A stretch of DNA of 36,273 nt, taken from Campylobacterota bacterium. GTDB lineage: Bacteria; Campylobacterota; Campylobacteria; Campylobacterales; Sulfurimonadaceae. The notes below the pieces were generated by a model, which saw only the letters and a list, made by a program, of their open reading frames with translations, ran no database searches and was not told where the DNA came from. The stretch covers positions 1 through 36,273 of the forward strand of contig JAMCPS010000025.1 of assembly GCA_023379705.1 (NCBI GenBank), given 5' to 3'. A program made the translations under genes and the position numbers. Numbering within the stretch: position 1 is the first letter of the stretch; the number at the start of each line of letters is the position of its first letter. Below, one piece after another: positions 1 to 36,273 of the stretch.

Positions 1-158
1 GACTTCCCGATGGTACAGAGATGATGGGTGAAGAGCTTAATGTCTCTCGTGATGCGGTTGCAGGGGTAGGTGAAGCGATGGCACAGCGTTTGATCGATCA
101 AGGAGCCATGGAGTTATTAAGTCGTGCCGAAGCTATGGCAAACGGACACAAAGCATGA
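1..158 (+). CDS. hemC: Hydroxymethylbilane synthase (porphobilinogen deaminase), C-terminal end only
   Basis: Only the last 51 codons are in the window, read from base 3 to the TGA at 156-158. The peptide starts LPDGTEMMGEE and ends in a helix-like tail (AMAQRLIDQGAMELLSRAEA). This matches the C-terminal domain of HemC, where E. coli has APDGSQIIRGE followed by SLAEELLNNGAREIL. HemC polymerises four porphobilinogen molecules into hydroxymethylbilane in haem synthesis. The active-site cysteine region lies upstream and cannot be checked. The stop overlaps the next start as ATGA, so the two genes are probably co-transcribed and translationally coupled. The assignment rests on a short piece but the pattern is characteristic. 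Confidence 0.8.
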   Translation, partial: LPDGTEMMGEELNVSRDAVAGVGEAMAQRLIDQGAMELLSRAEAMANGHKA

Positions 159-1975
159 CACTTGCCAAAACACTGGAGTTATTAAAAGGGCGTAACGAGC
201 TTCGTATCATTGATACCCCTTTGGATATTAACCTTGAAATTCCTCATTTAGCGTATGCCGAAGTCAAAAAAGAGGGGGGTGGTAAGGCCCTTTTGTTTAC
301 CCATCCTTTGGATAGTAAAAATAATAAAACGTTTACGACTCCTGTCGTCATGAACCTTTTTGGCTCGTATGCTCGTACCGAATTCTTATTCGGGCGGGAT
401 GTCGAAGGGGTGGCTTCCGAGATTAAAAAACTGTTGCACATGAAACCGCCGCAAAGTTTTAAAGAAAAAGTAGGAATGTTGGGAGACCTTTTCAACATGA
501 AAGACATTTTCCCAAAAAAACTCAAAACACGCGGTGCGTGTCAAGAGCTGATCGTTCAAGGTGATGATATTGACTTATACGACTTACCGATTCTCACTAC
601 ATGGGAAGAAGATGGGGGTCCCTTTATTACGATGGGACAGGTGTATACCCAAAGCTTAGAGGGAGAAGTGGTTAATCTAGGGATGTACCGTTTGCAAGTT
701 TATGATAAAAATCATCTAGGGATGCACTGGCAAATCCACAAAGACTCCTCCCATTTTTTTGATCAATACCAGCGTGCGGGTAAAAAAATGCCCGTTTCCA
801 TCGGTATCGGCGGCGATCCGTTGTACACATGGTGTGCAACGGCTCCTTTGCCGTATGGGGTCAATGAATTGCTGTTATATGGATTGATTAAAAAAGAGAC
901 GGTGAAACTGGTGAAATCGATCACTACACCGCTGTATGTCCCTGAAGATCTTGATTTTGTGATTGAGGGATGGGTTGATCCTGAGAAAATGATGATTGAA
1001 GGCCCTTTTGGCGATCATACGGGCTATTACACACTCCAAGAGCACTATCCTGCACTGGAAGTCAGCGCCATTACCAGTCGAAAAAATCCGCATTATTTAG
1101 CAACCGTTGTGGGTAAGCCCCCTTTGGAAGATAAATACATGGGTTGGGCTACGGAACGGGTATTTTTGCCATTGCTTCAAACGAATGCTTCAGACTTGAT
1201 CGATTACCATATGCCGGAAAATGGGGTATTTCATAATCTTATTTTGGCAAAGATGCGTATCTTATATAAAGGACACGCCAGACAATTTATGCATCTCTTT
1301 TGGGGATCAGGACAGATGAGTTTTGTTAAGCATGCGCTCTTCTTCGGCGAAGATGCACCAAAGCTGACCAATTATGAAGCGTTAGCAACCTATGCGCTCA
1401 ACCGTTTCTTGCCAAAATGTATTTTTATCACCGAGGGGATCACGGATGCACTGGATCATTCCAGTCCAGAGGCTCTTATAGGTGGAAAACTGGGCATCGA
1501 TTTGACTGCTTCTTATTCTGTGACTGGACCTGAAGTGGTTGATAGCAGTGAGCTTTTTGGATTGATACAACCATTAATGAGTGAAGTAGAAGAGGTGACT
1601 CAATACATGAGACATACTGCTAATCCCATTACGGTTATCAGTGTTACCAAAAAACGCTCACTTGCGCGGATGGCTGAGATGCTTTCATCGTTACAAAGAT
1701 ATTTGAGAGTCGTGATCGTTGTCGATGCTAAAAACAATGACATTCATAATCCGTACATGTTATTGTGGCGTGTGACCAACAATATGGATGCAGGACGTGA
1801 TATTATGATAAATGGCTCTATGGTTTGTGTGGATGGAACGTCTAAAAATCATTATGACGGTTTTGCGCGCCAATGGCCGGGAGATGTAAACTGTACCCCT
1901 GCTGTCGTTGAAAAATTAAAATCGCTTTCACTTTGGGATTTAGATCCTCATCTGGAGAAAAAATACCAACTTTAA
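155..1975 (+). CDS. mqnL: UbiD-family menaquinone biosynthesis decarboxylase (futalosine pathway)
   Basis: A 606-residue member of the UbiD prenylated-FMN decarboxylase family. The family hallmark EGPFGDHTGYY is at residues 282-292, and the prFMN/metal-binding NLGMYRLQV stretch is at about 174-182. In bacteria using the futalosine route, which is typical of Campylobacterota, this longer UbiD type removes the carboxyl group of the prenylated 1,4-dihydroxy-6-naphthoate intermediate late in menaquinone synthesis. Menaquinone is the main respiratory quinone in this group. Ubiquinone synthesis is unlikely here, so I prefer mqnL to ubiD; the symbol is inferred from family and lineage. The ATG overlaps the hemC stop by four bases (ATGA), which fixes the start. 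The enzyme is expected to be cytoplasmic and to need prFMN from a UbiX-type flavin prenyltransferase, not seen in this window. Confidence 0.85.
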   Translation: MTLAKTLELLKGRNELRIIDTPLDINLEIPHLAYAEVKKEGGGKALLFTHPLDSKNNKTFTTPVVMNLFGSYARTEFLFGRDVEGVASEIKKLLHMKPPQSFKEKVGMLGDLFNMKDIFPKKLKTRGACQELIVQGDDIDLYDLPILTTWEEDGGPFITMGQVYTQSLEGEVVNLGMYRLQVYDKNHLGMHWQIHKDSSHFFDQYQRAGKKMPVSIGIGGDPLYTWCATAPLPYGVNELLLYGLIKKETVKLVKSITTPLYVPEDLDFVIEGWVDPEKMMIEGPFGDHTGYYTLQEHYPALEVSAITSRKNPHYLATVVGKPPLEDKYMGWATERVFLPLLQTNASDLIDYHMPENGVFHNLILAKMRILYKGHARQFMHLFWGSGQMSFVKHALFFGEDAPKLTNYEALATYALNRFLPKCIFITEGITDALDHSSPEALIGGKLGIDLTASYSVTGPEVVDSSELFGLIQPLMSEVEEVTQYMRHTANPITVISVTKKRSLARMAEMLSSLQRYLRVVIVVDAKNNDIHNPYMLLWRVTNNMDAGRDIMINGSMVCVDGTSKNHYDGFARQWPGDVNCTPAVVEKLKSLSLWDLDPHLEKKYQL

Positions 1976-2090
1976 CGGATTGCTACATTCATGCACTGCT
2001 ATGTGTTTGATGATAGGTATATTAAGCAATCTATTAGAATTACTAATGTACCATTGATTTACATTTTTTATAACAGGAACTACTATCTTG

Positions 2091-2426
2091 ATGACAAAAT
2101 TTAATAAATTAATGGCACTTTCTTTTTTATTAGCAGCTTCAGTGCTTACCGCAGCAACGTACAAAGGGCAAAAAGCATACATTGAAAGCTGTAAAGGGTG
2201 TCACGGTGGCGGGCAAGAATTGGCGGCTTCTAAAAAAATGTCTACGTGGGAAAAATTTATGGATAAAAAAGGTGAAAAACTTGCCGATATCCATATGTCT
2301 TCTAAAAGAGCGCAAGCGTCATGGGAATATTTTGAAAGTCGTAAGTTTACCAAAGACTCGAGACATCTTGAAGACTTCCTAACTGAGTATGCCAGAGACA
2401 GCGGAAACGTCCCCGCTTGTAATTAA
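2091..2426 (+). CDS. Small periplasmic c-type cytochrome
   Basis: A 111-residue protein with a Sec signal peptide (basic start, then a hydrophobic run ending near ALTAATYKG-like residues at about 20-23) and one haem-attachment motif, CKGCH, at residues 34-38. The mature protein is about 90 residues, the size of a monohaem class I cytochrome c. The distal ligand is not certain; methionines follow at MSTW, FMDK and HMSS. I use the ATG at 2091 rather than the TTG just before it, because AGGAAC at 2075-2080 is well placed for the ATG. It stands alone between mqnL and argH and is followed by a hairpin terminator. It probably shuttles electrons in the periplasm; its partner cannot be read from the context. 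Confidence 0.8.
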   Translation: MTKFNKLMALSFLLAASVLTAATYKGQKAYIESCKGCHGGGQELAASKKMSTWEKFMDKKGEKLADIHMSSKRAQASWEYFESRKFTKDSRHLEDFLTEYARDSGNVPACN

Positions 2427-2444
2427 CTCCTCTCTCCCTACTTT

Positions 2445-2476
2445 AAGCTTCATCCTTTGGGATGATGCTTTTTTCT
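2445..2476 (+). terminator. Rho-independent terminator after the cytochrome c gene
   Basis: AAGCTTCATCC (2445-2455) pairs with GGATGATGCTT (2460-2470) with one mismatch and a four-base loop. A run of six T follows at 2469-2474. It lies 18 bases after the cytochrome stop codon and before the argH promoter. Confidence 0.75.
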
Positions 2477-2490
2477 CAACCAAATTCCGC

Positions 2491-2496
2491 TAAAAT
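2491..2496 (+). promoter_or_regulatory. Putative -10 box of argH
   Basis: TAAAAT in the context GCTAAAATCC, 31 bases before the argH ATG. It resembles the GCTATAATC and GTTATAATC boxes in front of rpsA and mutS in this window. No clear -35 is visible, which is usual for sigma-70 promoters in Campylobacterota. A second possibility is TACAAT at 2511-2516, but that would leave almost no leader. Confidence 0.4.
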
Positions 2497-2527
2497 CCTT
2501 TAACTTTTTATACAATACGGAGAGATC

Positions 2528-3913
2528 ATGGAAAAAATGTGGTCCGGACGGTTTGCACAGGATGCATCGTCACTGCTAGAACACTTTAATGCTTCTATTA
2601 TGTTTGATCAAAAATTGTACCGTGAGGACATCGAAGGTTCTGTTGCACATGCCCAAATGCTTTGCGCTCAGGGTATATTGACTTCTCAAGAATTGGCTTC
2701 GATAGAAGAGGGAATGGCGCAAGTATTAAGCGAGATCGAATCGGGTCATTTTGAGTGGAAAATCGGTGATGAAGATTTGCATATGGCCATTGAAAAACGG
2801 CTCACGGCGATTATCGGGGAAGCAGGAAAAAAGCTTCATACCGCACGTAGTCGAAACGATCAGGTAGCTTTGGATTTTCGGCGCTATGTTTTGCGTAAAA
2901 ACAGTGAAATTATTGTTTTGATTAAAGAGCTTATGGTGGCCGTTGTTGATATCGCTCGTGAACATTCCACAACATTATTGCCTGGTATGACCCATTTACA
3001 GCATGCACAGCCGATTAATTTCGGATTTCATATGCTAGCCTATGCAACGATGTTTAAACGAGATATTGAGCGATTTGAGAGCTCGTATGCACGCAACAAC
3101 GTTTCTCCAATCGGGTGTGCGGCACTTGCAGGTACACCGCATAATATCAATCGCGAAATGACCGCCAAACTTTTGGATTTTGACAGTGTCAGCATCAATT
3201 GTTTGGATACCGTCAGTGACCGTGATTTTGCACTTGAAATTCTTTTTAATATTTCTACATTGATGATGCACATTTCACGTCTTTCAGAGGAAATTATTCT
3301 TTGGTCAAGCTATGAGTTTCGTTTTGTGGAACTCTCCGATGAATATTCAACAGGTTCATCGATCATGCCGCAAAAGAAAAATCCGGATGTTCCAGAGTTA
3401 TTACGAGGGAAAACAGGGCGTGTTTACGGAAACCTTATGGGGCTTCTTACGGTTATGAAGGGACTTCCATTGGCGTATAACAAAGATACCCAAGAAGATA
3501 AAGAGGGAGTGTTTGACAGCGTAGAAACGGCAGAGATTTCACTGGAAATTTTGCGTGAAGCCCTTAAAACGATGAGCGTTAAAAAAGAAAATATGGAAAA
3601 TGCGTGCAAACTTGGCCATTTGAGTGCAACCGATTTGGCTGATTATCTGGTTGAACATTGCGGTGTACCGTTTCGTGAAGCACACTTTATTACCGGAAAA
3701 GCGGTTGCTCGTGCAGAAGTCTTAGGAATTGATCTAAGTGAGATTGAATTCTCGGAGCTTCATGCAATTGATGAGCGCATCAAAGAGGATGTCATTCGCT
3801 ATTTGAGCATTGAACACTCGATGAATGCCCGCACATCCCAAGGGGGCACGGCTGAAGTGCGTACTTTGGAGCAGATTGTCTATTTTGACCATTATTTACA
3901 GGAGACCAAATGA
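2528..3913 (+). CDS. argH: Argininosuccinate lyase
   Basis: A 461-residue protein, the usual length for ArgH. It cleaves argininosuccinate to arginine and fumarate, the last step of arginine synthesis, as a cytoplasmic homotetramer. The fumarase/aspartase superfamily signature [12 protein letters not shown] is at residues 276-287 and contains the flexible-loop catalytic serine. HTARSRNDQ at 104-112 and THLQHAQP at 155-162 (catalytic histidine region) are also conserved. The start has a good ribosome site (GGAGA at 2519-2523). The stop overlaps the next start as ATGA, so argH and the OsmC-like gene form a two-gene transcription unit. Nothing is missing or unusual. Confidence 0.96.
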
Positions 3914-4374
3914 AAATTACCGTAAGTCACCAAGATGCAATGAAATTTGTTGCCAAAACCGAAAAAAGCAGTTTTATCATCGATTGCCCTCAAATCTCTC
4001 CGATTGAGTATTTTTTAAGCGGCATTATCACGTGCAGTGCAACCGATATCATTATGTTGCCAAAGCAGCAAGGGTTTGAAGTAACAAACTTGCAAGTAGA
4101 GGGAGAAGTGGTACGAAATGAAGAGGCTCCGAAAAAGTTTAATACGCTTCATTTGGAATACCGTTTTGATTCCAACGCGGAGGATACCCTTGCCGCACGC
4201 TGGGTAATGGCGAGTTTAGAAACTTATTGTTCCACGATCAATACCATTCGCGACACGACAGCCATCACCTACACGATCACGCATAATGGAAAAGTGATCC
4301 GTGAAAATGAAAAAATGATCAGCGGCGGGGGCAGTGCCGTTGATTTCGGCACTCTTCAAGGGTGTAATGCCTAA
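3910..4374 (+). CDS. OsmC-family protein
   Basis: A 154-residue protein that fits the OsmC/Ohr fold. [18 protein letters not shown] (about residues 32-49) corresponds to the family stretch SPxELLLxxLxxCxxxD with the first redox cysteine. [10 protein letters not shown] (about 100-109) carries the second conserved cysteine region. Family members reduce organic hydroperoxides using a cysteine pair; the peroxidase role is inferred because many OsmC proteins are uncharacterised. The gene overlaps argH by four bases (ATGA). Its stop codon abuts the stop of the convergent HIT gene with no spacer. The last 14 residues are glycine-rich with a cysteine near the end (QGCNA), which is not part of the core fold. 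Confidence 0.75.
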
Positions 4375-4731
4375 TTAAAAAAAGTCTTTACTGTCCGCAT
4401 CGGCAAAATGACCCCATTTCAGATGGGCACCGCCTAAAAGATGAAAGTGGAGATGTTTAACTTCTTGCGCTCCGTCTTCGCCAATATTACTGATAATACG
4501 GTAGCCGCTTTCATCAATACCAACTTCTTTGGCTACATTTTGCATAAAAGTAGCCATTTCTCCCATAACTTCGCCTGGAATATCATTAAAACTGTCATAG
4601 TGTGCTTTTGGGATAATGAGGACATGAACAGGCGCTTTTGGATTGATGTCATGAAACGCATAAAAACTTTCATTCTCAGCAACCATGTTTGAGGGGATTT
4701 CTTTCGCTACGATTTTACAAAAAATACACAT
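4375..4731 (-). CDS. HIT-family (HINT-type) nucleotide-binding protein
   Basis: A 118-residue protein of the histidine-triad family. It starts CIFCKIVAKEIPS, the zinc-cysteine start typical of HINT proteins. It has FHDINPKAPVHVLIIPK in the middle and the triad HLHFHLLGG near the C-terminus. HINT enzymes hydrolyse purine nucleoside phosphoramidates and AMP-lysine-type bonds; the cellular substrate is unknown. I start at the ATG at 4731, where AAGGTG sits six bases upstream on this strand, rather than eight codons further out. A -10-like TACAAT (4754-4759) overlaps the longer start. The position next to pheS is the same in Helicobacter pylori. Confidence 0.88.
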   Translation of the reverse strand: MCIFCKIVAKEIPSNMVAENESFYAFHDINPKAPVHVLIIPKAHYDSFNDIPGEVMGEMATFMQNVAKEVGIDESGYRIISNIGEDGAQEVKHLHFHLLGGAHLKWGHFADADSKDFF

Positions 4732-4753
4732 GTTACACCTTTTTTTTATCCTC

Positions 4754-4759
4754 ATTGTA
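4754..4759 (-). promoter_or_regulatory. Putative -10 box of the HIT gene
   Basis: On the minus strand this reads TACAAT in the context GCTACAATG, about 23 bases upstream of the chosen HIT start. Together with the pheS -10 box at 4818 it makes a divergent promoter region. No -35 is evident. Confidence 0.4.
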
Positions 4760-4817
4760 GCATACAGATGAAGCCTTGAAGCTTATTGTAAAAGAGATTT
4801 GATTACAATTGCCTAAC

Positions 4818-4823
4818 TATAAT
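4818..4823 (+). promoter_or_regulatory. -10 box of the pheS operon
   Basis: A perfect TATAAT in the context AACTATAATG. Transcription would start near 4830, just before the GGAGA ribosome site at 4831-4835. The first in-frame ATG of pheS (4822) lies inside this box, so it should not be part of the message. Confidence 0.55.
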
Positions 4824-4842
4824 GAATGATGGAGATTTAGCT

Positions 4843-5835
4843 TTGGAAGAGTGGTACAACGCTATAAAATCGGCCGATACAATTGATAAAATTGAAGAGA
4901 TTCGTATTTCTATCTTTGGCAAAAAAGGGATAATGAACGCTGAGTTCGCCCGTATGAAAGATGTTCCTGACGCTGAGAAAGGGATGTTTGCAAAAGAACT
5001 CAATATTCATAAAGAGGGGTTGAACGCTTTACTCTTGGAGCGTAAACTTGTTTTGGCACTTGCGCATCTTGAGCAGACGATGAAAGAAGAAGCAATTGAC
5101 GTAAGTCTTTATGCTGCTTCCAGCGAGAGGGGAAGCCTGCATCCCGTTTTGGAAACCATGGATCGAATTGTTGAATATTTTACGGCAATGAACTTTTCGG
5201 TTCAAACAGGGCCTATGGTCGAAGACGATTTTCATAATTTTGAAGCGTTAAACCTCCCGAAATATCATCCTGCACGCGATATGCAGGATACTTTTTATTT
5301 CAAGGACTCTATGCTTTTGCGAACCCATACTTCACCGGTACAGATTCGTACTATGTTAAGCACTCAGCCGCCGATTCGTATGATTGCGCCGGGAGCCGTA
5401 TTTCGCCGTGATTACGATTTGACGCATACTCCCATGTTCCATCAAGTCGAGGGATTGGTCGTAGAAGAAGCGGATAAAGTCTCTTTTTCAAATCTGAAGT
5501 ACATTCTGGAAGATTTTTTGAAAACGATGTTCGGGGACATTGATGTCCGTTTTCGTCCGAGTTTTTTCCCGTTTACAGAGCCTTCAGCCGAAGTAGATAT
5601 CAGCTGTATTTTTTGTGCAGGTGAGGGATGCCGTGTTTGTTCAAAAACAGGTTGGTTGGAAGTTTTAGGATGCGGCATCGTTGATCCAAATGTCTTTAAA
5701 GCTGTGGGTTATGAAAATGTCAGCGGTTATGCCTTCGGCCTTGGAGTTGAACGTTTTGCGATGCTGATACATCGTATCGGAGATTTGAGATCCCTATTTG
5801 AGGGTGATGTTAGATTATTGGAGCAGTTTAGATGA
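4843..5835 (+). CDS. pheS: Phenylalanine--tRNA ligase alpha subunit
   Basis: The catalytic alpha subunit of the heterotetrameric class II enzyme that charges tRNA-Phe. Class II motifs are visible: motif 1 region [15 protein letters not shown], motif 2 [18 protein letters not shown] and motif 3 [15 protein letters not shown] near the end. A cysteine cluster (CIFC, then CRVC, within about 15 residues) precedes the C-terminus, as in many bacterial PheS. I use TTG at 4843 as the start, giving 330 residues, the usual epsilonproteobacterial length. GGAGA lies seven bases upstream, and the ATG at 4822 sits inside the -10 box. The N-terminal part (residues 1-80) is the tRNA-binding coiled coil. The stop overlaps pheT as ATGA, ensuring matched subunit synthesis. 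Confidence 0.93.
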
Positions 5836-8165
5836 TCGTTACTAAAAATTGGTTAGATGAGTGGATTGATCTAAGCGGGGTTGAAACACAACAGCTTCTT
5901 AAAACCTTAAATGCAATTGGATTGGAAGTTGATCGTCATGATACTATTTGTGTACCGGATAAAATTGTAATCGGCTATGTAGAGAGCTGTGAACGTCATC
6001 CTGATGCGGATAAACTCAATGTATGTCAAGTAAATACGGGCAATGATGTACGCCAAATTGTTTGCGGTGCATCCAATGTACGTGCCGGTATTCATGTCGC
6101 CGTAGCGATGGTGGATGCAGTGCTTCCGGATGGATTGAAAATCAAAGCGGCAAAACTGCGCGGTGTAGAGTCACTGGGAATGATCTGTTCGGCAAAAGAG
6201 ATCGGACTTCCTGCTATGGGCGAGGGGATTATGATTCTTGATGAGAGCATCGGAAAGCTTGTTATCGGAAAAGAACTGAACACGTATCCATTGTTTTGTG
6301 ATGACATTATTGAGATTGAATTGACGGCTAATCGTGGAGATTGTCTAAGTATTCACGGTATTGCACGTGATTTGAGTGCCGCTTTTAATAAAGATCTAAA
6401 AGAGGTCCGTCAAAAAGAAGAACAAGAGGGGCGACTGGGAATAGGTCGTATTCTACAGCTTCAACATACAGAGACATTTGACACGGAACTTCTTTTTGGA
6501 GCTGTGGATATCAAAGAGTTGAACGTTCCGTTTTTGATTGCGGCACGTATGGCGATTATTGAAGAGAGTTATGAGACGGTTCTTGATGCATTTTTACAAT
6601 ATACAACCCATAATACTGGGGTTATTTTACGAGCGTATCCTTTTGTCATGCTCGAAGAGACTCCTAATGCTAAATCCATTATCTCTCTTGCAAAAGATGA
6701 GAAGGGTTATGCTTCATTGTATGGCAAAGAAAAACTCTCAGTAATTGGGGTTTCACAGCAAAAAGAGGCTCGTTTTAGTGCACATGAAGGGCTTGCAATC
6801 ATTGAAGCCAGCTACATCCCACCTGAAATTATTTCACAAATGATGGGTGAAACGAAAATTGAGAGTTGTCCTCATTATTACCGTACCTCAAGAGGCAGTG
6901 AGCCAAAACTTGATGCGGGTATGCGTTTTACGATGAATTTGTTTGAACAATATTCACAATCCACCATTTATGCCGGTCACTTAGAACTTCAAACCCCTAA
7001 AGAAGCGCGTGTAATTACGATGTGTGAGAGTGAATTTGAATCTTTTATCGGGATGAAGGTTGATAAAACAACGTTAACCCATATCTTAAAAAACTTGGGA
7101 ATGGTTGTCAGTAAGCCAAAAGCGTCAATCTTTGCAATCACAATACCTCATTTTAGGCATGATATCATTAATCGTCAAGATATTATTGAAGAAATTGTTC
7201 GCATTGTGGGTATTGACAATATCCCTTCAAAACCGCTTGTTTTTGCAGAGAATAACCAAAACACAGTCGATTTTGAGGAATACCGTAAAACACGAATGTA
7301 TCGGCAGCGTGCGGCACAAAGCGGTTTTTTTGAGAGTGTCCATTTTGTTTTCAATGAGCGCGCTACGTTAGAGCGTTTTGGATTCACGTGTACCGATGAG
7401 GGTAAAGAGCTTCTTAACCCGATAACCGCAACGATGGATACTCTTCGTCCAACGTTACTCATGGGGCTGTTGCTTTCCGCAAGTGCCAATGTCAAAGTCA
7501 ATCAGAAGAAAATTGCTTTATTCGAATGCGGGATGGTTTTTGATGTCAACCGTAATGAGACTAAGCGTATTTCATTTATTATCAGTGGCGCATCTCAGAT
7601 GGATAAACTTTCCAATGCTGGAAAAGCACCGGCTATCGATTTTACGACGTTCACTCAGCGTATTAGTGATATCGTAGGGAGTTTTGAGATGACTGCGCAC
7701 ACAACGACGCACAGCTTGGCTCATCCGTATATGTGTGCTAAAGTTATAATAGCGGGTCGTGAAGCCGGAGAACTTTTCAGAGTTCATCCACAGGTGGAAG
7801 AGGAACTTGATCTTGGACACACCTACGTATGTGAGCTTGATATGGATCAACTCGCGTTTGGATTAATTCAAGCTAAACCGTTTTCAAAATATCAGGCATC
7901 TTTTAGAGATTTGAGTATTTTAATTCCCAAATCACTGACGTATGAAGCGATTAAAGAGGTCATAGCCAAGCACGTAAGTGCAGAGATTAAGCGTTATTAT
8001 CCGGTTGACCGTTATGCATCGGAAAGCTTAGGAGACAAAGTGAGTCTTAGTTTGCGTTTTGTTTTGCAATCAGAAGAAAAAACACTTGAAGAAGAAGAGA
8101 TAACCGCAGCGATCGAGTGGATTTTGACAGGACTTAAAGAAGAACTGGGAGTGAGCTTGCGATGA
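5832..8165 (+). CDS. pheT: Phenylalanine--tRNA ligase beta subunit
   Basis: A 777-residue beta subunit, the usual length. Domains in order: an EMAP-like tRNA-binding OB fold at about 40-150 ([12 protein letters not shown] and CGASNVRAG), the B3/B4 editing region at about 210-380, the B5 domain at about 395-465 ([20 protein letters not shown]), a degenerate class II core, and the C-terminal anticodon-recognition FDX-ACB domain from about 685 (FRDLSILIP). The B3/B4 domain normally hydrolyses mischarged Tyr-tRNA-Phe. The gene is coupled by ATGA overlaps to pheS upstream and aroA downstream, so it sits inside a continuous operon. Confidence 0.95.
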
Positions 8166-9439
8166 TGCGTGCATGTGTTGAATCTGCGGATGCCTTTAGT
8201 TTTAAAAGCGATGCAATAGCCGGTGATAAATCCATTTCACACCGATCAGCGATGTTTGCTGTTTTAGCGCAGGGTGAGAGCCGTATTGAAAATTTCTTAC
8301 GTGCAGAGGATACGCTCAATACGTTGAAAATTGTAGGGCAATTGGGAGCAGATATTCACGATGACGGATCCGTGATCACCATCACCTCCAATGGAATCAA
8401 AGAGAGTTCTGAAATATTGGATTGTGGCAATTCAGGGACAGGAATGCGCCTTTTTTGCGGACTGCTTTCCTCTGCGCAGGGGCATTTTATCCTTACAGGA
8501 GATGAATACCTCAAGCGTCGTCCGATGAAACGGGTTACTCAACCGCTTCGCAATATCGGTGCGAAACTTGATGGTAGGGCTGATGGGGATTTGGCTCCTC
8601 TTTCTATACGCGGCGCTTCTTTGCAAGCGTTTAACTATGAATCCAAAATTGCTTCAGCCCAAGTAAAAAGTGCCATGATATTAGCCGCATTGCGTTCGGA
8701 TGGCGTGTGTACCTATTATGAGCCTGAACTTAGCCGTGACCATACAGAGCGGATGCTCAAGGGAATGGGGGCGCATATTGAGACACAGGGGCTAATTACG
8801 AAAGTGTGGCCGCTTGAGAAGGCATTGAAACCCTTAAACATACGTGTTCCTGCCGATCCTTCCAGTGCTTTTTTCTTTGCGGTCGCGGCAGCGATTACTC
8901 CCAATGCAAGTGCAGTATTGGAAGGCGTTACTCTCAATGTGACCCGTATTGAAGCGTTTAAAGTGCTGGAGCGTATGGGAGCGAACATTACGTATGATAT
9001 TACGGATGAACGCTATGAACCTATCGGTACTATTACGGTTAAAAGTGCTCCTTTAAAAGCAGTAGTCGTAGAGGAAAACATTTCGTGGCTTATTGATGAA
9101 CTTCCTGCCCTTTCGATTGCTATGGCATGTGCCAGCGGACAAAGCATCATTAAAAATGCCGAAGAGTTGCGGGTTAAAGAGTCTGATCGTATTAAAACCG
9201 TGGTTGATAATCTCAATTTATGCGGCATCACTACGGAAGAATATCCTGACGGATATGCCGTAAATGGGGGCACTTTACGTAAAGCGTGCGTTAACAGCTA
9301 CGGCGATCATCGTATCGCTATGAGTTTTTTAATAGCAGGATTACGATGTGGTATGGAAGTGGAAGATATCGAGTGTATTAATACCTCATTTCCGAATTTT
9401 TTTGAGTTATTAGGGCAATGTACGAAGGTAATACGATGA
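8162..9439 (+). CDS. aroA: 3-phosphoshikimate 1-carboxyvinyltransferase (EPSP synthase)
   Basis: A 425-residue enzyme joining shikimate-3-phosphate and phosphoenolpyruvate in the shikimate pathway. Visible signatures are GDKSISHR (21-28), GNSGTGMR (89-96), [10 protein letters not shown] (about 120-129), SAQVKSA (165-171), LRVKESDR and the near-terminal DHRIAMS. The RPMxRVxxPL pattern is closer to class II EPSP synthases than to the E. coli type; this is by eye only. The start is one of two adjacent ATG codons, and the first overlaps the pheT stop as ATGA. The stop overlaps the ispH start in the same way. Placing aroA between pheT and ispH matches the Helicobacter order. Confidence 0.95.
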
Positions 9440-10269
9440 AAATACAATTAGCAGAGAATTACGGATTTTGTTTTGGCGTTAAACGTGCGATAAAAATTGC
9501 GGAAGAAAACCGTAACTCTGCAACCTATGGACCATTGATTCATAATGCGAATGAGATTGATCGCCTTAAACGTGATTTTAATGTCGCTTTGAGTGAAAAT
9601 TTGGACAGCTTTCACTCAGGTGATACGGCGGTTATCCGTACACACGGAATTCCAAAAGAGGAACTTTCTCTTTTGCATGAGCGTCAGGTCAATGTGATTG
9701 ATGCAACGTGCCCATACGTCACCAAGCCTCAGCAAATTTGTGAAGAGATGAGCGAGCAAGGCTATGATATTCTGATTTTTGGAGATGAATCCCATCCTGA
9801 AATCAAGGGGGTAAAAAGCTATGCCTCAGGGTCAGCTTATGTGGTTAACTCTGTTGAAGAAGTTGATCAGTTGCATTTGCGAGAAAAAGTAGCGGTGGTT
9901 GCCCAAACGACCCGAAAAATAGAAGAATATCAGCAAATTGTCGCAAAATTGATGATGACGCACAAAGAAGTACGTGTCTTTAATACGATTTGTAACGCTA
10001 CACTGGAAAATCAAGATGCGATATCCAAATTGGCACAGGAAGCTGACGTAATGATTGTTATCGGGGGAAAAAACTCTTCCAATACCAAACAACTGCACTC
10101 CATTGCCCTGAGTGAATGCCCTGACAGTTACTATATTGAGAGCGATTTGGATGTAAAGTCCGAATGGTTTGTGAATAAAAATCTGTGCGGTATCAGTGCA
10201 GGTGCTTCTACACCCGATTGGATTATTCAGGGTGTCATTGAAAAAATCAAAGCCTTAACGCAACTCTAA
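9436..10269 (+). CDS. ispH: 4-hydroxy-3-methylbut-2-enyl diphosphate reductase
   Basis: The last enzyme of the MEP isoprenoid pathway, an iron-sulfur protein that makes IPP and DMAPP. The three cluster cysteines are at C12 (GFCFGVKRA), C92 ([10 protein letters not shown]) and C186 (TICNAT). Substrate-binding histidines H36 (IHNANE), H70 (RTHGIP) and H120 (ESHPEIKG), and the SSNT motif at 214-217, are all present, so the enzyme looks intact. I start at the ATG at 9436, which gives the standard 277 residues, has GAAGGT upstream and overlaps the aroA stop as ATGA. An in-frame ATG six codons earlier lies inside aroA and lacks a ribosome site. Confidence 0.96.
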
Positions 10270-10307
10270 TCTCCTATTTCCTAATCAAAAAAAAAGCATT
10301 TTTACGC

Positions 10308-10313
10308 TATAAT
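10308..10313 (+). promoter_or_regulatory. -10 box of rpsA
   Basis: TATAAT in the context GCTATAATC, 29 bases before the rpsA ATG, in the only gap (73 bases) between ispH and rpsA. The stretch upstream is A- and T-rich with no clear -35. A ribosome site AAGGGAATAGG precedes the start. Confidence 0.55.
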
Positions 10314-10342
10314 CAGCCAATTTTAGTTACAAGGGAATAGGC

Positions 10343-11998
10343 ATGGCTTTCGATAACGAAGCATTTGAAGAAGAAAATTTTGCTGAAATGCTGGAGGCAT
10401 CGTTCAAAGAGCAAGAATCCACACGCATTACAGAAGGTGAAGTAGTAGAGATCCAAGAGGGTGATAACCGCGCATTGGTAGGCGTTGGTGAAAAGCTTGA
10501 GGGTATCCTTTCATTGGATGAAATTCGTGATGCATCAGGAAATCTTCTTTTTAACGTTGGCGATAAAATTACCGTAATGGTAATCGGACATTACAATGAG
10601 CGTCCAAAGATTTCGTACAAAAAAGTACTTGAACAAGAGAAAACATTGGCATTTATCAATGCTCATAAAGAGGACTTTGAGTCTGTTGTAATCGAAGCAT
10701 TGGTTACAAAAAAGAACAAAGGCGGATACCTTTTAGAAGCAGATGATGTTCATTTCTTCCTTCCTCGCTCATTAGCAGCGTTCAAAGATACGGATCAAGT
10801 TGTCGGTAAAACCATTAAAGCGCAAGTGGTCAAAGTAGACGCAGCGGAAGCATCCATTGTTGTTTCTCGCCGCAAGCTTTTCAATGATGAGCGTAAGCGT
10901 AAAAAAGAAGTGATCGACGCATTGATGGAAGAGGGTAAAGTTATCCAAGGTACCATCAAAAAGATTACGAGCTACGGTATGTTTGTAGATGCTGGCGGAA
11001 TTGACGGTTTGGTTCATTACAATGAAATCAGCTACAAAGGTCCGGTTAATCCGTCTAAACTTTATAAAGAAGGCGATATCGTTAATGTCAAAGCAATCGC
11101 GTATGACAAAGAAAAACGTCACCTTTCTCTCTCTATCAAAGCGGTTCAATCCGATCCATGGAAAGAAGTAGAAGAAGCATTGGATGAGGGTGATACCATT
11201 ACGGTTACTGTCAGCAACATTGAGCCATACGGTGTTTTTGTTGATTTGGGTAATGATATTGAAGGCTTTTTGCACATCTCTGAAATCACATGGGATAAAA
11301 ACATCAAGCATCCAAAAGATTATCTCACTATGGGTCAAGAAATTGATGTTGAAGTTATCGAGATTAATTCTGATACCCATAAATTGCGTGTATCGTATAA
11401 GCGTCTTCAGCCAAAACCGTTTGAAGAGTTTATGAAAAAAACACGTGAAGGTGATGTGATTAAAGGAACAGTCACTTCTTTGACTGATTTTGGTGCCTTT
11501 ATCAAAATCAATGGCGTAGAAGGATTGCTTCATAATCAAGATCTTTCATGGGACAAAAATGCGAAATGTAAAGAAACACTCAAAGTCGGCGATGAGATTG
11601 AAGTAAAAGTAGCAAAAATCAACGTTGAAGATGAAAAAATTTCTTTGAACCGCAAATCATTGGAAGAGAGCCCAATCGATAAATTCGCACTTAATCATAA
11701 AATGAACGAAGTTGTCAGTGCAACCGTTCGTGATATTAAAGATTTCGGTGTATTTGTTTCATTGGAAGGCGGAGTTGATGCGTTGATCCGTAATGAAGAC
11801 CTTTCACCAATGGAGCCTGAAGAACTTCAAATCGGTCAAGTGATTGATGCGGTTATTATGGTTATCGATGCAAAACGTGACCGTATCCGTCTTTCAGTAC
11901 GCAAACTAGAACGTATCAAAGACCAAGAGATGCTCAATGAAATTAACGATAACGATGCGCACAGTCTCGGTGATTTGATCAAAGATAAATTTAAATAA
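10343..11998 (+). CDS. rpsA: 30S ribosomal protein S1
   Basis: A 551-residue protein made of six S1 (OB-fold) repeats starting at about residues 34, 116, 200, 287, 373 and 458. The later repeats show the typical pattern G-x-V-x-x-G-V-x-x-x-x-x-F/Y-G-x-F-V, for example YGVFVDLGNDIEGFLHISE and FGAFIKINGVEGLLHNQD. S1 binds mRNA on the small ribosomal subunit and helps start translation on structured or weak ribosome sites. The first two repeats are more diverged, as in other S1 proteins, where they dock to the ribosome. The gene has its own promoter and continues into the small membrane protein gene after six bases. Confidence 0.95.
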   Translation: MAFDNEAFEEENFAEMLEASFKEQESTRITEGEVVEIQEGDNRALVGVGEKLEGILSLDEIRDASGNLLFNVGDKITVMVIGHYNERPKISYKKVLEQEKTLAFINAHKEDFESVVIEALVTKKNKGGYLLEADDVHFFLPRSLAAFKDTDQVVGKTIKAQVVKVDAAEASIVVSRRKLFNDERKRKKEVIDALMEEGKVIQGTIKKITSYGMFVDAGGIDGLVHYNEISYKGPVNPSKLYKEGDIVNVKAIAYDKEKRHLSLSIKAVQSDPWKEVEEALDEGDTITVTVSNIEPYGVFVDLGNDIEGFLHISEITWDKNIKHPKDYLTMGQEIDVEVIEINSDTHKLRVSYKRLQPKPFEEFMKKTREGDVIKGTVTSLTDFGAFIKINGVEGLLHNQDLSWDKNAKCKETLKVGDEIEVKVAKINVEDEKISLNRKSLEESPIDKFALNHKMNEVVSATVRDIKDFGVFVSLEGGVDALIRNEDLSPMEPEELQIGQVIDAVIMVIDAKRDRIRLSVRKLERIKDQEMLNEINDNDAHSLGDLIKDKFK

Positions 11999-12004
11999 TT
12001 TGTG

Positions 12005-12487
12005 ATGCGACGATTCGCTTATTGGCTTTTCCCAACGATTGCCATTGTTGTAGCTGTCTTTATCGTCGTATTTATGATTGAAATTAATCCCGCAGCACCT
12101 GTACTAAGTCGGGATATAGCTTTGGATCAAACGTCAAAACCCATAGCCTCGGACGAGAGTTCGAGCGGGTGGATTAAGCATTTTAATATCAGTAATGAAA
12201 AAGAGTACGTTTACCCTGTCAATGAAGTGACCATTGCATTAGATGATAATGAGAGTCATGCAAAAGCTCAACGCTATCGTCTAACCGTTCCTTTGAAAGA
12301 TTCATATGAGTTCTTCTGTCTTAAACAAGAACTTAAAAACAATAATCTTCCTTACCTCTTGAATCAAGAGGGGGAGGCAATGACCGCGTTGGTTGATTCA
12401 GCCGATCAGACTAAGCTAGCTAACCTTGTAGCAAAACTAAAAACCTATCAAATTTCGGCGACTTTATCGTCATTTAAAGAGGATTAA
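12005..12487 (+). CDS. Hypothetical single-pass membrane protein between rpsA and serA
   Basis: A 160-residue protein I do not recognise by function. One strongly hydrophobic segment at about residues 6-27 (WLFPTIAIVVAVFIVVFMI) is preceded by arginines, predicting a cytoplasmic N-terminus and a periplasmic globular part of about 130 residues. The soluble part is mixed alpha/beta with no cysteines in a motif and no recognisable catalytic signature. A GTG one codon earlier is an alternative start. It lies 6 bases after rpsA and 4 bases before serA, so it is probably translated from the same message. A hypothetical gene sits at the same place in Helicobacter pylori, so it may be a conserved lineage-specific protein. 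That is synteny inference, not proof of homology. Confidence 0.8.
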   Translation: MRRFAYWLFPTIAIVVAVFIVVFMIEINPAAPVLSRDIALDQTSKPIASDESSSGWIKHFNISNEKEYVYPVNEVTIALDDNESHAKAQRYRLTVPLKDSYEFFCLKQELKNNNLPYLLNQEGEAMTALVDSADQTKLANLVAKLKTYQISATLSSFKED

Positions 12488-12491
12488 ACCT

Positions 12492-14081
12492 ATGGAAAAA
12501 TTTAAAATCGTTGTTTGTGATCATATTCATGAAGAGGGTCTTAACCTTCTGCGTTCAGACGATCAAATCGAGATGATTTTTGCGGCTGATATGGATAAAA
12601 CAGCTTTGTTGGATGTTGTTGCAACCGCTGATGTTGCTATTACCCGTAGTTCAACAGATGTTGACGATAAGTTTATTCAAGCGGCACGTTCAAAACTAAA
12701 AGCGGTTGTCCGTGCCGGTGTCGGTGTGGACAATGTGGATATCCCAGGGTGCTCAAAAGAGGGAATTATCGTTATGAATGTTCCTACTGCCAATACGATT
12801 GCCGCGGTAGAACTAACGATGACGCATATGCTGTCTTGTATGCGTATGTTTCCGTATTCTCATGATCACTTGAAAAATCAGCGTATTTGGAAGCGTGAAA
12901 AATGGTACGGTTATGAACTCAAAGGTAAAAAACTGGGAGTCATCGGTTTTGGTAATATCGGAAGCCGTGTCGGTATTCGTTCCAAAGCCTTTGAAATGGA
13001 AGTTATTGCTTATGACCCTTACATTCATTCTTCAAAAGCAACGGATTTAGGCGCTAAGTATACGACGAATTTTCAAGATATTTTAGACTGTGACATCATT
13101 ACCATTCATACCCCTAAAAACAAAGAAACGGTGGGGATGATCGGTGCGCAAGAGATTGCCAAGATGAAAGACGGTGTGGTTCTCATTAACTGTGCACGTG
13201 GCGGATTGTATGATGAAGAGGCTCTTTATGAGGGACTTAAATCACGAAAAATCCGTTTTGCAGGAATTGATGTTTTCAACAAAGAACCGGCAACCGATCA
13301 TAAGCTTTTGGAGTTGGATAATATCTGTGTCTCTCCGCATTTGGGTGCAAATACGTTTGAATCACAGCTTAATATCGGTCTAGAAGCGGCACAGCAAGCG
13401 ATTGAAGCGGCAAAGGGAATTGCGTATCCGCATGCGCTCAACCTTCCGATTGATGAAACAAAAATCCCTTCTTTTGTTAAACCATTTTTAGAGATGAGTC
13501 AAAAAATCGGGTTTTTAGCATCTCAAATGAACAAAGCACCGATTGTTTCTATCAAAATTAGCGGCCGTGGAGATATCGCTCAATACGTCAACTCTCTTGC
13601 TACTTTCGTAACGGTGGGTGCATTGGCAGAAATGTCAGGTGAAACGATAAACTATGTCAATGCCGATTTTGTAGCTGCAGAGCGCGGTATCAAAATCGAG
13701 ACGGAAGAGCTTCCTGGAAGCCCTGTGTATAAAAACTTGGTTACCGTTAGATTGACTACGGATAAAGACGTGATTGAGCTGAGTGCTACGATGTTCAACG
13801 ATGACGTACAGCGTATTGTGGACATCAACGGATTCGGTGTGGATGTTGAGCCAAAAGGTAACATGATTTTGTTCAAAAATACCGATGTACCGGGTGTAAT
13901 TGGTCATGTTGGTACAACCTTGGCAGCACACGCTGTTAATATCGCCGATTTCCGTTTGGGTCGCAACAAGAGTGGTCAGGCATTGGCGGTTATCATCGTT
14001 GATTCTGCAGTGAGTGAAACGACCCTCAAAGAGCTCGCTTCTCTCGAAGCGTGCATCAGCGTCTCTTACGCACGTTTATAA
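12492..14081 (+). CDS. serA: D-3-phosphoglycerate dehydrogenase
   Basis: A 529-residue long-form SerA. It oxidises 3-phosphoglycerate to 3-phosphohydroxypyruvate with NAD, the first step of serine synthesis. The NAD-binding loop GFGNIGSRVG is at 152-161. The catalytic triad is R236 (NCARGGLYDE), E265 (FNKEPA) and H283 (SPHLGAN). After the catalytic part come an allosteric substrate-binding domain (about 315-450) and a C-terminal ACT domain (about 455-529, VPGVIGHVGTTLAAHAVNIA) that in relatives senses serine. RBS-like AAAGAGGA precedes the start. A strong terminator follows, closing the transcription unit that begins at rpsA or earlier. Confidence 0.95.
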   Translation: MEKFKIVVCDHIHEEGLNLLRSDDQIEMIFAADMDKTALLDVVATADVAITRSSTDVDDKFIQAARSKLKAVVRAGVGVDNVDIPGCSKEGIIVMNVPTANTIAAVELTMTHMLSCMRMFPYSHDHLKNQRIWKREKWYGYELKGKKLGVIGFGNIGSRVGIRSKAFEMEVIAYDPYIHSSKATDLGAKYTTNFQDILDCDIITIHTPKNKETVGMIGAQEIAKMKDGVVLINCARGGLYDEEALYEGLKSRKIRFAGIDVFNKEPATDHKLLELDNICVSPHLGANTFESQLNIGLEAAQQAIEAAKGIAYPHALNLPIDETKIPSFVKPFLEMSQKIGFLASQMNKAPIVSIKISGRGDIAQYVNSLATFVTVGALAEMSGETINYVNADFVAAERGIKIETEELPGSPVYKNLVTVRLTTDKDVIELSATMFNDDVQRIVDINGFGVDVEPKGNMILFKNTDVPGVIGHVGTTLAAHAVNIADFRLGRNKSGQALAVIIVDSAVSETTLKELASLEACISVSYARL

Positions 14082-14094
14082 TTTTTTCTCCTTT

Positions 14095-14127
14095 TCTTGC
14101 GCCTTTTGCGCAAGATTTCTTTTCCTT
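14095..14127 (+). terminator. Rho-independent terminator after serA
   Basis: A perfect eight-base stem, TCTTGCGC (14095-14102) with GCGCAAGA (14108-14115), has a CTTTT loop and is followed by a T-rich tract (TTTCTTTTCC). A T run also precedes the stem, so it could end transcription less well in the other direction. Confidence 0.8.
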
Positions 14128-14168
14128 TCAATTATTATTTGCATTGTCTTCTTTTAGCCCCCCTTTGT

Positions 14169-14174
14169 TATAAT
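14169..14174 (+). promoter_or_regulatory. -10 box of mutS
   Basis: TATAAT in the context GTTATAATC, 29 bases before the chosen mutS ATG and downstream of the serA terminator. There is no clear -35. A C-rich run (GCCCCCC) lies just upstream. Confidence 0.5.
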
Positions 14175-14202
14175 CTATTACTTTTTTAAAGCAGGTATGT
14201 GG

Positions 14203-17143
14203 ATGAATATTGAAGAGATAGGAGCGCTGTTACAAAACAAAAAAAAGCTCCTCTCTGAAGTCTATTTTGAGCTTCAAGCGGCATGTGAGGCCAAATATGG
14301 CCCTGACGCGCTCGTCATCATCGAGATAGGGTCGTTTTTTGAGGTGTATGAGGTCAATAATGCTGATCTCAAGATTGGAAAAGCCAAAGAAGTGGCTGAG
14401 TTTTTGAACATTCAGCTCACCCGTAAAAACAAAACGATTCTCGAAACCCACTGTTCAAAATCCCCTTTTGGCAGGAGTTCCCACCGTCTCCATCGAACGT
14501 TATCTCAGCCGTTTGGTCCAATCCAAAAAATACACCATTGTTCTTGTACGTCAGCAGGGTGAACCGCCTCATATCAAACGCTATATTTCCAATATTATTT
14601 CTCCGGGTACCAATTTTGATTACATTGCTGAAGTGAGTGAAAATTACATTGCTTCTCTTTTAATCGATCAAAACAACGGGGTTTATTCGGTAGGGTATGC
14701 CGCCATCGATGTCGGAACGGGTAAAACATTGATCAATGAGATACATGGGACGCGTGAGGACAAAACCTATGCCCTCGATGAGATATTTACCCTACTGCAA
14801 AGTTATCTCACTTCTGAAGTGGTTGTGACCTATTGTGATAGCAGTATTGATGTAGAAGAGGTCAATCGCTATTTGGAACTCAAAAGTCATCATCGCAGCA
14901 ACCGTAATGAGAAAAGACTGCGTATTGATTACCAAAATGAGCTGTTTGAGCGTATCTATCAGATTCGCTCTTTGTTAAGTCCCATCGAGTATTTGGATTT
15001 GGAGCGTTTTGCGTATGCTTCGGAGTCGTTGGCACTGCTGATTCATACGATTATCGATCATGATCCCGCTATCATCGAAAAAATGAACCGTCCTACCTTT
15101 TTGGGAACCAATCGTTATCTGTATCTGGGCAACAATGCGGCGGAACAGTTGGGGATTATCTCCAGAGATCATGATGAAATGACGTTGTTAAAGTTGATTG
15201 ATAAAACATCCACGGCGATGGGAAAACGGCTGATGCGTGAACGTTTGCTTAACCCTATCTGCGATGCAAGCTTGTTAAATGAACGGTATGATCTGATTGA
15301 AAAAATGGAAGATCATATTTCACCCTTGGAAACAAAACTCAAAGAGGTCTATGATCTGGAACGGATTTTACGCCGTCTGAAATTGGGTAAGTTGCACCCC
15401 TTCGAATTGGCGTATTTTCATGCATCGTTGAGTGCTGCTGAGAGCTTATTCGCGGATGCCAAGCGTTTAGGGATCGATTATGATAAAAACAGCGCCGTAG
15501 AAGCGCAGCTGTGTGCCAGTGAGTTGAAACGTATTTTTGATATTGATTCGTGTGCGAAATATCGACGTGATCAGGTGAACGAAAACCTCTTTAATGAAGG
15601 GATAGACCCTGCCATCGATGCATTGGAGCAGTTGCAAGAGACCAACGAGTCGAAGCTGCAGCTGATTATTGATCATATTGATCAACATTTTGAAGGCGGT
15701 AGCGGTCCGTATGCTTCGATCGGGTGGCTAGAGAGTGAGGGGTATCATCTGCTTATGACCCGTAATCGGTATGTCAATGTCGAGGAAGTACTGTACAACA
15801 GCTTTTTCACCATCGATGGGAGCCACTATTTTTTCCGTGATTTTCAGATACGCAAACTCAAAACAACGGTGAAGCTCACCTCTGCACTGCTGGATGATCT
15901 TTCCATCGAAAATGCAGGGGCAAAGTCTCGTATGCTGGCGATGGTCAAAGAGCGGTATCGTGAGCATATGGAAATCATCGAAAAACGTTTTTCCCATGCG
16001 ATTGAACATTTGATCTCTTTTTTAGCGGTTATCGATGTATCTCTCAGTGCGGCAAAGGTGGCGAAACAATACCGCTATGTCCGTCCCACTCTGGTTAATA
16101 ATGAATCGAAGACGTTTATTGAAGCGGTGGCTTTGCGTCATCCGTTGATCGAATCGCGCGAAGAAAACGGTATTTTTATCCCCAATGATCTGTTTTTAGG
16201 GGATGGGGCTAACCACACGTATGCAGAGCACACGACATTAGAAAATGCTAAAGAAGTCAACGGCGTATTGCTGTACGGGATCAACTCCAGCGGTAAGTCG
16301 TCGCTGATGAAAAGTATCGGAATTGCAGTGGTAATGGCGCAGGCAGGATTTTTTGTCCCGTGTGCGATGATGCGGTTTTCTCCTGTGGATAAGTTGCTGA
16401 CGCGTATCGTCTCCAAAGATAACCTGTATAAAGGGTTGTCCACGTTTGCGGTGGAGATGTTGGAGTTGCGTAATATATTCAACCGTGCCACCCCTAACAG
16501 TTTGATTTTGGGAGATGAGATCAGTCACGGTACGGAGACCGAATCGGCATTGGCGATTGTGGCGAGTGCAATTTTGAAATTGCGTGAGATCGGCAGTTTG
16601 TTTATCTTCGCAACACACTTGCATCAGCTCTCTAGTTTGAGTGAAATCCAAAAAGCGCAAAACATCGTGTTGCTGCATTTGGGTGTTTATTATGATGAGG
16701 CTACGGATAAGCTCGTTTATGACCGCAAACTCAAAAATGGGAGTGGGAGCACCCTGTACGGATTGGAGTTTGCAAAATCGCTGCACATGGATGAGACCTT
16801 TATCCAAAAAGCGTATGAGATACGAGGACGTATCGGAGATATGAAGGGTGAAGTTTCACAGCTCAAGCGTGAGAAAAAAAGCCGTTATAACAGCAAGCTG
16901 TATCTGACGAAATGCGCGTTGTGTGATGAGGCAGTGGATGAAGTGCATCACATTATCCCTCAAGCCAATGCGGATGAGGGGGGATCAATCGGTCATTTCG
17001 GCATGAATCACCGCTACAATTTAATTCCTCTTTGTTCAAAGCACCACAGGCTCGTGCATGAGGGTAAAATCGCTGTTCATGGGTTTGTTATGAGCGAAGA
17101 TGGCTTAAGGCTCAGTTACAGCGAAACGGGAAGTGATTCGTAA
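14203..17143 (+). CDS. MutS7-type DNA mismatch repair protein with C-terminal HNH domain, frameshifted near residue 84
   Basis: Two overlapping frames together encode one MutS of about 979 residues. The first frame carries the mismatch-recognition F-x-E region (GSFFEVYE, about 43-50). It is lost at about 14450-14470, and the second frame resumes with [18 protein letters not shown]. The span minus one base is divisible by three, so one extra base (perhaps a T at 14454-14455) explains it. The rest is intact: Walker [10 protein letters not shown] (about 692-700), Walker B LILGDE (D771/E772) and FATHLHQLS. After the ATPase comes an HNH nuclease: CALC (904-907), HHIIPQ (915-920), [10 protein letters not shown] (940-949). 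MutS with C-terminal HNH is the MutS7 type known from Epsilonproteobacteria, giant viruses and octocoral mitochondria. I prefer the ATG at 14203 over 14197, as AGGT is then well spaced. The frameshift may be a sequencing error in the A4/C4/T4 runs or a real mutation. Confidence 0.85.
17006..17127 (+). repeat. Left copy of the duplicated mutS 3' end
   Basis: These 122 bases of the intact mutS align without gaps to 19733-19854 (constant offset 2727). I count about 18 mismatches by eye, roughly 85% identity. The copies bracket the AT-rich defence insert as direct repeats. Confidence 0.9.
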
Positions 17144-17344
17144 GGCCTATTTTAGGGAGATTTAAAACATTTTTTCCATAACTTTTGTGTAATACTTTTT
17201 TAAGAGTAATTACATAATTTTTGGCAAAAAATAAACATACAGTTATAGTTATTTTTTATTCTGAAATATTTATTTTTTAAACTTTAGATTGATATAGTTT
17301 TGGGTAAAATAATAACTATTTACAGCTAAGTGGCGGAATCTATA

Positions 17345-17520
17345 ATGGCACTCTCTGAATCAGATACTGTTCAAAACTTATTGACGAGAAAATCAAAGAG
17401 AGTGAATGAAATGAATCCAATATTGTTAGGGAGTATTTTTTTACTGACGGACATAAACTTATCGGTAATAAAAGCTGAAAATAAAGACAGGCATTATTAG
17501 TGAAATTACATCTTATTTTG
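17345..17520 (+). pseudogene. Decayed N-terminus of a type I restriction endonuclease subunit R (HsdR)
   Basis: Three short frames, joined, resemble the start of HsdR. From ATG 17345 the peptide reads MALSESDTVQNL. The frame then shifts by one base and continues from about 17389 as DEKIKESE, a TGA, then NESNIVREYFFTDGHK with LIGNK after it (ending at 17472). The frame shifts again to ENKDRHY, a stop and NYILF (to about 17518). In intact relatives this region runs LIDxxLxxxGW, then REYYFTDGRKLIGNK and DYLLF, leading to the nuclease domain. The TGA sits where tryptophan (TGG) is expected. With two frameshifts and at least two stops it cannot be functional. No helicase part follows. The identification is by pattern only; no homology search was possible. 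Confidence 0.55.
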
Positions 17521-17586
17521 ATGGGATACCACAGATAGGCATGAATATTTAGAGTTGCAGAAAGAGCTTTATAGATGAAGTTAAAC

Positions 17587-17592
17587 TATAAT
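17587..17592 (+). promoter_or_regulatory. Putative -10 box of the ptuAB pair
   Basis: TATAAT in the context AACTATAATAC, 35 bases before the ptuA-like ATG. The stretch 17521-17586 upstream holds no recognisable gene. The ribosome site is weak (AAGAAAG at 17614-17620). Confidence 0.4.
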
Positions 17593-17626
17593 ACTATTTA
17601 CAAAATGCCTAACAAGAAAGTAATAT

Positions 17627-18955
17627 ATGAGAATAGATAAAACAGAGATAGTAAATTTTAAAATCTTTGATGAAACAGAATTTTCATTTAACGAAAATTT
17701 TAATCTGATTATTGGTATTAATGGAAGTGGGAAAACTTCACTTTTAAGAGCTTTGGCTATTTCTTTAGCAGGTTGGGCAAATGCTTATATTAAAAGTGAA
17801 AACAATTTACGACCTATAAAAGATGATGAAGTACGAGAAATTCAAAAAGATGGAAGATTCGACAAAACAAAAGAAACTTTTATCAAATCAACTGGAAAAG
17901 CCGTAATTATTGATGATTTTGATAATAAAAAAAATATAGATATCGTATGGAAACGAAAACGAACAGAAGAGAATAAAGATACAGAAATATCTTGTTCTGT
18001 TAAATATGAACTTTCACCAACATGCTACAGTTATGCTAATTTTTCTAATTTAGGAAGAAGTACACTAAAATATATTGAAAAAGGTAATAATTTTGATTTA
18101 CCTTTAATAGCTTTCTATGAATGTGATAGGTTATGGTTAGTAGAAGATAAACTTAATATTGAAGATGTTGCAAAAGTCCAATATTCAAGATTCACTCCAT
18201 ATACCAACTGTTTTCATACGGGTGCTAATCATACCGCTATTGGAGAATGGCTGTTAAAATATGAACTTGTGAAATTACAACAAAAAAAAGAAACACCCGT
18301 GTTAGATGCCATTAAAAATGCAGCAAGAAATGCTCTTGAGCATTGTACAGATATTAGTTTTGATTTTGAAGAAGGACGAGTTATTGTTGATCTTGAAGAT
18401 AGGTCAATCCCATTTGAACATTTGAGTGATGGTCAAAGGACTATTTTAGGACTATTCTGTGATATCGCAAGACGAGCTGCGATTTTAAATCCTCATTTTG
18501 AAGGAGAAGCAAATGAAAAGACAAAAGGTGTTGTTTTAATTGACGAATTAGATTTGCATTTACATCCCAAATGGCAAATGAATATTATTGATAATTTACA
18601 AAAGACATTTCCAAATATACAGTTTATTTGCACTACACATAGCCCAATTTTATTAAGAAGTATAGAAAAAGAAAAAATCATAATTCTTGAAAATGGTAAA
18701 CGTTCACAGCTTGAATTTTTTACAAAAGGTAGAGATATAAACTCTATTCTCTATGATTTGATGGGTGTTCCAAAACGTACAAAAGGGTATGAGGATAAAG
18801 TTGATAATTTATTTGGATTTTTAGAAGATGAAAATGTTGAAAAAGCTGAAGCAATATTGATTGAGCTGAAAAAAGATTATGGTGAAAAAGATTCTGTTGT
18901 TCAAGAGGCTCAAATTTTACTGGATATGATTAAAGATAATGACGCTGATAGTTAA
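17627..18955 (+). CDS. ptuA: Septu-like PtuA, SMC/ABC-type AAA ATPase
   Basis: A 442-residue ATPase of the SMC/RecF-like ABC class. Walker A GINGSGKT is at 30-37, the ABC signature LSDGQ at 266-270, Walker B VVLIDELDLHLHP at about 302-313 and the switch histidine in CTTHSP at 335-340. The 'LDLHLHPKWQ' form is typical of defence and OLD-like ATPases. It overlaps the HNH gene by 17 bases. An ATPase of this type plus a PtuB-type HNH nuclease is the layout of the Septu anti-phage system and of the effector module of retron Ec78. No reverse transcriptase or msr-msd is visible, so stand-alone Septu fits better. In known systems PtuA assembles with PtuB and controls its nuclease. Base composition is much more AT-rich than the flanking genes, suggesting transfer. 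Confidence 0.78.
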   Translation: MRIDKTEIVNFKIFDETEFSFNENFNLIIGINGSGKTSLLRALAISLAGWANAYIKSENNLRPIKDDEVREIQKDGRFDKTKETFIKSTGKAVIIDDFDNKKNIDIVWKRKRTEENKDTEISCSVKYELSPTCYSYANFSNLGRSTLKYIEKGNNFDLPLIAFYECDRLWLVEDKLNIEDVAKVQYSRFTPYTNCFHTGANHTAIGEWLLKYELVKLQQKKETPVLDAIKNAARNALEHCTDISFDFEEGRVIVDLEDRSIPFEHLSDGQRTILGLFCDIARRAAILNPHFEGEANEKTKGVVLIDELDLHLHPKWQMNIIDNLQKTFPNIQFICTTHSPILLRSIEKEKIIILENGKRSQLEFFTKGRDINSILYDLMGVPKRTKGYEDKVDNLFGFLEDENVEKAEAILIELKKDYGEKDSVVQEAQILLDMIKDNDADS

Positions 18956-19661
18956 AAATAAACCTTCTAATTTACATCATAAATTGGTTAAATTTCAACA
19001 AGATATTAATGGTACATACCCAAATTTAACTCGTGAAATCAAAGATGATTTATTAAAAGCATTGCTCGAAGAACAAGGATATATTTGTGCTTATTGTATG
19101 CAAAAAATTAATCAAAGTAATTCTTCTATTGAACATATAATCGGGCAAAGTTTCATTGATGAAAATGGTTATAACTTAGGTGAAGAAAATCAATTAAATT
19201 ATGAAAATTTACTCGCTGTATGTGAAGGAAAAAGTTGTAAAGGAAATAATCAACATTGCGATAAAAGCAGAGCAGTTTATCAAGATAAAGTACCCAAAAG
19301 ACGATTGTTTATAACTCCTTTGGAGAATAGAATTATCCAAAATATCAAATACGCCAATAATGGATTTATTTTTTATGATGATTTTACAGAAATTAAAGAT
19401 ATTGAAGAAATGAGCAATCATACTGAGCTTAGTGAAGTAGAAAATATCAAATATGATCTTCAAGAAGTTCTAAATCTCAATTGTGAGGAATTGAAAACAA
19501 AAAGAGGCATTTTATTGAATGCACTAAAAAGATTAACAAAAAATTGGACACATAAAGAAAAAATAGAAAAAGAATTAATTAGATATCAAACAAAAACTTC
19601 ATCACAATATGAAGAAATGTGTCAAGTAGCTATTTATCATTTATCTAAAAAACTAAAATAA
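18939..19661 (+). CDS. ptuB: Septu-like PtuB, HNH endonuclease
   Basis: A 240-residue HNH nuclease of the kind often annotated as 'retron system putative HNH endonuclease' or TIGR02646-like. Zinc/HNH elements: CAYC at 50-53, IEHIIGQ at about 64-70 with the catalytic histidine H66, NYENLLAVC at about 88-95 with the HNH asparagine region, and a distal cysteine-histidine cluster C100...QHC(105-107). The C-terminal 100 residues are charged and helical. It starts inside the last codons of ptuA (17-base overlap), so the two are translated together. The expected role is nucleic-acid cleavage on phage infection, under PtuA control; the trigger is unknown. It is unrelated in detail to the HNH tail of the neighbouring MutS, although both are HNH proteins. 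Confidence 0.75.
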   Translation: MTLIVKNKPSNLHHKLVKFQQDINGTYPNLTREIKDDLLKALLEEQGYICAYCMQKINQSNSSIEHIIGQSFIDENGYNLGEENQLNYENLLAVCEGKSCKGNNQHCDKSRAVYQDKVPKRRLFITPLENRIIQNIKYANNGFIFYDDFTEIKDIEEMSNHTELSEVENIKYDLQEVLNLNCEELKTKRGILLNALKRLTKNWTHKEKIEKELIRYQTKTSSQYEEMCQVAIYHLSKKLK

Positions 19662-19723
19662 AGTGACAGAAATCAAGGCAACCTTTGGAATCAAAAATAA
19701 ATCGAATAAATAGGGCGTTTAAA

Positions 19724-19858
19724 ATGAAAAAAAATCACCGTTACAATTTAATCCCTCTTTATTCAAAGCACCACAGGCTCGTACATGAGGGGAAAATTGC
19801 CGTTCATGGGTTCGTTATGAGTGAGGATGGATTGCGGCTGAGCTATTGGGAAACCTAA
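19724..19858 (+). pseudogene. Truncated second copy of the mutS HNH tail
   Basis: From ATG 19724 an open frame of 44 codons reads [17 protein letters not shown] and on to a TAA at 19856-19858. Its last 40 or so residues match the MutS C-terminus almost perfectly. Only two residues differ in the shared part: Cys to Tyr at the second HNH cysteine (the TAT codon at 19760) and Ser to Trp near the end. This copy ends RLSYWET, while the full mutS ends [11 protein letters not shown]. It lacks the first CxxC and the HH residues, so it cannot fold as an HNH domain. It directly precedes the acyl-CoA synthetase, so it is probably the stump of the original mutS end. Whether it is translated is unknown; the upstream ribosome site is poor. 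Confidence 0.85.
19733..19854 (+). repeat. Right copy of the duplicated mutS 3' end
   Basis: Ungapped direct repeat of 17006-17127. Most of the roughly 18 differences fall at third codon positions. Upstream, ATGA is shared, but this copy has six extra A, and similarity is then lost. Confidence 0.9.
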
Positions 19859-19869
19859 AGGAAGAGACA

Positions 19870-21813
19870 ATGAGAGAATCGGAAATTTATGATCTGCTGG
19901 AAAGTTATGACTTCAAAACTACTCGCTATGTCTCTTTTAAAATGGACGAGATTCCCCCTATTGATTTTTTTCCTGTTGTGGTTAAACTGGAATCAGATAA
20001 AGTGGTCCATAAAAGCGATTTTGGAGCGGTCAAGCTCAATATCAACTCTTACGAACAATTGGAGCAAGCCAAAAGTGACATCATTGCCAATGTAACTGCT
20101 CGCGGTGTTGTTTTGGATGATGAGGATAGGTTTATAGCTGTACAGATGCTCAGCGGGATCGAGCTGTATGTGGGACTGGTCGATGATGCGATATTTGCTA
20201 AAACGATTGTCTTTGGAAAGGGTGGGATTGAACTTGAGCTTTACAAAGATGTCTGTTACATTGATATCAATGCCCAAGATGAAGAGATCGTGCGGGCTAT
20301 CAATCTAACCACCATCTCAAAAATATTTCACGGGTTTAGAGGGTTTGAATATTCGATTGAGATGGCTGTAGAGCTGATTCACTGCATTCAGAAGTTCTCA
20401 CGCGATAATCCCCAGATTGTTGAGCTTGATTTTAACCCTGTGATTTTGACTAAAAGTGGACTTACGGTTGTGGATGCACGGATAAAAAAGGGTGAGGCTG
20501 CGCTTGAAAAATTAGGAAGCTTACGAAAAAACAGACCCCACTTTTTTACGAATGAACGCTTGGCCCTCATCGGTGCCTCTTCGGATTCTACGAAAGTAGG
20601 CTATGCAATCGCTCACAATGCACTTGCATTTACGGGGGAGCTTTTTTTAGTCAATGCGAAGGGCGGAGAGCTTTTTGGTCATCGGCTTTATAAGAGCGTT
20701 AGTGAGATTGTGGGGGATATAGATACGGCGGTTATTATGATTCCCTCGCATTTTGTTATTGAAACCATTAGGGAATTAATCCTCAAAAATATCAAAAACA
20801 TTGTCATTATCACGGCTGGATTTAAAGAATCGGGTGATTATGAGAGTGAAAATGCGATTGCAAACTTGGCTCAAACGCACAATTTTAATGTCATCGGTCC
20901 CAATTGTTTGGGATATTTGGAGAGTTCAAAAAAACTCAATGCGACCTTCGGAACAGGAGGATTGCGAAGCGGAGAGCTGGCATTGCTCTCACAATCGGGA
21001 GCGGTACTCTCAGCGCTTATGGATAAAGCGTACGATGCGGGGATAGGATTTTCCCATCTTGTTTCGTGCGGGAATATGGTGGATCTGGATTTTGCCGAGA
21101 TGATCGATATGCTCAATCGTGAAGAATCGTGCAAATACATCTCTATCTATGCAGAAGGGATTAAAAACGGCAAAGAATTCTTGCGAGCGATACGAGAGAG
21201 TTCCAAAAAATTCTACATTTTTAAAACAGGAAAGTCGGCACAAAGCAAGAAAGCGGCCTTTTCCCATACGGGTAATCTCAGCGGGAACTATGCCATGTTC
21301 AAAGGGTTGATGGAGTCAGTGGGAGCAAAGATAGAGGATGATATCGAAGCATTACTCTTTAATCCGTTCAATGAAGTGAAAAATATTTTGGTCGTGACCA
21401 ATGCGGGCGGTCCTGCGAGTATTTTAGTCGATTACATCGTGGATCAGGGCGCAACACTCCATACGTTTACTCCCGAAGAGCTTGAAGCGCTCAATGCCGT
21501 TCTCCCAGCCAACTGGTCGAAAAACAACCCTGTGGATATCATAGGAGATGCAATGGCGGATCGCTATGAAAAGACACTGGAGGTTGTGGGGAAGATACAA
21601 GAGGTTGATTTGGTCTATGTGATTATCACCCCGCAATGCATGACCGATACGCTCAATATTGTCAAACTGTGTGAGCTGTGCGAGCGTGAAGGGAAACAAA
21701 AAGTTTATCCGATTCTCTTGGGCGGGCATGAGATGGAAGAAGCGCAGCGCTATCTAAGAAGCAAGCAAATTCCTTTCTTCAAAACCCTGCAATCGGCAAC
21801 CTCGTTTTTATAG
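19870..21813 (+). CDS. ADP-forming acyl-CoA synthetase (acetate--CoA ligase type), fused subunits
   Basis: A 647-residue fusion with the ATP-grasp (beta-like) part first (about 1-205; KLESDKVVHKSDFGAVKLN and ELDFNPVIL) and the CoA-binding/ligase (alpha-like) part after (from about 225; LALIGASSDSTKVGYAI). The phosphohistidine motif AAFSHTGNLSG is at about 465-475, and IGPNCLGY and LLSQSGAV are the CoA-ligase signatures. Such enzymes interconvert acyl-CoA plus ADP and phosphate with the free acid plus ATP; the substrate cannot be read here. I start at the ATG at 19870 with AAGGAAGAG upstream, 11 bases after the mutS stump's stop. It was probably co-transcribed with mutS before the insertion. 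Its TAG overlaps the convergent GGDEF gene stop. Confidence 0.85.
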   Translation: MRESEIYDLLESYDFKTTRYVSFKMDEIPPIDFFPVVVKLESDKVVHKSDFGAVKLNINSYEQLEQAKSDIIANVTARGVVLDDEDRFIAVQMLSGIELYVGLVDDAIFAKTIVFGKGGIELELYKDVCYIDINAQDEEIVRAINLTTISKIFHGFRGFEYSIEMAVELIHCIQKFSRDNPQIVELDFNPVILTKSGLTVVDARIKKGEAALEKLGSLRKNRPHFFTNERLALIGASSDSTKVGYAIAHNALAFTGELFLVNAKGGELFGHRLYKSVSEIVGDIDTAVIMIPSHFVIETIRELILKNIKNIVIITAGFKESGDYESENAIANLAQTHNFNVIGPNCLGYLESSKKLNATFGTGGLRSGELALLSQSGAVLSALMDKAYDAGIGFSHLVSCGNMVDLDFAEMIDMLNREESCKYISIYAEGIKNGKEFLRAIRESSKKFYIFKTGKSAQSKKAAFSHTGNLSGNYAMFKGLMESVGAKIEDDIEALLFNPFNEVKNILVVTNAGGPASILVDYIVDQGATLHTFTPEELEALNAVLPANWSKNNPVDIIGDAMADRYEKTLEVVGKIQEVDLVYVIITPQCMTDTLNIVKLCELCEREGKQKVYPILLGGHEMEEAQRYLRSKQIPFFKTLQSATSFL

Positions 21814-23076
21814 TACGGTTGGGATATATAATTCTCCCAAGACAATGCGATTTCGGCCTAAATGCTTAGCCTTATAGAGTGCATCATCTACTAATTTCAT
21901 TACTTCATGAACATCTTGCGCTTCGATGCATTGTGAATGATATACTCCACAACTAATCGTAATGTTAAAGATATACCCATCGCAGCTAAATGTATAATTT
22001 TCGACACTATGACGTATTTCTTCAGCTTTTTTAATCGCATCTAATTTGGATATGCGATTTAGAATAATGACAAACTCTTCTCCACCTGTACGGTAAGCAC
22101 TGTCTTCTGTTCGTATGGCTTCACTTAAAAGTGTCGATAGCTCTTTTAAAACATGATCGCCAACCTGATGGCCGTAGGTGTCATTGATTTTTTTGAACCA
22201 GTCAATATCCAACATCAGAACCGAAAATGGGACGTTATTAAGATGATAATTAGAGAGTATATTTCCAAGTTCTCGCTCAAAATTAAAGCGATTGTTTAGC
22301 CCAGTCAGAGGGTCATGCGAAGCATTATAGATAAGCTTTTGATTTGCCTGCTCAAGGCTGTAGGTTCTTATTTTGATTTCTTGTTCAAGACGTTCACTAT
22401 GCGATTTTTCATTTTGAATAAATAACTTAATCATATTCGCCATGGGCTGAAAGATAAAAATCACTTCCATTAATAAAGCAAACAGGGTTGCAATCCACGC
22501 AAGAGATTCTAGATATCGGATATTCGCAATGTTTTCTTCTCCTTCTTTTTGGTATTGCAAGACTGCTGTATTTATATCAACCAGCAAAGGATTCGAAAGC
22601 AAAAGAAGATGATCTAAAATATGGAGAGCTTCTTCTTGTGTTTTTGCTTTCGTTAATTGTTTGGCAAGATCAAGATAATCATCTACGCGCTTTTTAAGAT
22701 TGGTGTCTCCAAAATACATGTCAGCCATCGCTGTGGAGAGCTTAACATTCACTTCTTGATTGATATTTCCCGAAGATAAAGCATTATTGGCTTGGCGCAT
22801 TTCATTGATAGCTTCTTCCAGCGTCAATTGTATCGTTTTACGTTCAAAATTATTTTCTTTAACGTAAGTGCTTCTATAGTATTGCTGGGAGAATGAAGCA
22901 ATACGTTGGGAATACATTCGTTGTTTTGCTGATTTATTAACAATGAGTGCCGTATAATCGCTTGTTTTTAGTGCAAAAGCAAGAATATAATATGCCCCTG
23001 TTGAGAGAAGCGCAATGAGCATTAATGCCAATGCATAGCGTTTGGTAAAATTTATTTCCATAGCTTCATTTCGCAC
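21808..23076 (-). CDS. Membrane diguanylate cyclase with PilJ-type sensor and GGDEF domain
   Basis: A 422-residue protein. A transmembrane helix at about 14-36 is followed by a periplasmic helical sensor containing NKSAKQRMYSQRIASF (about 47-62), the hallmark of PilJ/NarX-like N-terminal domains. A second helix lies at about 190-210, then a short coiled coil (about 220-250). The C-terminal GGDEF domain starts at DPLTGLNNR (about 255) and has active site GGEEF at 331-335. An RTED motif at 322-325, five residues before it, is a canonical RxxD inhibitory site. It should make c-di-GMP from GTP and be feedback-inhibited. GTG at 23076 has a GGGGG ribosome site; ATG at 23061 is an alternative. It is the third gene of the minus-strand signalling operon, 26 bases after the EAL gene. 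Confidence 0.88.
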   Translation of the reverse strand: MRNEAMEINFTKRYALALMLIALLSTGAYYILAFALKTSDYTALIVNKSAKQRMYSQRIASFSQQYYRSTYVKENNFERKTIQLTLEEAINEMRQANNALSSGNINQEVNVKLSTAMADMYFGDTNLKKRVDDYLDLAKQLTKAKTQEEALHILDHLLLLSNPLLVDINTAVLQYQKEGEENIANIRYLESLAWIATLFALLMEVIFIFQPMANMIKLFIQNEKSHSERLEQEIKIRTYSLEQANQKLIYNASHDPLTGLNNRFNFERELGNILSNYHLNNVPFSVLMLDIDWFKKINDTYGHQVGDHVLKELSTLLSEAIRTEDSAYRTGGEEFVIILNRISKLDAIKKAEEIRHSVENYTFSCDGYIFNITISCGVYHSQCIEAQDVHEVMKLVDDALYKAKHLGRNRIVLGELYIPTVL

Positions 23077-23102
23077 AGATGCACCCCCTTTATTCTAAAA
23101 AA

Positions 23103-24320
23103 TCATTTTGTAAAATCAATGCAAAGGACATAAATTTGATCTTTGATTAATCTCGTACACGAATACGTCAGACAAACATTCCCTGAGGCCAAAGATAAAT
23201 AATTATTGGTTAAATGATACCCGTTTGCTGATTCTCTGGCACGAACATAGTACTCACCAAAGGTGTGATCACTGCCATGTGCAGTTGGTTCGTAAAAAGA
23301 ACGTGCCGTGCACTGCATAAAGGTATCTCCTACTTGTTTGCCATTCGCGTCAATCAAATAAAGTGCTTCGATTTCAGGCTCATTTTCCAATGCAGACTTC
23401 ACTTGCATATGCCATTGAGACAAATCAGGGGCTTCAAGTATGGCTTTGTAAATTTTTTGACATGAATCTCCTGCTTTGGCACAAAGGGTATCGTACCCAT
23501 GCTGAAAATTAATCATCATTTTTTGACACTGTATTTTTATCCTTTCGATTTTAAAATCAAAATCTGTGTCAATGAGCTCAACTGAGGGTTTTGCAAACCA
23601 GAACCCTTGTACCAATGTTATTCCAAGATGTTTTGAATATACCGCTTCTTCAAGTGTCTCTACCCCTTCAGCTAAAGTCAGGGCGCCGATGCCGCTGCTC
23701 ATTTTACAGATTGCTTGAACGATTTCTTGATGAATATAGTTGTTTTCTATCCCTGAGATGAGAGAACGGTCTATTTTGATAATATCAGGACGAACGATTG
23801 CTAATCGATCAAAACTTTGTTGACCTACACCGAAATCATCCAATGCAATAGTAAATCCAAGTGATCGGTAATGGTTGCAAAATGCATTGAGTTTATTCAC
23901 ATCGTTTATCTCGTTTTCTTTTATCTCTAAAACAATATTGCAGTACGGAATTCCAAGGTTTTTTAATAACCCGTCAAAAAGATAATTTTCGGGTTTAAAC
24001 CCATCAATTAATTCGGATTCAAAATTTACAAATAAAAGAAGTTTATTGTTTTTTCTCCAAAAAGAGACAAATGTATTTATGGCTAAAAGTCTTGCTTGTC
24101 GATCAAGCTCACAGCTGAGACCCGCTTTTTTTGCTTCTAAAAAAAGCCATTCAGGGGAAAGTATTTCCCCTTCCTTGCCCACACCTCTAATGAGTGCTTC
24201 AAAGCCGAACAATGTTCGACCTCTAAGAGAAAGAATTGGCTGTAAATGGACAACCAGCCTTTCCTCTTTCAATATATCGGTGATATTTTCCGTGTATATT
24301 CCTTGCACTAAAGCACTCAT
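23103..24320 (-). CDS. EAL-domain c-di-GMP phosphodiesterase with C-terminal sensor-like domain
   Basis: A 405-residue protein with the EAL domain at the N-terminus. Catalytic and metal residues are all present: EALIRG (41-46), N99 (FVNFES), E132 (VLEIKENE), DDFG (161-164), K182 (IKIDRSL), E218 (AEGVET) and QGFWFAKP (238-245). It should therefore hydrolyse c-di-GMP to pGpG. The last 140 residues form a Cache/PDC-like sensor (ALYLIDANGKQVG, then NNYLSLASG, then ICIDF-like strands), cytoplasmic because no membrane segment is present. It overlaps the upstream Cache-CheW gene by four bases (ATGA) and precedes a GGDEF gene, giving a synthase and a hydrolase in one operon. Confidence 0.9.
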   Translation of the reverse strand: MSALVQGIYTENITDILKEERLVVHLQPILSLRGRTLFGFEALIRGVGKEGEILSPEWLFLEAKKAGLSCELDRQARLLAINTFVSFWRKNNKLLLFVNFESELIDGFKPENYLFDGLLKNLGIPYCNIVLEIKENEINDVNKLNAFCNHYRSLGFTIALDDFGVGQQSFDRLAIVRPDIIKIDRSLISGIENNYIHQEIVQAICKMSSGIGALTLAEGVETLEEAVYSKHLGITLVQGFWFAKPSVELIDTDFDFKIERIKIQCQKMMINFQHGYDTLCAKAGDSCQKIYKAILEAPDLSQWHMQVKSALENEPEIEALYLIDANGKQVGDTFMQCTARSFYEPTAHGSDHTFGEYYVRARESANGYHLTNNYLSLASGNVCLTYSCTRLIKDQIYVLCIDFTK

Positions 24321-26896
24321 ATTGTCATTCTGTACAACGTACGAGAGTAGGGCTGAACAAGCTGTGTATAGATTCTTTGGATGTCGAGAATAGAAATCAG
24401 CTCATTTCCAAAGTCTTCGGAACGATCAGGGATAATCACCGCTTTGGTTAGAGAATTTTCATTTTGTAAAACATTACTGTATTCACTGATTGAACGTAAC
24501 GGAATCTCAGGGCTGCTATAAATTGCATCGACAGCAAGAGCAAGATTGGTAACCTGTTCTTGGATAATTGTTTTTACGATAATGATGGTATCGCTCTCTT
24601 TAACATAGTTTTTTTCAATCCCTAAAAGTTTGGCGAGGGATATAACGTTTATCATCCGCTTATCATACCCGATGACACCGAGGTTGTATTCGCTGGCATG
24701 GAGAATTGATGTTAATTCTTGATGAACTAAAGAGCAGACTACATCTTTGGATTCAATTGCAAAGACGGAGTTGCCAATAAAGAACGTTGAAATTTCACAG
24801 GTTTTTTCATCGCCAGCTGCTATTGGATAAGTATAGGTTCGTCTGGCAGGCTCTTCATGAATGAGAGATTGACACGCTCCAATCGGACGGTAAAGAATAG
24901 CGATGATATCGTTGCTGTATCCATCGCTTTGTTTGTATTCTCGGTAACCGCTAGAACAGGTGGCTCCTACGGTGTAGTAGATTCCGTTGAACTCAATCAT
25001 CTGTGCGTCACTTTGCCCGTTTGAAAGCTGTAAAATGGATTCCGGAAGCGTAACGGTTGATCCAATAGCAATTTCTTGAGTGGTTGAAGCAATAACTGCT
25101 CCTAAGCGATCTATAAACAGGGCAAACATGCCGTCTTTGATTTCATGATTTTCATCTTTTGGAAGGACATCTTGAAGCATGGCTTCAAATTGAGGCTGCG
25201 CATCAAACACGATACCGATTCCTCCGACTCCTTGCCCTGAAAAATCTTGGATACAAGCATTATAAACATACGTAGAACGGTTGTCATAAAAGATACTTGG
25301 TTCAAATGGAGAAACAATGTAATCTTGAGTTGATTCAAGGTGAAGCGTTTGGATAGCCCAGTTGTAACCGACGCGTTTACCGATGTAATGCGCATCATTA
25401 GTGTTCGATACGGCAACAATAAATCCATCTCGGTCATAGATAAACATCGACGTGTAAACGGTATAAAGATCGTTAATAGTAAGCAAGATAGCATTCATCT
25501 TTTCACGGTCATTTTCAGTGATACTGGTTTGAGAAAGAATTTCTCGGAAGGTTGTTGTAAGCGCCCACCATCGTGAGTCGTTTGCCCGTTCAAACAGGTT
25601 TCTGTCCATAATGTCGATCGCAAGTGACGATTGAAATTTTTGATCTTCCAAGTATCGTGTCAGCATGGCGGTGTTAAGTTGTGCTACGGTATTGTCAAAA
25701 ATAAGTTTTGTTTCTTCTCCTGTTTTTGATATCTCATTGAGGAGAGCTTTGGTAAACGGATTTCCGTGGTTAGATGCATTGGCGATTTGAACATTGCCAT
25801 TCCATACGGTAATGTCGAGCTCAGTTTGTATTTTTTTGGCTTTGTCTAAAATATCGGTGAGTTCTTTAGGGAAAAAAACCGTTGCGTTGGCTACGGTATC
25901 AAAGAGCTCATTTTTGGAAAATGAGGGTCTAGTCGAGGAACGAAATGCCAAATGCAGAGGAACCATCGCATGACCGATCCATCCAGGGCCAAAGTAACCC
26001 TGATAGCCCGTGGTTTTAACCGCATTGTAGAGGTATTCGAATCCTGCATAATAGGTTTGGTGTGTGTCGCTCTCACGTGTTTGCAGTTGTGCGCCAACAG
26101 GTACATGATGGGAAGAGGAAGAGGCAATAACTTCTTCTTTAGCGTTAAGTAGTTCCAATGCAATGTAAGGGTTTTCACGGGTTAGCTTTTGAAAAATACT
26201 TTTGAGTTCATCTTCAAATTTAAACATCAAACATAAAACACCCAGCGGTTCTTGTGTTTGCGGGTGATCAACACGGTAGGAGTAAATGAGAGAGGGTTTA
26301 TGGTGGGTTAGATCACTGGTTCGAAACGTTTCTACGTACCCTTGATGGGTTCTTAACGATTCTTGAATGAGAGGGTCTTTTGAGATGCTTACGGGATTCG
26401 TTTCATCAAGCTGAACGAGTACTTTGCCTTTTGTATCGAGTAAAATGATGTTCTCATAAACACTGTATTTGGCAACGTATTCGTGAAAATGTTTTGAAAG
26501 AGCCTCTTTTTTAGCGATTTTGAGATGTCTCAATTCATCCGAACTGGACATATCAGTCGTATTTAAAAAAATCAAATAATGGCGAATATCATCATCGGTT
26601 GCTAAAAATCCTATGTCAGCGGTCCGTTCAAAAAGATTACGGATCAAGATGTCAATGGCCGATTGCGCTTTGGACTTTAGTTCATCAATGCTTTTATGAA
26701 ATGTCTCTTGAGTCAGACGCATAAGCGGTTCATCGAGGAGATCTTCGAAAGCTTTTCGGGTTTCACTGGTGTCCATCCCGATATTGGACATGGAACCAAG
26801 CAGGGTTAGTAGATTCCATTTATCGGAGAGGGAACTCATGTTTTTTTCAAAATTTTGTACATCGGACATATAGCCGATAAGATGTTCGTAATGCAT
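24317..26896 (-). CDS. Soluble double-Cache sensor protein with C-terminal CheW-like domain
   Basis: An 859-residue protein with no signal peptide or transmembrane helix. Two sensor units are visible. The first follows IRNLFERTADIGFLATDDDI (about 84-105) and the second follows MDRNLFERANDSRWWALT. Each leads into Cache/PDC-like strands (IILLDTKGKVLVQ; MFIYDRDGFIVAVS), and further Cache-like stretches lie around 240 and 600. The C-terminal part (about 695-835) looks like CheW: FFIGNSVFAIESKDV, LGVIGYDKRMINVISLAKLLG, IIIVKTIIQ, LALAVDAIYS. CheW domains dock to CheA and chemoreceptors, so this protein may feed an intracellular signal into an array or, given the operon, into c-di-GMP turnover. The start has GAGGAG five bases upstream. 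The combination is unusual and the functional role is inferred. Confidence 0.75.
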   Translation of the reverse strand: MHYEHLIGYMSDVQNFEKNMSSLSDKWNLLTLLGSMSNIGMDTSETRKAFEDLLDEPLMRLTQETFHKSIDELKSKAQSAIDILIRNLFERTADIGFLATDDDIRHYLIFLNTTDMSSSDELRHLKIAKKEALSKHFHEYVAKYSVYENIILLDTKGKVLVQLDETNPVSISKDPLIQESLRTHQGYVETFRTSDLTHHKPSLIYSYRVDHPQTQEPLGVLCLMFKFEDELKSIFQKLTRENPYIALELLNAKEEVIASSSSHHVPVGAQLQTRESDTHQTYYAGFEYLYNAVKTTGYQGYFGPGWIGHAMVPLHLAFRSSTRPSFSKNELFDTVANATVFFPKELTDILDKAKKIQTELDITVWNGNVQIANASNHGNPFTKALLNEISKTGEETKLIFDNTVAQLNTAMLTRYLEDQKFQSSLAIDIMDRNLFERANDSRWWALTTTFREILSQTSITENDREKMNAILLTINDLYTVYTSMFIYDRDGFIVAVSNTNDAHYIGKRVGYNWAIQTLHLESTQDYIVSPFEPSIFYDNRSTYVYNACIQDFSGQGVGGIGIVFDAQPQFEAMLQDVLPKDENHEIKDGMFALFIDRLGAVIASTTQEIAIGSTVTLPESILQLSNGQSDAQMIEFNGIYYTVGATCSSGYREYKQSDGYSNDIIAILYRPIGACQSLIHEEPARRTYTYPIAAGDEKTCEISTFFIGNSVFAIESKDVVCSLVHQELTSILHASEYNLGVIGYDKRMINVISLAKLLGIEKNYVKESDTIIIVKTIIQEQVTNLALAVDAIYSSPEIPLRSISEYSNVLQNENSLTKAVIIPDRSEDFGNELISILDIQRIYTQLVQPYSRTLYRMTI

Positions 26897-26935
26897 AAAT
26901 ACTCCTCATAACGTATCGTTATCTATTATGATGAT

Positions 26936-26941
26936 AGTATA
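26936..26941 (-). promoter_or_regulatory. Putative -10 box of the Cache-CheW/EAL/GGDEF operon
   Basis: On the minus strand this reads TATACT in the context GCCTATACTATC, about 40 bases upstream of the first start codon. No -35 is clear. It lies between the operon and the hairpin at 26991-27016. Confidence 0.35.
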
Positions 26942-26990
26942 GGCAAGAGTCGAGTACAGAATATGCATCTACTGATTAATATTTAGGCAA

Positions 26991-27016
26991 ATAATAAGAG
27001 TTTTAACTCTTATTAT
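26991..27016 (-). terminator. Hairpin after the first FapA-like gene
   Basis: ATAATAAGAG and CTCTTATTAT form a perfect ten-base stem with a six-base loop, 30 bases after the stop of the gene that ends at 27046. The stem is AT-rich and the tract that follows on the minus strand has only three T, so it is a weak terminator candidate or another regulatory hairpin. Confidence 0.4.
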
Positions 27017-27045
27017 GACGAACAACTCTTTTTTAAAAAGCTGCT

Positions 27046-28848
27046 TTAGGATTCAAAAAAGAATTTTTTCTCGTCGCCTTCTTTGTGCAGGCGAACATGA
27101 GTGATATTGCCTATGGGTGAGAGAGTGTAGGGTTTGCGCGTTTTGGGATCAATAAATTGGATACGGGTATTTCCATCATAGGTTTTGTTATGGGTAACTA
27201 CTGCCTCTAAATCAGCTTCATAGAGCCGATCGAGCTTGCGTTCAAATGCGTGCAGGGCATCTTCTTGCGCTTTGATCATGATCGCTTCATTTTTTAGAGA
27301 TTCAACTGCACTTTTATAGTGGGTAAGACGTTCTTTGTCTGATTTGAGAGGTTCACGATTTTGGCGGGTTGCGGTATTGATATTGTCAATGGTTCGCTGA
27401 ATGCGTATACGATCCTCTTTGAGGAGAAGTTCTTTTTGGAGGTATTTCTTGCCTCTTTCTCGCAATTCAAGTTGTTTGCGTATTAATTCGTCCTCTAGAA
27501 CAGTTATTTGTTCCAAATAGCTCGGAATGGCTCTGGGATTGATGATAAGATCATTGCCATCTCCTACGATGCTTTTGATTTCAATCGATTCCAATGCGGT
27601 AATTTTAGCATTGGAATACAGAACATCGATGATAACGCGCTGTGCTATGATCTCTCCTCCTGACATACTTTTTACATGCACCGTTTGGGCTTCTACGGTT
27701 CCGGCTTCGAGAATATCGATGGAGGCATTTTTGGCTTTTAGATTTCCGCGATGCAAATGGATGGTGGCATTGCCCTCTACTTCGATGAAGGATTTTTTAT
27801 GGGTTTGCGCTCCGATGGTGACTTCACAGGCTTGGATTTTGGTATTGCTTCCAACAGTTCCTTTGACATCGAGTGTTTGGACATCGATATTGACGCCTGA
27901 TCCGACAGCATCATCCCCCTCTTCACCGGCTCCTATTTTAATATTAATCTCTTTTTCGCTGCCTGCTTCGAGTGAACCGGTACTTTTGAAACTGGCACTT
28001 TTTAAATGAAGGTCCTGGCTGATGGTAAAAAGACCATTTTTACGCTCAACGAATCCGGATTTGGTGGCATAAAAACGGATGGAATGGTGATCTTCTTGGG
28101 CTCTGATACTTTGAGGGTCTGTATTAATCGCATTGGCGTAACGAATCAGCGGATTGCCTACGTGAATATGTTTTCCTGTGCAGCTTCGTCCGTCTAGCCC
28201 ATTTTGAGGAAGGATGTATTCAAGGATAAGGTCATCTACTTCAACACCGTCAAGTAGATTATTGGTGCGTTTTATTTTTTTATAGTGAAGTATCACGTTG
28301 TCATTGGTTGGTGCAGTAGGCGGGAAAAAGTGGGCGATGGGCAATCGGTAGGGTTCGTTAAGCGGCCCCTCTTTTTGGATTTTGAGAAGCATCGCATTGA
28401 TCTCTTTTTCAAGACTTCCATCGGTGATTCCAATCATACAGCCGCTACGGAGTTTTTTGCGGTTAATGGTCTCTTTTATGTACTCTTGCAACCCTTTTTT
28501 GAGTGGAAGGTTCGAAGAGGGGTTAATAATGGCTACCAGTTTGGATTTGTATTTATCTGAAGCCATAGTGAAACGAAGATCAAAATAAGGGTGTGGCACT
28601 AAAGGACGTACTAGAAGTTGGTACTCTTGGCGAATCAGCAACAGGGGTGAGCGTATTTCCACTTCGGTGGTGATGTCACCTAGATTGTCACCATCAAATG
28701 TACACCAATCCTCGTCAATAGCTCCACGATACTGTGTTTGATAGGAGAGCACATCAAAGTCAATAGCATCAATGGGGAGATTCCACTGTTGTGCAATTTT
28801 TTTAAGCTCATCAGGAACAGTAAAAGTCGTTATTTTGGTTGTGTGCAA
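27046..28848 (-). CDS. FapA (DUF342)-family protein, copy 1
   Basis: A 600-residue protein of the FapA/DUF342 family. The N-terminal 170 residues are alpha/beta. The family core starts around 215 (VEVDDLILEYILPQNGLDGRSCTGKHI) and runs into a right-handed beta-helix of short repeats (about 270-445: SASFKSTGSLEAGSEK, VTIGAQTHKKSFIEV, GEIIAQRVII). A long coiled coil follows at about 455-560 and a small C-terminal domain ends in KKFFFES. No signal peptide or membrane segment is present. FapA in Vibrio affects flagella and polar localisation; the exact function here is unknown. The start is TTG at 28848, since the nearest ATG is out of frame. It is a tandem paralogue of the next gene. Confidence 0.8.
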   Translation of the reverse strand: MHTTKITTFTVPDELKKIAQQWNLPIDAIDFDVLSYQTQYRGAIDEDWCTFDGDNLGDITTEVEIRSPLLLIRQEYQLLVRPLVPHPYFDLRFTMASDKYKSKLVAIINPSSNLPLKKGLQEYIKETINRKKLRSGCMIGITDGSLEKEINAMLLKIQKEGPLNEPYRLPIAHFFPPTAPTNDNVILHYKKIKRTNNLLDGVEVDDLILEYILPQNGLDGRSCTGKHIHVGNPLIRYANAINTDPQSIRAQEDHHSIRFYATKSGFVERKNGLFTISQDLHLKSASFKSTGSLEAGSEKEINIKIGAGEEGDDAVGSGVNIDVQTLDVKGTVGSNTKIQACEVTIGAQTHKKSFIEVEGNATIHLHRGNLKAKNASIDILEAGTVEAQTVHVKSMSGGEIIAQRVIIDVLYSNAKITALESIEIKSIVGDGNDLIINPRAIPSYLEQITVLEDELIRKQLELRERGKKYLQKELLLKEDRIRIQRTIDNINTATRQNREPLKSDKERLTHYKSAVESLKNEAIMIKAQEDALHAFERKLDRLYEADLEAVVTHNKTYDGNTRIQFIDPKTRKPYTLSPIGNITHVRLHKEGDEKKFFFES

Positions 28849-28927
28849 TTTTCTCTCATTGTTACAAAAATACTACAAAGATAATAGCCAGTAAAGCATT
28901 AGATAGTGCTTGAATATCGGCTATCAT

Positions 28928-30730
28928 TTAGGATTCAAAAAAGAATTTTTTCTCATCACCTTCTTTGTGCAATCGGATATGAGTGACGTTTCCATGAGGT
29001 GAAACAGCATGAATTTTACCTGTTTTTGGATCCACAAACTGAACGCGTGTGTGTCCATTGTATTCTTTGCTGTGGGTCACAACTGCATGTAAATCGGCAT
29101 CATAGAGCTCATCGAGTTTACGTTGAAGGGCGTGTATCACCTCTTCTTGCGCTTTGATCATAATCTCTTCATTTTTGAGAGTTTCAACGGCATGTTTATA
29201 CTGCATGACTCTGACCTTGTCGGCTTTGTTGGGGAGTCGGTTTTCTCGGACTGCTTGATTGACTTTTTCGATGGTTTGAGCGATACGTATATGTTGTTCT
29301 TGGAGTGCAACTTCTTTTTGGAGATGCTCTTTTCCTTTTTTTTGCAGTTCAAGCTGTTTGCCGGCCAAGTCATTTTCTAAAATACTGATTTGGTCATAAT
29401 AGCTGGGTATTGCCCGTGGATTTATTATGAGCTCATTTCCATTTCCTTCAATGCTTTTGATTTCAATCGATTCGAGTGCGGTAATTTTGGCATTGGAATA
29501 GAGAACATCGATGATGACGCGCTGTGCTATGATCTCTCCTCCGGACATATTTTTGACATACACCGTTTGAGCTTCTACGGTTCCGGCCTCGAGGACATTG
29601 ATAGTGGCGTTTTTGGCTTTTAGATTTCCGCGATGCAAATGGATGGTGGCATTTTCCTCTACTTCGATCAATGATTTTTTATGGGTTTGCGCCCCAATGG
29701 TGACTTCACAGGCTTGGATTTTGGTATTGCTGCCTATGGTTCCTTTAACATCGAGCGTCTGAACGTCGATGTGAACACCCGCACCGATTGCGTCATCGTC
29801 TTCTTCACCGGCTCCTATTTTAATATTAATCTCTTTTTCGCTGCCTGCTTCGAGTGAACCGGTACTTTTGAAACTGGCACTTTTTAAATGAAGATCCTGG
29901 CTGATGGTAAAAAGACCGTTCTTGCGCTCGACGAATCCGGATTTTGTGGCATAAAAACGGATGGAATGATGATCTTCTTCGGCTCGCATGGTTTGAGAAT
30001 CGATACCTATAGCATGCCCATAACGTATAAGCGGTTCACCAACATGGATATGCTCACCCGTACAACTGCGCCCATCGATGCCGTTTATGGCAAAAATATA
30101 TTCAAAGATCAGATCGTCCACTGCTACACCATCAACGAGATTGTTTTCACGCTGGATTTTTTTGTAGTGAAGAATAATATTGTCATTGACGGGCAATGTG
30201 GGTGAGTAAAAAGTGGCAATCGGCAAACGATAGGGCTCTTTGAGCGGACCCTCTTTTTGAATTTTAAGAAGCAAAGCCTTGATCTCTTGATCCAAGGTTT
30301 GATCGGTAATTCCCACCAGATAGCCATTACGGAGCTTTTTACGATAAATGGTCTCTTTGAGGTATTCCTGTATCCCTTTTTTGAGAGGTAATGTGGAAGC
30401 TGGATCGATCACCGCTACGATTTTGGTTCGATATTTATTAAATGCTATGCTGAAACGAAGATCGAAATATGGGTGTTGCGTAGCGGGATAGACCTTTATG
30501 TAGTACTCTTGACGCACTAGGAATATTTTTGATCTTATTTCTATTTCAGTGGTAACTTCTTCAAGATTGTCTCCTTCAAGTGCTTTCCAGTCTTCATCAA
30601 CAATTCCTTTGTATTGGGTCTGATAGGAGAGCAGATCAAAACTAATCGCTTCGAGTGGAAGATGTTCTTGCTGTGCAATTTTTTTGAGCTCATCTGGAAC
30701 ATTAAAAGTGGATATTTGAATGGTGTTCAA
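28928..30730 (-). CDS. FapA (DUF342)-family protein, copy 2
   Basis: A 600-residue tandem paralogue of the gene at 27046-28848, exactly the same length and domain order: N-terminal domain, GRSCTGEHIHVG hinge, beta-helix, coiled coil and the same KKFFFES end. The beta-helix is almost identical between copies, including a 92-base perfect match (29802-29893), while the N-terminal part and the coiled coil have diverged clearly. This copy also starts at TTG (30730), preceded by the sequence ATGAGAAAAATTG, very similar to the leader of copy 1. Two overlapping TATAAT boxes lie about 41-51 bases upstream. The 79-base gap to copy 1 suggests one transcription unit. The function is unknown; flagellar or polar roles are inferred only from the family name. 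Confidence 0.8.
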   Translation of the reverse strand: MNTIQISTFNVPDELKKIAQQEHLPLEAISFDLLSYQTQYKGIVDEDWKALEGDNLEEVTTEIEIRSKIFLVRQEYYIKVYPATQHPYFDLRFSIAFNKYRTKIVAVIDPASTLPLKKGIQEYLKETIYRKKLRNGYLVGITDQTLDQEIKALLLKIQKEGPLKEPYRLPIATFYSPTLPVNDNIILHYKKIQRENNLVDGVAVDDLIFEYIFAINGIDGRSCTGEHIHVGEPLIRYGHAIGIDSQTMRAEEDHHSIRFYATKSGFVERKNGLFTISQDLHLKSASFKSTGSLEAGSEKEINIKIGAGEEDDDAIGAGVHIDVQTLDVKGTIGSNTKIQACEVTIGAQTHKKSLIEVEENATIHLHRGNLKAKNATINVLEAGTVEAQTVYVKNMSGGEIIAQRVIIDVLYSNAKITALESIEIKSIEGNGNELIINPRAIPSYYDQISILENDLAGKQLELQKKGKEHLQKEVALQEQHIRIAQTIEKVNQAVRENRLPNKADKVRVMQYKHAVETLKNEEIMIKAQEEVIHALQRKLDELYDADLHAVVTHSKEYNGHTRVQFVDPKTGKIHAVSPHGNVTHIRLHKEGDEKKFFFES

Positions 30731-30770
30731 TTTTTCTCATTTCGCAAAAATTTTATGAATTTAATAGAAG

Positions 30771-30781
30771 ATTATATTATA
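30771..30781 (-). promoter_or_regulatory. Putative -10 boxes upstream of the FapA-like pair
   Basis: On the minus strand the sequence reads CTATAATATAATC, which holds two overlapping perfect TATAAT boxes, about 41-51 bases upstream of the TTG start at 30730. The surrounding gap 30731-30863 is very AT-rich. Confidence 0.45.
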
Positions 30782-30863
30782 GTAGAAAGTCTTAATTTTA
30801 GGTTTGTTTTTGAGTAAAAAAGGTAATTATGAACATCCGTTCTCACAAAGAGAACCGAAGGAA

Positions 30864-32543
30864 TCAATTTGTATTGAAATGGCGTTCCAAATCAGAATTG
30901 TCCAGCAAAATAGGGACAACAATCAAGGAGGCAATAACTGCTGCGATGGTACCGAAAATCAGGGAAACGCCTAGTCCTCCGAAAACCGCATCGCTGGCCA
31001 GCAGGGTGGAAGCTAGAATAATCGCGGCAGCGGTCAGAAAGATAGGTTTGGCACGTGTCGCGGCGGCATAGGCTATCGCCTCTTTTTTCGCCATCCCTTT
31101 TTGCGTCATAAGTGATTTGGTAAAATCAATGAGCAGCAGTGAATTACGGGAACTGATACCGATGAGGGCAATGAATCCGATCAGGGAGGTCGCCGTCAGG
31201 AAAAACGTATCGGCCGTAAAGAGATTCATAATGAAATGACCGATGATCACACCGATGATGGAGAGAAAACTGCCCAATAACACAATCCCTGATAGGGCGA
31301 AACTTTTGTAATAAATCACCATCAGTAAAAAAATCAGAACAAGTGCCGCGATAAACGCTCCCCCTAAATCTACAAAGGTATCGAGTGTGACCTTCATCTC
31401 GCCGTCCCATTTTAGATCATAGTGTTGATTGCTTTTTTTATCGATCAGTTCAAGATCAAATAATCCTGTTTTATGGATCGTGTATTCATCTGCAAACTCT
31501 TCCAATATCATCGTGCGTGCAGCCATCAAAGGATAGACTTGGGATACCATATCGGTCTCTGCTACGACATTGCTCATCTCTCGCAGATCTTTGTGCACAA
31601 TCCTAGGATTGGATTGTATAGGAACGATATCGATGACTTCGGTGATGGGGACCATCATCCCCATCGTGTTCATGAGATTTAGGCTTGAGAGTTTCATCCT
31701 AATCGCATCTTGGGAATTGGATGCAAATTTTTTATTTTCTGGGGTTAGGGTGAGAAAGATAGGAATCTGTTCATTTGCCTTTGAGCTGTTTTTGACAGCG
31801 ATCGGCATCCCCTCAAACGCCATATAAAGGACATCATTGACCTGTTGGACAGTTAAACCCGATTGTGTGATCTTGGCGCTGTTGGGGTGTACTTGGTATT
31901 TTGTCACGATTTCGTCTTGCATGATGTCCACATCCACAAGTCCTTCGGTTTTTTTGAAGACCTCTTGCACTTGCTGGCTTAAACGGCGTATTCCGTTGGT
32001 ATTTTCTCCGTATATCTCTGCAACAACTGCGGCCATTGTTGGTGGACCAGCGGGAGGTTCGGTGAATTTGATACTGGTTTGTGGAACAAGAGTTTCACAC
32101 TGTTGGAGGATTTGGGGACGCAGGCGTTGGACCATACTGTAGGATGGTTCATCGCGGTGATGTTTTTTGGTTAAATTGACGACGATTTCCGCAACATTTT
32201 CAGAGTTTTTAAAATGGGACCCTTTGATGAGACCTGCAAAATCCAAAGGAGCACCATTGCTCAAGAAAACCTCGGTGTCAATAACTTGGCTCTCTTTTTG
32301 GATGATTTTCGTGACACATTCCCCGACTTTAGCGGTTTGTTCGATTGAGCTTCCCAACGGCAGGTCGAGGTAGATGTTGTAGGTGTCGCTGTTTTTACCG
32401 GGGAGCATTTTTGCCAGCACGATTTTAGTAGGGATAAGGGCAACGGCAATGACAAATGCGGCCAATGTCATCCAGAGAATCTGCTTTTTCTTTTTGGGTG
32501 TCTCTAAGACCGCACGTAAATAGTTTTCAAATTTTTCATACAT
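30864..32543 (-). CDS. RND efflux pump, C-terminal half (separate gene)
   Basis: A 559-residue protein matching only the second half of an RND transporter of about 1,050 residues. It has one helix at about 23-44 (corresponding to TM7), a large periplasmic porter/docking region, then five helices at about 395-550 (TM8-12). FIALIGISSRNSLLLIDF marks TM10, where AcrB carries its relay lysine; here the position reads S-R-N. ATRAKPIFLTAAAIILAS and GGLGVSLIFGTIAAV are typical RND stretches. Its ATG shares a base with the TAA of the N-half gene (TAATG), so the two halves are translationally coupled. Both are needed to build one pump protomer. The four-gene operon ends here. The substrate cannot be deduced. 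Confidence 0.88.
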   Translation of the reverse strand: MYEKFENYLRAVLETPKKKKQILWMTLAAFVIAVALIPTKIVLAKMLPGKNSDTYNIYLDLPLGSSIEQTAKVGECVTKIIQKESQVIDTEVFLSNGAPLDFAGLIKGSHFKNSENVAEIVVNLTKKHHRDEPSYSMVQRLRPQILQQCETLVPQTSIKFTEPPAGPPTMAAVVAEIYGENTNGIRRLSQQVQEVFKKTEGLVDVDIMQDEIVTKYQVHPNSAKITQSGLTVQQVNDVLYMAFEGMPIAVKNSSKANEQIPIFLTLTPENKKFASNSQDAIRMKLSSLNLMNTMGMMVPITEVIDIVPIQSNPRIVHKDLREMSNVVAETDMVSQVYPLMAARTMILEEFADEYTIHKTGLFDLELIDKKSNQHYDLKWDGEMKVTLDTFVDLGGAFIAALVLIFLLMVIYYKSFALSGIVLLGSFLSIIGVIIGHFIMNLFTADTFFLTATSLIGFIALIGISSRNSLLLIDFTKSLMTQKGMAKKEAIAYAAATRAKPIFLTAAAIILASTLLASDAVFGGLGVSLIFGTIAAVIASLIVVPILLDNSDLERHFNTN

Positions 32544-34132
32544 TAGTGAACCTCGGAATCATGATCGGGTTTTTTCAATAGTCGTACCGCCAGATACGGA
32601 GTGAAGATATAGGCTACAAACAGCGAAGCGATAAGTGCAACGGGGACATTGGCAGGGATGGGTTTCATAAACTGTCCCATCATCTGCCCTACAAACGCCA
32701 TTGGAACCATGGTTAGAATGATCGCAAGGGTCGCGATATTCGTAGGTGCCCCTATCTCATCGGTAGCTTGAGTCATCAGTTGGTCTATGTCCTCATCCGC
32801 AGCACCGGGGGCATGAAAATGGCGATGGATGTTTTCGATAACAATGATCGCGGCATCGACAAGCAGTCCCAGACTCAGTAAAAAGGCAAAAAGGGTGATA
32901 CGGTTGATGGTCTGTCCTGTGAGATAGGCCACAAACAAGGTAATGGCCAAAATGGCAGGAACAGTAAACGTAACGATGAGGGATTCTCTCCATCCCAGAA
33001 CCACTGCGAGTAAAATTGCGATGATCAGAATAGAAAGAAGCAGATGAAAGACGAGTTCATTGACGGCTTCATTGGCCCGTTCACCATCATTTCGGGTGAT
33101 AACGTAGTGGATACCCTCTTTTTTGAGTTCCTCTTTGTACTTTATCAATTCCTCTTTGACGTCATCGGCGATGATAACGGAATTGGCACCTTGGAGTTTT
33201 GATACCGTGAGGGTTACTTGGCGGGTTAGCGGCGAAAATGTGCCATTGGATTTTTTCGTGCTGATCAGAGCAGATTTGAAGTTTTGTATCTCTTGCCCCT
33301 GTGTTACCGTTGCAATATCGCGCAAGTAGACAGACGCACCCATGTTTTGGGAAACGATGATGTTTTTAACATCTTCGACATCTTCAATCGCATTTTTGAC
33401 ACCGATCATGACGATCTCATTGGAAAGAGTTTTCCCCTTGATCTCAGGGACATTATAGGCCAGTGACTGGACACTTTGAACAATTTGACCCAGTGAGAGG
33501 TTGTAGCCGCTTAGGCGCTGCATATCCACTGTTACATTGTATTGGTGTCTCATGTCTCCTTTGAGATTGGTGATGGCAACGTTAGGCAGTGCATTGATAC
33601 GCTGCTGTATCTCTTTTACTCTGTCAGAAAGGAGTGTCGGATCCATAGCAGGGTCATTGGCGTAAAAAGCAACGGAGACGATAGGGATATCAATATCAAT
33701 ATCGAGGGGTTTGATGATCGGCTGCAGGGCACCTTTTGGAAGCAGGTCCATATTTTGCATGAGTTTGTCATAAATTTTGAGATTGGAATCCGATTTTTCC
33801 TCTCCGATGTAAAAGGCCGCATTGAATACGGCGACATTGTCCATAGCGATGGAATGGACATGTTCAATCCCCTTGATCTCTTTGAGTTTTCGTTCCAGCG
33901 GTTTGATGATAACATTTTCGATCTCGTGGCTGGTAGCTCCGGGCAGTGCAATGATGACGGTTGATCCGCTGACGACCATTTGAGGATTTTCTTCACGCGG
34001 CATCAGCTCCAGTGCCAAATATCCGATGACGAGTAGAAAAAGACCTAGAATAAGTGTAAGCGGATTGCGAATAAATGTTTTCGCCAGCTTGCCCGCAATA
34101 TCTTTAGGCTCTATGTTGTGAGAAACAGACAT
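32543..34132 (-). CDS. RND efflux pump, N-terminal half (separate gene)
   Basis: A 529-residue protein matching the first half of an RND transporter. It has TM1 at about 26-46, a periplasmic porter domain (PGATSHEIENVIIKPLERKL, typical of RND pores) and five helices at about 355-520 (TM2-6). LGLLVDAAIIVIENIHRH marks TM4; it has one relay aspartate, as in CusA-type pumps, rather than the AcrB pair DD. The C-terminal LLKKPDHDSEVH is the linker that in ordinary pumps runs on into the second half. The start has AGGAG six bases upstream. It lies 13 bases after the adaptor gene. The split falls exactly at the internal duplication boundary of RND proteins. Confidence 0.9.
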   Translation of the reverse strand: MSVSHNIEPKDIAGKLAKTFIRNPLTLILGLFLLVIGYLALELMPREENPQMVVSGSTVIIALPGATSHEIENVIIKPLERKLKEIKGIEHVHSIAMDNVAVFNAAFYIGEEKSDSNLKIYDKLMQNMDLLPKGALQPIIKPLDIDIDIPIVSVAFYANDPAMDPTLLSDRVKEIQQRINALPNVAITNLKGDMRHQYNVTVDMQRLSGYNLSLGQIVQSVQSLAYNVPEIKGKTLSNEIVMIGVKNAIEDVEDVKNIIVSQNMGASVYLRDIATVTQGQEIQNFKSALISTKKSNGTFSPLTRQVTLTVSKLQGANSVIIADDVKEELIKYKEELKKEGIHYVITRNDGERANEAVNELVFHLLLSILIIAILLAVVLGWRESLIVTFTVPAILAITLFVAYLTGQTINRITLFAFLLSLGLLVDAAIIVIENIHRHFHAPGAADEDIDQLMTQATDEIGAPTNIATLAIILTMVPMAFVGQMMGQFMKPIPANVPVALIASLFVAYIFTPYLAVRLLKKPDHDSEVH

Positions 34133-34145
34133 GTCATACTCCTAA

Positions 34146-34937
34146 TTAAATTTCGACGAGAGCATACATTCCAGGATAAACGGTTTGGCGTGCTTTAAAA
34201 GAGATCTTGACTTTGAACGTGTGGGTCATAGGGTTGGAATTTGGGATAACCGAGGTAATCGTCCCAATGCCGACAAAGCCAACGGAAGGGATAGAGACTT
34301 TCACTTTTTTACCGATCGGGGTCAACTTGAGATTGCTTTCGGCAACATCGATATTGATCTTAAGGTCGCCCAGATCTGCCAACACCATGGTAGGCATTCC
34401 CGGCATCGCCATTTCGCCTACTTTGATACTTTTGGAAATAATGACACCATTGTTTGGAGCAACGATACGCAAATAGCGGTATTGGTTATGGACCTCTTTT
34501 AGACGAGCCTTTGCCTGTTCTACTTGGTGTTTGGAAATGCTTATGGAATTAAGGAGGTTAGTACGTGCAAGCTCAAGATTTTCAACCTCATAGCGCGAGA
34601 CCATGTCTTGTTCTAAAAGACGTTTGTTTCTCTCCAGATTGATATTAACATTTTGATATTGATTTTGGTACATCTGAAGAGACAATTGGGCTTGTGCAAT
34701 TGCGGATTCGACTTGGCTTTTTGAAGAATCAATCTCTTGAGCATCAATGGTGTAGAGCAGATCGCCCGTTTTGACACGTGAACCCTCGGATACATTGACT
34801 TGAGTGACAAAACCCATGTTCCGGCTGGTGATAATTTTTTGGTTATCGCTAAAAACACTGCCTGAGAGACTAAGTCCTGCTGCCGTTAATGTCGTGCTGA
34901 GAGTAAAAAGGAGAATGGATAATATTAGTGTTTTCAT
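34146..34937 (-). CDS. RND efflux periplasmic adaptor (membrane fusion protein)
   Basis: A 263-residue adaptor, short for the family (350-400 is common). A signal peptide covers about 1-19 (ILLFTLSTTLTAAG). The lipoyl-like domain is split around a helical hairpin: VTQVNVSEGSRVKTGDLLYTID (about 43-64) and LRIVAPNNGVIISKSIKVGE (about 155-175), with the coiled-coil hairpin between. A beta-barrel follows (about 185-263; KVSIPSVGFVGIGTITSVIP). The usual membrane-proximal domain seems missing. No lipobox cysteine is seen. It links the inner-membrane RND pump to the outer-membrane channel. Its start overlaps the tolC-like stop (ATGA). Confidence 0.88.
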   Translation of the reverse strand: MKTLILSILLFTLSTTLTAAGLSLSGSVFSDNQKIITSRNMGFVTQVNVSEGSRVKTGDLLYTIDAQEIDSSKSQVESAIAQAQLSLQMYQNQYQNVNINLERNKRLLEQDMVSRYEVENLELARTNLLNSISISKHQVEQAKARLKEVHNQYRYLRIVAPNNGVIISKSIKVGEMAMPGMPTMVLADLGDLKINIDVAESNLKLTPIGKKVKVSIPSVGFVGIGTITSVIPNSNPMTHTFKVKISFKARQTVYPGMYALVEI

Positions 34938-36273
34938 TGTTGAGCTCCGGCGGTAAGTTTTTCGAGGGCAAAAATGCGCTCATTTCGTTGGTTTTTGATG
35001 TTTTGAAGGGCCAATATCTTTTCGATTTGCCCAGAGTGCTTGATGAGGACATCGCTCATGGATGCAAGATGCTCACGGTATCTCCCCTCATAATTTCGGT
35101 AAATCGCTTCGGAGAGTTCCAGTTCCTTGGTCAAACTTTGAATTTGGAAATCATCATTCTGAATTTCGGTACGAATTTGATCGTATTGCAATGAAATTCC
35201 TTTTTTGGCAAGCTCTGTTTGAGTTTTGCTTTTGAGGTGTTCAATGCGTGCTTTTTCTAGGGTTTGATTGTCGATACCTCCGTTAAAAAGGTTCCAACTA
35301 AGGCGTGCTCCGATGGTATAGGCTTTGTGCTTGCCAAAATCACCTAAAAAAGTATCATCTGCCGTAGAAGCTTCACCAAAAGCACCGATTTGAGGCAAAT
35401 AGGAGGCAGTGGCAACGTCAATCATCTGTGCGCGTATTTCAAGACCGCTGGAGGCTTTTTGCAAATCCAGATTGGATGCCATCACATCCGCTTCGCTGAT
35501 ATTAGTCTGAAGACTTTGTAAATTTGGAAGGGCAATCTCGGTGACGTCTTGATTGAGTAAAAAGCTCAAGTAATGCAGGGTGAGTTTTTGATTATTTTTC
35601 AGCTCTTGAAGGGTGCGGATGACATTTGCTTTTTTGGCCTGTACTTCGAGTAAATCCACTTTTTTGGCATACCCTTCAGCAATCATTGCACTTACGGTTT
35701 TCTCTAATGCTGTGATGTTGTTCAAGATGAGGTTCATGTGGGTTATTGAATCTTCAATGAGGGCCATGTCGTAGTAGCTTTTGCGGGTTTGATATATTTT
35801 TTCAGCCGTTACGCTGGCCGTATCCAATTGTTTTATTTTTTCCATCTGGGCAGCTATTTTTTCATAACCGCTTAGTTTTCCTCCGGTATACAGAGGGAGT
35901 GAATAGGTGAGTTTGGATTGATGAAAGTTTTGATAACCAGGATAATTTAGATCCTTTGGCTGCAGTGTCAGGATGTTGGGATTGCTATTGTCAAACTGGG
36001 CAAATCCAAAATCGCCGAAGGCTGCTTCACGTGAACTGAGTTTGAATCCGAATACATTACCCGCATCATTGGAGCGACTCATGGTTTGAGTAAAGTCAAG
36101 TGACCCATACGAGTGGCCTTGTGCTATTTTAAGGTCACGCTGTGCGCTTTGGGCATCGAGCGACGCTGCTTTGATCTCCAGATTTTGTGCTTTAAGAAGC
36201 TCGATAGCATCATTGAGCGAAAGTGGAGCGCCATGCAATGCGGCAAAACTTACGAATAAAGAAGATGACACAA
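34934..36273 (-). CDS. TolC-like outer membrane efflux protein, 5' end cut off by the window
   Basis: About 445 residues are visible, with the true start beyond the window edge; the GTG at 36271 lies inside the expected signal peptide (SLFVSFAALHGAP). It is a member of the outer-membrane factor family: long helices with internal duplication (LSLNDAIELLKAQNLEIK at the start of repeat 1; LDLQKASSGLEIRAQMIDVATASYLPQIGAFGEAS at repeat 2), and beta strands such as YTIGARLSWNLFNGGIDNQ, a classic TolC-family strand. It forms the trimeric exit duct of the tripartite pump. It is the first gene of the efflux operon, coupled by ATGA to the adaptor. Confidence 0.9.
   Translation of the reverse strand, partial: VSSSLFVSFAALHGAPLSLNDAIELLKAQNLEIKAASLDAQSAQRDLKIAQGHSYGSLDFTQTMSRSNDAGNVFGFKLSSREAAFGDFGFAQFDNSNPNILTLQPKDLNYPGYQNFHQSKLTYSLPLYTGGKLSGYEKIAAQMEKIKQLDTASVTAEKIYQTRKSYYDMALIEDSITHMNLILNNITALEKTVSAMIAEGYAKKVDLLEVQAKKANVIRTLQELKNNQKLTLHYLSFLLNQDVTEIALPNLQSLQTNISEADVMASNLDLQKASSGLEIRAQMIDVATASYLPQIGAFGEASTADDTFLGDFGKHKAYTIGARLSWNLFNGGIDNQTLEKARIEHLKSKTQTELAKKGISLQYDQIRTEIQNDDFQIQSLTKELELSEAIYRNYEGRYREHLASMSDVLIKHSGQIEKILALQNIKNQRNERIFALEKLTAGAQQ

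What the first reader, a model, noticed from the sequence alone, without database searches (positions are those of the whole stretch)
19733..19854. The two mutS ends differ mainly at silent positions
Of about 18 base differences between the repeats, only two change an amino acid. A copy made by simple duplication and then left to decay would collect changes at all codon positions. The pattern instead says both ends evolved under selection in separate functional mutS genes before being brought together. So one of them arrived by transfer with the defence genes.
Basis: partly seen in the sequence, partly recalled or inferred. Interest (0 to 1): 0.6.

Follow-up and report, generated by a model that had tools for sequence, protein, structure and literature searches.

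The report
Defence island replacing a mutS end
In Sulfuricurvum bacteria, anti-phage gene clusters have repeatedly inserted at the very end of the DNA-repair gene mutS, each bringing its own copy of that end and pushing the original end to the far side of the insert; the two mismatched 'repeats' in this window are therefore the immigrant end and the displaced native end, not a duplication.

Summary
The two 122-nt mutS 3' ends (17006-17127, 19733-19854) differ at 18 bases, mostly third codon positions, and only two codons change the amino acid (dN/dS 0.022). A sister Sulfuricurvum genome (G032) has the empty site, mutS running straight into the acyl-CoA synthetase gene. It shows that the RIGHT copy is the native 3' end and that the LEFT gene received the tail that came with the island: host-like to about codon 876, foreign beyond (11/33 mismatches against 3/90 upstream, P=2.5e-5). 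Both amino-acid changes are private to the displaced right copy, so it is decaying. The same arrangement occurs in about 8 of 41 Sulfuricurvum genomes, scattered over the mutS tree, and in none of the other genera sampled. The backbone is a type I restriction-modification operon with a variable defence gene between hsdR and hsdM; in this window only hsdR and hsdM remnants flank an intact Septu (PtuAB). No integrase gene was found. Best explanation: horizontal insertion by recombination inside the mutS 3' end, which serves as a portable homology arm. A trans-acting site-specific recombinase is not excluded.

The parts
14468..17143 (+). mutS (domains I, III, V + C-terminal HNH; MutS7-type make-up), main open frame; the first ~90 codons lie in another frame (14197-14562)
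   Evidence: Pfam MutS_I, MutS_III, MutS_V, HNH_2; N-terminal frameshift against G032
17006..17127 (+). left mutS 3' copy: host-like to about offset 90, island-type for the last ~33 nt
17128..17217 (+). island left end: extra codons GSDS, stop, hairpin-like GGCCTATTTTAGGG and AT-rich tail, shared with islands of other species
17208..17474 (+). remnant of hsdR upstream region and 5' end, 87% DNA identity to intact hsdR islands of G001 and G027
17496..17579 (+). remnant of hsdR 3' end (about 2.1 kb deleted in between)
17627..18955 (+). ptuA, Septu ATPase, intact open frame
   Evidence: PADLOC PtuA 1.5e-118
18939..19661 (+). ptuB, Septu HNH nuclease, intact open frame
   Evidence: PADLOC PtuB 4e-42
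19675..19709 (+). remnant of hsdM 5' end, 97% identical over 35 nt to G027; rest of hsdM and hsdS deleted
19706..19732 (+). island right end (ATAAATAGGGCGTTTAAAA...), shared with other islands
19733..19857 (+). right mutS 3' copy with its stop codon: native host end displaced by the island, now without its upstream gene; carries private Cys-to-Tyr and Ser-to-Trp changes
19870..21813 (+). acs (NDP-forming acyl-CoA synthetase), native downstream neighbour of mutS; 94% DNA identity to G032

Best explanation
A defence island inserted into the 3' end of mutS by recombination within the last ~125 nt of the gene. Shown: the incoming DNA carried its own version of the mutS 3' end fused to the island's left end, so the upstream gene now ends in the immigrant tail, while the native 3' end was pushed to the island's right side, still joined to acs. 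Shown: the island derives from a type I restriction-modification operon (hsdR - cargo - hsdM - hsdS) with Septu in the cargo slot; most of hsdR, hsdM and hsdS is now deleted, leaving intact ptuAB. Inferred: insertion used homologous recombination (transformation or another DNA uptake, with the mutS 3' segment as a portable homology arm, as a circle by one crossover or as a linear piece by two), not an integrase of its own.
For: Empty site in the sister G032, with the same junction as the window's right copy. Left copy: 3/90 then 11/33 mismatches to G032; right copy at the normal rate. Same left-end and right-end sequences in islands of other species. In the bounded cases the right copy abuts the host-specific downstream region, which differs between species. 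G027's right copy groups with its empty-site kin G035/G038 (96/93), its left copy elsewhere; for G001 left+right as sisters is rejected at P=0.039. Island presence needs 7 changes for 7 genomes on the mutS-body tree. hsdR is more alike than mutS at fourfold sites in 5 of 6 genome pairs (e.g. 0.61 v 0.41). Island GC about 0.28 against 0.43-0.46 in the flanks. No recombinase domain in any island gene tested and no phage, plasmid or viral-contig hit for the mutS end. hsdR and hsdM remnants flank ptuAB in register. ComEC and DprA families are present.
Against: Homologous recombination is inferred from a mosaic within 123 nt and from the absence of a recombinase gene; a recombinase acting in trans is not excluded. 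All right copies of the main island type start at the same codon, as an attachment site would. The island ends carry repeats (TTTGATGCAA; AACTACACAAAAACTTCACA) that could be binding sites. Switch points rest on few sites. The 123-nt AU tests are mostly not significant. ComEC/DprA families also occur in bacteria not known for ready transformation (controls).
Confidence: 0.72

Rival explanations
1. Site-specific integration at a mutS 3' attachment site by a tyrosine or serine recombinase acting in trans or since lost, as for islands in tRNA or guaA 3' ends.
For: Gene end restored on insertion, direct repeats at both sides, same start codon in all main-type right copies, repeats in the island ends, tandem insertion in G028 with a middle copy carrying a left-end tail.
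Against: No recombinase gene in the complete islands of G001 (8.2 kb) and G027 (11.7 kb) nor in the others. The switch from host to island type lies near codon 876 in the window's left copy but near codon 866 in G027's right copy, not at one fixed core.
Confidence: 0.22
2. Insertion with long target duplication: the host's own mutS end was duplicated when the island inserted, and the copies diverged afterwards (the scheme proposed for restriction-modification genes in Helicobacter).
For: Same layout: RM genes flanked by a ~120-nt direct repeat of chromosomal sequence, no integrase.
Against: The copies are not each other's closest relatives and the left tail matches islands of other species. 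Divergence along the left copy is uneven (3/90 against 11/33). 16 of 19 changes are at third positions, not expected for decay of a free fragment.
Confidence: 0.04
3. Assembly artefact: two different mutS contigs from a mixed bin were joined.
For: The genome is a draft in 183 contigs with 7.9% estimated contamination.
Against: Both flanks are equally close to G032 (mutS body 93%, acs 94%), and the same architecture is found in other, better assemblies, including one with a 2.57-Mb contig (G001).
Confidence: 0.02

Closest known systems
Insertion with long target duplication of restriction-modification genes (Nobusato et al. 2000, cited in PMC3031569 and PMC4978471)
   Same: RM genes inserted in a chromosome of the same phylum, flanked by a long direct repeat of chromosomal sequence, without an integrase gene
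   Different: There the repeats are read as a duplication of the target; here they are two alleles, one native and one immigrant
[quoted passage not shown] 2017, PMC5635113)
   Same: Variable defence cargo next to a core gene, no recombinase, mosaic flanking gene
   Different: There both flanking core genes give the homology; here the right-hand homology arm is a piece of the LEFT gene carried by the island, so it can land where the downstream genes differ
Genomic islands integrated in gene 3' ends (tRNA, tmRNA, guaA and others; own knowledge)
   Same: Island restores the gene end and displaces the native end to the other side
   Different: No integrase found; the target is the HNH-coding end of mutS; island and native ends differ by 12-29%
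Type I RM loci with embedded defence genes (DarTG2 in the E. coli RRDM island, PMC12255303; R-linked ORFs in Campylobacter, own knowledge)
   Same: Variable defence gene inside an hsd operon
   Different: Here Septu, Tmn or a kinase sits between hsdR and hsdM, and in the window the carrier operon is lost while Septu stays

Membership tests
Integrase-type genomic island at a gene 3' end | insertion restores the target gene's 3' end and leaves the native end at the distal side | tested here: met
Integrase-type genomic island at a gene 3' end | encodes a tyrosine or serine integrase | tested here: not met
   no recombinase domain in island genes
Integrase-type genomic island at a gene 3' end | fixed core crossover site | tested here: inconclusive
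   switch points differ (window near codon 876, G027 right copy near 866) but rest on few sites
Insertion with long target duplication | flanking repeats are copies of one target sequence | tested here: not met
   right copy native, left tail foreign
Homologous-recombination hotspot beside a core gene | no mobility genes, variable cargo at one site in many genomes | tested here: met
Homologous-recombination hotspot beside a core gene | excess recombination in the flanking core gene | tested here: inconclusive
   end window among the two most divergent of 39 in 4 of 7 close pairs, pairs not independent
Septu (PtuAB) | PtuA ATPase and PtuB HNH protein in one operon | tested here: met
   PADLOC 1.5e-118 and 4e-42, overlapping frames
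Septu (PtuAB) | anti-phage activity | not testable with these tools
   needs a plaque assay
Type I restriction-modification island | hsdR, hsdM, hsdS present | tested here: not met
   window has only remnants of hsdR and hsdM; intact relatives in G001, G027, G028
MutS7 | MutS domains I, III, V plus C-terminal HNH, no II and IV | tested here: met
   Pfam; definition from PMC3166940; no tree with other MutS families was made

The most novel reading that the evidence does not exclude
The island is an integrase-free mobile unit that carries a 3' piece of mutS as its own homology arm, so that it can enter any Sulfuricurvum mutS by ordinary recombination, replace the gene's end without breaking it, and swap defence cargo; apparent 'long target duplications' around restriction-modification genes in this phylum may be such native/immigrant pairs.
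Probability: 0.45. Interest if true: 0.62.

Novelty: new variant of a known kind. Interest (0 to 1): 0.48.

Why it matters
It gives a concrete, testable route by which defence genes could move without a recombinase: a fragment of a conserved gene travels with the island as a homology arm and the gene end is exchanged. It re-reads flanking repeats of restriction-modification genes as native and immigrant alleles instead of duplications, defines mutS 3' as a defence hotspot in Sulfuricurvum, and shows Septu genes outlasting the restriction operon that carried them.

Tried and rejected
Local duplication followed by decay (contradicted by codon positions, closest relatives and the empty site). Mobile element with its own integrase (none found). 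Phage or plasmid carrying the mutS end (no hit). Island ends elsewhere in the genomes: the repeat TTTGATGCAATTTGATGCAA occurs only at the mutS islands, apart from one chance match inside a chemotaxis gene of G033. Extra mutS ends in other genera of the family: none. Septu of this type elsewhere in the family: only two distant PtuB relatives, so the donor is unknown. A first identity table was wrong for minus-strand loci and was redone. Literature searches found no description of the mutS 3' end as an insertion site in this genus.

Full report
What was checked. It has 18 differences within 122 nt (19 over 41 whole codons), 16 of 19 at third positions, with two amino-acid changes. Randomly placed changes would alter about 12.6 amino acids and never fewer than 6 in 20,000 simulations. 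dN/dS is 0.022. So both ends evolved as coding sequence.

What lies around it. Left of the pair is mutS with domains I, III and V and a C-terminal HNH domain, the composition that defines MutS7, a lineage that includes epsilonproteobacteria (PMC3166940). The repeat is the end of the HNH part. Between the copies lies an AT-rich stretch (GC about 0.28 against 0.43-0.46 in the flanks) with intact Septu genes ptuA and ptuB (PADLOC 1.5e-118 and 4e-42). After the right copy comes an acyl-CoA synthetase gene, here called acs.

The empty site. The genus is Sulfuricurvum (record titles). In G032, the closest relative (mutS body 92.9% DNA identity), mutS runs straight into acs. The last 40-odd bases of the junction (GGAAACCTAAAGGAAGAGACAATGAGAG...) are the same as after the window's right copy. 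The right copy differs from G032 at 11 of 123 positions, not distinguishable from the rate in the gene body (177/2538, P=0.37). The left copy differs at 3 of the first 90 and 11 of the last 33 positions (P=2.5e-5 within the copy; P=1.1e-5 against the gene body). The right copy is therefore the native end, and the left copy is native up to about codon 876 and foreign beyond. The foreign tail (GSDS, stop, then a CCTATTTTAGGG hairpin-like stretch) is shared, with small changes, by islands in G001, G027, G028, G021 and G034. The two amino-acid changes are private to the right copy, one at a Cys invariant in all 30 intact genes. Right copies in G028 and G034 carry stop codons, so displaced ends decay.

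Recurrence. In 41 Sulfuricurvum genomes, extra mutS ends were found downstream of mutS in the window, G001, G027 and G028 (two), and on contigs of G019 and G034. G021 and G013 show the left side only, before their contigs end. None was found in the other genera of the family sampled. In the bounded cases the right copy abuts the region that follows mutS in that species' relatives, which differs between species (acs, a sensor gene and others). On the tree of the mutS body, seven island genomes need seven changes, so each stands among empty-site relatives. In the 123-nt tree, G027's right copy groups with its empty-site kin (96/93) while its left copy does not; for G001 a left+right pair is rejected at P=0.039. 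For the window the same test gives P=0.07, and most other tests on so short a stretch are not significant.

What the island is. The complete islands of G001 and G027 and the first of the two in G028 are type I restriction-modification operons. A variable gene sits between hsdR and hsdM: a Tmn-like NTPase in G027, a protein kinase in G001, an unknown gene in G028. In the window, the 5' and 3' ends of hsdR (17208-17474, 17496-17579) and 35 nt of the start of hsdM (19675-19709) survive on either side of ptuAB. Septu therefore sits in the same cargo slot and has outlived its carrier. hsdR is more alike between species than mutS at fourfold sites in five of six pairs (e.g. 0.61 against 0.41), the exception being G028-G001, which fits horizontal spread. 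A precedent for a defence system inside an hsd operon exists (DarTG2, PMC12255303).

How it moved. No recombinase domain was found in the island genes tested, and phages, plasmids and viral contigs gave no hit for the mutS end. The switch from native to island type lies at different places (window left copy near codon 876, G027 right copy near 866). The simplest mechanism is homologous recombination in which the mutS 3' piece on the island is a portable homology arm: a circle by one crossover, or a linear piece by two. This step is inferred. Against it stand the common start codon of the main-type right copies and the repeats in the island ends, which leave room for a recombinase in trans. The own genome carries the ComEC and DprA families, but so do many bacteria. 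A weak sign of repeated exchange is that the last mutS windows are among the two most divergent in four of seven close pairs, including the empty-site pair G035/G038; these pairs are not independent.

Relation to known things. Insertion of restriction-modification genes with 'long target duplication' was proposed from Helicobacter (Nobusato et al. 2000, through PMC3031569 and PMC4978471). The layout is the same, but here the repeats are not duplicates. Hotspots without mobile elements and with recombination at flanking core genes are known (PMC5635113); the difference is that the right arm here is a piece of the left gene. I found no report of the mutS 3' end as an insertion site in this genus, within an open-access library only.

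Verdict. Observation confirmed, interpretation supported with the corrections that the imported part is the tail of the left gene and that the right copy is native and decaying. A caveat on 'working gene': the window's mutS has a one-base frameshift near its start relative to G032, real or from assembly.

Noticed in passing
14197-14562 and 14468-17143: The window's mutS has one extra base near 14450 relative to G032, splitting domain I from the rest; either a real frameshift (possible loss of mismatch repair) or an assembly error. Most other genomes have one open frame of 975-1019 codons.
   Followed up: partly
L043 (G028), 5000-18800 of contig C4: Two insertions in series: three mutS ends, the middle one carrying the island left-end tail, the last decayed and joined to an island repeat (TTTTGATGCAAT then CTGATCCC); the second insert holds a globin gene.
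   Followed up: partly
L034 (G031): acs is deleted except for its last 39 codons, directly after mutS.
   Followed up: no
L041, L043, L048, island ends: Left and right island ends share direct repeats (AACTACACAAAAACTTCACATTTTT and TTTGATGCAA units); function unknown, possibly cargo exchange or protein binding.
   Followed up: partly
L047 and L050 (G035, G038): Two empty-site sisters, 95% identical in mutS, differ by 23% in codons 847-866, the most divergent window; possible scar of a gained and lost island.
   Followed up: partly
L065 (G022 contig C30): A second, 46% identical full-length mutS lies between fragments of the main mutS type.
   Followed up: no
27046-28848 and 28928-30730: Two adjacent 600-codon genes on the minus strand are paralogues (71-74% DNA identity over parts); the same adjacent pair is present in G032 and G005.
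   Followed up: no
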